Below are positions 1-55,758 of a DNA stretch of 55,758 nt, piece by piece. The notes beneath the pieces were generated by a model. That model saw only the letters and a program-made list of their open reading frames with translations. It was not told the DNA's origin and did not search any database. Every line of letters starts with the position of its first letter. Position 1 is the first letter of the stretch. A program made the translations under genes and the position numbers. The DNA comes from Myxococcaceae bacterium (GTDB lineage Bacteria > Myxococcota > Myxococcia > Myxococcales > Myxococcaceae), in the NCBI GenBank assembly GCA_019686135.1, contig JADGHL010000018.1, forward strand, positions 1 through 55,758. Reading direction: 5' to 3'.

Positions 1-2
1 CC

Positions 3-1697
3 CCCGCGCGCGCGCCTCCACCCGGTTGGACACTTCTCGCGCAGGCCGGGGGCGCCTCGCAGGCGCCCGCCCAGGCATCGCCCCCCGCGTTCAACCAACC
101 CAAGAACGAGCCCGAAGCGGCCGAACAGACCGAGGCGTACTATTCGACCGAAGAGAAGGTGACCGCCGCCTTCAACCGCTTCACGGCACCCGAGCTGAAG
201 AAGATCCAGTCCACGGCGGACCGGAAGCAGTTCCTCACGCGGATGTCGCTGTACCTGGGCCCGCACCCGGCGGCCGAAAATCACTTCGCGCAGATCCGGA
301 AGGTCCGGATCGCGGGCGACCACTGGCTGCACGATCTCGCGGCGACACGGCTCGAGCAGGTCGACGCCGCGATGAAGGCGAAGCAGCACCCGATGCCGGT
401 GACCGGCGTGACGTTCGGGCTGCGCGGACTGTGGAAGGGCCCGGTCGCGAGCAAAGGGAAGATGGTCCACGCCGTGGGCTTCGCGCTCGACTACCGCGCA
501 GTGACGAACCCGCACATCACCGACCCGCGGATCGTGGATCTGCAGTCCATCTACGTCCGGGACGCGATGCGGATCGACGTCGGGGCGATGCGGGAACGGC
601 ACCGGATCATCTCCGCGATGGGTCGTGGAGAGGCGAAGCCGGAGGAGATCCGGAACTTCGATGCCAGGTTCCATTCCGAGTACGTGGCAGCGGTCGGCGG
701 CTCGGAGGCGATGAAGTCCGCGCTTCCGAGCGCCCTCGTGTCCACGCTGCAGGAGCAGCGCGCCAGGTACGAAGAGATCCTCGCCCAAGAGCGCCACCTC
801 GCTGCGCTCTCGCGCCACCGGAAGCTCTCCGAGGCAGAGCGCCAGGAGCTCGAAGAGAAGCGTGCGGCTCTGGTCCAGGAGAAGAAGACCCTCAGGATGG
901 TCACCGGGCTCGCCCTCCTCCCGGTCATCTGGCGCGTGGTGGTTGCGCGTCAGGAATTTCTCCAGGCGAACCCGGGCGTCGAGAACCTCCCGGAGCCCGA
1001 GGAGATCGCGCGCAACGCCGCCTCGACTCAGAAGGCTGCCCAGGCGCGCTCGCGCGACGCGAATCGGGCCCAACGCGCGTTCGAGAAAGCCAACCGTACG
1101 CTCACGTCGGCGAGTAAGGCGCTGGAGCGCGCGACGAAGGCGAAGGAGGACGCCGCCAGGGCGCTCGCGAATGCCGGGAACGAGCGCCTGGCCGCGCGCT
1201 CCCGGAGAAGACTCGATCAGGCGGAGGCCGCGCGCGTCCGGGCGCAGCAGAAGCTCCAGGCCGCCGAGGAGGCGGTGGCGAGCGCGCAGGCCGCGCTCAC
1301 GGAGGCCCAGCAGGCCCTGGAGTTGGCACAGCGCGAAGCGGAGGAGTGGAAGGAGAAATCCGCGCTGATCCCAAAGGCAAAGTGGGCCGGCCGGCTCAAA
1401 CACCTGCTCGTCTCTCTGGCGATGGACCTGGACTTCGTTCTCAGGGGCAAGCGCGACGTGCAGGATCCTTCCATCGCGCAGTTGCTGGAGAAGGGATACT
1501 TCAACCCCGACGTGCCCGGCGGGAAGCAGAAGGGGTACGACGAGACCTTCATGCTGGAGATGGCGCACCGTGGGTTCACCCAGGGCGCCGAGTGGGAGCC
1601 GGGCAGCATCGACTCCATGCACTTCCAGCTCGTCGAGTCGGTGGAGACGCTGCAGCAACCGGAAGAGGTCGACAAGAACAAGGGGAAGAAGCCGTAG
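3..1697 (+). CDS. M15-type metallopeptidase with long coiled-coil insertion (5' partial)
   Basis: The frame is open to the window edge, so the true start lies to the left; the first in-frame start seen is GTG at 159 (512 residues from there). Two short motifs match the two halves of an M15 (VanY/L-Ala-D-Glu peptidase) zinc site: HAVGFALD (H104, D111 from GTG159), fitting the family pattern H-x3-G-x-A-x-D, and DSMHFQL near the end (D485, H488). Between them, about residues 190-410, lies an Ala/Arg/Glu-rich heptad-like coiled coil that normal M15 enzymes lack. The family cleaves peptidoglycan peptides, so a cell-wall hydrolase or secreted effector is the inference. The neighbour on the other strand is a Pvc16-like gene, which suggests linkage to a contractile injection system. 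The motif match was made by eye, so family assignment is moderate; the reading frame itself is secure. Confidence 0.7.
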   Translation, partial: PARAPPPGWTLLAQAGGASQAPAQASPPAFNQPKNEPEAAEQTEAYYSTEEKVTAAFNRFTAPELKKIQSTADRKQFLTRMSLYLGPHPAAENHFAQIRKVRIAGDHWLHDLAATRLEQVDAAMKAKQHPMPVTGVTFGLRGLWKGPVASKGKMVHAVGFALDYRAVTNPHITDPRIVDLQSIYVRDAMRIDVGAMRERHRIISAMGRGEAKPEEIRNFDARFHSEYVAAVGGSEAMKSALPSALVSTLQEQRARYEEILAQERHLAALSRHRKLSEAERQELEEKRAALVQEKKTLRMVTGLALLPVIWRVVVARQEFLQANPGVENLPEPEEIARNAASTQKAAQARSRDANRAQRAFEKANRTLTSASKALERATKAKEDAARALANAGNERLAARSRRRLDQAEAARVRAQQKLQAAEEAVASAQAALTEAQQALELAQREAEEWKEKSALIPKAKWAGRLKHLLVSLAMDLDFVLRGKRDVQDPSIAQLLEKGYFNPDVPGGKQKGYDETFMLEMAHRGFTQGAEWEPGSIDSMHFQLVESVETLQQPEEVDKNKGKKP

Positions 1698-1706
1698 CGG
1701 CGGCGC

Positions 1707-2642
1707 TCAGGGCTCAATCACCCCACCCCACTCGACCCCCAGGTGCACCGCCACGCCACGCCGGCGTGCGTACGCCTCGGGCGTCGTCGACCGGGACAGG
1801 TCCTCCTCGACGACGAGGAGGATCCCCACTCCGAGGTCCTCCACACTGCACGGAGCGGACTCGAGCTTCGCGCGGCCGAAGGCGTTCGCCGCGGCCGAGT
1901 CCAGGTAGAGGACCGGCGGCATGTCGGTCACGCCGTCCAGCCATCCTTTTCGTCCCTGTCGGGCTCGATCGCGAACACCATCGCCGGCGCGACGGCCGCG
2001 ACCCAGGCCCGGACCCGGGGAGAGAGCGCCGGCGCATCCCACGGCTGCTTCAGATCGACGAAGACCTGGTTTCGTTGAAGCCGTACCCGGAAGGTGCCTC
2101 CCCGGGCTTTCGTGGAGAGGCTCCAGTCCAACGGACGTCGCTCCAGCGCTTTGCAGCGGTGCTGGCGGGTTCGGCAATTCGAACGGCGAGGGTGATCGCC
2201 AAGTCCGGTTCGATCGCGGCGAACGTGCGGAGGATCTCCGGCCAGGCGGAGCCGGGCGGATTCGGCCTGAAGCGAAGCAGGGTGAGGACCACCGGCTTGC
2301 GGGCGTGGGCGAACATCCGTCGGCCGCCACGTCCGGGTCCGGATAGAGCAGCGGCCCCGAGAGAATGGGCGTGGTCTCCAGGCACTCCATCGCCTTGCCG
2401 AGGATGCGGTGCTCGTGCTCCGCGTTGTCCGCCCAGGCGGTGATGAGGAAGTGGATGTCCAGGGGCAGGTGCGCGCGCCCGTCGATGTGGCCGACGCCGG
2501 ACCACGCCGCGCGGAGCGTCTTGTTGAAGTCCACGCGGTAGGCGAACAGCGTCAACGCGGGAGTGGCGAACGAGGGCGTGTGCCCCGTCTGCAGCACCAG
2601 AACGAGCGCTTCATGCGTCACGTCCGCGCTCGAGCGGAGCAA
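1707..2642 (-). pseudogene. Pvc16/DUF4255-family protein, frameshifted
   Basis: The first ~100 residues (TTG start at 2642) resemble the DUF4255/Pvc16 domain: PALTLFAYRVDFN, then LPLDIHFLITAWA, then EHRILGKAMECLE and TPILSGPLLYPDPD. In contractile injection systems this family is a tail terminator/cap component. After about position 2330 the sensible translation moves to a second frame (FAHARKPVVLTLLRF and onward), near 2130 to a third frame (STKARGGTFRVRLQRNQVFV), and near 1940 back to the first frame, ending with HLGVEWGGVIEP and a stop at 1707. Three frame changes within 900 bp mean either a decayed gene or indel errors. It converges on the M15-like gene with only 9 bp between stops. No other injection-system gene is visible here; any would lie beyond the left edge. 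Confidence 0.6.
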
Positions 2643-2772
2643 CGCGGATGCCGGCCACGGTCACCCGGGAACGCGCCGCGCGGACGGCGCGATGGGCCGT
2701 GCGCGCGACCAACCGTCACGCAGACGCTCCGGGCGCCGCGACAAATCCGGCAGCCGCGCCGCTCAAAACGAA

Positions 2773-2804
2773 GGGCCCCCGCGTTCGCTTGAACGCAGGG
2801 GCCC
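2773..2804 (-). terminator. Intrinsic terminator of the collagen-like lipoprotein gene
   Basis: The arms GGGCCCC-C-GCGTTC and GAACGC-A-GGGGCCC pair around a GCTT loop, giving a 13-bp GC-rich stem with one internal mismatch. Read on the minus strand it lies 24 bp past the stop at 2829 and is followed by TTCGTTTTG, a short T-rich tract, as expected for a rho-independent terminator. Confidence 0.7.
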
Positions 2805-2828
2805 GTTCAGCGGAGGCCGAGCCGTGAG

Positions 2829-4208
2829 CTACTGAAGCTTCACGGTCAGGGTGTAATGACCGTCGAACTGATCTCCCTGATCTCCATAAGTGCCGATGCG
2901 GATGTAGTAGTCGCCGGCGGTGGTGAGGGTGGGCGTGGTGAACGTCACGTCCTCGTACATGTTGTTGCTCGTCGCGATGGAGGTCGTGCCGTTGGCCGCC
3001 AGCAGCTCGATCACGAAGTCCGCGTTGGCGTCCGGCTTAGTGTTCGTGAACACCAGCTTCTTGCCCACGTCCGCGGCATCGAGCGTGAACTTGTAGAAGT
3101 CGTTCTCGTCATCCGTGAAGGTGAGATCGCCGTCGCTGATCGAGAACGGCAGCGAGGTGATGGCGACCGCGGAGGCGGTGTCATTGTTCGGCTCGGTGTC
3201 GTGAACGTCGCTGAAGACCGAGAACGCGATCGTGAACTCTCCCGCCGCCTCGTCGGAGAAGACGATGAGGTAGTAGTCGCCCGGCGTCGCCACCTCGAAG
3301 GTCGGGTTGGAGTCATCGGTCACGTAGCCGGAGATGGAGCCGGTGCTGTCGAGGACGTAGAAGCCGAGCTCGCCCTCCTCGGTGGTGTCGTTCCACGTGG
3401 CGGAAATGGCGTAGGTGCCCGCGTTCGCTGCGTGGAACTTCCAGGTCTTCGACGCGCCCACCGACGCGAGGGTGCCGGTCCCGCCGGTGGGGTCGAGGTT
3501 CTCGACCTGTCCGGCCTCGACGGTCACGGTCACGGCAATGCTGGCGAGGTTCCCGCCCGCGCCCGTCGCGTCGAGGTGGAACTCCTGGGCGCCGAGCGGC
3601 GCGGTGAGATCCGGCAGAACCTCGATGTACAGGATGTCCCCGTCGATGCTGTACGGCGCCGGGTTCAGCTCGGGGGCGCCCGAGATGGCGTAGTCGCTGA
3701 CGCTGGAGCTCCAGGCGAAGTCGGGATCGTTGTTCTGGATCCCCACCAGCACGCGCCCGAGCCGCGGGACGGTCGGCGTCCCCACTACCTCCAGCGGAGC
3801 GATCAAGGTGAACGCGCCGGCATAGGTGAGATCGCCGTCGCCGTCGGTCACGGTCACGTCACGGACACCGGCCTCTGCGCCCACGGTGACGTCGATGTCC
3901 ACCGACAGCGCCGTCGGGCTGGCCACTACCACGTTCTTCACGACCACGCCCGCGCCGAAGGTCACCGTCGGCGGGTTCTCCGTGTCCCACTCGGTGGCAA
4001 AGCCGCTGATCTGCAGGTGGTGCGACTCGCCGATGAGCACCCGGTCCGGGAGGACGGCGCTGATGCTCGCGCCCGCCTCGAAGCCCGGCCCCTGCGGGCC
4101 CGGATCGCCCTTCGGCCCCGGCTCGCCCTGCGGCCCGGCGGGGCCGGCGCAGGCGACCAGCGCCACGGCGGCTGAAGCGATGAGCGTCTTCTTGAATGAC
4201 AAGTACAT
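2829..4208 (-). CDS. Collagen-like lipoprotein with pre-peptidase C-terminal (PPC) domains
   Basis: The 459-residue protein starts at ATG 4208, behind a good AGAGGAGG ribosome site; a longer frame upstream has no signal peptide at its front, so this start is preferred. Residues 1-20 form a lipoprotein signal ending ALVAC (C20). Directly after it come seven collagen-type Gly-X-Y triplets (GPAGPQGEPGPKGDPGPQGP). The rest is beta-rich: an Ig/IPT-like region, then two segments resembling bacterial PPC domains, each ending in a GDYYLIV or GDYYIRIG strand; the second begins DTEPNNDTASAV, a typical PPC entry. PPC domains usually accompany secreted proteases but no protease domain is present. Likely an outer-membrane-anchored surface or adhesive protein; the specific role is unknown. 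A terminator follows the gene. Confidence 0.85.
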   Translation of the reverse strand: MYLSFKKTLIASAAVALVACAGPAGPQGEPGPKGDPGPQGPGFEAGASISAVLPDRVLIGESHHLQISGFATEWDTENPPTVTFGAGVVVKNVVVASPTALSVDIDVTVGAEAGVRDVTVTDGDGDLTYAGAFTLIAPLEVVGTPTVPRLGRVLVGIQNNDPDFAWSSSVSDYAISGAPELNPAPYSIDGDILYIEVLPDLTAPLGAQEFHLDATGAGGNLASIAVTVTVEAGQVENLDPTGGTGTLASVGASKTWKFHAANAGTYAISATWNDTTEEGELGFYVLDSTGSISGYVTDDSNPTFEVATPGDYYLIVFSDEAAGEFTIAFSVFSDVHDTEPNNDTASAVAITSLPFSISDGDLTFTDDENDFYKFTLDAADVGKKLVFTNTKPDANADFVIELLAANGTTSIATSNNMYEDVTFTTPTLTTAGDYYIRIGTYGDQGDQFDGHYTLTVKLQ

Positions 4209-4383
4209 GTCCTGGCTGCCTCCTCTGCTGCGTTGCGCCGGCTTCCGGCCTGCCGAGCGGGGGTGCGTGCGTACCGCACATGTCGGCGCAAAAACAAGCA
4301 GCAATCCCGGATCGGGGAGGAATGCACAGACAGTCCGCGCGTTTCGCTGGCTCCCCTCACGGTGCGGAGACTAAGAGACCCCT

Positions 4384-5409
4384 ATGGACGCAGCCGCCCC
4401 CCACACGGCCAATGCAGAGGTGTCGAACGAGGATCTGCGCGCGGTCGCGGAGCTCGCGGACGCCCGGAAGCGGATCTCGGATCAGATCGAAAAGCGGATC
4501 GTCGGCCAGCGCGAGGTGGTGGAGCACCTCCTCATCGCCCTCTTCTCGCGCGGCCACTGTCTGTTCGTGGGCGTGCCGGGGCTGGCCAAGACGCTGCTCA
4601 TCTCCACGCTGGCGGAGGTGCTCAACCTCTCCTTCAACCGGGTCCAGTTCACGCCGGACCTGATGCCCTCCGACATCACCGGCACCGACATCCTCGAGGA
4701 GGACCGCACCACCGGCCGGCGCACCTTCCGCTTCGTCAAGGGGCCGCTGTTCGCCAACATCATCCTCGCCGACGAGGTGAACCGGACGCCGCCGAAGACG
4801 CAGGCCGCCCTGCTGCAGGCGATGCAAGAGTACCGCGTCACCGCGGGCGGGACGACCTATCCGCTCGATCTGCCGTTCCTGGTCTTCGCCACCCAGAACC
4901 CGATCGAACAGGAGGGCACCTACCCGCTCCCCGAGGCGCAGCTCGACCGGTTCATGTTCCTGGTGGACGTGGGCTACCCCACCGCCGAAGAGGAGGTGCA
5001 GATCGTCCGGAGCACCACCGGCGAGAAACAGCCGCCGCTCGAGAAGGTGCTCGCGCCGGATCAGATCCTCCGGCTGCAGGAACTGGTGCGGCGCGTCCCG
5101 GTCCCCGACCACGTCGTCCGCTACGCGGTGGAGCTGGTCCGCCGCACGCGCCCGAAGGAGCCGGGAGCGCCGGACTTCATCGCCCGCAACGTGGCCTGGG
5201 GCGCAGGCCCCCGCGCCTCGCAGTACCTCGTCATCGCCGCCAAGGCCCGGGCCATCCTGTCCGGCCGCTTCGCTGCCAGCGTGGAGGACGTCACGGCGCT
5301 CGCCCGGCCGGTGCTGCGCCACCGCGTGCTCCCCAACTTCCACGCCGAGTCGGAGGGCATCACCTCCGTCAAGCTCATCGACCAGCTGATCGACTCGGTG
5401 AAGGGCTGA
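4384..5409 (+). CDS. MoxR-family AAA+ ATPase
   Basis: The 341-residue protein carries a Walker A GVPGLAKT (63-70), Walker B ILADEVN (127-133), sensor 1 ATQNP (169-173) and the LDRF arginine-finger region (187-190), all intact. The length is typical for MoxR proteins, which act as chaperone ATPases for partners with von Willebrand A (VWA) domains. It starts at ATG 4384 and is followed after 8 bp by a DUF58 gene and then a BatA-like VWA gene, the classical MoxR-DUF58-VWA order. Such clusters are linked to envelope stress or assembly of secreted complexes (Bat aerotolerance genes in Bacteroides are the named relatives); the client here is not evident. The 175 bp upstream is shared with the divergent lipoprotein gene and presumably holds both promoters. 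Confidence 0.93.
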
Positions 5410-5417
5410 TCCGGCGC

Positions 5418-6301
<884 letters not shown>

Positions 6302-6305
<4 letters not shown>

Positions 6306-8404
6306 CGTTCGCCCAGCCGCTCTTTCTGTTGGGCGCGCTCGCGGCGCTGATCCCGCTTTTGGTCCACCTCTTCGACCGGCGCCGGCCCCGCCCACTCCCG
6401 TTCGGGGCGATCGCCTTCGTGCTCCGCAGTCAGCGGCGCACCGCGTCCCGGCTCAAGCTGCGCCGGCTGCTGCTCTACGCGCTGCGCACCCTCATCCTGC
6501 TGGCCATCCCCATCGCGCTGGCGCGCCCGCAGTTCCGCCGCGACGCACAGGCGGCGGCGCTGGCCCGCGGTCCCGCGGCGACCTCCATCGTCCTCGATGC
6601 CTCGCTGTCGATGCGCTACGACACCGGCCAGGGGACGCTGTTCGAGAAGGGCAGAGAGCTGGCCCGCGCCGCGCTCCGCGACCTGCGCGCGGAGGAACCC
6701 GCCAACGTCGTCGTCTGCGCGCCCAACGCCCAGCCGCCCGGAGCGCCGCTGTTCGATCGCGGCCGGCTGCGGTCGATCATCGACGACGCGAAGCCGACCT
6801 TCCAGCCCGCGGATCTCAACCGCTGCCTCGAGCTCGCCGCGCGCTCGCTCGAGGAGAGCCCGCTTGCAGCCAAGCGGATCGTCCTCATCTCCGACTTCAC
6901 CCAGAACGCGTTCCACCTCGAGGCACCTGCGCCCACGGTGAAGGGCCCCAACGGCGAACCGCTCCGGCCGGAGGTGATCCTCCGGGACGCGGCGGGGGGC
7001 CAGAAGGCGCTGCCCAACCGGGCGATCGTCGACCTCCGGATCGAACCGGCGCTGCAGGCGGGGCCACGTACCTTCCAGTTCACCGTCACCGCGCGGAACT
7101 TCTCCGACGAGGCGATGAACGACGTGGAGGCGTCGCTGCGCCTGGGCGATCAAACCGTCTCCAAGGGCTTCCTCGAGCTGCCGGCGCACGGCACGGCGCA
7201 GAAGGTGCTCACCTGGCGCTTCGAAGATGGCGGGACCTTCCGCGGCGCGGTGGCGCTGAGCGGCGACGGGCTGCGCGAGGACGACGTGCGGCCGTTCGTG
7301 CTCCAGGTCCCCAAAGAGATCCGCGCGCTGGTGGTGAACGGCGCGCCCAGCTCGGTGCGCTACCGCGACGAGGCGTTCTTCGTCGACGCGGCGCTCTCCT
7401 CCCAAGGCTCTCCGGTGCGCGAGTCGATGCGGGACGCGGCGGCGGCCTTCCGGGAGGACTTCGGCCAGTACGACCTCCTCTACCTGCTGAACGTCGCCGC
7501 GCCCCCGCCGGATGTGGCGGCGAAGCTGGTGGCCTTCGTGGAGAACGGCGGCGGGCTCTTTATCTCCATGGGCGACCACGTCGAGCCGGAGGCGTGGAAC
7601 CAGGCGCTCGGCGCGATCCTCCCGCGGCCTTTGCGTCTCGTGAAGACCGCGGCGGTGCCGGGCGAGGAAGAGGCGGCGGCGCACGCGGCGAAGCTCGGGC
7701 AGATCGACCTCGGGCACCCGATCTTCTCGCCGTTTACCGGCCAGGCAGGTGAGGGCCTCGTGAGCGCGCGCTTCTACAAGTACATGCTGCTGGAGGCGAA
7801 CGGCGAGAAGGGCCAGGGCGCGCAGATCCTCGCCACCTTCGACGACGGCGCGCCCGCCTTCGCGCTGGCGCGGCGGGGCAAGGGCCGCGTGGTCCTCTTC
7901 ACCTCCACGGTGGATCGCGACTGGTCGGACCTGGCGATCCGCACCTCGTTTCTGCCGCTCATCCAGCGGACCTCCTCGTTCCTCACCGGTTCGCTCGAGG
8001 AGCGCGAAGAGATGCGGGTGCGCGTGGGCGGCACGGTGACCCTGCGGCCCGAGGGCAACCAGCAGCCGGCCGAAATCCGCGCGCCCTCCGGAGAGGCGGT
8101 GACCCACAAGGCGAACGAGGATGGGACCATCACCACCGGCCCTGCCCTAGAGCCGGGCGTGTACGAGGTACGCGACGGCCGCGGCCAGGCCATTGCGTCG
8201 CTGACGTTTGCCGCGGTGCTCGATCCGGCGGAGAGCGATCTCACCCGGATCCAGATGGACGCGCTGGAGTCGTGGTTCGGCGAGGCGACGGTGAAGCACG
8301 GTGACGGTGCCAACGGCGACGAGCCGCGGGTGCCGCTGTGGACCTGGCTCATCGCCGCAGCTGCGGCGGCGTTCTTCTTCGAGGGCGTCCTGTTGAGGAA
8401 GTGA
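6302..8404 (+). CDS. BatA-like membrane protein with VWA domain
   Basis: The 700-residue protein starts at ATG 6302, overlapping the DUF58 stop. The N-terminus matches the BatA (aerotolerance regulator N-terminal) domain: membrane helix at about 7-24, a basic loop FDRRRPRPLPF, second helix at about 57-74 followed by ARPQFRR. A VWA domain follows with MIDAS motif DASLSM (99-104; D99, S101, S103). A large periplasmic-type region fills residues ~230-670, including a glutamine amidotransferase-like fold candidate around VVNGAPSSVRYRDEAFFVD, as seen in family members. A C-terminal helix (about 678-694) precedes the end LLRK. Together with MoxR and DUF58 it forms a three-gene operon, presumably an envelope-associated module. 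A C-terminal two-gene set (BatB/BatC type) is not present here. Confidence 0.9.
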
Positions 8405-8448
8405 CCGGCGCCGGTTCAGCGGACGCCGGCCTTCGCCGAAGCGGCCTA
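8404..8448. terminator. Candidate bidirectional terminator between convergent genes
   Basis: The gap between the convergent BatA-like and SAF-domain genes holds a perfect 12-bp palindrome ACCGGCGCCGGT (8404-8415) and then GGCC-TTC-GCC-GAA-GC-GGCC. Both could fold into GC-rich hairpins in either transcript. There is no clear T tract, so this is only a candidate. Confidence 0.3.
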
Positions 8449-8838
8449 GGGCGCGAGCACCCGCGCGCGCAGCTCCGCCACCTGTTCCTGTGCGGTCTTT
8501 CCTTTGAGCGCCCCGAAGCACCGCACCGACGCCTCGTCGCGCCGGGAAGGCTCGAACATCGACCACAGGATGGGGTCGTCGTGGAGCACCGGCACCGTGA
8601 CCGGTTGATCGATGAGGTACGAGGCGAACTCCGGCCGGACGAAGGAGCTGGTCACCTGGGCCCGGGGGAGCGAAGCCTGCGCGAGGTCCTCCATCCGGAG
8701 CGGCACTCCGGCCGGGATGTCCCGCAGTGCCACGAGGACCGTCACGGTGTCCGCGCCCTTCTTTTCTGCGGACGCCGCGCCCATCACCAGAACGCCGGCG
8801 ACCACGGCCAACGCCGCCACGACGCGAATCGGCTTCAT
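8446..8838 (-). CDS. SAF-domain (CpaB-like) secreted protein, single domain
   Basis: The 130-residue protein has an N-terminal signal-like helix (MKPIRVVAALAVVAGVLVMG) ending ASA, then a single SAF domain from about residue 32 (VTVLVALRDIPAGVPLRMED). SAF domains occur in CpaB/RcpC of Flp pilus assembly and in antifreeze/sialate synthase proteins. After the domain come a Trp-containing strand (ILWSMF) and a Cys (VRCFGAL), a pattern shared with the two upstream genes. It is the last gene of a three-gene operon; its ATG overlaps the preceding stop by 4 bp. No pilus (tad) gene lies nearby, so the function is open. Probably periplasmic. Confidence 0.75.
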   Translation of the reverse strand: MKPIRVVAALAVVAGVLVMGAASAEKKGADTVTVLVALRDIPAGVPLRMEDLAQASLPRAQVTSSFVRPEFASYLIDQPVTVPVLHDDPILWSMFEPSRRDEASVRCFGALKGKTAQEQVAELRARVLAP

Positions 8839-9650
8839 TTCTTCACCTCGGGCGCGAAGAACGCGGCGGCTTCACGCGCCGCAGACTGAACGATGGCCTC
8901 AGGCACCACCCCATCCGCCTCGAGCAGGCAGCTCACTGCGGACCTCGGCGCGACGGCGTCGTCCACGAATTGCCATTGGAGGGGGTCTCCCATTTGCAGC
9001 TCCGCGGTGACCTTCCGGCCGACGAGGGCCGCGCGGTCCGCCGCGGGCACCTTGCTGGCGGTGACGAATGTCGCCGGCCACGACGCGGTGGTGAGCATCT
9101 CGTCCTTGAGCACCGTGCCGACCGGCACGTCGACCGCGGCGGTCACGATGGTCACGTTGCCGTTCGCATCGGGGACGACGACGGGCAACCCGCGCGCGGC
9201 TGCCGGTTTCACGTCCCGGCCTGCGCGGTCGAGGAAGGCATCGACGGCGCGGGCGCGCTCCGCCGCCACCGCCGCGTCGACGCGCAGAGCAATCGACTGA
9301 ACGCAGCGGGCGACGTCCGGATGCCCGCCGAGCGCGACGAAGTGCTGCCACTCGATCGTGCTTCCGGCCTTCAGCGGAGTCATGACCTCCCGGCCAACGA
9401 CCCGCGCGGCGTCCTCGGGCTTCAGCATGGCGCCGTTCACGTACCGCTGCGGGATCGTTCGGCGCGTTAGCATGTCGGCGGTGAGCTTTGTGTTCGCCGG
9501 CACGTCCTGGCCTGCCACGAGCACCTGGATCGGCGGCGAGTCGATCTGTTGATCGCTCGGCTTCGTCCCGGTCAGGTTCAAGGCGAGCACTCCGACCACC
9601 GCGATGGCGACGAGCGCGCCGCCCAATGCTCCGGCCGTCGACGGTTTCAT
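8835..9650 (-). CDS. Tandem SAF-domain (CpaB-like) membrane-anchored protein
   Basis: The 271-residue protein starts at ATG 9650, overlapping the upstream stop by 4 bp. An N-terminal membrane helix (about 6-27) is followed by two SAF units: unit one from IQVLVAGQDVPANTKL (~41) and unit two from VTIVTAAVDVPVGTVL (~166). Both contain the P...V.......LVGR/VVGR pattern of CpaB SAF domains, then a W-Q-x-F strand and one Cys (VARCVQS, AVSCLLEA). The repeated design suggests internal duplication. Family knowledge places SAF proteins such as CpaB in the periplasm, where they bind carbohydrate polymers or stabilise secretin complexes. The operon context of three SAF proteins without pilus genes is unusual. 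Confidence 0.8.
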   Translation of the reverse strand: MKPSTAGALGGALVAIAVVGVLALNLTGTKPSDQQIDSPPIQVLVAGQDVPANTKLTADMLTRRTIPQRYVNGAMLKPEDAARVVGREVMTPLKAGSTIEWQHFVALGGHPDVARCVQSIALRVDAAVAAERARAVDAFLDRAGRDVKPAAARGLPVVVPDANGNVTIVTAAVDVPVGTVLKDEMLTTASWPATFVTASKVPAADRAALVGRKVTAELQMGDPLQWQFVDDAVAPRSAVSCLLEADGVVPEAIVQSAAREAAAFFAPEVKK

Positions 9651-10150
9651 GGCGCACCTCCGGCGAGCTGGGCCCGAATCTCATCGACCGTCTGCGGTGG
9701 TGGCGGGGAATTGGACGCGCCGGGCCACGCGCTCCGGCAGGCGCTCACCAGTGGGGACACGGGGACGCGCGCACGGGAGCTGATCTGGGCCAGCTCGAAC
9801 CAGGGCTGGCGAAGTGGCTGCCCCGCACTGAGCGGGACGAAGATCTTCAGGCCCCTGTAAGACGAGGCTGAGCTCGCCCGGACCATGTCCTGGGTCAAGA
9901 GCTCGGTCGGAATGGAGCGTTGGTCGATCGCGTCGACCTCCACCGTCGCTCCGGCCGGAATATCCCTCGCAGCGACCACCACGGCCTCTGTCAGATCCGA
10001 GCGACTCCGGCTTGTCGGTCGCGCCTTTTTCACCAGCACAACGCCAACGCCCGCAGCCACACCGCCCGCCACGGCCGCCGTGACGATGAACCCGGCGATC
10101 GCTCCGAGCAGCGCCGGCCGAAGCGAAGTCGGTTTCGCTTCACCTGTCAT
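9647..10150 (-). CDS. SAF-domain (CpaB-like) membrane-anchored protein
   Basis: The 167-residue protein starts at ATG 10150 behind a strong GGGGGAG site. The much longer frame reading in from 11995 is the shadow of nagZ and a lipoprotein gene on the other strand. Residues ~12-40 form a long Ala/Val/Gly membrane helix; a SAF domain starts near AVVVAARDIPAGATVEVDAI. A PWF element and a Cys (LVSACRSAW) follow, as in its two downstream neighbours. It is the first gene of a tightly overlapping three-gene operon. The 117-bp gap to the divergent lipoprotein gene at 10268 should contain the promoter. Confidence 0.78.
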   Translation of the reverse strand: MTGEAKPTSLRPALLGAIAGFIVTAAVAGGVAAGVGVVLVKKARPTSRSRSDLTEAVVVAARDIPAGATVEVDAIDQRSIPTELLTQDMVRASSASSYRGLKIFVPLSAGQPLRQPWFELAQISSRARVPVSPLVSACRSAWPGASNSPPPPQTVDEIRAQLAGGAP

Positions 10151-10267
10151 GGACTCCCCCCTGATGAGTGCGGAGCAGGTTGTATCAGAGGTCGGCCGGC
10201 GAGTGGACGAGCGGCCGGCGTGGCTCTTCGCTTCCGGCTGCGCAGCGTGACCCGTACAGTGCGCCCC

Positions 10268-10963
10268 ATGCTTCGCGCCGTCGCCGCTCTCACCGTTGTG
10301 CTGTTCGCGTTCGCCGGGTGCAGGAAGGAGGGGCCGGCACCTGCGGCGCCACCGCCCGCGGAGGAGCCCGAGTTCTTCGTGGATCGCACGCCGGACGGTG
10401 GCACGCCGGCGAGCGCCGAGGTCGAACACCCGGCCGACGAGATCGGCGAGGTCGCTGCGCCGGACGTGAAGGTGACCGAGGCGCTGGTGCTCAAGTACCT
10501 GGCCTACCGCAAGGTGGTGGTGGAGCGCGGACGCGAGGCGGTGGCGAAGGTGCAGCAGGAGGAGAAGTCCCTCAACCTGACCCAGCGCGCTGAGCACTTC
10601 GCCGTCACCATGCGGGCGATCGAAGAGAAGGCGCGCGCCGAAGCGGGCCTGTCGCGCGACGAGGTGGTGGCGGTGGGCCAGGTGACCGGCGAGGTCTTCG
10701 CCGCGCGGCAGATCTGGCGGATGAACGGCGGCGACGAGGTCCTCGAGAAGGCGCGCGCGACGCTCGCCACGATGACTGGCGATGCGAAGGCGAAGGCGGC
10801 GCAGGCGCTGGCGCGCAACGAGCAGAGCTTCGCGCAGATGAAGAACGCGGCCTCCGCGCGCAAGCGCTTCGGCGACGAGGCGGTGGACGCGGTGCTGGCG
10901 CACGAGGACGCGCTCTGGAAGGTGCAGCAGGAAGGCGCGAAGGTGATGTCGGCGGTGTTCTAG
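10268..10963 (+). CDS. Helical lipoprotein of unknown function
   Basis: The 231-residue protein starts at ATG 10268. The signal peptide ends in the lipobox AFAGC (C18). A Pro/Ala/Glu-rich linker (residues ~22-75) is followed by a largely alpha-helical domain rich in Ala, Arg, Glu and Lys with no motif that I recognise. It lies three bases before nagZ, so the two are probably co-transcribed, which suggests an envelope function. The gene upstream on the other strand is the first SAF gene. I can see a domain resembling generic helical repeats only; no enzymatic residues stand out. Confidence 0.8.
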   Translation: MLRAVAALTVVLFAFAGCRKEGPAPAAPPPAEEPEFFVDRTPDGGTPASAEVEHPADEIGEVAAPDVKVTEALVLKYLAYRKVVVERGREAVAKVQQEEKSLNLTQRAEHFAVTMRAIEEKARAEAGLSRDEVVAVGQVTGEVFAARQIWRMNGGDEVLEKARATLATMTGDAKAKAAQALARNEQSFAQMKNAASARKRFGDEAVDAVLAHEDALWKVQQEGAKVMSAVF

Positions 10964-10966
10964 ATC

Positions 10967-12061
10967 ATGGCCAGCGAGCTCTATCGGCAGGTCGCGCGGA
11001 TGTTCATGGCCGGGTTCCCCGGTCGCTCCCCGGACCCGGACTTCCGCGCGCTGGTCGACGACGGGCTGTTCGGGGCGATCCTCTTCAAGCGCAACGTGGG
11101 CAGCGCCCGTGAGACGGCCGAGCTGTGCCGCGAGGTGAAGGGGCTGGCGAAGCGCCCGTTCATCCTCGCGGTCGATCAGGAGGGCGGCCGGGTCGCGCGG
11201 CTGCGCGGCGAGCCGTTCACGTCGCTCCCACCGATGCGCGACATCGGCCGGCGTGAGGACGAGGCGCTGGCGGAGCGCGCGGGGAAGCTGCTCGCGTTCG
11301 AGCTGCGCGCGGTGGGCTTCGACTGGGACTTCGCGCCGGTGCTGGACGTCGACACGAACCCGGCGAACCCGGTCATCGGCGATCGCGCGTTCGCCCGGGA
11401 GGCGCAGACGGTGGCGCGCCTCGGCGTGGCGCTGGCGCGCGGGCTCGAGGCCGGTGGCGTCGCGTCCTGCGGCAAGCACTTCCCCGGGCACGGCGACACC
11501 TCTTCGGATTCGCACCTCACCCTGCCCCACCTGCCGCACGCGATGGATCACCTCCGCGCGGTGGAGCTGGTCCCGTTCAAGGCCTACGCGGACGCGAAGC
11601 TGGCCTCGCTCATGACCGCGCACGTGCTGTTCGAAGCGATCGATCCGGACGTGCCGGCGACCATGAGCCGGAGCGTGCTGGACGGCGTCCTCCGCCGGGA
11701 GCTCGGCTTCGACGGCGTGCTGGTGAGTGACGATCTGGAGATGAAGGCGATCGCCGACCACTACGGCGTGGCGGAAGCCGCCGTCCAGGGCGCCGCGGCC
11801 GGCGTGGACCTCTTCCTCGTCTGCCACCACGCCTCCGAACAGCGCGCCGCGATCGAGGCGGTCGTCAGGGCGGTGGAGTCCGGCCGCATCCCCCGCGCAC
11901 GAATCGAAGAGGCGAACCTCCGGCTCGACGCGCTCGCCGCCCGTTTCGCCCACCCCGCCGAAGATCGGCTCGACGCGCTCGGCTGCCCCGAACACCGTGC
12001 GCTGCAGGAAGGGCTCGCCGCGTCATTCGAGGGGCGCGATCCGACTGAAGTGTTGGGCTGA
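10967..12061 (+). CDS. nagZ: Beta-N-acetylhexosaminidase NagZ (GH3)
   Basis: The 364-residue protein removes N-acetylglucosamine from anhydro-muropeptides during cell-wall recycling, normally in the cytoplasm. The GH3 signature is complete: AVDQEGGRVARL (68-79), FAPVLDV (122-128), KHFPGHGDT (170-178) with the DSH acid/base dyad (181-183), and VSDDLEM (253-259) holding the nucleophile Asp. The C-terminus includes HRALQEGLAA. There is no signal peptide, which fits a cytosolic NagZ; the length is typical. ATG 10967 follows the lipoprotein stop by 3 bp. The 730 bp downstream is non-coding. Confidence 0.95.
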   Translation: MASELYRQVARMFMAGFPGRSPDPDFRALVDDGLFGAILFKRNVGSARETAELCREVKGLAKRPFILAVDQEGGRVARLRGEPFTSLPPMRDIGRREDEALAERAGKLLAFELRAVGFDWDFAPVLDVDTNPANPVIGDRAFAREAQTVARLGVALARGLEAGGVASCGKHFPGHGDTSSDSHLTLPHLPHAMDHLRAVELVPFKAYADAKLASLMTAHVLFEAIDPDVPATMSRSVLDGVLRRELGFDGVLVSDDLEMKAIADHYGVAEAAVQGAAAGVDLFLVCHHASEQRAAIEAVVRAVESGRIPRARIEEANLRLDALAARFAHPAEDRLDALGCPEHRALQEGLAASFEGRDPTEVLG

Positions 12062-12789
12062 AAGTCCGCTTCCGGCGGGCGCGATCCGTGATCGGGTGGA
12101 TCAGCCACGCGCCCATCACTCGCGGTGGAGGAGGCGCGATGCTGAGACGTTCATGGGCGAACCGATGGGCGCGGCAGGACCGCAGTGCCCGCCGCTCGGG
12201 CACCATCGTGCGCGCGTTTCAGTTCGTCGTGAATGGGCCTGAGCGCACCAAGACGCGGGGCGCCGCCGACCTGCCGCAGGTGCCCAGCCGCAAGAGTTAC
12301 TGCGCGCTCATTCAGAGCGTGCTCCCCGTCCTGCAGAAGGCGCCCCGGCGCCGGAAGTACAGCGCGCTCACTCAGCCCATGTCGATTCGGCACACCCGGC
12401 CGCAGGAGCGCAGATCTCCGCAACGACCGGTAGGCGGACAGCGGCCGTCGGACGCAAATCGCGCTCGTTCAGCTGGTAGTGGGTGGAGCCTGAGCGCACA
12501 GGGAGGCTGGCCGCCCCTAGAGAACGCGCCCGGCCGCCAGGGTACCTCGCGCTCTCTCAGCCTGTGTCGATAGGGCGCACTCGGCAGGCAGATCGAACGA
12601 CCTCAGCGGCGACCGATCAGACGGAGGGCGGCCCGCCGGAGGCGATTCGCGCGCTGCTTGGACGAAACCGCACTGGCGCCGCATTCGTGCAGCAGCGTTG
12701 CGTATCGGAGGGCCGAAAACCGCATTTGACGAGAGGTTTCGACCAAGCGCGCTGACGATCGCCTCGGCCGGGCGTGGCCCCCGCTCTCG
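12062..12789. other. Non-coding region with degenerate repeats
   Basis: No convincing gene is seen in this ~730 bp: the open frames have no family resemblance and overlap each other. It does hold internal repetition: four copies of a 13-bp element (annotated separately), two copies of GCCTGAGCGCAC (near 12236 and 12486), and two longer related blocks around 12354-12400 and 12541-12585 sharing GTACnnCGCGCTC, TCAGCC and TGTCGAT elements. It may be the remains of a mobile or decayed coding element, or a repeat family. Confidence 0.5.
12303..12560 (+). repeat. Four degenerate copies of CGCGCTC-N-(T/C)-TCAG
   Basis: Copies are at 12303-12315 (CGCGCTCATTCAG), 12363-12375 (CGCGCTCACTCAG), 12460-12472 (CGCGCTCGTTCAG) and 12548-12560 (CGCGCTCTCTCAG). 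Only positions 8 and 9 vary. Spacings are 60, 97 and 88 bp start to start. Copies 2 and 4 also share flanking GTAC upstream and a TGTCGAT block downstream. Confidence 0.65.
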
Positions 12790-13236
12790 TCAGTTCGGCG
12801 CATCGCCGTCGGACTCATTCGAGTGCGCGTGCTCGCGCTCCAGCGCTTGGCGGCACTTGCGCAGTTCCTCCATCACGGCGGCGCGCCGGCCCGCGTCCGC
12901 CCGACCCAGCTTCGCGGCGAGCTCAGCGCAGCGTACGTCGACGGCGCCGGCATCGGCCGTCGGAACGAACGCCAGCGGACGCGGCGGGAGCTTCTCGTTC
13001 GGGATCAAAGCGGCCAGCTTGGCAGCGTCGTCGTGCGCGTCGGAGCCCGGCGGGACGGCCTCCAGCTCCCGGCGGACCTGCTGGAACTCCGGGTCGGAGA
13101 TCGGCCGGCCCTGGTCGATCAACTTGTCGTAGTGCGCCCGCGCCTTCTGATACTGCGCCACGCCTTCGTCCTTGCACCCGGCGAGCACGAGAGAGGCGAA
13201 CAGCAGCGCGCCCAAAGACCACGTCGCGCGTTTCAA
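12790..13236 (-). CDS. Small lipoprotein of unknown function
   Basis: The 148-residue protein starts at ATG 13236, overlapping by 4 bp the stop of the phospholipase-like gene upstream, so the pair is an operon. The signal peptide ends LVLAGC (C21). The mature part is helical and charged, with two more cysteines (VRCAEL, KCRQAL) that could form a disulfide. I recognise no family. Coupling to a secreted zinc enzyme suggests an envelope role, perhaps folding or anchoring, but that is inference. Confidence 0.75.
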   Translation of the reverse strand: MKRATWSLGALLFASLVLAGCKDEGVAQYQKARAHYDKLIDQGRPISDPEFQQVRRELEAVPPGSDAHDDAAKLAALIPNEKLPPRPLAFVPTADAGAVDVRCAELAAKLGRADAGRRAAVMEELRKCRQALEREHAHSNESDGDAPN

Positions 13237-14327
13237 CCGTGGCGCCTCCGGCGTGGCAGAACCATCGCTCCGAGGAGGACGGGGAACAGCGCAGCCGCGG
13301 GCACGCCGCCGCAGCCTCCGCAGGACGGCGCGAGGTCCACCTCCCCACCCGTGCCCGCGTCGTTCAACGACATCCCGCCGTCCGCCACTGCACCGCCCGC
13401 ATCGCCCGTCGATCCAGCGTCCCCGGCCCCCGGCGTTCCGCCGTCCTGCTTCCAGGTGGGCGGCGGGAGCGGAAACCCCTTCAGCACCGGCTCGCCGTCG
13501 GGGACGGTCGCGTCACAGCCGGCAGGCATCCCCTGGAGCATCGGCTTGCCGGCCTCGAGCCACGCGGTGCCGATGAGGCTGGCCATCATCGTCTCCGCGT
13601 CGCCCCAACGCCGCGCGGTGAGGTCCTTCGTGTTCTCGAACAGAGCGCTCGCCGACCCGCCGTTGTTCTGGTCGTCCGAGACGATCTTCCGCCCGACCGG
13701 GTTGCCGGCGATCACCGCGTCGAAGGTGTGGTTCTTCGGATCCACCTTCCCGGGAGCGCCGTAGTAGGCGCGCATCCGGTCGGTGATCTCGTTGATGTGC
13801 GCCTCCACCGCGAGCATGTCCGACTCGTAGCGGATGTGGAGATCGCCGGGCTGCTCTTTCGTATCGTGCATCGGCGAGAACGCGTCGGTGACGTAGTGGG
13901 ACAGGTGCGCCACCGTGACCAGCGCGGCGCTCGAGTCCTTCGCCTTCATCCGGGCCACCAGCTCGCGGTAGACCTCCTCCACGCGGAATGGGACCCGGCC
14001 GTTGTCGTCCGCGTACTGCTTGAATTGCGCCTGAATCGCGGCCCAGTCGCGCGGGTACGTCCAGTACGGGTCGGCGTAGTCGATGTCCAGGTAGTGCCGC
14101 GGCCACTCGTCGGGATCCGAGCTGCGCCAGCGATCCGGATCGCACGACTGATCGGTCCAGGAGAACTGGTGGGTCACCGTCTCGAGCCACGCCCGGAGAC
14201 AGGAACCCTCCGGGAGCACTTCGTGCGTGTACGCCGCGAGCCGCCGGTGGCCGTCGAAGCCCCAACCGAAGGAGACGGCAGGGGCCAGCAGGATCAGCGC
14301 GACGATCGTCCGAAGGCGCATCAGCAT
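13233..14327 (-). CDS. Zinc-dependent phospholipase C / S1-P1 nuclease-like protein with MYXO-CTERM tail
   Basis: The 364-residue protein (ATG 14327; ATG 14321 also possible) has a signal peptide ending near VSFG, leaving WGFDGHRRLA at the mature N-terminus, as in the fold shared by PC-phospholipase C and S1/P1 nucleases, where the terminal Trp and following His bind zinc. Further ligands fit: HYLDIDYAD (~95), HLSHYVTDAFSPMHD (~165, the H-x3-D and H pattern) and AHINEI. A Pro/Gly/Asp-rich linker leads to SCGGCGG, a hydrophobic helix and RRRR, a MYXO-CTERM type anchoring/sorting tail. It likely acts at the cell surface on phospholipid or nucleic acid. A lipoprotein gene is translationally coupled downstream. 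Confidence 0.8.
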   Translation of the reverse strand: MLMRLRTIVALILLAPAVSFGWGFDGHRRLAAYTHEVLPEGSCLRAWLETVTHQFSWTDQSCDPDRWRSSDPDEWPRHYLDIDYADPYWTYPRDWAAIQAQFKQYADDNGRVPFRVEEVYRELVARMKAKDSSAALVTVAHLSHYVTDAFSPMHDTKEQPGDLHIRYESDMLAVEAHINEITDRMRAYYGAPGKVDPKNHTFDAVIAGNPVGRKIVSDDQNNGGSASALFENTKDLTARRWGDAETMMASLIGTAWLEAGKPMLQGMPAGCDATVPDGEPVLKGFPLPPPTWKQDGGTPGAGDAGSTGDAGGAVADGGMSLNDAGTGGEVDLAPSCGGCGGVPAAALFPVLLGAMVLPRRRRHG

Positions 14328-14541
14328 CCGCCGGCAGCATGCCCCCGGTCTCCGCAGGTGCCAACCCGGCGTGTTCCGTTTGCCGCCTGGCGCAAGCCCG
14401 ACTTCGGAGCTGCGCCGGATTCGCAGTGTCATCCGCTGCCCCTTCGGTCGCGGGAGCTGTTGCGGTGAGAACGCGCCCGCCGATCCGGTCGGCGGATTCG
14501 TTGCGCCGAGCCGCAATTTCCACGCTAGGGTCCGCGCTCGC

Positions 14542-15180
14542 ATGGTCGCCGCGGCGCTCGCGTTCTTCGTCGGACTCGTCCAGGGCCTCGTCCATGGTCT
14601 GGGGCCGGACCACTGCGCCGCGCTGGCGACGCTGGGCACTTCCAGCCGCGGCGATCGCTTCGCCGCGTTCCGGGTGGCCGTGCGGTTCGCGCTCGGGCAC
14701 GCGCTCATGCTGGGCGCGCTGGCGGTGCTGTGCGTCGCGATGGGCATCGGGATCTCCGAGGCGTTCGAACGCTGGGCGGAGATCGCCGGCGGCGTCGTGC
14801 TGGTGGGGCTCGGCGTGGCGGCGCTGTTCTTCCCCTCCGCGCTGCGCCACGGCCACCCCCACCTCCCGGGGCACGACCACTCGCACTCGCATCCGCCGGC
14901 GGATCGTTCGGCGCGGATCTCCACCGCGGCCGGGGCGCTGATGGCGGTGAGCGGCGCGCGTGCGCTCCTTCTGGCCCTCCCGCCGCTCGTGGTCGGCGGC
15001 GCCTTCCAGCTCGAGGCGTGGACCTACCTGCCGGGCTTCGCGCTGGGGATCCTCGTCAGCATGGGCGCAGTAGGCCTTCTGGTCGGCGCCGGAGCCGTGC
15101 GGCTGGGCGATCGCCTCCAACGGATAGCCGCCGTCGCTGCCGGAGTGATTGGCGTGTACTGGATCGTCGATCGGCTGTAG
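14542..15180 (+). CDS. NicO-type nickel/cobalt exporter-like membrane protein
   Basis: The 212-residue protein has about six membrane helices. Helix one contains VQGLVHGLGPDHCAAL, where HGLGPDH fits the H-x4-D-H signature of NiCoT/NicO (RcnA) transporters. Between helices lies a His-rich loop (HGHPHLPGHDHSHSH, residues ~110-125) as in metal efflux proteins. The start at ATG 14542 puts the first helix at the N-terminus. Sulfite-exporter/HupE relatives are possible alternatives, but the His motif and loop favour Ni/Co export from the cytoplasm. No metal regulator gene is adjacent. It converges with the REC-DUF4388 gene, with 18 bp between stops. Confidence 0.8.
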   Translation: MVAAALAFFVGLVQGLVHGLGPDHCAALATLGTSSRGDRFAAFRVAVRFALGHALMLGALAVLCVAMGIGISEAFERWAEIAGGVVLVGLGVAALFFPSALRHGHPHLPGHDHSHSHPPADRSARISTAAGALMAVSGARALLLALPPLVVGGAFQLEAWTYLPGFALGILVSMGAVGLLVGAGAVRLGDRLQRIAAVAAGVIGVYWIVDRL

Positions 15181-15198
15181 CTGGAGCCCCCGGTCGGA

Positions 15199-16512
15199 TC
15201 AGGACGACCGGCGCTCCAGCACGTTGAGCGCGAGCAGCGCGGCGAGGAAGCCGTTGACCACGTGCTCCGGCCGGTTGGCGAGCGCGTGGAGCTCGGCGAC
15301 GGTGCGGGTGCCGTCGATCTTCGGCAACAGCTCCGCCTCCCAGCGCTCCAGCTCCACCTCGTGGAGCTGATACGCGGGTTGCAGCGACGGGATGAGGCGA
15401 TCCTCCGGCTGAACCAGCCGCTTCAACCGCTCCGGCTTGTAGAGCTTCTTGATCCCCCGGACGATCAACTGCCCCGGGTGGATGTCGAGCTTGATCGACT
15501 CCCGGGTGGCCTTGTCCTTGAAGGTCATCATCCAGGTGCCCTCTTCCCACGCGAAGCAGGAGTAGATGATCGCCTTGACCTGCTGGGCCACGTAGTAGAG
15601 GCGCTCGGTGTCCTTGAGCAGCCCGCGTTCGATCAGCACGTCCCCGGTGCGCCGCCCGGTCGCGTTCGCCACCGCCGTCGCGTCGGCGAGCTGTTCGGGC
15701 TGGATCTTCCCCACGCGGACGAGGAACTGCCCGAAGCGGTCGCTGAGCAGGTTGGACAGCGCGAACACCGGCCGCCCCTTCTCGAAATAGACGACCTTCT
15801 TCACCTTGCCGCGCTGCACGCCCAGCTCGCCGGTCTCCTTCGAGAGCCAGAACGCGGTCACCAGCGAGGGGAAGTTGTCCCGCAGATCGCCGCGGCGGTT
15901 GCCGGGCCCGGGGACGGGTGACGCCTCCGGTTTGCCGGCGGGAGGCGGGCGCGGCGATACGGGCTGGGCGGGCGGCATCGCCTGCGCGCGGAGCGGAGCG
16001 CCCCGGAGTTCGGCGGTGAGCTCGCCGCTGCCGACGCGGATCTTCCCGGTCAGCTCCATCGCGTCGGTGGGGGCATCCTCCACCACGTCGATGTCCAGCT
16101 CCACGTCGAACGCGTCCTCGATCGACTGCGCCGGCGCGCGCTTCTCCGGCGGCACCAACTTCGCCACCGCCTCCAAGAGCTTCTGGGCCTCGAACGGTTT
16201 CTCGAAGTACCCGGCCGACGCGTACTTCTGCTTCGCCTCCAGCGCGTGCCGGCCGCCCTTGAACACGCCGGTGATGAAGATCAGCGGAAGCTCGGCGTGC
16301 TCCTTCCGCAGCGTCTCGGCGAGGTGGTACCCCATCATGTCGGGGAGCAGGATGTCGAGGATCGCCAACCGGGGTGGATTCGTCCGCGCCAGATCGAGCG
16401 CCTGCCTGCCCTTCGACGCCGCGCTCACCGAATATCCCGCGTCCTCGAAGAGCTGGGTCAGGAGCGTGAGCAGCTCCTGGTTGTCGTCGACCACCAGAAT
16501 CCGCGGTGCCAT
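15199..16512 (-). CDS. Response regulator receiver fused to DUF4388 (PATAN-like) domain
   Basis: The 437-residue protein starts at ATG 16512. Residues 1-120 are a receiver domain: ILVVDDNQE (acidic pocket D9/D10), phospho-acceptor Asp in AILDILLPD (~53), T in FITG (~80) and K in YFEKPFEA (~105). A Pro-rich linker (~165-205) leads to a DUF4388 domain (FWLSKETGELGVQRGKVKKV, then PVFALSNLLSDRFGQFLV), a domain common in Myxococcota and Deltaproteobacteria signalling proteins. A C-terminal helical part follows (LHALANRPEHVVNGF). It has no DNA-binding domain, so output is probably protein-protein interaction. No partner kinase is adjacent; the kinase at 18737 is a candidate only by proximity. Confidence 0.9.
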   Translation of the reverse strand: MAPRILVVDDNQELLTLLTQLFEDAGYSVSAASKGRQALDLARTNPPRLAILDILLPDMMGYHLAETLRKEHAELPLIFITGVFKGGRHALEAKQKYASAGYFEKPFEAQKLLEAVAKLVPPEKRAPAQSIEDAFDVELDIDVVEDAPTDAMELTGKIRVGSGELTAELRGAPLRAQAMPPAQPVSPRPPPAGKPEASPVPGPGNRRGDLRDNFPSLVTAFWLSKETGELGVQRGKVKKVVYFEKGRPVFALSNLLSDRFGQFLVRVGKIQPEQLADATAVANATGRRTGDVLIERGLLKDTERLYYVAQQVKAIIYSCFAWEEGTWMMTFKDKATRESIKLDIHPGQLIVRGIKKLYKPERLKRLVQPEDRLIPSLQPAYQLHEVELERWEAELLPKIDGTRTVAELHALANRPEHVVNGFLAALLALNVLERRSS

Positions 16513-16541
16513 GAGGCGGCGGACCTTACCACCCGCTGCTC

Positions 16542-16553
16542 CCCGTGCACGGG
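16542..16553. promoter_or_regulatory. 12-bp perfect palindrome in a divergent promoter gap
   Basis: CCCGTGCACGGG lies in the 60-bp gap between the divergent REC-DUF4388 gene and the small MYXO-CTERM gene. It could be an operator for a dimeric regulator; in GC-rich DNA it could also be chance. Confidence 0.25.
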
Positions 16554-16572
16554 TGCGCTACTGTGCCGCGCC

Positions 16573-16989
16573 TTGATTCGCCGTCTCGTCTTCCCCCTCT
16601 TCGCCGGCGCCCTCCTGCTCGCGCCGCTCGCGCCCGCGCAGACCTCCTCCGATGGAGGATCCGCCGACGACGGAGGAGCCTCCGCCGACGCCGGCGACTT
16701 GGCGCCGGTCGATCCACCCGACGGCTCGGTGGGCCAAGGCGGCGCCGATCGCGACAACCCCGAGGCGGATGACTCCTTCGACCGCGTACCCACCACCTGC
16801 CACCGGACCGTGGACTGCGCCCCGGGCTTTCGTTGCGAGCAGGGACGCTGCCGCTACGCAGGCATCCGCGACGCCCAAGGCGGGTTCTTCGGACAGGGCT
16901 GCACCGCGGCCGGCGAAGCTGGAATGCTCCTCCCCGAACTCCTCGCGGCCGCCCTCGTCTGGCGCCGATGTGGACCCAGGTCGCGTTGA
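16573..16989 (+). CDS. Small secreted Cys-rich protein with MYXO-CTERM-like tail
   Basis: The 138-residue protein has its best start at TTG 16573, giving a signal peptide (RRLVFPLFAGALLLAPLAPA). The frame extends further upstream but without a signal at its front and through the divergent gene. An Asp/Gly/Ala-rich low-complexity segment (~25-75) is followed by a compact cysteine cluster TTCHRTVDCAPGFRCEQGRC, like small disulfide-bonded EGF/WAP-like modules. The end, a GC followed by a hydrophobic helix (MLLPELLAAALVW) and RR, looks like a MYXO-CTERM sorting tail. No function can be assigned. Confidence 0.7.
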   Translation: MIRRLVFPLFAGALLLAPLAPAQTSSDGGSADDGGASADAGDLAPVDPPDGSVGQGGADRDNPEADDSFDRVPTTCHRTVDCAPGFRCEQGRCRYAGIRDAQGGFFGQGCTAAGEAGMLLPELLAAALVWRRCGPRSR

Positions 16990-17057
16990 TTCCTCCTTCG
17001 GTCTCATTGCAGTATTGCCGGGACACGGAAACCACGTAGGGGGGAGGGAGAACTCGG

Positions 17058-17462
17058 GTGGACGTCGTCTCGACGCTGAAGGCGCAACACCGGATGTTGG
17101 GGGAGATCGTCGAACGGCTCGGCGGGCACCTCGCCCATGGGGATGCCGTACGCGTGCGCGTGACGCTGGAGGAGCTCCGGCGGGCGCTCCGGGCCCACCT
17201 GGAGCTCGAGGAGGCGCGCTTCTACCCGCTCCTCCAGGACTCGCCCCTGGCCGACACCGCGCAGCTGCGGCCGCTGGCGCAGTCGCTCGACGCGCTCGCC
17301 GAACGTTATGGCACCGGGGACTTCGACGCGGAGCGGTTCGCGGCCGACTTCAACGCCGTCACCCGGGGACTGCTGGCCCGGCTCGACTCGGAGGAGGCGG
17401 TCCTCTTCCCGCTCTACGACCGGCTGGTGGGAAAGAGCGGCCTGTTCCGCCGCGTCGCCTGA
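17058..17462 (+). CDS. Hemerythrin-like four-helix protein (copy 1)
   Basis: The 134-residue protein starts at GTG 17058, behind a very strong GGGGGGAGGGAG site. It fits the hemerythrin-like HHE fold: LKAQHRML with the first His, RAHLELEEARFYPLL with His and Glu on helix 2-3, and a final SEEAVLFPLYDRL. In the last helix the position four before EE, usually His in HHE proteins, is Arg (ARLDSEE). So the di-iron site would lack one ligand or be changed. Eighteen bp before the next gene, a paralogue, it forms a tandem pair. The family handles O2, NO or iron; here the role is inferred only. Confidence 0.75.
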   Translation: MDVVSTLKAQHRMLGEIVERLGGHLAHGDAVRVRVTLEELRRALRAHLELEEARFYPLLQDSPLADTAQLRPLAQSLDALAERYGTGDFDAERFAADFNAVTRGLLARLDSEEAVLFPLYDRLVGKSGLFRRVA

Positions 17463-17480
17463 CCCCGCTGTGCCCGCCCC

Positions 17481-17894
17481 GTGGACCTCCTCAAGACGCT
17501 GAAGGCGCAGCACGCGCTCCTCGAGGAGAAGTGCCTCGCGCTCACCGCCCGACTGGAAGAGAACGACTGCGCCGGCGCGCGGGCGCTCCTGGCGGAGCTG
17601 CACGCGGAGTTCATGGCGCACATCCGGCTGGAGAGTGAGGCGCTCTTCCCGCCGCTTCTGGCCGGGGCCGAAGCCCAGAAGGCCACCGCGCAGCTCTCGC
17701 TCGCCAGAAGTTTTGAGACCGGGGTCGGCATCATCTGCGACGCGCTCGGGCGGGCGGCGGCGCGCCCCGCGGACGATCAGGAGGTCGACGCTTTCGCGCA
17801 GGACTGGGCCACGCTCCTGCACGCGCTGCGCAGCCGGTTCGCGGCCGAGGAGGCCTCGCTCTTCCCGATGTACGCGCGCTTCGCCCGGCGCTGA
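17481..17894 (+). CDS. Hemerythrin-like four-helix protein (copy 2)
   Basis: The 137-residue paralogue of the preceding gene shares its start (DLLKTLKAQHALL versus DVVSTLKAQHRML) and its helix 2-3 motif (MAHIRLESEALFPPLL). The last helix reads SRFAAEEASLFPMY, again with Arg where the C-terminal His ligand is expected. GTG 17481 is the start. The region between includes two Cys (CLAL, NDCAGA). Presumably it is co-transcribed with copy 1 and may form a heterodimer, but no direct evidence exists. It converges with a broken beta-barrel gene, 11 bp apart. Confidence 0.75.
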   Translation: MDLLKTLKAQHALLEEKCLALTARLEENDCAGARALLAELHAEFMAHIRLESEALFPPLLAGAEAQKATAQLSLARSFETGVGIICDALGRAAARPADDQEVDAFAQDWATLLHALRSRFAAEEASLFPMYARFARR

Positions 17895-17905
17895 GTCTTC
17901 GGGCC

Positions 17906-18648
17906 TCAGCGCCACGCCGCGAACGACAGGCCAATGTTGTTGTACTTGTCGGCCACGTCGAACATCAGGGTCAGCGCCCAGTCGTCGATGAACCGGAACA
18001 GGAAGAGCTCCGCGCCTCCGGTGAGGTCGGCCGGACGAGGATGCCCAGCTGCGGCCCGAAGCCGCGGTAGCCCCACAGCTCGAGTTCGTTCTGGATGGTG
18101 CCGGTGGCCATCACCAGCCCGGCCGCCACCACGAGGCCATCGTCGAAGAAGCTGTAGCCACCGGCCAGCGTGTACTCCTGCAGCGCCAGGCGGATCCGGT
18201 TCGGATCCGAGAACAGCCCCGGGCACTTGCCGTCCGGCGCCACGCAGAACTCGAGCGAGTTGGCGCGCGCGAAGGCGCCGATCCCGACGTGCCGCACGCG
18301 CAACATCCCTCCGCCGAGGAACTGTCCGCTGGCCTTCGCCTGGTCGTTCACCCCGTCGTTGTCGAAGTCCCACTCGCCGAAGTTCATCTGTCAGGTGAAA
18401 ATCGGCGAGAGGTTCCACGCCCCGTTCTCGGTGGCGGTGCGGCGGGCGATCGCCGCGAGGTTGGACGAAAAGCCGTACGCCGTCTCGCCGATCCCCGTGT
18501 AGGCGCCGCCCAGCGCCACCATCCGCGCGGGGTTGAGCAGGATGCCGGGGTTGAGGTACAGCCGTCCGGGCAACGGCTCCTGCTGCGCCCACGCCGCACC
18601 GGACGCCAGCACCACCGCGAGCAGCCACAGTCTCGCGCGCATCGGCAT
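17906..18648 (-). pseudogene. PorV/UPF0164-like outer-membrane beta-barrel protein, disrupted
   Basis: From ATG 18648 (GGGAAGG site upstream) there is a signal peptide ending AAWAQQ and then NPARMVALGGAYTGIGETAY with GFSSNLAAIA, a pattern typical of PorV/UPF0164-type barrels. The frame is broken by an in-frame TGA at 18391-18393 (SPIFT-stop-QMNFGEW), after which the same frame continues sensibly to GFGPQLGILVRP. Near 18033 a one-base shift is needed to read ADLTGGAELFLFRF and then IDDWALTLMFDVADKYN to the stop. At ~247 residues it is also short for the family, so an internal deletion is possible. It is divergent from the histidine kinase gene with an 88-bp gap. Confidence 0.75.
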
Positions 18649-18736
18649 ACCCACGCCTTCCCGAATGGTGCCACGGGGGCACGGGGTCGTTCCGGCCCTC
18701 TTTTTCGCATAGCGTTTCGGTGGGACGCTCTCCTCC

Positions 18737-21700
18737 TTGACCTTCACCGACCGATTGCGACGCGCGGCCCCTGACGCTGCGCTGCCCACCGAAGTGAAGC
18801 TTCTCGGCGCACTCCCCGTCGGGGTGGTGTGGATCCGGGACGGCGTCATCGTCTGGGCGAATCAGACGGTGTCCCGCATGCTGGGCATTCCCGTCGACCA
18901 GCTGGTGGGCAGCGATCCGTTCCAGCACGTAGCGCCGGAGGACGTGCCGCTGGCGCGCGAGCGGAGCGCGGTCCGGCTGAGCGGCGGGCCCGCCCCGAGC
19001 GCCTACGAGGTCTCGCTCTTGTGCGCGGACAAAAGCCGGCTCAGGGTGGAGCTGTTCCCGCAGCTTCTGTCGCCCCAATCCCCCGAAGAGGGCACGGTGG
19101 TCGTCATCCGCGAGATCGACCTCCGCGTCCGCCACAGCGAGCTTCTCTTCGCGCTCGGGGAGATCTCCACCCGCGCCCAGCGCGCCCGCACCGTGGCGGG
19201 GGTCATCGACGAGGCGGTGCGCGGGCTGTTCGCGCTCGGCTTCCACACCCTCTTCTTCCAGCTCGACGACGGCGAGCACGCACGGCTCGTCTCCCACGCG
19301 CTGCTCCCGGAGCTGGTCCAGAACGCCGAGCGGCTCGTCGGCGGGCCGCTGCTGGGCGTGCGGCTCCCCTTGAGCAAGATCCCCCGCGCGTCGGAGGCGA
19401 TCGCCTCGGGGCGGGCCACCTTCGTGGACGATCTGGAGCAGGCGCTCACGAACCTGCTCGACCAGCTCGGCCACACCCTCCCAGAGGCCGCGGCGCAGGT
19501 CCTCCGGGGGGCGGGGCTCGCGCGGATCGTCATCGCGCCGGTGGCGGTGAGGGGGCAGCCCTGGGGGTTCTTCATCACCGGCGGGCTCACGCTGGATCTC
19601 CACGACGCCGGCGCGCTCTCGCTGTTCGCGGCCCACGTCGGATCCGCGCTGGAAGTGGCAGAGTCGATCGAGGATCTCGAGCGGAAGAACGCCAGCCTGG
19701 AGGCGGTGCACGAGGTGGCGATGTTCGCCTCCGAGGCGCCGCTCTCCGAGCTCGCCCCCAAGCTTCTGGGGCACCTCTCGCGGGCGCTGCGCGCGGACGC
19801 ATCGTGCCTCTACGTCGTGGACCCCGAGCGCGGCGAGCTGGTGATAGCGGGCATCCACGGCGAGGCGGGGGACCTGCCCACAAGGTACGGTCGGATCCCG
19901 TTGCAGCGCACCGCCACGGGGGAAGTGGCCAGCTCGCTCCGCCCCAGAGCGCTGAGCCTCGAGGAGTGGCCGGAGGTGTCCCGGCCGGACATGGCGCAGG
20001 CGGGCTTTGTCGAGAACGCGATCGTCCCGCTCGTGGTCAACGGCCGGTTGGCAGGCACCGTCAACCTGTCCCGAAAGCGGCGCGAACGCTTCAGCGACGA
20101 GGAGCTGCGCTCGGCGGAGATCCTCGCGGCGCAGGTGTCGCTCCACCTCGAGCGCATCCGGCTGGATCAGGACGTCCGCCGAAGGGTGCACGACCTGTCG
20201 CTCATCAACGAGCTGGGGGCGATGATCGCCCAGCACCTGGAGCTGGAGCACGTGCTGCAGGCCGCGGTGCGGCAGGTCTCGAAGATCGTCGAGGTCCCCA
20301 ACACCTTCCTGCTGGTGTTGGAGGAGAAGTCGCAGCAGCTCGCGATGCTGGCCTCCAACGTGGAGGGCCAGGACGTGCTGCAGATGAAGCTCTCCATGGA
20401 CGAGCCCGGGGTCGCCGCGGAGGCGGTGCGTACCCGGCGCCCGGTGGTGCTGCACGCCGCCGCCGAGCTCGAGGAGCGCGCGTCCCAGTTCATGACCCAC
20501 CGCTTCGGGCACACCGCGCTCATGGCGGCGCCGCTGCTCTCGGAGGGCCGGTCGATCGGCGCGCTGGTGCTGGGCGAGACCCGCGGGCCGCGCGTGTTCT
20601 CCGCCTCCGAGGTGGAGCGCGCGGTGATCGTCGCCAACCAGCTGGCCACGGCGATCGAGAACGCGCGGCTCTACGAGGAACAGCGCCGCCGAGTGGGCCA
20701 GCTGCGGCTGCTCCTGCAGATGAGCCAGGTCATCACCGGGTCTCTGGATCTCACCCAGATCCTCGAGGCCTCCGCGCAGAGCATCACGCGGATGATCGAC
20801 GCGACCGACGCGTTCATCTGGCTCCTGCACGACACCGAGCTGCGCGGCGTGGTGGCGTCCGATCCGGCGTATCAGGCGCACTTCTCGAAGGTGCGGATCC
20901 CGCTCTCGACGGCCTCCGCGGTATCGCACGCGATCGTCGGCCGCCAGCCGATCCGCGTGGCGGACGCGATGGCGTCGCCCTACGTGAACCGCGAGCTCAA
21001 CGCCCGGTACAAGCAGCGCTCGCTGGTGGCGATCCCCCTGATGCTGCGCGACGTGCCGATCGGCGCGGTGGCGATCGGCGACCGGCGGCGCCGGCGCGAG
21101 TTCACCGACGACGAGGTGGAGCGGGCGACGCTCATCTCCCGCCAAGTGGCGGTGGCGATTGAGAACGCGCGCCTGTTCGAGGATCTCAAGCGCAGCTACC
21201 AGGAGCTCTCGCGCGCGCAGCAGGAGCTGGTCAAGCGCGAGCGGCTGGCCGCGCTGGGCGAGCTCTCGGCGGTGGTGGCGCACGAGGTCCGGAATCCCCT
21301 CGGCGTCATCTTCAACTCGCTCGCTTCGCTCAAGCGGCTCATCCCGGACAGCGGGGACGGGCGGATGCTGCTGGAGATCGTCGGCGAGGAGGCGGACCGG
21401 CTGAACCGGATGGTCTCCGACCTGCTCGACTTCGCGCGCCCCAACGAGCCGCAGCTCGAGCGGGAGCCGCTGGAGCCGGTGTTGATTGGCGCGCTGGAGG
21501 CCGCCGCCCGGGCGATGCCGGCGCCGCACGTGCAGGTCCGCTTCGAGCCGGAGCCGGGCATCGAGGCGCCGGTGGACGCGCAGATGCTGCGGCAGGCGGT
21601 GGTGAACCTGGTGCTGAACGCCGTGCAGGCCATGCCGCGCGGCGGGACCGTGGTGGTGCGCACCGGCGTGGAGACGCGCAACGGCGCCCGGTTCGCGCGG

Positions 21701-21901
21701 ATCGAGGTCGAAGACGACGGCCCGGGCATTCCGCCGGAGCTGGTCGATCGCGTCTTTCAGCCGTTCTTCACCACCCGCGCGGCGGGGACGGGACTGGGGC
21801 TGGCGGTGGTCAAGCGGATCGCCGACGCACACCGCGCCGAGCTGACCGTGCGGTCCACGCCCGGGCGCGGGTCGACGTTCACCATCCTGTTGCCGATGTG
21901 A
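18737..21901 (+). CDS. Sensor histidine kinase with PAS and four GAF-like domains
   Basis: The 1054-residue protein (TTG 18737) has no membrane segment, so it is a cytoplasmic sensor. In order: PAS domain (~22-130, [20 protein letters not shown]), then four GAF-like domains at about 140-310, 325-475, 490-645 and 665-815, the last three ending in the typical A-x-E-N/RLYEE/LFED helix. The transmitter follows: HisKA with H849 in [12 protein letters not shown] box [11 protein letters not shown]1 [11 protein letters not shown] box FQPFFTT and G2 GTGLGLAVV. All catalytic elements are intact. Ligands of the GAF domains cannot be inferred. No response regulator is adjacent; the REC-DUF4388 protein 2.2 kb away is a possible partner. 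The V4R-like gene converges 5 bp after its stop. Confidence 0.93.
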
Positions 21902-21906
21902 GGGCG

Positions 21907-22467
21907 TCAGCCGGTCCAGCGCTGGTCGGTCACCGTCGACGTGAGGTGGAACAGACACGCGTCGTCGCCCCGGCGGAAGCAGCGGGTCTGTTCGACGTTG
22001 GCGGTGATGCCGAGGCTGCGCAGCGCCTCCTGGAGAATCCCCTCCTCCACCACGCAATGGTGCGGCGTGGTCTTCTCCAGCTCCGCCAGGCCGGGCTCGA
22101 AGCGCAGCACGGTCCAGCCGCCGATGTGCGAGCCGCGGTTGGCCCGGTGGTACATCCCGTCGATGCCGTAGACGATGTCCCTCGCGGAGCGGGCCACCTT
22201 CTTCATCTCCTCCGCGTGCGAGAGCCTGAACAGCTCCCAGCCCACGCTCCGCAGCGCCCAGGTGTCCAGCTTCTGGTCGAGCGTCTCCAGCGCGTCCAGC
22301 AGCATGGCGATGGGGTACCACCGGTCCGGTTCGATCGCCGCGAGCGCCTGCGCCTGCGCCTTGCCGAGCGTCTGTTCGGGCAGGTGCAGCGCCTTGAGCA
22401 CCGCGAGGATGTCCGAGCCGATGGTCTGGTGGTTGATGCCGATGTAGCCGCGGGGACGACGGGTCAT
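21907..22467 (-). CDS. TIGR02265/V4R-HNOB-like small-ligand sensor protein
   Basis: The 186-residue protein (ATG 22467; a longer GTG start at 22500 is possible) begins [16 protein letters not shown], then [19 protein letters not shown], and ends with [19 protein letters not shown]. This layout resembles the V4R / heme-NO-binding-like group and a paralogous family known from Myxococcus (TIGR02265), in which the C-terminal Cys..GD..C..H strand is conserved. It may bind a small hydrophobic ligand. It sits convergent to the four-GAF kinase and downstream of the CcdA-thioredoxin gene on the same strand (63 bp gap). Assignment is by visual resemblance only. Confidence 0.65.
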
Positions 22468-22530
22468 GGGGCCAAAGGATGGCTTGCGCCGGTGCCCCAC
22501 GCCAAGTCCGGCGGGCGGGTGCCGCGGGCG

Positions 22531-23757
22531 TCAGCGAGGTGGGATCGTCCGGAAGCCGTCGCACCGCTCGCCGGTGAGGACCTCCAGCGACTGCGTCAGC
22601 TGCGCGAGCGGCTGTTCCCCGACGAGCCGCGCCACCTCCCGGCCTTCGTCGAGCATCACGAAGGTGGGCACACCGCGCACGCCGAACCTCCGGGCCAGCG
22701 CGGCGCCGGCCGGATCGCTCACGTCCACCCGCTTCACCTGCACGTGGCGCCCCGCGCAGTCGTGCTCGGCGGCGGCCACGACCGGGGCCATCCGCTGACA
22801 CACCGGGCAGGCGCGCGAGACGAACTCCACCATCGCGCGGCCCGAAGGGAGCGCCTCGGGCGCGGCGTCCTCGTCCGCGACCGAGTCCGGCAGCGCACAG
22901 CCGCCGGGCGCATCGCCGCGGCACATCGCCGCCTCGCCGCCATCCGTGGGCGCGGCGTGCGCGGCCACCGGCAGCGCCGAGTCCAGCACCGCGCTCATCG
23001 CCTGATCGCTCACCGGCGCGGCGGGGTGTGCGGCAATCGCCGGGGACGGGAGCGACGGGGTGAGGCGCTCCAGGTTGTCGGTGAGCAGCAGAAGCCCCAT
23101 GGCCATCAAGAGAACACCGGTGACGAGCTCGAAGCGGCGCAGCTGTGGGCGGAGGCGGGCGACGAGCCGGAGGGCAGAAGGTGCCGCCGCCGCGGCGGCG
23201 ATCAGCGGGACCGAGAGCCCGGCGGCGTACGCGCCCAGGTACGCCGCGCCTTCCAGCGCGTGGGAGGCCCGCGACGCGGTGAAGGTGAGCACCGATCCGA
23301 GCACCGGCCCCACGCACGGCGTCCACCCCAGCGCGAACGCGGCGCCGAAGAGGAACGCGCCCAGGACCGTGCTCCCCTGCCGAAGGCGCTGAAGGAGCGG
23401 CCGCGCCTCGCGCTCGAGGAACGGCAGCCGAAGGACGCCGAGGAACTTGAGCCCGAAGAGGAACACCACCAGCCCGCCGAGCTGGAGCAGAAGCGCGCGG
23501 TGCGTAAGCAGCGCGTGCCCCACCGCGGTGGCGGCGAGGCCGAGCGCCACGAACACCGCGCCCAGGCCCAGCGCGAAGGCCACGGCGGTGACGAGCAGCT
23601 GGATGCGCAGCCGCCCGCTCCCCTGTCCGCCCTTTTCGAGCTCGGAGATCGACGCGCCGCCCAGCAGCGAGAGGTACAGCGGGACGAGGGGGAGGATGCA
23701 GGGCGAGACGAAGGTCAGAAGCCCCGCGAGAAAGATGCCTGGAAGCTCCAGCGACAT
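22531..23757 (-). CDS. CcdA/DsbD-type thiol transporter fused to thioredoxin domain
   Basis: The 408-residue protein (ATG 23757) moves reducing equivalents across the inner membrane. The CcdA part has about six to seven helices with the two key cysteines in [15 protein letters not shown] (C20) and [12 protein letters not shown] (C148). A Pro/Ala/Asp-rich linker (~240-305) leads to a thioredoxin domain with active site ACPVCQRM (about 320) and the cis-Pro strand [14 protein letters not shown]. Fusion of the two makes a compact DsbD-like protein lacking the N-terminal alpha domain. It probably delivers electrons to periplasmic thiols, for example in cytochrome c maturation or disulfide repair. 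It is divergent from proS. Confidence 0.92.
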
Positions 23758-23877
23758 GGTCCGTTCGACAGTCCGGCTGCTCCACCTCTATGTGGCCATC
23801 CGGCGCCACCGGTTTCAGGGGCGGGTGGACCGCACGCGTTCTCGACAACCCACTGCCGAACGATTAGGGGAGCGAGC

Positions 23878-25311
23878 ATGGCTCAAGCCGACAAGCTCAC
23901 CCCCCGTGAGAAGGACTTCTCCGCCTGGTACGTGGACCTCGTCCAGAAGGCGAAGCTGGCCGACTACTCTGACGTCAAGGGCTGCATGGTCATCCGCCCG
24001 AACGGGTACGCACTCTGGGAGAACATCCAGCGCGTCCTCGACGGGATGTTCAAGGAGACCGGGCACAAGAACGCCTACTTTCCGCTGCTCATCCCCGAGA
24101 GCTACCTGAAGAAGGAGGCGGAGCACGTCGAGGGGTTCAACCCGCAGCTGGCGGTGGTGACCCACGCGGGTGGCGCGAAGCTCGAGGAGCCGTACGTCAT
24201 CCGGCCCACCTCCGAGACGATCATCAACCGCTCGTTCGCGAAGTGGATCCAGAGCTATCGGGATCTGCCGCTGCTCATCAACCAGTGGGCGAACGTGATG
24301 CGCTGGGAGATGCGTACGCGCCTGTTTCTGCGCACCACCGAGTTCCTCTGGCAGGAAGGCCACACCTGCCACGAGACCGAGGAGGACGCCGAGCAGGAGA
24401 CGCGGCGGATGCTGGAGGTCTACCGGCGCTTCGCCGAGGACTACATGGCGATGCCGGTGCTCGCCGGGCAGAAGTCGGAGAGCGAGAAGTTCGCCGGCGC
24501 AGTCCGCACCTATTCGATCGAAGCGATGATGCAGGACAAGAAGGCGCTGCAGGCCGGCACGTCGCACAACCTCGGGCAGAACTTCGCCCGCGCCTTCGAG
24601 ACCATGTTCCAGGGCCGCGACGGGAAGCAGCACTTCGTCTGGCAGACCTCGTGGGGCGTCTCCACCCGCCTCATCGGCGGGCTGATCATGACCCACTCGG
24701 ACGACGCGGGCCTGGTGGTGCCGCCGAAGCTGGCGTCGCGCCACGGGGTGATCATCCCCATCGGCCGCACGCCGGAGGAGCGGGGGCCGGTGCTCGAGCG
24801 CGCGCAGGCGCTGGCGACGGACCTGCGCAAGGCGGGGCTGGGCGTGGAGGTGGACGACGACGACTCGAAGAGCCCGGGCTGGAAGTACGCCGAGCACGAG
24901 CTCATCGGCACCTGCATGCGCATCGAGCTGGGGCCGAAGGATCTCGCGCAGAACCAGTGCGTGATGGTGCGGCGCGATCAGCGGAAGAAGGAGTCCGTCC
25001 CGCTCGCGGACGCGGTGGCCACCGCGCAAAAGATGCTGGACCAGATGCAGCGCGACCTGTTCGCGAAAGCGAAGGCGTTCCGCGACAGCCACACCTTCGA
25101 AGTCAACAGCTACGACGAGCTCAAACAGCGCGCAGACGACGGCTTCCTTCTGGCCCACTGGTGCGTGGACCCGAAGTGCGAGAAGCAAATCAAAGACGAC
25201 ACGGGCATCACCTCGCGCAACCGCCCCTTCGACCTCGAACAATCGCCGGGCAGGTGCATCGTCTGCGGCAAAGACTCGCCGGGCCGCCTCGTCTTCGCCA
25301 AAGCATACTGA
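23878..25311 (+). CDS. proS: Prolyl-tRNA synthetase, archaeal/eukaryotic-like short type
   Basis: The 477-residue enzyme charges tRNA-Pro. ATG 23878 follows an AGGGGAG site. Class II motifs are visible: the motif 1 region [19 protein letters not shown], motif 2 [12 protein letters not shown] preceded by [15 protein letters not shown], and motif 3 [14 protein letters not shown]. The short length, the absence of the bacterial editing insertion, and the C-terminal domain with a possible zinc site ([11 protein letters not shown] plus GRCIVCGKD, Cx4C and Cx2C) and a C-terminal Tyr (FAKAY) mark the archaeal-type enzyme (ProS type 3), also found in some bacteria including Myxococcota. No second proS is in this window. 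Confidence 0.96.
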
Positions 25312-25321
25312 AACAGTAGGT

Positions 25322-25349
25322 GGTGACGGGTGAGTGGTGAGTAGTGGTC
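25322..25349 (+). repeat. Heptanucleotide tandem repeat (GGTGAGT-type)
   Basis: GGTGACG-GGTGAGT-GGTGAGT-AGTGGTC lies between proS and thpR, with GGTGA recurring at exact 7-bp spacing (25322, 25329, 25336). It overlaps the likely thpR start. A similar heptad run occurs just 3' of dnaK. Confidence 0.6.
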
Positions 25350-25925
25350 GGTAGGCTTCGATTGTTCGTAGCGATCGAGATCGGCAGCTCCGCGCGGGAG
25401 CGGATCGCGGGGATGCTGCCGACGCTTCGCGCTCTGGCACCCTCGGCCAAATGGGTGCCGCCGGAGAACCTTCACATCACCCTCGTCTTTCTGGGCTCCA
25501 CCTCCGAGGAACGCGTCGCCGGGATCTGCGGCGCGCTGGATGCGGCGGCGGCGGTGCACCCTCCGCTCTCGCTCGGACTCGCCGCGGGCGGCGCGTTCGG
25601 ACACCGCAAGCGTCCGAAGGTTCTGTGGGTGGGCCTCTCCGGCCAGCTGCCGCGCCTCGAGGCCTTGTTCACCGACCTCGAGCAGCGCCTGGAGGTCTTC
25701 GGTTACCGGCGGGACCCGCGCAATTTCCGCCCTCACCTCACCCTCGCCCGCTCCCGCGAACCGCGCGGCGATCCCGCCCTCGCCGCCTGCCTCCCCAACC
25801 TCTCCGCCCTCCAGCCGATGCCTCTCGACGTCCCGGAGCTCGTCCTCTTCAAGAGCTCACCGGGCCCACACGCCTCCATCTACGAGGTCATTCACAGGGC
25901 CCCCTTCAGGGGTGCGGGCGACTGA
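25344..25925 (+). CDS. thpR: RNA 2',3'-cyclic phosphodiesterase (2'-5' RNA ligase family)
   Basis: The 193-residue protein has both HxTx catalytic motifs of the 2H phosphoesterase family: NLHITLVFLG (H44 region) and RPHLTLARSR (H130 region). LRLFVAIEI at the N-terminus is typical. GTG 25344 is the most likely start; it lies inside a heptanucleotide repeat, so the ribosome site is formed by the GGTGAG repeats. The enzyme hydrolyses 2',3'-cyclic phosphates on RNA. It lies 32 bp after proS and is probably co-transcribed with it. A perfect hairpin follows its stop. Confidence 0.93.
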   Translation: MVGRLRLFVAIEIGSSARERIAGMLPTLRALAPSAKWVPPENLHITLVFLGSTSEERVAGICGALDAAAAVHPPLSLGLAAGGAFGHRKRPKVLWVGLSGQLPRLEALFTDLEQRLEVFGYRRDPRNFRPHLTLARSREPRGDPALAACLPNLSALQPMPLDVPELVLFKSSPGPHASIYEVIHRAPFRGAGD

Positions 25926-26253
25926 CGAGCGCGCTCGGAACGAGCGCCGGCTGTCGTGCCTGGTTCCGGTCGCGAGCGCACCCAACCTGGGCGCTTCCTG
26001 GACGCGCGCGGGTCAGCCTCACCGAGGTCCGCACTGCCCCTGCGGGCGCAAAAGGCAGTCCGACTGGAAGCCCGGATAAGGCAGACGCGCTCGCGTGGGT
26101 TATCGTGGACGAGGGCATCGAGCCAGCAGCCGACGCGCAGGCGCCGCAACACGGGCTCGTCGCCCGTCCGCCGCTCAGAGATGCGTCAGCGACCTCGCCC
26201 GCGGGGCCGCGGCTGCGCTGAACAGCGACACGCCGACGGCGCTCCTGCGGTCT
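25926..26253. other. Non-coding gap downstream of thpR
   Basis: About 330 bp with no supported gene; the short frames on both strands overlap and resemble nothing. Apart from the hairpin at 25931-25947 I see no structure. Confidence 0.45.
25931..25947 (+). terminator. Perfect hairpin after thpR
   Basis: GCGCTCG-GAA-CGAGCGC forms a perfect 7-bp stem with a 3-nt loop, 5 bp after the thpR stop. No T tract follows, so termination activity is uncertain. Confidence 0.4.
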
Positions 26254-26598
26254 TCACGGCGGTCCGCGGCGGCGCATCCGTCGCAGCGCATACGCCAGCG
26301 CGAGGACGCCCATCGCCGCGGTGGGTGAGACGGCGGCGCAGCTGCAGCCGGTCGCCACACTCGTCCCTTCGTGCACGGTCAAAGCCTGACTCAGCGTCGC
26401 CCGCGCACCATCGGGGTTCACCACGGTCACGTCGTATGTTCCGGCGGCCAACTGGTTCGCCTTCAGCGTGGCCTGGATCACCGAGGCGGATTTGCGCTCG
26501 ATCGGGTCGATCAACTTCTTTCCGATCAACACCTCCAAAGGGGCCCGCCCGGCCCGGACGCGTGATGTGCGCGGACGTACCTCGATGTGCGGCGCCGC
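26254..26598 (-). pseudogene. C-terminal fragment of a MYXO-CTERM surface protein
   Basis: The frame opens after a TGA near 26600 and encodes an Ig/IPT-like strand set (LEVLIGKKLIDPIER, KANQLAAGTYDVTVVNPDGA) followed by CSCAAVSPTAAMGVLALAYA and RRMRRR, a MYXO-CTERM type sorting tail. No signal peptide or proper start is seen (TTG 26538 is the first start codon), so this looks like the tail of a larger lost gene. It lies directly downstream of the CAP/MopE gene, which has its own complete tail, so it is not simply that gene's continuation. Confidence 0.5.
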
Positions 26599-26604
26599 GC
26601 CCGC

Positions 26605-28995
26605 TCAGACGGAACGGCGCCGCCGGCGCAGCGCGGCGAGCGCAATCAGCACGCCGGGGAAGATCGCCGCCGCGGACGGGCCGGTGGTGCAGCCGCAGCC
26701 GCCACCTCCTCCGCCGTCATCGGTTCCGGCATCGCTGCCGGCGCCGGCGTCGCTCCCGGTGGTCCCGCCATCCACGCCCGCATCCGGGAGCGGCACGCAG
26801 TCGTCATCGGTCTCGCCGTCGCAGTCGTTGTCCAGGCCGTCGCAGTACTCGACGCCGGGGAGGACCTCGTTCTCGCAGTCGCCCCACATCCCGTTCCTGC
26901 AGGTGCGCTCACCCGCGTGGCACTCGCCGACACCCTTCGTCTGCGGCGAACCGGAGTAGCAGGGCGCGCGGTTGCCGTCGTGGCAGACGCAGCCTTCATC
27001 GATGACGCCGTCGCAGCTGTCGTCGCGGCTGTTGCACAGCTCCGCCTGCGGCTCACCCGGGACGCACGTCCGCTCGGTTCCCGCCTGGCACGCCGGCGGG
27101 AACCTCACGCAGGCACCGGTGCCGCACCGTTCCCAGCCCAGCTCGGTGCTCTCGTCGGTCTGTCCGTCACAGTCGTTGTCCAGCCCGTCGCAGATCTCCG
27201 GCGAGGGGCCCATCTCCCCTTCGCACGGGCCCCACGTCCCGTCCGGCTGGCAATTCTGCAGGCCGCGCTTGCACGGCGGGAGGATCGGCTTCGACCCGCC
27301 ATCCTCGTTGGTGATCGGGTACGTGTAGCAGAGCCGCGCCCCGGACACGCCGCCGTCGGGCTTCCGGCAGTCGAAGCCGTTGTCGATCACCCCGTCGCAG
27401 TCGTTGTCGCGGGCGTCTTCGATCTCCGGGGTGGGCTCTCCGGGCACGCAGGTCTGCGTTTGCCCGTTGTTGCACGTGGGCACGACGCGGAAGCACTCGC
27501 CCACGCCGCAGGTCTCCACACCGAAGCCGTCGTCGATCACCCCGTCGCAGTCGTTGTCCAGGCCGTCGCAGACCTCCACCTGCGGAGTCTGCGTGGAGAC
27601 GCACACCAGCGCGCCGCCCAGGCACTGCCGCGTGCCGCTGAGACACACGCCGCGCTCCTCGGGGACCATGCAGCTCGAGTTGCCGTCGGGGTTGCCTTCG
27701 TCGATCTCCCCGTCGCAGTCGTTGTCGAGGCCGTCGCAGTGCTCCACGCCCGGCAACACCTCGCCCTTGCACGAGGACCAGAAGCCGTTCTTGCAGACGC
27801 GGAAGCCGGAGTGGCACAGGCCGACATTCTCGGTGCCCAGCGCGCCGGTGTAGCAGGTCTCGGTGGCGCCCTCCTCGCAGGCCTGCTGGCCGGTCTCGCA
27901 GTCCGCCGGGAGCTGCGGCTGAGAGTCGTAGCTCGCCGGGCAGGTCACGCCGTTACCGATCGGCACAAAGAGCTGGCCCTTGTCCGGATAGGTCCAGCGA
28001 TCCGCGTCCGCGTCGACGAAGAGGAAGTAGTACGGCTGGCAGCCGAGCGGGATGTCGTCGGGTTCGTCGAAGTGCGCCTCCCAGGTCCCGTTGTCGTCGT
28101 AGCCCCACTTCTTCTCGAGATCGAAGCAGTGGCCGTTGACCACCACCGCCGCGCGCTTGGGCGGCCCCATCGCGTCCTGGTGGAAGTAGTTGGCTGCGAA
28201 GTACAGCTGCGTCGCGTCGCGCGGCGTGTTGGGACCGTACATCGCGCTCGCCACCGGGATCCGCGGGATGGACCCGCCGCCCGAACCGAAGCTTTGCGTC
28301 CAGTACCGCCCGCAGCTGTTGGGCGCCTGGTAGAGCCCCACGCCCAGCTCCGAATGGCCGGAGTAGATGTTCTCGCGGTGTCCCTTGGAGTGCATCCAGC
28401 CGCACCACGCATCGAACGCGGTGGGGTAGCCAAGCGCGATGTTCTCACCGGACCAGGTGGTCATTCCCAGTAGCGCGTAGCGATCCGCGATCGGCGTGCC
28501 CCCGGTGCACTGCAGCTGGCACGTCATCATCCCGGTGCAGTTCGCTTCGGCGGTGCACTGGACGGTGCCGCCCACGTTGCCGAGCACGCAGCAGCTGTCG
28601 TGCTGGAAGCAACCGAGGTCCGCCATGTGCTTCGACATGAAGCGGCCGGCCTGGTTGCCGGCAAGCGAGTACACGAGAGGGGGAAGCTTGATGTCCGCCG
28701 GCACGCCGTTCGCGCCGAACGGCTCGGTTGGAAATTCCGGGGTCGTGAAGTCGTCGCAGTCGTTCACCGGCGCGTGGCGGGCGAGGTTGGTGAGCACGTG
28801 CACCATGCGCTCTTCGTCGGCCGGGAAGTCGTTGATGACCTCGCCCAGCGCGTCCTGCCGGGTGGCGGACACCGGCTCGGACGGAGTGGGCGCGAGGTTG
28901 GGCGGATTCTTCGAGACCTGGCGGTCGTCGCCGCACGAGGTGGCGAAGACGACTGCGACGACGGCAGGGAGAACGCGGGCGATTCGGAGGGACAT
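26605..28995 (-). CDS. CAP-domain lipoprotein with six MopE repeats and MYXO-CTERM tail
   Basis: The 796-residue protein starts at ATG 28995; the longer frame reaching 29877 is the shadow of the EamA gene. The signal ends VFATSC (C21), a lipobox-like end. A CAP (SCP/PR-1) domain spans roughly residues 60-260 with TWSGENIALGY and WMHSKGHRENIYSGH, the conserved GEN and HREN elements. A middle region has GHCFDLEKKWGYDD. From ~450 on there are six MopE-type repeats (CDGLDNDCDGEIDEG and variants; two degenerate). A Gly/Asp linker leads to CGCTTGPSAAAIFPGVLIAL and RRRRR, a MYXO-CTERM tail. Having both an N-terminal Cys and the tail is odd. MopE repeats are thought to bind metal ions; a surface role is likely. 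Confidence 0.88.
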   Translation of the reverse strand: MSLRIARVLPAVVAVVFATSCGDDRQVSKNPPNLAPTPSEPVSATRQDALGEVINDFPADEERMVHVLTNLARHAPVNDCDDFTTPEFPTEPFGANGVPADIKLPPLVYSLAGNQAGRFMSKHMADLGCFQHDSCCVLGNVGGTVQCTAEANCTGMMTCQLQCTGGTPIADRYALLGMTTWSGENIALGYPTAFDAWCGWMHSKGHRENIYSGHSELGVGLYQAPNSCGRYWTQSFGSGGGSIPRIPVASAMYGPNTPRDATQLYFAANYFHQDAMGPPKRAAVVVNGHCFDLEKKWGYDDNGTWEAHFDEPDDIPLGCQPYYFLFVDADADRWTYPDKGQLFVPIGNGVTCPASYDSQPQLPADCETGQQACEEGATETCYTGALGTENVGLCHSGFRVCKNGFWSSCKGEVLPGVEHCDGLDNDCDGEIDEGNPDGNSSCMVPEERGVCLSGTRQCLGGALVCVSTQTPQVEVCDGLDNDCDGVIDDGFGVETCGVGECFRVVPTCNNGQTQTCVPGEPTPEIEDARDNDCDGVIDNGFDCRKPDGGVSGARLCYTYPITNEDGGSKPILPPCKRGLQNCQPDGTWGPCEGEMGPSPEICDGLDNDCDGQTDESTELGWERCGTGACVRFPPACQAGTERTCVPGEPQAELCNSRDDSCDGVIDEGCVCHDGNRAPCYSGSPQTKGVGECHAGERTCRNGMWGDCENEVLPGVEYCDGLDNDCDGETDDDCVPLPDAGVDGGTTGSDAGAGSDAGTDDGGGGGGCGCTTGPSAAAIFPGVLIALAALRRRRRSV

Positions 28996-29114
28996 GGTGG
29001 GGGCAACCGTCAATTCAATGAACCGGCCGGGGCGCGCGCACCTTACACCACGGGTCCGGGTCGTTCTTCCTGGAACCGCCGGCGCGCGGGCGCCGCAAGT
29101 GTGCCGGTGTGCGC

Positions 29115-29963
29115 TCACGCCGAGCGGGCAGGCGCGGTGCCGACGGCGCGCGCTCCGGCCACGGTCCGCCACGCGGTGGCGACCAGGATGATCGCGCCGC
29201 CCACCACCGCCCACGGCCCCGGGCGCTCTCCCGTCAGCAGGAAGGTCCAGATCGGATTGAGCACCGGCTCGACGAGGATGAGCAACGACGCTTCCGTCGC
29301 GGGCGTCTCCCGGAGCCCGAGCTGGAAGAGCGCATAGGCGGCGCCGAGCTGGAAGACGCCGAGGAAGAGGAGGATCCCGACGTCGGTCGCGTTGGGGACC
29401 GCGGGCGAGACCGCCACCGCCGGCCCGAGCGCGATCAGCGCGGCGATCCCGTTGCCCCACACCAGCACCGGCGTGCCCTCGGCGTGCGTGGCGCGCAGGC
29501 CGACGATGCACAGCGCGAACGCGACGCCGGATGCCAGCGCGATCAGTTTCCCAAGCACCTGCCCAGCCTCGAGCCGGTCCACGAAGAACAGCGCCAGCCC
29601 GAGCAGGAAGATGGGCGCTGCGACCAGCTCCCCGCGCGACGGTCGCTCCCGTAGCAAGAGCGGGCTGAGCACCATCACGTACAGGGGCGCGGTGTCCTGC
29701 AGGAAGATCGCGTTCGCCGCGGTGGTCAGCTTCGTCGCGACCACGAAGAGCACCACGGTGGCGGCGTACGCGAGCGCGACCCACAGCCCCTTCGCGCTGA
29801 CGCGGCGCCGGCCTGCACGGAACAACAGCGCCAGCGTCACGCATGCCACCAGCGAACGGCCACCGGCGATCTGCCACGACGACAGCTGCGCCAGCTTGAT
29901 CGCCGCACCCGCGGTCGACCAGAGAATCGCGGCGCCGAGGATGGCGAGGCGGGAACGAAGCAC
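29115..29963 (-). CDS. EamA/DMT-family permease
   Basis: The 282-residue protein (GTG 29963) has ten predicted membrane helices in two EamA repeats of five. The first repeat begins RLAILGAAILWSTAGAAIKLA; the second begins near LIALASGVAFALCIVGLRA. ILVEPVLNPIWTFLLTGERP is the typical conserved stretch before the ninth helix. These drug/metabolite transporters export small metabolites or amino acids; the substrate cannot be inferred. It is divergent from the trypsin-like lipoprotein gene (106 bp gap), and 119 bp upstream of the CAP/MopE gene on the same strand. Confidence 0.92.
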   Translation of the reverse strand: MLRSRLAILGAAILWSTAGAAIKLAQLSSWQIAGGRSLVACVTLALLFRAGRRRVSAKGLWVALAYAATVVLFVVATKLTTAANAIFLQDTAPLYVMVLSPLLLRERPSRGELVAAPIFLLGLALFFVDRLEAGQVLGKLIALASGVAFALCIVGLRATHAEGTPVLVWGNGIAALIALGPAVAVSPAVPNATDVGILLFLGVFQLGAAYALFQLGLRETPATEASLLILVEPVLNPIWTFLLTGERPGPWAVVGGAIILVATAWRTVAGARAVGTAPARSA

Positions 29964-30069
29964 GGCGCGAAAGCTAGTCGGGATTTCGGGGCGCGGGTAT
30001 GGCGGAGTCGGACCCGGAGGATGCGGTGCGCTCTGAATCGGCGCGGGTTCGCCGTTAGTATGCGCCGCC

Positions 30070-31575
30070 GTGTTGGCTGGCCCTCACCGCTACCGGACTC
30101 TCTGCCCGGCGCTGGGCTTGGCGGCCTGCGCGCTGGTGGCGTGCGCCACGGGCGGACGATCGCCGCGCCCAATGGGCCCGCCCACGGAGGCGGTGATCAT
30201 CTACGAATCGGCCATCCCTGCGGACGCGCTCGAGCGGGCGCTCCCCAACGTGGTGCTGATGCTCGCGTATCGACCCGACGGCACCACCGGCTACGGGGCC
30301 GGGTTGATCGTCAGCCACGACGGCCTGGTCATCACCAACCTCCACGTCGTCTCCGGCGCCACCTCGCTGGCGGCGATGCTCTACGACAAGAACCGCGTCA
30401 GCTACACGCCAATGGACGGCGGGCTCACGCGCTACCTCTTCGAGAACGAGCGCGCTCTGGTCCGGGCCCGGCTGGTGCGCGGCGATCCAACCAATGACCT
30501 TGCGCTGGTGAAGGTGGACGCGGACACCTCGAAGATCCAGCTGCTCGAGCTGTCCAACCGGCCGGTACGTCCGGGCGAGCCCGTGCTCGCGCTCGGACAT
30601 CCGCAGGAGACGGTGTGGTCCTTCACCGCCGGCGTGGTGAGCGCGATCCACCACGGCGCGATTCAGCACGACGCGGCCGTCAACCGCGGCAACTCCGGCG
30701 GACCGCTGCTCTCCGCGCGAGGCGAGGTGATCGGCATCAACACGTCCCGGGTGCTCGGGGACGCGGACGGGCTCGCGTTCGCGCGGCCGATCGACCTCGT
30801 GCAGGACCTCATCCAGCAGGTCGCGCGCGGCCCGCGGACGCTCGATCTCTCCGCACCGGACAAGGCGGTGCTCTCCTGCATGCGCGCGGAGGAGCTGGCG
30901 TCGCCGGACATCGCGCACTGCTTCGACTGGGAGGCGCGCTGGGTGCTTCTACAGAACTCCATCGACGAACAGGTTCGGATGGGCGTGTTGACGCCGGAGG
31001 AGGCAGCAGCGGCGCGCCGGCGGCTCGACGAGCTCGGCGGGAAGGAAGGGTGGATCGAGGATCGCCGCCGGTACCTGGTGGGCTTCGTCCGCGGCGAGCG
31101 CGCGCGCAACAACCCGGAGCGTCCGCCGCCGGCGAACGACGGCCTCCACCTCGAGGCCGGCGTCAGCGGCGCCACCGGTGACGAGAAGGTGGCGGACACC
31201 TGGGATCCGCGGCTGCTGGAGCGCAACGGGCTCAAGCTCGACGTCTCCAACCCGCGGGCGATCCAGGAGGTCCTGCGGATGGGGATCCGGGTGGAGGAGG
31301 TGAAGTACGTCCGGGACGACCTCGCGTGGGTGCTGGTGAACGGGCGCAACACCGACGGCACCCCGTACCGGTTCAGCGAGTGCTGGGTGAAGAAGGGTGA
31401 CCGCTGGCTGCAGCACTCCCCGCCCAGCCCGGAGGAGGTGAAGCTGCTTCCCCCGGAGCTCGCACCGCCGATCGACGACTACGACTCGTGGAAGCAGGTG
31501 ATGGTCCAGGGACTCATCCGCCCCACGAGCGGTGCCGCGTCGACGCTCCGCTGCCGCGAGGGGACGCGCTGCTGA
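30070..31575 (+). CDS. Trypsin-like (S1C/DegP-type) protease lipoprotein
   Basis: The 501-residue protein (GTG 30070) has a lipobox ALVAC with C25. The chymotrypsin-fold catalytic triad is complete: H92 in TNLHVVSG, D143 in TNDLALV, S209 in NRGNSGGPLL. GYGAGLIVSHDGLVITN is the usual approach to the His. No PDZ domain follows; the C-terminal ~240 residues are a helical region (MGVLTPEEAAAARRRLDELG) and a beta-rich part (VEEVKYVRDDLAWVLVNGRN) that I do not recognise. A periplasmic or outer-membrane-anchored protein quality-control or processing protease is likely. Its own promoter must lie in the 106-bp divergent gap. Confidence 0.88.
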   Translation: MLAGPHRYRTLCPALGLAACALVACATGGRSPRPMGPPTEAVIIYESAIPADALERALPNVVLMLAYRPDGTTGYGAGLIVSHDGLVITNLHVVSGATSLAAMLYDKNRVSYTPMDGGLTRYLFENERALVRARLVRGDPTNDLALVKVDADTSKIQLLELSNRPVRPGEPVLALGHPQETVWSFTAGVVSAIHHGAIQHDAAVNRGNSGGPLLSARGEVIGINTSRVLGDADGLAFARPIDLVQDLIQQVARGPRTLDLSAPDKAVLSCMRAEELASPDIAHCFDWEARWVLLQNSIDEQVRMGVLTPEEAAAARRRLDELGGKEGWIEDRRRYLVGFVRGERARNNPERPPPANDGLHLEAGVSGATGDEKVADTWDPRLLERNGLKLDVSNPRAIQEVLRMGIRVEEVKYVRDDLAWVLVNGRNTDGTPYRFSECWVKKGDRWLQHSPPSPEEVKLLPPELAPPIDDYDSWKQVMVQGLIRPTSGAASTLRCREGTRC

Positions 31576-31641
31576 CCGGATGGCTCGGGCATCCGCAGGA
31601 GGAAGATTGAGCCGTGCGCGAGCGCAGGTAGTCTCTCGCAC

Positions 31642-32472
31642 ATGATCCACGGCATCCGAATCACGTCGGTCGTCGCAGTCGTCGTCGCGCTCACCCTGGG
31701 CTGCGGCTGGAAGCGCACCGGGACGTCTCCGAAGGAGGAGATCGGCGGCGGCGGCGTCTCCACCGTCGAGCTCACCCTGCACAACGTCACCCAGGAGCAG
31801 GCGAAGAAGTTCATGGAGGATCTCGACGACTACGGCGACATCGAGAAGATCGAGCTGAAGACCTGGGCGAACGGCACCGCGGTCTACGTGATCGATGTCG
31901 ACGGCTGCGAGTGCGACCTGCCGGCGATGATGGGGAAGATCCCCGAGCCCGGCTTCACCTACCAGGGCCGCACCACGCGTATTTCCTACACAGCGTTCGA
32001 CAACCGCCCGCCCTCGCTGACGTTCGTGCAGCCGGAGGACGGGTTCATCACCAAAGACAAGCAGATCCAGGTCGTGGTGCAGGTCCCCGACGAGGACGTG
32101 GCGCAGGTCACCATCAACGGCAAGCCCACCTCGCGGAGCGGCGACAAGTTCAGCGTCACGCTGCCGCTGAGCGACGGCGCCAACGACATCGTCGCGGTGG
32201 CAAAGGACAAGACCGGCAACGAGTCGAAGGCGCAGATCCGCGTCGGGCTCGACGCCACCCCGCCGGAGGTGACCGCCACCGTGACCGTCCTCATCGAAGG
32301 CGACGTCGAGCCCGGCACCCGGGTGATCGTCAATGGAGAGGAAGTCCCGGTCGACGGTGATGGCCACTACGAGGCGAAGGTGAAGGTGAAGAAGGGCCAG
32401 AAGGAGGTCGAGGTGATCGCCATCGACTCCCACGGCAACCGCACCGAGACGATGAGGCCGATCGGCGAGTGA
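31642..32472 (+). CDS. Lipoprotein with Ig-like / glucodextranase-type domains
   Basis: The 276-residue protein starts at ATG 31642; the signal ends ALTLGC (C21). Residues ~38-110 form an alpha/beta domain (STVELTLHNVTQEQAKKFME) with an internal DGCECD cysteine pair. Two Ig-like beta domains follow, starting near RPPSLTFVQPEDGFITKDKQ and TPPEVTATVTVLIEGDVEPG; the sequence VTINGKPTSRSG...GANDIVAVAKDKTGN is typical of bacterial Ig-like (glucodextranase B-like) modules. A surface or periplasmic binding role is likely. It lies 66 bp after the protease lipoprotein and may share its transcript. Confidence 0.8.
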   Translation: MIHGIRITSVVAVVVALTLGCGWKRTGTSPKEEIGGGGVSTVELTLHNVTQEQAKKFMEDLDDYGDIEKIELKTWANGTAVYVIDVDGCECDLPAMMGKIPEPGFTYQGRTTRISYTAFDNRPPSLTFVQPEDGFITKDKQIQVVVQVPDEDVAQVTINGKPTSRSGDKFSVTLPLSDGANDIVAVAKDKTGNESKAQIRVGLDATPPEVTATVTVLIEGDVEPGTRVIVNGEEVPVDGDGHYEAKVKVKKGQKEVEVIAIDSHGNRTETMRPIGE

Positions 32473-32667
32473 GAGGGAGGCGCTGGCGCTGCCCCGGAGC
32501 GTTCCGGGCGACGTTCGACGCGAGCCCTGCGCGGCGGCATCAGCCGAACGGGTAGAGCGCCGCGGGGTTGCGACTCGTCGCGACCGCCAATCGACCGAGG
32601 CTTCCAACACCGGAACGATGGCCCGGCAACAGCGGAGCTTCCCAACGCCGGTTGTTTCTGCGCGCGT

Positions 32668-33276
32668 TTACAGCGCGTCGAGTCTGGCGTGGTCCAGGGT
32701 GATGACTCCCGCTGTGCCGGCGGCGTCGTAGTAGCCCTTGAACTGCAGCGTGTGGAGCGCGCCCTCCGTGGTGCGGACCACGTAGACCGTGTTCCGCGCC
32801 GTCAGCTTGTGCTTAAGCAGGTCGTACGCGTACCAGCCATCGCCGGCGAGGAACGGAGAGTCGTTCTCGCTTGACGGATCGTCCGCGTCCTCCAGGAACG
32901 CGCTCTCGTCCGGGGCGGAGGTGACCTCCTCCAGCGAACGGTCGGGGATCACCGCCACGCCGACACCGCCGGAGCCGTGGACGCCGGAGTTCGAGTACAC
33001 CTTGAAGCGCTGGAACTGCAGGTCCCAGGCGTTCGTCTCGAAGGCCTCATCCACCGAGAGCTCCTCGCCGGTGTCGAGATCGAAGTAGACCCACGCCTCC
33101 TTCGCGCTCGCGTCGACGATGGTGCGGGTGACGCCGCCGCCGAGGTCTTCATGGGTGATGCGCGCACCATGCGGCGTGGCACCGTCGAACGGGAACTCGT
33201 CGAGCAGGCTGGGGGCGCAGCCGACGCCTCCCGGAGCAATCGCCAGAGACATGAGAGCAAACAGCACGCGGTTCAT
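32668..33276 (-). CDS. HmuY-family putative heme-binding lipoprotein
   Basis: The 202-residue protein starts at ATG 33276, overlapping the TonB receptor stop by 4 bp. The signal ends GGVGC (C20). The core matches the HmuY pattern: AWVYFDLDTGEEL, then NAWDLQFQRFKVYSNSGVHG, then GDGWYAYDLLKHKLTARNTV and VYVVRTTEGALHTLQFKGYY. In Porphyromonas gingivalis, HmuY binds heme and hands it to the TonB receptor HmuR, encoded next to it; the same pairing is seen here. I did not verify the heme-ligand histidines, so ligand identity (heme or another tetrapyrrole) is inferred from context. Confidence 0.8.
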   Translation of the reverse strand: MNRVLFALMSLAIAPGGVGCAPSLLDEFPFDGATPHGARITHEDLGGGVTRTIVDASAKEAWVYFDLDTGEELSVDEAFETNAWDLQFQRFKVYSNSGVHGSGGVGVAVIPDRSLEEVTSAPDESAFLEDADDPSSENDSPFLAGDGWYAYDLLKHKLTARNTVYVVRTTEGALHTLQFKGYYDAAGTAGVITLDHARLDAL

Positions 33277-35657
33277 GGCAGCTCCAGCGTGACCCCACCG
33301 TAGAACTGCCTCGGTGGGAGAGGAAGGTAGGTGGCATCACCCGCCCCGAGCGCGTTGTTGACGCTCACGAACGCGCTGCCCCACGAGAAGAAGCGCTTGC
33401 CGACGCGGGCGTCGATCACCGCGAAGGGATCGGTCTTCACGGTCACGTCGTTGGTGATCCCGTTCGGGTAGAACGTCCGCGGACTGTTCCAGGCGACGCG
33501 CAGGCTCAGGTCCAGCGCGGCCGGCCGGATTCGACCCGACACCTGCGCGGAGATCCGGTGCATCGATCGCCCCTCGAGCGCCCGCTGCTGGTCCAGGTTC
33601 CGCGCGTCGGTGAGCGCATAGCCGACGTCGAGGTATCCGCCGGGCCACAGACGCAGCCGCGCGCTCGCCTCGCCACCCTGCGTGAGCGCGTGACCGACGT
33701 TCCGATAGCCGAAGGTGAGCGGCGTCTCCGGCGTCGGTTCGGCGATGGTGACGACCTCGATCAGGTTCTCCAGATCGTTCCGGAACACTGAGAGGCTGAC
33801 GCTGACATCGTCGTTGAAGCGGTGGTCGGCGGCCACCGTGGCGCCGCGCGAGCGCTCCGGTTTGAGCTTGGGATTGCCCTGGACCAAGTAGCCGACGCCG
33901 GTGTTCTCGAAGAGCAGGTACAGCTCCTGGAAGCTGGGCGCGCGGAAGCCCCAGCCGTAGGCGACGCGGAGGCTGGTGTCCGGACGCGGGGCCCACCGCG
34001 CGGCGATGCGCGGCGAAGGCTCGGTCCCGAACTGCGAGTCGATGTCGACGCGAAAGCCGGGCAGCAGCGTGAGCGTCGCATCCTCGAACACCTGCCACTC
34101 GTCCTGGACGAACACCGCGCTCCGTGTGCGGTAGCGCGTGTCGGCGCCCTGGCGCGCCGTGCGCTGGGAGAAGATCGCCTCCTCCACGCCCGCGCTGAGC
34201 AGGTTGCGCGCGGGGAGCTGGTGGTCCACCTGCGCGTTCAAATCGACCAGCCGTTCGATCGACGTGGTGAACGAGTCCTCCTGCCGCGAATTGCGCTGGT
34301 CCTGCAGCAGCTGGTCCTTGAACACCGAGTAGCGCACCGATCCGCTGAGCGTGGTGCCCGTACCGAGCTTGCCGCGGGCGGAAGTGCCGGCGTTGAACAG
34401 CTCGGTGCGCTCACGGCGGTCGAAGATCGCTCCGGTGGGCAGGAGATCGACGCCGGTGAGATCGCGCCACAGATAGTCGCTGTCGACGCGGAGCTGGAAG
34501 TTGGGGCTGGGCGCCCACGTCGCGCCGAGGTTCACGTCCGTCGAACCGGTGCCGCTGCCGGTGGTGGCAGGATCGTTCGTGTTCAGATCGTAGGGGCTGT
34601 TGCTGCGGCGCCCCGCCCCGGCGCGGACAGTGAAGGCGCCGCGCTGCAAGCCCGCATCCCCGCGGAGGTCGAGCTCGTTGCGCTCCCCGTACAAGGCGGT
34701 GATCGACGCCTCCTGCGGGCGGCTCCGCGAGCGCGTGATGATGTTGACCACGCCGCCCATCGCGTCCGCGCCGTAGAGCGCGCTGCCCGGCCCCTTGATG
34801 ATCTCGATCCGCTCGATGCTGCGGACGGGGATGCGCGAGAGGTCGATCAAGCCGCGGATGCGGCCGGTAATGCGCTGGCCATCCACCAGCACCATCACCT
34901 GCTCCGGGTTCATCCCCTGCAGGCGCAGGCCCACACCGCCGAAGGTGAAGTTGCCGTACTCAAAGTCGAGCCCCGGCTGCGTCTCCAGCAACTCCGCCAG
35001 GTCCTTTGCGCCCGAGCGCTCGATGTCGCGGCGGGTGATCACCTCCGTGGGCACCACCACGTCCTCGGCGTAGCGCTCCGTGCGCGTGCCGGTAACCACG
35101 GTCTGGCGGACCGGCGCGGCATCGTCGGATGCAGAAGCGAACGCGGTCGTGTTGTCCGCGTTGCCGGCCGACGTCGCGTTGCCGGCCGACGTCGCGTTGC
35201 CGGCCGACGTCGCGTTGCCGGCCGACGTCGCGTTGCCGGCCGCCGTCGCGTTGCCGGCCGCCGTCGCGTTGCCGGCCGCCGTCGCGTTGCCGCCCACCGT
35301 CGCGTTGCCGCCCTCCGTCGCATTGCCGCCCTCCGTCGCGTTGCCGCCCGCCGTTGTGCTGGCGGACGCCGCGATCGAACCCGATGCTGTCGTGGAGCCG
35401 GACGCGATCGCGGACTGGTACGCGGCAGCGTGAAGCGTGGTCGCGTCATGCGCGGACGGAGCGTCGACTTCCGTGCCAGTGACGGATGGACTCACAGAGT
35501 CGAATGCAGCCGCTCCGGTGGATTGAACCGAGCGGTCGATGCCTGCGCTGACGAGCGCAATTCCTCTGTCAGCGCCCGGCTCCGACTGTGTGGCAGCCGC
35601 CGGCATTGCGGCCAAAGACGCGACCAAAATGATCCATCGAAGATGCACGCGCGGCAT
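33273..35657 (-). CDS. TonB-dependent receptor with hexapeptide repeat linker
   Basis: The 794-residue protein (ATG 35657) has a signal peptide ending AAATQS. The plug domain begins near residue 187 (RQTVVTGTRTERYAEDVVVP) and includes LAELLETQPGL, VMVLVDGQRI and GPGSALYGADAMGGVVNIIT. A 22-stranded barrel follows, ending in FYGGVTLELP, with a C-terminal hydrophobic strand as needed for BAM insertion. Between signal and plug lies an unusual ~66-residue segment of eleven GNAT-x-A/G hexapeptides (residues ~101-166) encoded by an 18-bp tandem repeat. The coupled HmuY-like gene downstream suggests heme or tetrapyrrole uptake; BtuB-like cobalamin uptake is an alternative. No TonB box was identified with confidence. 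Confidence 0.9.
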   Translation of the reverse strand: MPRVHLRWIILVASLAAMPAAATQSEPGADRGIALVSAGIDRSVQSTGAAAFDSVSPSVTGTEVDAPSAHDATTLHAAAYQSAIASGSTTASGSIAASASTTAGGNATEGGNATEGGNATVGGNATAAGNATAAGNATAAGNATSAGNATSAGNATSAGNATSAGNADNTTAFASASDDAAPVRQTVVTGTRTERYAEDVVVPTEVITRRDIERSGAKDLAELLETQPGLDFEYGNFTFGGVGLRLQGMNPEQVMVLVDGQRITGRIRGLIDLSRIPVRSIERIEIIKGPGSALYGADAMGGVVNIITRSRSRPQEASITALYGERNELDLRGDAGLQRGAFTVRAGAGRRSNSPYDLNTNDPATTGSGTGSTDVNLGATWAPSPNFQLRVDSDYLWRDLTGVDLLPTGAIFDRRERTELFNAGTSARGKLGTGTTLSGSVRYSVFKDQLLQDQRNSRQEDSFTTSIERLVDLNAQVDHQLPARNLLSAGVEEAIFSQRTARQGADTRYRTRSAVFVQDEWQVFEDATLTLLPGFRVDIDSQFGTEPSPRIAARWAPRPDTSLRVAYGWGFRAPSFQELYLLFENTGVGYLVQGNPKLKPERSRGATVAADHRFNDDVSVSLSVFRNDLENLIEVVTIAEPTPETPLTFGYRNVGHALTQGGEASARLRLWPGGYLDVGYALTDARNLDQQRALEGRSMHRISAQVSGRIRPAALDLSLRVAWNSPRTFYPNGITNDVTVKTDPFAVIDARVGKRFFSWGSAFVSVNNALGAGDATYLPLPPRQFYGGVTLELP
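35161..35358 (-). repeat. Eleven 18-bp tandem repeats inside the TonB receptor gene
   Basis: Units begin (plus strand) with TTGCCG at 35161, 35179, 35197 and so on every 18 bp to 35341. The first four read TTGCCGGCCGACGTCGCG, the next three have GCC for GAC, and the last four diverge (CCACC, CCTCC, CCTCC, CCGCC). The unit encodes the hexapeptide GNAT-x-A/G. Copy-number change would keep the reading frame. Confidence 0.95.
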
Positions 35658-35807
35658 CTATCGAGCCAGAGCGCCACTTGCCAGTGAGAGCGGCGTTCCT
35701 CCGGTGCGCAGGCGGATGCCTGGCAGCATCCTGAGCGCACCCATCAACTCGACTCATGGGCCGCGGAAGCAGGAGGCTTGCGGCAGACGGAAGACCCATC
35801 CATCCAC

Positions 35808-38246
35808 TCAGCCGTCGCCATCGACCACCGTCAGAATCGGCTTCACGCTCACCAGACTGGCAGCGAACAGCGACGGCTGGATGGGGTCCGCGAAGACGTT
35901 GGCGAAGTCCTCCGGCGTGAACGCGCGCGCGAGCCGTGCGGCGAATGTCTCGCGCAGCAGCCGCACGTAGTACTCGACGTCGTAGTCGCGCGGGAGGTCG
36001 GCCCTGGGCGCGATGTCATCCGGATCTATGTCCGGCAACAGTCCGGCCCGGCCGCCCTGCGCGCGGTAGACGCGGACGCGCTCCCCGGGCACCCAGTGCG
36101 TCCGGCCGTTGGAGAGCATCGCCTCGTACGGCAGCTCGCGCCGCTGTTCCCGGAGCGCCAGGTACTCCTCGGGTGTCCGGGTGAGCCGCACCAGCGCCGC
36201 CACCTCTTCGGTCGAGATGCGCCGCTCGCGCAGGGCGAACACCGTGTCCACCCAGGCCGCGCGCACGCCGGGCACGTCTCCGGTGAGCAGGCACGTCAAC
36301 GCCCGGCGCAGAAACGCCTCGCCGAACGGCTCCGAACGGCTCGATCGGAACGCCACGCCGCGCAGCACGACCGGCCCATCGTGCGGAAGGAGCGCGTAGT
36401 TCTTTGGCTCGTGCGACAGCATCGCCGCGTACCGCCCCTCGTATTCGAGGTGCACGCGATCGGGCAGCAGCGCCGCCACTTCACGGACGACCCGGCGTTC
36501 GTCGGCCATGGTCCAATCGTCCGGCACCGCGAAGTACACGCCGTCGGTGTCCGCCTCGAGCAGCGTCACGCCGCGTTCGCGCAGGCCGCGGCAGATCCGA
36601 TCGAGCACCTCCCGCCCGCGGCGCGTCACTTCGTTCGCGGCGTGCACGTCGGAGAAGCGCGTCAGCCCGACCGCGCCGAGGTAGCCGTAGGCGGAGTTGA
36701 TGACCAGCTTCATCGCCGCGGAGAGCGCCTCGAAGGTGTGGCGCTCGGGCGAACCCGGCGGCGCCGCGCGGCCGCGCGCCTTCGCGTCGAGGCGTTGGTC
36801 GACGAGGCGATCCACCAGCGCCAGCAGCACGCCCAGGCGATCGCTCCTCGGGCCGATCCGGTAGTGGCGCATCAGCGACGGGTAGAGGCTGGCCACGTCC
36901 GCCTTGACCACGTTCCGGGCGACGCCGGTCGCGAAGAGGTAGAGCGCCGCGCCGGTGTGCGGCGTGCCGTCTCCGGTCTGGTGCGCAGGCAACGCCGCGC
37001 GCGACCGGAGGTAGGCACGAACGAGGAGTGGATCGAGCACGCCGGTGGCGGGCCCGGCATCCGCGAGGCGCTCGTAGCGCCGCGGCACCATCTGCGCGAG
37101 CGCGAACGCGGCACCGCCGAGCATCCTCGCCACGCCCGCAGCCTCGGTCACGTCCATGCTGGCGTAGCGCCGCACACGCTCCGGATCGCGCCGGAACACC
37201 TCGTAGACCTGTCCGCCCGGGATGAGCTCCCGATCCGCTTCGGCCAATCCGAGGTGGCGGGCGACGGCCTTGAGCCCGTGCCCGGGAAGGTCGCGCGCGG
37301 AGAAGTCGTAGCGCCGCACCGCATCGAGCGTGTCGATCAGCTCGCGCCCGGGGATGGTGTAGCGGATGCGGCGCGTTCCACCCTCGTCGCCATCGCGAGC
37401 CCAGGCGGCGTCCACCTCAACCCCCCGCCGCGCGCCACGCTGGCGCAGCCCCGCCGGGCCGATGCGCCCCAGCAGAAGGGGCACCCGGAGGATCTCCGCG
37501 CGTCGCTGAAGGAACGGCAGATCGAACCCATGCAGGTTGTGGTTCTCGATGATGTCCGGATCAGCGGCGCGAACGCGCGCACACAGCTCGCGCAGCAGTC
37601 GCGCCTCCGCGTCCGGCGAGTCGTCCTGCGCCTCCAGAATCTCCACGCGGCCGTTCGGATCGCGCAGGGCGATGAGGAAGATGCGGTCGACCTCCGGATC
37701 GAGCCCGGTCGTCTCGAGATCGACCTGCATCCTTCGCAGGTCGTCGAACGAGAGCCCACGGAAGTAGGTGCGCCCGGTGCTGACCAGGTACTGCTCCTCA
37801 GGCGGCAGCGCGAGGACCTCGCGTGGCCCGAGGTCCCGCACGTGCCCGACGTGCCGGCCCAGCCGCCGCGACGCGCCGGTGAGCACGGCGGACGTGAGCG
37901 CACGCCCGTCCCGCGCACGGACGAGGAACCGCAGCTCTCCGGGTCCGCGCAGCTCCTCCCAGGTCACCTGATTCGGCGCCAAGTCCGCGCGCTCCGGCTG
38001 CAGGCGGTGCCCGAGGTGCTCGAGGTCGCGCAGCGAGGACATGAGCAGCCACGGGCGGAAGCGCACGTCTTCGCGGAGCAGCCGGAGACTCTCCGGATCG
38101 CGGCGCCAGACGAACGCGCGGCCGTCTGGCTCCGCCCACACAGAGACGATGCCCGGCGTCGGGTCCCATCCCCACAGCCACTCGTCCTGCTCCGCGCGGG
38201 CGGGGGCCGGCGGGCACTCGGTGGAAGGCTGCACCTCGCCGCGCAT
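35808..38246 (-). CDS. polB: Family B DNA polymerase (DNA polymerase II type)
   Basis: The 812-residue protein starts at ATG 38246 (MRGEVQPSTE); GTG near 38264 is possible, and a still longer GTG start at 38366 would run through a hipB remnant and is disfavoured. The 3'-5' exonuclease is intact: Exo I VDLETTG (~176), Exo II IIENHNLHGFDLPF, Exo III YASMDV. Polymerase motifs are intact: A DVASLYPSLM (~448), B KLVINSAYGYLG (~510), C EADTDGVYF (~566). Such enzymes in bacteria are accessory, damage-related polymerases. No LexA-like site was recognised upstream. The stop is 150 bp from the TonB receptor start on the same strand. The 5' side borders decayed hipBA and Uma2-like genes. Confidence 0.93.
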   Translation of the reverse strand: MRGEVQPSTECPPAPARAEQDEWLWGWDPTPGIVSVWAEPDGRAFVWRRDPESLRLLREDVRFRPWLLMSSLRDLEHLGHRLQPERADLAPNQVTWEELRGPGELRFLVRARDGRALTSAVLTGASRRLGRHVGHVRDLGPREVLALPPEEQYLVSTGRTYFRGLSFDDLRRMQVDLETTGLDPEVDRIFLIALRDPNGRVEILEAQDDSPDAEARLLRELCARVRAADPDIIENHNLHGFDLPFLQRRAEILRVPLLLGRIGPAGLRQRGARRGVEVDAAWARDGDEGGTRRIRYTIPGRELIDTLDAVRRYDFSARDLPGHGLKAVARHLGLAEADRELIPGGQVYEVFRRDPERVRRYASMDVTEAAGVARMLGGAAFALAQMVPRRYERLADAGPATGVLDPLLVRAYLRSRAALPAHQTGDGTPHTGAALYLFATGVARNVVKADVASLYPSLMRHYRIGPRSDRLGVLLALVDRLVDQRLDAKARGRAAPPGSPERHTFEALSAAMKLVINSAYGYLGAVGLTRFSDVHAANEVTRRGREVLDRICRGLRERGVTLLEADTDGVYFAVPDDWTMADERRVVREVAALLPDRVHLEYEGRYAAMLSHEPKNYALLPHDGPVVLRGVAFRSSRSEPFGEAFLRRALTCLLTGDVPGVRAAWVDTVFALRERRISTEEVAALVRLTRTPEEYLALREQRRELPYEAMLSNGRTHWVPGERVRVYRAQGGRAGLLPDIDPDDIAPRADLPRDYDVEYYVRLLRETFAARLARAFTPEDFANVFADPIQPSLFAASLVSVKPILTVVDGDG

Positions 38247-38328
38247 GGGGCGCTCATAGGCCACACTGAACAGGTTGTCAGCGGCGGCCGCCGGGCAGCG
38301 CCCCGGGAAATCCATCCAATCGCGTGGA

Positions 38329-38505
38329 TGTGCCCCCCAGCTCGCGCTGCTGTCCGGCTGCGGCACAGCGTTTCTCTACGACCTGGAGAACGGGAAGCGG
38401 TCCGTGCGGCTGGACAAACTCGTGGACGTGCTCCAGGTGCTGGGGCTCGAGCTGCAGCTACGCCCCGGCAAGGCCGGATTGACCGTCGAGCCGCTTCCGA
38501 CATGA
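38329..38505 (+). pseudogene. hipB-like antitoxin, C-terminal remnant
   Basis: Residues LALLSGCGTAFLYDLENGKR and SVRLDKLVDVLQVLGLEL match the C-terminal half of the HipB-coupled helix-turn-helix family (TIGR03070: recognition helix then YDLENGK and LDKVLRVL). The N-terminal half of the HTH is missing: upstream sequence in this frame (back to 38275) has no resemblance. The stop overlaps the ATG of the hipA remnant by 4 bp, the usual hipBA arrangement. Confidence 0.6.
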
Positions 38506-38636
38506 CGAACCCGAAGTCGGTCCACCGCGCGGACGTCTACCAGGACCTGCGGAAGGTCGGGACGCACTCGCGAACGACCTGCGCCGGGTGATGAAGCGGC
38601 GAGCCGAACAGCTCGTCACCGGGCTGGGCTCGTGAG
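38502..38636 (+). pseudogene. hipA-like toxin remnant (N-terminus joined to C-terminus)
   Basis: ATG 38502 overlaps the hipB remnant stop. HRADVYQDLRKVGTHSRTT resembles the HipA N-terminal VY...VG.L.RT strand pair. The frame stops at 38591; the adjacent frame then gives ALANDLRRVMKRRAEQLVTG with a stop at 38636, which may be the HipA C-terminus. The kinase core (~350 residues) is absent, so this would be a large internal deletion. Confidence 0.45.
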
Positions 38637-38760
38637 GGCGAGGGCTTGATGCGCGTCGCTCGGCTCCCCTATGACTTGCGTGACCACACCACCACGCACC
38701 TCGGGGGCACCGATCAACGCCTCGCACTCTTCTCGCGTCCATCGTCTGAATCCGGAGCGC
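38616..38760 (-). pseudogene. Uma2-like restriction-fold gene remnant
   Basis: On the minus strand FRRWTREECEALIGAPEV resembles the N-terminal helix of Uma2 (DUF820) proteins (RRWTREEYERLIEAG pattern). It is followed by only ~28 residues before a stop at 38616, and no PD-(D/E)XK core is present. The match is short and tentative. Confidence 0.3.
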
Positions 38761-38767
38761 GCGCTCG

Positions 38768-39847
38768 GTGAGGTTCCGCATGGCGTTTGAGCTCCGCGAA
38801 CTGCGCGCCGGGCTCTCGTGGTCCGCAGCATTCGCGACAGTGTGCGGCGGACTGGCAGGCGTCGCCGCACAGCTCAACGCGCTCGCGGTCGATCCGCCGA
38901 AAGACCTGACCCTCTCCACGCTCGTCGCCCGCGCGCTCATCGGGCTGTTCTGCGGCGTGGCGATTGCCCTGCCCACGTTCCTTCTGACCGCAGCCTGGCT
39001 CCCGCGCCGCTTCGGCTTCTCCGCCGACGAACGCCGCCGGTTCCTGCGGCTGCACGCGGCCAGCGACGTCCTCTTCCTCAGCCTCGGGCTCGGCGCGTTC
39101 GGCGTCCTGTTCCCTCCGGCGCTCGCGTGGGTGCTGCTCGCCGCGTTCATCGTCGCCAACGCCGTCGCCGTCGCCCTGTCGCTCACGCCGGACCGCCGCG
39201 CTCAGGCCTTCGCCTCTCCCGCCGGGCTGTGCGCGCTGTTCTTCGTCTCGGGGATTGCCGCGCTGGTCTACCAGGTGACCTGGGAGCGCGCGCTCTACAC
39301 GTCCTTCGGCGTCAACATCGAGTCGGTCACCGTGGTGGTGACGCTCTTCATGTTCGGGCTGGGGCTGGGCTCGCTCTTCGGCGGCGCGCTCTCGAAGCGC
39401 TTCGGCGATCGCGTGCCGCTGTTGTTCATGGCCTCGGAGCTCTCGGTGGGCGCCTTCGGCGCGGTGAGCCTCCCGCTCATCCGCGCGGTGGGCGACCTCA
39501 CGGTCCAAAAGCCGCTGCCCATCTCCGCGCTGGCCATCTTCGCCCTTCTTTCCTTCCCCACCCTGATGATGGGCGCGACGCTGCCCATCCTCGTCACCCA
39601 CCTCCACGCGCGCTTCCGCCACGTGGGTCGAAGCGTCGGGCTGCTCTACTTCGCCAACACGCTCGGGTCGGCGGTGGCCTGCTACATCACTGTCGACGTG
39701 CTGTTCGTCATCGCCGGACAGCAGGTGGCGGTGCTGTTCGCCGCCGGCTGCAACGCCGCGGTCGGGCTTCTGGTCTTCCGCTACGCGCGCGTGCCCGCCT
39801 CGGCCGCCTCGCCGGATACGCCGCCCACGCCGGAGGTGGCGCCATGA
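38768..39847 (+). CDS. Polytopic membrane protein, N-terminal half of a spermidine synthase-like system
   Basis: The 359-residue protein (GTG 38768; ATG 38780 also good) has about nine to ten membrane helices. From residue ~150, LCALFFVSGIAALVYQVTWERA with LYTSFGVNIESVTVVVTLFM is characteristic of the membrane part of large 'spermidine synthase / fused MFS' proteins, followed by LSFPTLMMGATLPILVTHL and GLLYFANTLGSAVACY. Its stop overlaps the next ATG by 4 bp; that gene carries a further membrane region and the synthase-like domain. So a protein usually made as one chain appears to be two here. Confidence 0.8.
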   Translation: MRFRMAFELRELRAGLSWSAAFATVCGGLAGVAAQLNALAVDPPKDLTLSTLVARALIGLFCGVAIALPTFLLTAAWLPRRFGFSADERRRFLRLHAASDVLFLSLGLGAFGVLFPPALAWVLLAAFIVANAVAVALSLTPDRRAQAFASPAGLCALFFVSGIAALVYQVTWERALYTSFGVNIESVTVVVTLFMFGLGLGSLFGGALSKRFGDRVPLLFMASELSVGAFGAVSLPLIRAVGDLTVQKPLPISALAIFALLSFPTLMMGATLPILVTHLHARFRHVGRSVGLLYFANTLGSAVACYITVDVLFVIAGQQVAVLFAAGCNAAVGLLVFRYARVPASAASPDTPPTPEVAP

Positions 39848-41424
39848 GGCTCCCGGTCGCGCTGCTGTTGGCGGGCCTGGTCGGCTACATCTCGCTGAGC
39901 CAGGAGATCCTCTGGTTCCGCGTGGTCTCCTACTCCGATGGCGGCCGGCCGCAGTCATTCGGGCACGTGCTCGGCGCGTTCCTCATCGGCATCGCGCTCG
40001 GGGCGCTCGTCGCCAAGCACCTCACCGAACGGCGCGCGCCCAACCCCGGGTGGTTCGGCGCCGCGCTCGCCCTCGCCGCGCCGGTGTTCTACCTGTCCAT
40101 CCCGCTGGTCGCGCAGATCTCCGCGCGCCTGCCCGCGCTGACGACGCTCAGCACCTGGGCCGCGGTGATGGGCGTGGCGCTCTGCTCCGGCGTGGTGTTC
40201 CCACTGCTCAGCCACTTCGCCATCCGCGAAGGCTCCAGCGTCGGCTCGGGGCTCTCGTGGGTCTACTTCTGCAACATCGTCGGGTCGATCCTCGGGCCGC
40301 TGTTCACGACGTTCGTGCTCATGGATCGGATCGAGCTCGGCCAGCTCATCCGGCTGGTCGCCGGGCTCATGCTCGCCGCCGCGCTGGTGGCCACGCTGAC
40401 CTCTGCGTCGACGACGCGAATGCGCCGGAGGGTGGTGGGCGCGGTGCTCGTCAGCGCGGCCGCGCTCATCCTTCTGCACCGTCCGCTCTACGGCTCGTTG
40501 ATCGAAACCCTGCACTGGAACGAGCACGTGGACGAGCACGGCCCGTTCGAGCACATCGTGCAGACGCGCAGCGGGATCATCGCCGTCGAACGCCGCGGCA
40601 TCGATCACCTCATCTTCGGGGACGGCGTCTACGACGGCGCCTTCAACGTCGACCCCGTCGCGGACGTAAACGGAATCCGCCGCGGGTACGCGCTGGCGAT
40701 GCTGCACCGGAACCCGGTGAAGGTCCTGGAGATCGGCCTGTCGAGCGCGTCCTGGACCTGGGTGCTGGCGCGCCACCGGGGTATCCAGCGGATCCAGTCA
40801 GTGGAGATCAACCCGGGCTATCTGGAGGTGATCCGCCACTTCCCGGAGCAGTCGACGGTGCCTTCGGATCCGAAGGTGTCGATCGCCATCGACGATGGCC
40901 GCCGCTGGTTGAACCGCAACCCGGGCGCGAAGTTCGACGCCATCGTGATGAACACCTCGTTCTTCTGGCGGAGCATGAGCACCAACCTGCTGTCCGGGGA
41001 CTTCCTCGAGCAGCTGAAGGCGCACCTCGAACCGGGCGGCGTGGTCTTCTACAACACCACCGGCTCCGACGACGTCCGCCACACCGCCGCGCAGCATTTC
41101 CGGCACGTGGTCCGGGTGGCGACCTTCATCGCGTGCTCGGACGCGCCGTTCGACCAGACGCCCGAAGAGCGGCGGCGCAACCTCCTCCAATTCGTCCAGG
41201 GCCCGGCCCAGCGGCCGATCCTCGACCCCGACAACCCCGAGACCGCGGCGGTGCTCGACGAGTTGGTGCAGATGCCGCTCGAGGACGAGGCCGAGGCGCT
41301 GAGGGCGCGCACCGCTCAGTGGACCGTCACCGACGACAACATGGCCACCGAGTACAAGAGCGGCGTGCGCTTCTTCGACCCCGAGGTCAGCTGGTCCAGG
41401 CTGTTCGAACGGGTGCGCCGCTGA
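39844..41424 (+). CDS. Membrane protein with divergent spermidine synthase-like domain
   Basis: The 526-residue protein (ATG 39844) has about seven helices in its first ~220 residues (YISLSQEILWFRVVSY, SWVYFCNIVGSILGPLF). The C-terminal domain resembles polyamine aminopropyltransferases: RSGIIAVERR, LIFGDGVYDGAFNVDP, AMLHRNPVKVLEIGLSSASW, then VEINPGYLEVIRHFPEQ and AIDDGRRWLN. The cofactor-binding loop reads GLSSASW rather than the usual GGGDGG, so catalysis may be altered or lost. It is coupled to the preceding membrane gene. Its 3' end overlaps the convergent PAP2-like gene by 38 bp. True polyamine synthesis is doubtful; membrane-bound members of this family remain poorly defined. Confidence 0.82.
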   Translation: MRLPVALLLAGLVGYISLSQEILWFRVVSYSDGGRPQSFGHVLGAFLIGIALGALVAKHLTERRAPNPGWFGAALALAAPVFYLSIPLVAQISARLPALTTLSTWAAVMGVALCSGVVFPLLSHFAIREGSSVGSGLSWVYFCNIVGSILGPLFTTFVLMDRIELGQLIRLVAGLMLAAALVATLTSASTTRMRRRVVGAVLVSAAALILLHRPLYGSLIETLHWNEHVDEHGPFEHIVQTRSGIIAVERRGIDHLIFGDGVYDGAFNVDPVADVNGIRRGYALAMLHRNPVKVLEIGLSSASWTWVLARHRGIQRIQSVEINPGYLEVIRHFPEQSTVPSDPKVSIAIDDGRRWLNRNPGAKFDAIVMNTSFFWRSMSTNLLSGDFLEQLKAHLEPGGVVFYNTTGSDDVRHTAAQHFRHVVRVATFIACSDAPFDQTPEERRRNLLQFVQGPAQRPILDPDNPETAAVLDELVQMPLEDEAEALRARTAQWTVTDDNMATEYKSGVRFFDPEVSWSRLFERVRR

Positions 41425-42571
41425 CGGCGTAGAGCCGCCGGGCCAGCCACACCGCGCCCAGCGCCAGCGGCACGCCGACGATCACGTCGATGACGTAGTG
41501 GTAGCGCAAGTACACGCACGCGAACGGGATGCTGGCGACGATCGGCAACAGGAACCAGAACAGCCGCTTCGCGTGCCGCCGCGCCTCGAGGAGGAAGATC
41601 AGCGTGGTGGCGGTGTGCAGACTGGGGAAGCAGTCGCGCGGGACTCGCAGCCGGTCCATCAGGTTCTCCTTCATCCAGCGCGAGTAGTAGTCGCCGAGGT
41701 CGACGGTGAAGTGCTGGGTGAAGACAGGGCCCTGCGCCGGGACGATCGTGTAACAGAAGAAGCCGACGGCGAGCGCGAAGCAGATCGCGAAGGTGAGCTC
41801 CCGGAACGCGCGCGGGTCCTCGCGGAAGTAGAAGAGCCCGAAGCACAGCGGGAAGATCGGCCCGTAGAAGGTGTACGCGAAGGTCAGCCACTCGGAGAGC
41901 GGCCGGTTGATGATCGCCTGCAGGGCCAGCACCGGGTCGTGACCGAAGAAGAGCGCGCGGTCGATCGCCGAAAGGAGCGCGTCCTTGTCCTCGGACTCGG
42001 GGCGGTCCAGCACCGCGCCCAAAATGCCGTAGGAGAACAGCAGCGTCAGCAGCGGCGCCCAGTCCCGCACCGCCCGGCCGATCCCCTTCGCCGACTCCGC
42101 GAGGAACACGCGCGCGTTCAGGCCGCCGTGCTGTTTGACGTGGATCCCCGCCGCCAGCCACACCAGCACCAGCGGCAACCCGGCCAGCGCGAACCGCCGC
42201 CATAGCCACCAGATCGCGCGCAGCCCCGCGGCCAGCGCTCCGCCCTGATCCAGGCTGAAGGCGCCAGCGGGCAGGCGGATGACCGTCACCACATCCAGCG
42301 CCAGCGGCACAAGCACGATCGGCAGAAGGACCCAGTGCGCCCGCGCGAAGGCCCGCGCCTCCTCGGGCCACCTGAGCGCCCGGAAGCGCAGCACCTGGCG
42401 CGCGAACACCACCACCATCAGCGCGGCGAAGAGGTCGAAGCGCCGCAGCTCCCCGTCGCCGACCGTCAGCCCTCGTACGGCGATCTGCGCGCCCAGCCAG
42501 GTGAGGAAGATGAGCGCCACCCACTCTGCCGGACGGATGCGCTGAAGCAGGTGGCCTCGGCGCACGGGCAC
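41387..42571 (-). CDS. PAP2/AUR1-like membrane phosphatase or phosphotransferase
   Basis: The 394-residue protein (GTG 42571) has about eight membrane helices. The PAP2 (type 2 phosphatidic acid phosphatase) motifs are C2 DCFPSLHTATT and C3 YLRYHYVIDVIVG, matching the PAP2_3/AUR1 branch that includes inositol phosphorylceramide synthases. RALFFGHDPVLALQAIINRP with FAYTFYGPIFPL is the usual pre-motif region of that branch. Substrate is therefore probably a lipid phosphate or head-group donor. It starts 2 bp after the livF stop, so it should be the last gene of the liv transcript, an unexpected position. Its last 38 bp overlap the convergent gene. Confidence 0.85.
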   Translation of the reverse strand: MPVRRGHLLQRIRPAEWVALIFLTWLGAQIAVRGLTVGDGELRRFDLFAALMVVVFARQVLRFRALRWPEEARAFARAHWVLLPIVLVPLALDVVTVIRLPAGAFSLDQGGALAAGLRAIWWLWRRFALAGLPLVLVWLAAGIHVKQHGGLNARVFLAESAKGIGRAVRDWAPLLTLLFSYGILGAVLDRPESEDKDALLSAIDRALFFGHDPVLALQAIINRPLSEWLTFAYTFYGPIFPLCFGLFYFREDPRAFRELTFAICFALAVGFFCYTIVPAQGPVFTQHFTVDLGDYYSRWMKENLMDRLRVPRDCFPSLHTATTLIFLLEARRHAKRLFWFLLPIVASIPFACVYLRYHYVIDVIVGVPLALGAVWLARRLYAVSGAPVRTAWTS

Positions 42572-42573
42572 CC

Positions 42574-43350
42574 CTACTCGCCGAGGTACGCCTTGCGGAC
42601 CTCCGGGCTCTCCAGAAGCTCGCGGCCGGGTCCGGCCATCACCACTTCGCCGGTCTCCAGCACGTAGCCGTAGTGGGCCAGCTGCAGCGCGAGGTGCGCG
42701 TTCTGTTCCACCAGGAGAATCGACATTCCGCGCTCGTTCACTTCCTTGAGGGTGCGGAAGATCGTCTCGGTCACCTGCGGTGCCAGGCCCAGCGAGGGCT
42801 CGTCGAGCAAAAGTAGCTTCGGCCGGCTCATCAGCGCGCGCGAGATGGCCAGCATCTGCTGTTCGCCGCCAGAGAGCGTGCCCGCCATCTGCTTGCGGCG
42901 CTCCTTGATGCGGGGGAACAGGTGGAAGCAGTACTCGAGGTCCTTCGCGATCTCCGCGGTGTCCCTGCGCCGGTATGCGCCCAGGTCGAGGTTCTCCTCC
43001 ACCGTGAGGTTGAGGAAGATGCCCCGGCCCTCCGGTGCGTGCGCCATCCCACGCGGGACCAGTTGGTGCGCCTTCAGCCCGGTGACGTCCCGGCCGTCGA
43101 GGAGGATCTTCCCACCGGCCGGCTTGAGCATCCCGCTCACCGCCCGCAGCGTGGACGTCTTCCCCGCGCCGTTGGCGCCGATCAGGGCCACCACTTCCGC
43201 GCGGCCGACGGTGAGGTCGATCCCGCGCAAGGCCTGGATCGCTCCGTAGGACACCCGCAGGCCCTGGATCTCGAGGTGCGGTTCGCGCGGCGCCCGGGTC
43301 CCCAGCACCTTCACCCCGCCGGTCTCCTGTGCCACCGCCGCGCCGCTCAT
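42574..43350 (-). CDS. livF: Branched-chain amino acid-type ABC transporter ATPase LivF
   Basis: The 258-residue ATPase (ATG 43350) has Walker A GANGAGKT, Q loop region, signature LSGGEQQ, Walker B LLLLDEPSLGL and switch His in LVEQNAH. APQVTETIFRTLKEVNERG is characteristic of LivF, and the ending PEVRKAYLGE is typical. An N-terminal extension of ~24 residues precedes LEIQGLRVSYG. ATG overlaps the livG stop by 4 bp. It powers uptake of Leu/Ile/Val or another amphipathic substrate together with LivG. Confidence 0.95.
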   Translation of the reverse strand: MSGAAVAQETGGVKVLGTRAPREPHLEIQGLRVSYGAIQALRGIDLTVGRAEVVALIGANGAGKTSTLRAVSGMLKPAGGKILLDGRDVTGLKAHQLVPRGMAHAPEGRGIFLNLTVEENLDLGAYRRRDTAEIAKDLEYCFHLFPRIKERRKQMAGTLSGGEQQMLAISRALMSRPKLLLLDEPSLGLAPQVTETIFRTLKEVNERGMSILLVEQNAHLALQLAHYGYVLETGEVVMAGPGRELLESPEVRKAYLGE

Positions 43351-44255
43351 GCGCCGCTCCCGGCAGCCGCCGCGTGCGCCGCAGCGAAGGATTCGCCGAG
43401 GTACGCCTCGATCACCTTCGGGTTGGTGCGGACCTCCGCCGGCCCGCCCGCGGCGATCGTCTCACCGTGGTCGAGCACGGTGATGTGCTCGCAGATGCCC
43501 ATCACCAGCTTCATGTCGTGCTCGATGACCAGGATCCCCAGCGAGAACTTCTCGCGGAGCTCGCGGATCAGCACCATCAGGTCCGCCTTCTCGCGGGTGT
43601 TCATCCCCGCGGCCGGCTCGTCGAGCAGCAGCACCTTCGGGTTGGTGGCCAGCGCACGGGCGATCTCCAGACGGCGCTGCTCGCCGTAGGGCAGGTTGCG
43701 CGCCTCCTCGTCGCGGCGGTGGAGCAGCCCCATGGTCTCCAAAAGGCCCTCGGCCTTCTTGGTCACCTCCGCCTCTTCGCGGAGGAAGCCCGGGGTGAGC
43801 AGAAGCGCCCGCCACCAGTCGACGTAGTTGTTGAGTGCATGCAGCGCGTTGGTGAACCACAGCGCCGAGGTCCCGCGCTCCAGCCGGTCCAGCGTCTCGC
43901 GCCGGACCACCGAGTACGACTCGGAGAGGCAGGCCACCTTCACGTTGTCGATCGCCGTCAGCTCCTTGAAGAGCCGGATGTTCTGGAAGGTGCGCGCCAC
44001 GCCCAGGCGGTTGATCTGGTGCGGCTTGCGTCCGTTGATCCGGTTCCCGCTGACGAAGACGTCGCCGCTGGTGGGCCGATAGACGCCGGTGAGCACGTTG
44101 AAGGCGGTGGTCTTCCCCGCGCCGTTGGGGCCGATGAGCCCCTTCAGATCGCCCTTGTGGATCTCCAAGTTGAAGTCGGTGAGCGCCCGCAGACCGCCGA
44201 ACTGGATCGACACCGACTTCGCGTGCAGCAACGGTTCGCCGGGCACCAGGTTCAC
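43347..44255 (-). CDS. livG: Branched-chain amino acid-type ABC transporter ATPase LivG
   Basis: The 302-residue ATPase starts at GTG 44255, which overlaps the livM stop (GTGA); the longer upstream frame is livM's shadow. Motifs: Walker A GPNGAGKTT, GVARTFQNIRLF (the LivG Q-loop signature), an elongated helical insertion of WWRALLLTPGFLREE type, signature LPYGEQRR, Walker B LLLDEPAAGMN and IEHDMKLVMG. All residues for ATP hydrolysis are present. The operon order livK-H-M-G-F is the standard one. Confidence 0.95.
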   Translation of the reverse strand: MNLVPGEPLLHAKSVSIQFGGLRALTDFNLEIHKGDLKGLIGPNGAGKTTAFNVLTGVYRPTSGDVFVSGNRINGRKPHQINRLGVARTFQNIRLFKELTAIDNVKVACLSESYSVVRRETLDRLERGTSALWFTNALHALNNYVDWWRALLLTPGFLREEAEVTKKAEGLLETMGLLHRRDEEARNLPYGEQRRLEIARALATNPKVLLLDEPAAGMNTREKADLMVLIRELREKFSLGILVIEHDMKLVMGICEHITVLDHGETIAAGGPAEVRTNPKVIEAYLGESFAAAHAAAAGSGA

Positions 44256-45313
44256 CGCATCCCCTTCCGTCTGCGCGACAGCCACTTCGGCGCGACGTCC
44301 CAGATCTCCTTCGTCCCGAACAGGCCCTGCGGCCGAAGGAGCATCAGCGCCACGAGGAGCATGCCGTAGATGGGCATGCGGATCTGATCGACGCGCTGAG
44401 CCAGCGTCTGATCGCCGCCGCCGAGCTGGGTGAAAATGGACCTGAGCGCCTCCGGCAGGAGCGTGAGGAACACCGCGGCGACGATCGACCCCGTCGTGGA
44501 GCCCAGCCCGCCGGCGACGATCATCACGACGATCTCCATGCTCTTCACGAAGGTGAAGGAGCCGGGGTTGATGATCCCCACGAAGTGCGCGAACAGCCCG
44601 CCCGCCACGCCGGCGAAGAAGGCGGAGATCACGAACGCGCGGACCTTGTACGCGGTGGTGTTCACACCCATCGCCTCCGCGGCGATCTCGTCCTCGCGGA
44701 TCGCCAGGAGTGAACGCCCGTGCGCGGAGGAGGCGATCCGCCGCGCGGCGAGGATGGTGAGGAACACCCAGAACATCACCATGAAGATCGACGAGCGCTG
44801 CGGGATGCCGGAGAGACCGAGCGCGCGGCCGAACATCTCGGTGTTCTGGACGATGACGCGGATGATCTCCCCGAAGCCGAGCGTGACGATCGCCAGGTAG
44901 TCGCCCTTGAGGCGCAACGACGGCAGGCCGACGAGGAAGCCGAACACGGCCGCCACCGCGCCCCCGAGCAGGAGCGCAAACACGAACATCAGCTGGTCGG
45001 ACGCGGCGACCGACTGCATGAACGGCAGGTAGACGTCCTTCGTCTCCAGCGAGAACTTGCCGGCGATGTACGCGCCCACGGCCATGAACCCGGCGTGGCC
45101 GATGGAGAACTGGCCCGTCATCCCGTTCACGATGTTCAGCGACACCGCGAGGATCACGTTCACGCCGACGATGGACGCGATGTAGACGAGGAACGGGGCC
45201 TGCGCGGTGGCCCACTGTGCGAGCGCGAGGATCGGCAGCGACAGGAGGATCGGCAGCGGCCCGCGCAGCCAGCCGGGCACACCGCTGAACCTGGGCGCCG
45301 CGACGCTCTCCAT
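44252..45313 (-). CDS. livM: Branched-chain amino acid-type ABC permease LivM
   Basis: The 353-residue permease (ATG 45313) has about nine helices and the LivM signatures NGMTGQFSIGHAGFMAVGAY and GLPSLRLKGDYLAIVTLGFG, plus SAFFAGVAGGLFAHF and NPGSFTFVKSMEIVVMIVAG. ATG shares one base with the livH stop (TGATG). Its C-terminus ends in a basic tail RRRKGMR. It pairs with LivH as the membrane channel. Confidence 0.95.
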   Translation of the reverse strand: MESVAAPRFSGVPGWLRGPLPILLSLPILALAQWATAQAPFLVYIASIVGVNVILAVSLNIVNGMTGQFSIGHAGFMAVGAYIAGKFSLETKDVYLPFMQSVAASDQLMFVFALLLGGAVAAVFGFLVGLPSLRLKGDYLAIVTLGFGEIIRVIVQNTEMFGRALGLSGIPQRSSIFMVMFWVFLTILAARRIASSAHGRSLLAIREDEIAAEAMGVNTTAYKVRAFVISAFFAGVAGGLFAHFVGIINPGSFTFVKSMEIVVMIVAGGLGSTTGSIVAAVFLTLLPEALRSIFTQLGGGDQTLAQRVDQIRMPIYGMLLVALMLLRPQGLFGTKEIWDVAPKWLSRRRKGMR

Positions 45314-46296
45314 CAGACCTTCTCCGCGGTGACGCGCCCGAAGATGCCCTCCGGCCGCACCAGGAGGACGATGATGAGGAACCCGAACGCCACCGCGTCA
45401 CGCCACGACGACCCGGTGAAGCCGACGCCCAGGCTGTCGAGGTGGAGCACCGCGCCCAGCCCGCGGAGCACATCGCCCGCGTAGCCGACGACGAACTCCT
45501 CGGTGAGGCCCAGCAGGATCGCCCCGGCCACCGCGCCGGGGACATGGCCGATGCCGCCGATCACCGCCGCCACGAAGGCCTTGAGGCCGACGTACAGGCC
45601 CATCAAGGGCTGCACCGCGGTGTCCTTGATGGCGTAGAGGATGCCGGCCCCCGCGGCGAGCGCGCTGCCGAGCATGAAGGTGAAGGCGATCACCCGGTCC
45701 ACCGGGATGCCCATGAGCGCGGCGATCCGGTGGTCGAAGGACACCGCGCGCATCGCCCGGCCGAAGCGCGTCCTAAAAACGAGGATCTGCAGCCCGAGCA
45801 TCAGCAGGATGGCGATGAGGAAGCTGATGACCTGCCAGTTCCAGATGATGACGTCGTGGTCGCCGATGACGATCCACTCGTGCGGCTTGATGATCTCCGG
45901 GAACGCGCGCGGGGAGGCGCCGGGGAGAAAGCCGATGTCGAGCTGGAACCCGTAGGAGAGCGTGAACGAGATCCCGATCGCGGTGATGAGCGAGGTCAGG
46001 CGCGACTTGTCCCGGAGCGGGCGGTAGGCCAGCCGTTCGATCAGAAAGCCGAGGAGCCCGCAGCCGGCCATCGACAGCAGAAAGACCAGCGTGGCGCCGA
46101 GGAAGGTGGACTGGTGTTCGCGCCCCAGATGCCCGGCGGTGGCGTAGCCCATGTACACGCCGACCATCATCACGTCGCCGTGGGCGAAGTTGATGAGCTT
46201 GAGGACGCCGTAGACCATCGTGTAGCCCAGCGCGACGAGGGCGTAGATGGTGCCGGCGGCCAGCCCGTTGATGAGGTGCTGGATGAGGTCGTTCAA
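45313..46296 (-). CDS. livH: Branched-chain amino acid-type ABC permease LivH
   Basis: The 327-residue permease uses TTG 46296; the protein then begins NDLIQHLINGLAAGTIYALV, exactly as LivH proteins do, and no other start is available. LINFAHGDVMMVGVYMGY, GRAMRAVSFDHRIAALMGI and KAFVAAVIGGIGHVPGAVAG are the family signatures. The stretch ~105-165 (LDIGFLPGASPRAFPEIIKP) is somewhat longer than in E. coli LivH. livK ends 13 bp upstream. Confidence 0.95.
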   Translation of the reverse strand: MNDLIQHLINGLAAGTIYALVALGYTMVYGVLKLINFAHGDVMMVGVYMGYATAGHLGREHQSTFLGATLVFLLSMAGCGLLGFLIERLAYRPLRDKSRLTSLITAIGISFTLSYGFQLDIGFLPGASPRAFPEIIKPHEWIVIGDHDVIIWNWQVISFLIAILLMLGLQILVFRTRFGRAMRAVSFDHRIAALMGIPVDRVIAFTFMLGSALAAGAGILYAIKDTAVQPLMGLYVGLKAFVAAVIGGIGHVPGAVAGAILLGLTEEFVVGYAGDVLRGLGAVLHLDSLGVGFTGSSWRDAVAFGFLIIVLLVRPEGIFGRVTAEKV

Positions 46297-46309
46297 GGCT
46301 CGACGGGCC

Positions 46310-47524
46310 CTACGGGGAAACGGTGGTCACGAACTTCGTCTTCCCGTCCTCCACCTTGAGCACCACCGCGGGCTTCACCGCGTTCCGATTCTCGTCGATG
46401 GAGATGGTCCCCGCCACTCCGGGGAACGCCTTCGTCTGGGCGATCGCGTCGCGGATGGACGGCCCGGTGAGGTCCTTCGCCCGGCGCATCGCGTCCACCG
46501 CCACCCGGGCCGCGTCGTAGCCGAGCGCCGCGAGCGAATCCGGGACCGCGCCGTAGACCTTGCGGTACTCGGCGATGAACTGCTGCACGTGCGGCGACGG
46601 ATCCTCCGGCGAGTAGTGGTTGGTGTAGTAGCTGCCGTCGAGCGCGCTGCCGCCGAGCTCGGTGAGCGTGGGGGACTCCCAGCCGTCACCGCCGAGCAGG
46701 ATCGTCTTGATCCCCAGCTCCCGCGCCTGCCGGGCGATCACCCCGATGTCGGTGTAGTAGCCCGGGATGTAGAGCGCCTCCGGTTTGGCGCTCTTGATGG
46801 CCGTGAGCTGGGCGCGGAAGTCGGTGTCGCCCTTGGAGTACGCCTCGATGGTGACGATCTTCCCGCCGAACTCGGTGAACTTCGTGTTGAACACCTTGGT
46901 GAGGCCCAGCGAGTAATCGCTCTTCTGGTCCTTGAGGATGGCCGCGGTCTTCACCTTCAGGGTGTCGTGCGCGAACTTCGCCATCGCGTAGCCCTGGAAG
47001 GCGTCGATGAAGCAGACCCGGAAGATGTAGTCGCCCACCTGCGTGACTTTCTCGTTGGTGGACGACGGGGTGATCATCGGAGTCTGGGCCGCCTGGGCCT
47101 TGGGCGCCATCGCCAGCGAGTTGGAGGAGGCCACCTCGCCGAGGATCACCGCCACGCGATCCTGGGAGATGAGGCGAGTCACCGCGTTGGCCGCCTCCTC
47201 TGGCTTGGATTGGTCGTCGTAGACGCGGACCTTGAGCTTCTTGCCCTTCACGCCGCCGGCCGCGTTCTCCTGCTGGATGGCCAGGTCGATGCCGTTGCGG
47301 GTGGAGACGCCGAAGGTGGCCTCCGGGCCGGTGAGCGAGCCCACCTCGCCGATGAGGATGGTGTTGGCGTCGGCCGGCCCGGTCTCCCCGGAGGCGGCGA
47401 TCGCGCCGGTAGCGGCGCCGGTTCCCTGGGTCGTCTCCGACTCCTGAGTCTTCGGCCTCTCCTCACACGCCGTGGCGCACCCGAGCGCCATCAGCGCGAC
47501 GACCGCGAACCTCAGCACACGCAT
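46310..47524 (-). CDS. livK: Branched-chain amino acid-type substrate-binding lipoprotein
   Basis: The 404-residue protein starts at ATG 47524, behind GAGGAGGG; an earlier ATG at 47557 would add 11 residues before the signal. Signal: RVLRFAVVALMALGCATAC, with C16 or C20 as lipidation site. A Thr/Gly/Ala-rich linker precedes the type I periplasmic binding fold: ILIGEVGSLTGPEATFG, NAAGGVKGKKLKVRVYDDQS, AVILGEVASSNSLAMAP, and MITPSSTNEKVTQVGDYIFR. Ligand may be branched-chain amino acids or a related amide or acid; specificity is not readable. As a lipoprotein it is anchored rather than free as in E. coli. First gene of the liv operon, with a visible sigma70-like promoter. Confidence 0.93.
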   Translation of the reverse strand: MRVLRFAVVALMALGCATACEERPKTQESETTQGTGAATGAIAASGETGPADANTILIGEVGSLTGPEATFGVSTRNGIDLAIQQENAAGGVKGKKLKVRVYDDQSKPEEAANAVTRLISQDRVAVILGEVASSNSLAMAPKAQAAQTPMITPSSTNEKVTQVGDYIFRVCFIDAFQGYAMAKFAHDTLKVKTAAILKDQKSDYSLGLTKVFNTKFTEFGGKIVTIEAYSKGDTDFRAQLTAIKSAKPEALYIPGYYTDIGVIARQARELGIKTILLGGDGWESPTLTELGGSALDGSYYTNHYSPEDPSPHVQQFIAEYRKVYGAVPDSLAALGYDAARVAVDAMRRAKDLTGPSIRDAIAQTKAFPGVAGTISIDENRNAVKPAVVLKVEDGKTKFVTTVSP

Positions 47525-47560
47525 CCGGTCCCTCCTCGGAAAACCAAAGGAAAACATGGT

Positions 47561-47589
47561 CTTCTAGGTGGTACGCGCGGAGGGGTCAA
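47561..47589 (-). promoter_or_regulatory. Sigma70-like promoter of the liv operon
   Basis: On the minus strand TTGACC (47589-47584) and TAGAAG (47566-47561) are separated by 17 nt, close to TTGACA-N17-TATAAT. Transcription would begin about 25-30 bases before the livK ribosome site. Confidence 0.5.
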
Positions 47590-47611
47590 GGATCGCATCA
47601 CGGCTTCGGGC

Positions 47612-49660
<2,049 letters not shown>

Positions 49661-49717
49661 GATTGATCCAACGCGCCCGGCAACGAACCGGCAAGTTCGG
49701 GAGCCGTACCGAACCGT

Positions 49718-50205
49718 TCAGCTCACCCCGTAGACCCGACGCGTGCCCGCCCGGCAGAGGGCCGCCAGCCGATCAGGCCGCGGAGGCTGAGGCCGGCCGC
49801 TTGCGGCTGCGATCTTTGCGGCATCACGGATCAGGTCCTCCACCCCGTGGAACCATTCGGAGATCCATGCCTCGATCTTCTTTTGCACGTTCGGGTGCTG
49901 CGTCGCGCGAACCCGCGACCACCACGACACGAGGGCGTCGGGCGGCGAATCTTCGCCCCAAACTCCTCGTGAAAACCCGCCCTCCGGAGAAGCGCCGCGA
50001 GCGAGTCCTGTCTCACGTCGAGGCGAAGTGGCGCCGCGATGTCCGCGTCGTCCGTGGCAAGTGGCTCGAAGTCCGGCGTACCAGCCAGCTCGGGATGGCG
50101 GAACAAGCGATATGCCCATCCACTGACGAACACCAGCACGTCGCGGTATGGCTCGAGCGCGTCGACCAGGCGGACGAATGAGTCCCGCTCGGATGCCTCG
50201 CTCAT
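49718..50205 (-). pseudogene. GSU2403-like nucleotidyltransferase-fold gene, internally deleted
   Basis: ATG 50205 overlaps the stop of the AbiEi-like gene by 4 bp. The N-terminal half reads VLVFVSGWAYRLFRHPEL and FEPLATDDADIAAPL, like the nucleotidyltransferase fold (G-W-A-x-R-L and the Asp pair DDAD). After about EEFGAK (near 49955) the frame becomes nonsense, and a second frame gives WWSRVRATQHPNVQKKIEAW and LIRDAAKIAAASGR to the stop at 49718, which resembles the C-terminus of the same family. The ~100-150 central residues of a full protein are missing. So the gene carries a deletion plus frameshift and is presumably inactive. Confidence 0.55.
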
Positions 50206-51310
50206 CGCTCACCCCGTTCGATGAGATGGGGGCTCAGGACGCGAGACCAGAGCTGGTCCGCGTGCTCGTGTCCGCGAACGGGATGATGGGCCACATCCAG
50301 CCAGCACTGGATGACGTCGGCGGCCGGGACATGATCCTTGTCGACGGCGCCGAGGAAGATGGATTCGGGGAACTTCGGTTGCCGCACGAAGACGTCGACG
50401 CCTTCACCGCGTTCGGCGGGGACGAGGTTCATCTGTTCGAGCGCTTGTGGATCGACCTTCTCGGCGTAGAGGTGAAGCGGCGCGCCGCGGACAAAGCCGA
50501 CGCCGAGGTGGTCACACGCGGCGAAAAGGCCTAGGCAGCACCGGCCAGCCTCCTGTGCGGCGCGCCCGGCGATCAGCGAGCGGAGCTCGGCGGCGCTGTC
50601 CGCGACCGCAAGAATCCACCTGCAACCCTTCTCCCTGCGGACAAACCGATTTGCCCTGCGCCACTCCTCGAGGAAGCGACCCGGGCGCGCAATCCGGAGC
50701 CCGCGCTCCTCATTGAGAAGGTAGGAACGGACACATCGACGAGCCCGGCGAGCGCGCTCGGCCCGGAGACGCTACCGCGCGGCGCGCGCAGGTTGCGTTC
50801 CGGGAGGAGCAGCGCCAGCAGCACTTTGGCCATCCATTGTCCGCGATTCGAAAAGACATCCACTTTCGGAGCGGCTAGCTTCTGTTGAACTGGGCGTCGA
50901 GACGGTTTGCGGCGCAGCGAGTCCAGCGCGCCACCATGGAGCTCAACGCGACCCAGTCCATCGACGATGCCCCAGCGCTCTCCGGGGAAGAAGCGCTGGA
51001 CGTGCTCCGCGAGCTCCACGTCCCACTCGCGGGAAATGGCAGGAGCGCCGACGACGCCGAGCGGACGGGCGCGGTGAACGGAAGCCCCCAGGCGCGCACG
51101 GACGAGCGCGTCCGCAAGCAACGCCGGCAACTCGGGGCGCCTGGTTTCGCGAGCCACGCGAAGCTCCACGACGTACCGCCCGTTGCCCCGCTCGACGAGC
51201 ATGTCCGCCTGGTAGCCGGCCGGCCCGCGCGGGACATCCCGGCGAACACTCCACCCGTCCTCCGCGAACACATTCTCCAGCTCGCGGAAGCAGCCATCGA
51301 TAAGTGACCA
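50202..51310 (-). pseudogene. AbiEi-like transcriptional regulator / antitoxin, frameshifted
   Basis: Frame one runs from about 51310 with GWSLIDGCFRELENVFAEDG, DMLVERGNGRYVVELRVARE and a winged-helix part VDVFSNRGQWMAKVLLALLL to PSALAGLVDVSV. Near 50745 the frame shifts, and the other frame continues VRSYLLNEERGLRIARPGRF, LEEWRRANRFVRREKGCRWI, later PESIFLGAVDKDHVPAADVI and QCWLDVAHHPVRGHEHADQL. This layout (nuclease-like N-terminus, wHTH, then a domain ending lqvyLDl...RGeeqA) matches the AbiEi-like family that pairs with nucleotidyltransferases. No normal start codon was found in frame near the 5' end; it abuts the Smr gene stop. Coupled to the decayed nucleotidyltransferase gene. Confidence 0.6.
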
Positions 51311-51342
51311 GCCGCTGGATGCCGAGGCCCCCGGCGCGACCT

Positions 51343-51993
51343 TCAGCGACGCAGCAGCACGTACAGCGCGCCCGCGCCGCCGTCGTGTGGCCGCGCGGTG
51401 GCGAAGGCGATGACCTCGCGGGCGATGCGGCCGCGGGAGAGCCAGACCTGGACGCTCTCCTTGAGCACCGGGATCTGGTCGCGCGAGTGAAGGCCCCGGC
51501 CGTGGACGATGAGCACGCACCGCTTCCCCGCGCGGCGCGACGAAAGGACGAAGCGTTCGAGCGCCGCCTTCGCCTCGGCGCGAACCATCCCATGAAGATC
51601 CAGATGAGCCTGGACCGCGTATTCGCCGCGGCGGAGCTTCTGGACAATGCGCCGGTCGAGCCCGGTGATGGCGCCCTCGATGAACTCGTCCGAGTCGGCG
51701 AGGTCGAACTGGCCCGTGCCGCCCACCAGCAGAGCGAGGTGCTCGAGCACCTCCTCGTCCTCCGACTGAATGCGGACCAGGTCCGAAGGAGGCGGACCAC
51801 CCGTGACGCGGCCCGGGCCCTTCCGCACCTGGTCGACCGCTCCGACGGTTGCGCGGAACAGCGCTCCCTCGTCCTCCTCCGGGCTCGGCTGCTTCCGGGG
51901 CGCCACAACAGGAGGCGCCGGCTTCTTCGGCTCCTCCTTCTTCAGCTTCAGCCCGATGAAGGGGTTGTTGAAGGGAGCGGGCTTCTTCGACAT
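51343..51993 (-). CDS. Smr-domain protein (MutS2-type DNA/RNA nuclease domain)
   Basis: The 216-residue protein starts at ATG 51993 (SKKPAPFNNPFIGLKL); a longer frame upstream is not supported. A Lys/Pro-rich N-terminus (~1-60) precedes a middle region (LVRIQSEDEEVLEHLALLVG) with DSDEFIEGAITGLD. The C-terminal Smr domain has DLHGM (~144), CVLIVHGRGLHSRDQIPVLK and GGAGALYVLLRR, the conserved elements of stand-alone Smr proteins, which are nicking or RNA-cleaving in some systems. It lies downstream of dnaK with 88 bp between. Confidence 0.9.
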   Translation of the reverse strand: MSKKPAPFNNPFIGLKLKKEEPKKPAPPVVAPRKQPSPEEDEGALFRATVGAVDQVRKGPGRVTGGPPPSDLVRIQSEDEEVLEHLALLVGGTGQFDLADSDEFIEGAITGLDRRIVQKLRRGEYAVQAHLDLHGMVRAEAKAALERFVLSSRRAGKRCVLIVHGRGLHSRDQIPVLKESVQVWLSRGRIAREVIAFATARPHDGGAGALYVLLRR

Positions 51994-52050
51994 GGCGAAG
52001 AACCTAACCCCTACCCACCCGCCGCGCGCGCCGCGATGGGGCCCGGCGCG

Positions 52051-52075
52051 CCACACTCACCACCCACCAGCCACT
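52051..52075 (-). repeat. Heptanucleotide repeat (GGTGRGT-type) after dnaK
   Basis: On the minus strand AGTGGCT-GGTGGGT-GGTGAGT-GTGG follows the dnaK stop by 6 bp. The unit and its position (just 3' of a housekeeping gene) match the repeat between proS and thpR. Confidence 0.5.
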
Positions 52076-52081
52076 ATGAAC

Positions 52082-53911
<1,830 letters not shown>

Positions 53912-53930
53912 GGTTGACTCGTCCCCCGTA

Positions 53931-54746
53931 CTACGCCTGCTCGGATCCTGTCTCGCCCGCGGACGCCGCGTCCTCCGCTTCACCACCTTTTTCAGCCGAA
54001 TTTTCCGTTTGCGGTGGAGGCGCAGCGACCGGCGGGCGGGCCACAGAGACCAGCGCTGGACGGATCAATCGATCGTGCAGCATGTAGCCACGTACCATCT
54101 CGGACACCACGTGGTTGGCGGGCACCTCCGTGGTCTCCACCTGTTGCATCGCCTCGTGCAGGCGCGGGTCGAAGGGCTGTCCCACCGACGAGAAGCCCTT
54201 CACGCCGTGCTTGCCGAGCGCTTCCTCGAACTGTTTGCGCGTCATCTCGAGGCCCTTCTTCAGGCCCTCGAGGTCTGAGGTGCGCGAAGCGTGATCCAGC
54301 GCGCGGTCGAGGTTGTCGATGACGGGGAGAAAGTCCTTGAGGACCTTCTCGATCCCGAACCGCTGGATCTCCTCCTTTTCCTTCTGCGCGCGCTTCTTGA
54401 AGTTCTCCAGGTCCGCGGCGGCACGGAGCATCCGCTCGTGCTGCTCCTTGAGCTTCTCCATCAGCTCGCGGCCCTTGGCCTGCGAGAAGTCAAGCTGGGC
54501 GCGCAGCGTCTCCAGCTCCTTCTGGGCGGCGTCCTGATCGGCCGCGGCGGGATCCGGCGCGGCAGCTTCCGCTTCGGCAACCGCCTCCCCCGGAGGGTTG
54601 GGCGCCGGATCGGTCTGCGAGATATCGACCGGCTCCACCTCGTCGGTCGTCCCGCCCCCGGTGTGCCGCTTCACGCTCTCCAGCGCTTCGCGGATGACGT
54701 CGTTGGAGATGTCGGCGGTGAACTTGCCCTTCTCGGAGTCTGACAC
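53931..54746 (-). CDS. grpE: Nucleotide exchange factor GrpE
   Basis: The ~271-residue protein (GTG 54746 chosen; an upstream in-frame TTG at 54782 is possible; neither has a clear ribosome site) contains the GrpE core: [52 protein letters not shown] and [15 protein letters not shown] with [19 protein letters not shown]. An extended acidic Pro/Ala-rich N-terminus (~50-95) and a Pro/Glu/Ala tail are unusual additions. It drives ADP release from DnaK. First gene of grpE-dnaK; no CIRCE element was found upstream. Confidence 0.95.
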
Positions 54747-54822
54747 GGCCGGGACTATCGCATGCGGCTGCAGGTCCACCAACTGCGCAAAATCCCTCCG
54801 CTCAGGCGGCAGGCAGGGCGGC

Positions 54823-55296
54823 TCAGGACTTCGGCTTGCGGCCGATCGTCTTCTTGGCCGGGGTGGCGCGCGGGGCCTTCTTCTTGGGTGCCCCGCCCGA
54901 AGGCCGCTTCTTCGGGCCGACCGTCTTCTCCACCGGGGCGGCCTTCTTCGCGGTGGCGGCGGCAGCGCGGGGAGCGGCTTCGGGAGCTGAAGACTTCGGA
55001 GCGCTGGGCGCAGGGCCCCTCACCTCGGTGGTCACCTTCTGACCCACGTTGCGGACCGCGTCCTCCGCCTTCTGCGCGCCCTTCTCCACCAGCTCCGCCA
55101 CGTCGGCGACGGTCTGCTTCGCCCAGGCGCCGACCTCGCGGGCCTTGGCGCGCATCTTCTCCTGGGTCTTCGGGTCCTGCGCCTTGTCGAGCAGCCGTTG
55201 CGCCTCGCTGCGTAGCTCCGCACCGATCTTCTTCAGGTCCTCTCCGGTCCGTCTCAGAAAGGCCCGGAACTGGTCGTCCCACGAACGATCCGACAT
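54823..55296 (-). CDS. Coiled-coil protein with Lys/Ala/Pro-rich histone H1-like tail
   Basis: The 157-residue protein starts at ATG 55296 with AAAGGAG upstream. Residues 1-95 form amphipathic helices ([40 protein letters not shown]). The C-terminal ~60 residues are rich in Lys, Ala and Pro ([40 protein letters not shown]), like histone H1-like or phasin-type tails, and could bind DNA or polyphosphate. I recognise no specific family. It precedes grpE by 76 bp on the same strand. Confidence 0.75.
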
Positions 55297-55369
55297 GAAT
55301 GCGACTCCTTTGTTGAATGCATCTACAGTCCCGCGCGTCACCAGCGCAAAGGCTTTGAGGGAGGAACGC

Positions 55370-55758
55370 GTGAAACGTCTTCTGATTGCTGCATTGCTGT
55401 GCACCTCAGTCCCAGCATTGGCGGATTGGGACCACGACCACTTCGACGACCGCCGCATCCGCGACATGGTGCGGCCGGTGGTGATGGATGAGAAGGATCT
55501 CTACCGGGAGCTCGACGAGCTGTCGGGGATCATCGACGACCTCGCGGTCGCCAACACGAATGCGAAGCGCAAGAAGCTGGTCATTCGCGCGCGGGAGCAG
55601 CTCGACCGGATCCGCCGCGAGGTCCGCGACGCGCCCGAGCTGGATCGCCACGGCCCGCACCCCATCCCGGTGGTGCAGCGGCCCGCGCAGCCTCCCACGG
55701 TCGTGGTGGTTCCGACCCCGGCCCCCCCCCCCCCGCGGCCCCCCCCCCCCCCCGCGCC
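55370..55758 (+). CDS. Small secreted protein with Pro-rich end (3' partial)
   Basis: GTG 55370 follows GAGGAAC. A signal peptide (KRLLIAALLCTSVPALA) is followed by WDHDHFDDRRIRDMVRPVV and a helical region DEKDLYRELDELSGIIDDLA with many charged residues, then a Pro/Val tract that runs into the poly-C end of the window. The gene is cut by the window edge. Resembles secreted DUF4476-type proteins loosely; no firm family. Confidence 0.7.
   Translation, partial: MKRLLIAALLCTSVPALADWDHDHFDDRRIRDMVRPVVMDEKDLYRELDELSGIIDDLAVANTNAKRKKLVIRAREQLDRIRREVRDAPELDRHGPHPIPVVQRPAQPPTVVVVPTPAPPPPRPPPPPA
55719..55758. repeat. C-rich low-complexity end of the window
   Basis: Two long runs of C interrupted by GCGG and ending CCCGCGCC occupy the last ~40 bases and encode poly-Pro in the truncated gene. 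The window also starts with CCCCCGCGCGCGCGCC. This may be a contig end in low-complexity sequence. Confidence 0.7.

Follow-up and report, generated by a model that had tools for sequence, protein, structure and literature searches.

The locus at positions 32,668 to 35,657 of the window (the whole 55,758-nucleotide stretch of Myxococcaceae DNA that was analysed) raises two questions: whether a HmuY-type lipoprotein and a TonB-dependent receptor form an uptake pair outside Bacteroidota, of which HmuY proteins have been described as a trait (PMC12106395, PMC12583661), and what an array of 18-bp repeats does in the receptor. Both open reading frames of the pair proposed in the first-pass annotation are present on the minus strand, the receptor gene first and the HmuY gene second (Table 1), and they share an ATGA overlap, which is likely to couple the translation of the two genes. 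Their neighbors in the window, identified by Pfam search, are the genes of a B-family DNA polymerase and of an Ig-like-domain protein. The polymerase-like protein, which has an exonuclease domain, is encoded on the same strand (35808-38366) about 150 bp upstream of the receptor. A scan of positions 32400-36000 for sigma-70 promoters and terminators found none. A 621-aa plus-strand open reading frame lying over the receptor (33822-35687) was taken as a GC-rich antisense frame.

Table 1. Positions, in window coordinates, of the features of the receptor–HmuY locus and the evidence for each.
Feature	Position	Strand	Evidence
HmuY-type predicted lipoprotein, 202 aa, Cys20 in GVGC/APSLL	32668..33276	-	PF14064 62.3 bits; fold Z 18.4 to 3h8t; Cys kept in relatives
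ATGA overlap of receptor stop and HmuY start, 4 bases	33273..33276	-	ORF coordinates
TonB-dependent receptor, 794 aa	33273..35657	-	Pfam Plug 86.5 bits, TonB_dep_Rec_b-barrel 147.3 bits; model vs BtuB, Cir, ChuA
TonB box RQTVVTG, residues 184-190, C-terminal to the repeats	35088..35108	-	Ortholog conservation; structural alignment to BtuB
Low-complexity tail after the signal peptide, ~residues 24-184, predicted disordered	35106..35588	-	pLDDT; ortholog comparison
11 tandem 18-bp units (ten GNATx[A/G] hexads and GNAD), residues 102-167	35157..35354	-	Tandem Repeats Finder, translation, codon test

An HMM search, one half of the refutation test set in the first-pass annotation, gave the smaller protein a PF14064 (HmuY) score of 62.3 bits against a curated cut-off of 27. 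Its AlphaFold2 model (mean pLDDT 85.7) showed the HmuY fold: it aligned with the Porphyromonas gingivalis HmuY–heme complex over 155 residues at 3.0 Å with a Z of 18.4, and with Bacteroides fragilis BfrB with a Z of 17.5, whereas unrelated folds in the same structural comparison gave a baseline of about 4. The HMM match and the fold alignment therefore confirmed that the protein is HmuY-like. It is a predicted lipoprotein by its conserved signal cysteine, Cys20, which is kept as CAPDL in most relatives; the lipobox of the window protein (G-V-G-C) is weak at position -3. Arg90 is invariant and corresponds in the alignment to the HRYDV Arg of the P. gingivalis protein. By alignment, both bis-His heme ligands of the P. 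gingivalis protein are absent, the position of H134 falling in a loop missing from the window protein and that of H166 being aligned with L153. Three residues past L153 lies His156, the single invariant His among 21 HmuY homologs, included in an invariant WYxYDxxxH motif of HmuY-type proteins. HmuY proteins of environmental Bacteroidota (Mucilaginibacter, Hymenobacter, Pedobacter; L083-L100) share WYxYDxxxH with the myxobacterial ones, the motif having been part of the search pattern. The sequence-closest solved relative of the window protein is BfrB (HmuY-Bf2). Bis-His ligation is not a requirement across the whole HmuY family, and BfrB binds a porphyrin ring without coordination of iron (PMC12106395).

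The larger protein, laid out as a signal peptide, a tail of about 160 residues predicted to be disordered, a TonB box, a plug and a beta-barrel, is a TonB-dependent receptor by its Plug and barrel domains and its TonB box. From residue 185 on, its model aligned to BtuB, Cir and ChuA with Z values of 35-42, Cir and BtuB being the nearest structures. Within the TonB box, T186, V187 and T189 are invariant in 12 receptors, and the model at this site was structurally aligned with BtuB from residue 6 onward, where BtuB is known to have its TonB box. No NCBIfam heme or B12 receptor model reached its cut-off: the heme-receptor model TIGR01785 scored 176.5 bits (cut-off 316.85), and the B12 receptor model TIGR01779 (BtuB), the best NCBIfam score of this protein, 196.2 bits (cut-off 599.7). 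Both the FRAP and the NPxL box could be located in 11 receptors, and none of these has a His between them; Tyr590 is invariant. With TIGR01785 under its cut-off and the FRAP–NPxL His missing, the initial comparison of the receptor with HmuR does not establish it as a proven heme receptor. An N-terminal signaling domain of the FecA type was also sought in the tail, with no Pfam match at E 1 or better.

Among 195 genomes of the phylum Myxococcota, 103 encode a HmuY protein over the cut-off, and by genus a match is present in 41 of 90, with named records in Myxococcus, Archangium, Corallococcus and Citreicoccus, and a receptor homolog lies within 1.5 kb beside HmuY in 27 of the 30 best loci. The HMM match, the fold and the adjoining receptor thus bear out the claim that a HmuY-type lipoprotein and a TonB receptor are paired outside Bacteroidota; the further view of the pair as an unusual uptake system does not hold, since its frequency across the phylum makes it an established feature of Myxococcota and not an oddity of the window genome. 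A literature search that covered few subscription journals returned no paper linking HmuY with Myxococcota, and none with myxobacteria among the matches listed. In several Myxococcota, a single open frame encodes two or three HmuY domains (G134:C53:80003-81454, G130:C9, G075:C417 and others). The downstream neighbors conserved in Archangium-like MAGs (a hydrolase, an AMIN-domain protein and an LptD-like protein) were set aside as apparently unrelated context.

Tandem Repeats Finder described the repeat array of the receptor with a period of 18, 11.0 copies, 96% matches, no indels and a score of 312. It is the same in-frame array of 11 units of 18 bp that had been placed at 35161-35358, read in another register. 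Its placement after the signal peptide stood, and its position between signal peptide and plug could be narrowed to the segment between the signal peptide and the TonB box, not that between the TonB box and the plug. In the protein the units follow in the order GNATEG (two), GNATVG (one), GNATAA (three), GNATSA (four) and GNAD, and within each hexad type a single AAT is the only difference in their DNA. When identical residues in successive units were compared (55 comparisons), 2 synonymous codon differences appeared; the codon use of the gene itself predicts 28, and the lowest number in 20,000 simulations was 13. This near absence of synonymous change, far beyond chance, identifies the array as a recent tandem DNA duplication of an 18-bp unit. 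Being in frame and recently expanded in look, the array could well vary in copy number. No other convincing array of this kind was found in the same genome, all eight matches to the strict pattern described below being this array itself. Elsewhere in the window, at 48272-48508, there is an imperfect 69-bp repeat of 3.4 copies, the reverse-complement consensus of which resembles thrombospondin type-3 repeats.

The tail that holds the array was compared with those of 26 orthologs, one of them cut by a contig end. Residues 1-184 of the window receptor were modeled with pLDDT below 50, as expected of disorder, in an alignment region covered for the most part by the query row alone. From the hydrophobic core of the signal peptide to the TonB box, the window receptor has 164 residues, and 25 orthologs have 13-77. 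The ortholog tails lack sequence conservation, short DAG or Pro-Ala motifs are frequent in several of them, and the proposed survey of orthologous receptors for repeats revealed no GNATxA repeat in any of them. Low-complexity tails without conservation are thus usual in this receptor group, the window receptor being the extreme case. Excluded from the comparison was a read-through frame (L018:559-3180, G005:C862) that joins a receptor ortholog to about 300 residues upstream of it, which have a HExxH-like motif and run straight into the TonB box; the frame is either a fusion or an assembly artefact.

With the array peptide as query, many similar arrays were found in sister genera. A strict G-x-A-T-x-[A/G] DNA pattern of three units matched 12 of 17 genomes, the richest of them 304 times; the reversed pattern, on both strands, gave 0-7 matches. 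We read 40 array-bearing loci from two genomes. A lipobox-like Cys near the N-terminus stands ahead of the array in 19 of them, and a short tail with a Cys comes after it in 7; of the others, 5 extend past the contig end and 9 were left unclassified. Five of the seven tails reached the cut-off of an NCBIfam MYXO-CTERM model, and the other two fell short by 0.3 and 1.1 bits. The domains beyond the arrays in these relatives include glycosyl hydrolase 9, dioxygenase, NHL repeats and BNR repeats. Arrays of the form (GG[S/G/A/T/N]ATA)n occur in dozens of unrelated exported proteins (L150-L189; genomes G004, G005, G013, G025, G160 and G162), and contig ends often lie near them. The window array, made of tandem 18-bp G-x-A-T-x-[A/G] hexads beside an export or anchor signal, fits this GGxATA spacer group, an empirical group defined in the present analysis and not a curated family, of which our literature search found no mention.

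Because similar arrays sit at anchoring positions of unrelated exported proteins, the most economical reading is that the window array would be a young example of a generic, flexible spacer that separates a folded domain from an export or anchor signal. It is also quite possible, if somewhat less than probable, that the array has no function whatsoever, having arisen neutrally by slippage within a tail where any sequence is tolerated. This is the only array in the genome, its codons are almost unchanged and so give no sign of long selection, and the ortholog tails are unconserved; however, the hexapeptide type persists in sister genera spelled with many synonymous codons, as if it were kept at the protein level, and it sits there at anchoring positions. 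A bolder form of the spacer reading, which we regard as doubtful, is that in a clade of the Myxococcaceae the GGxATA repeat would be an interchangeable, length-variable stalk leading from the anchor signal to the working domain in dozens of surface proteins, with its length tuned by slippage, and that the window receptor would be a newly recruited and still expanding case.

As regards the cargo, our best guess is that the module would take up heme or a porphyrin. Downstream of HmuY, Myxococcus dinghuensis (L063), Corallococcus sp. (L071) and a Myxococcales MAG (L074) each have genes for Peripla_BP_2, FecCD and an ATPase. Scored on NF010068, the equivalog model of heme ABC ATPases with a cut-off of 261 bits, these ATPases reached 301, 307 and 263 bits, respectively, which favors heme or a related ring molecule. 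The missing P. gingivalis His ligands and the lack of a His between the FRAP and NPxL boxes of the receptor, on the other hand, speak against carrying the P. gingivalis mechanism over unchanged. The FecCD permeases of the same three loci scored best on BtuC, yet under the BtuC cut-off. In the window no importer genes adjoin the pair; the best heme-ABC ATPase score in the genome was 232.5 bits, under the cut-off, and its one full FecCD permease is encoded away from the pair. A cargo other than heme or porphyrin, such as a siderophore, a cobalamin-like compound or another metallophore, seems to us somewhat unlikely. The BtuB model as the top score of the receptor, its nearest structures (Cir and BtuB) and the BtuC-leaning permeases of the relatives point in that direction, as does BfrC, a HmuY-family member that binds neither heme nor porphyrin (PMC12106395). 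Against this, every receptor score lies far under the equivalog cut-offs, the adjoining ATPases of the relatives pass the heme-ABC cut-off and not a B12 or siderophore one, and heme or porphyrin is the ligand of most HmuY proteins that have been characterised (PMC12106395). Heme auxotrophy was rejected as the reason for the system, since ferrochelatase is encoded in the window genome, which makes uptake more likely to be for iron supply or salvage than for a need of heme.

The mechanism first proposed for the repeats, by which strain-to-strain differences in their number would tune how the receptor contacts TonB, is highly improbable: the array is in frame, recent and homogeneous, and hence slippage-prone, and a segment preceding the TonB box of FoxA was reported to help TonB binding (PMC11658791), but the window array lies N-terminal to the conserved TonB box, so that extra units would lengthen the free N-terminal tail with no change in the spacing between TonB box and plug, the ortholog tails span 13-77 residues, and a similar repeat type is present in proteins that have no contact with TonB. 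By analogy with FoxA, the upstream stretch might contact TonB in a weaker sense, with a weak effect.

Taken together, we consider it probable that the locus encodes a two-gene outer-membrane uptake module for a heme- or porphyrin-like ligand, with a recently duplicated spacer array in the tail of the receptor. The HmuY-type lipoprotein would be anchored at the cell surface by its lipidated Cys, where it would capture a planar ligand, in all likelihood heme or some other porphyrin, and pass it to the TonB-dependent receptor for import powered by TonB. Within the disordered tail of the receptor, the 18-bp unit would have been multiplied by recent duplication of the slippage type, and the array may act as a neutral or weakly selected spacer of a hexapeptide type common in exported proteins of related myxobacteria. 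If this is correct, the presence of the pair in about half of the sampled Myxococcota, in some of them alongside an ABC importer with a binding protein, would broaden the known distribution of HmuY systems and bring in soil-dwelling predators, which can encounter heme and porphyrins in the prey they lyse, and the repeat spacer would offer a simple case of length evolution in the stalks of surface proteins.

The window pair shares with P. gingivalis HmuY and B. fragilis BfrB the HMM match, the fold, the predicted lipoprotein nature and the adjoining TonB receptor gene, whereas it differs in having neither P. gingivalis His ligand, in the invariant WYxYDxxxH with His156, in its myxobacterial host and in the order of the genes. 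Like the Bacteroidota hmuYRSTUV operon it combines HmuY with a TonB receptor, but neither the HmuS dechelatase nor HmuTUV lies beside it, and an ABC importer of the binding-protein type (Peripla_BP_2, FecCD and ATPase) accompanies it in the myxobacterial relatives. BtuB/BtuG and other receptor–surface-lipoprotein pairs of Bacteroidota likewise join a TonB receptor with an adjoining surface lipoprotein; their lipoprotein, however, is unrelated, and the Bacteroides BtuB-BtuG structures appeared as barrel matches only. As in receptors of the FecA/FoxA type with a signaling domain, there is an extra segment upstream of the TonB box, although here it is of low complexity, predicted to be disordered and free of a signaling-domain HMM match. 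The array differs from the GGxATA arrays of related Myxococcaceae in belonging to a TonB receptor, in its near-identical DNA copies and in being the sole array of its genome, and shares with them the 18-bp period, the G-x-A-T-x-[A/G] unit and the location, with an export or anchor signal on one side and a folded domain on the other.
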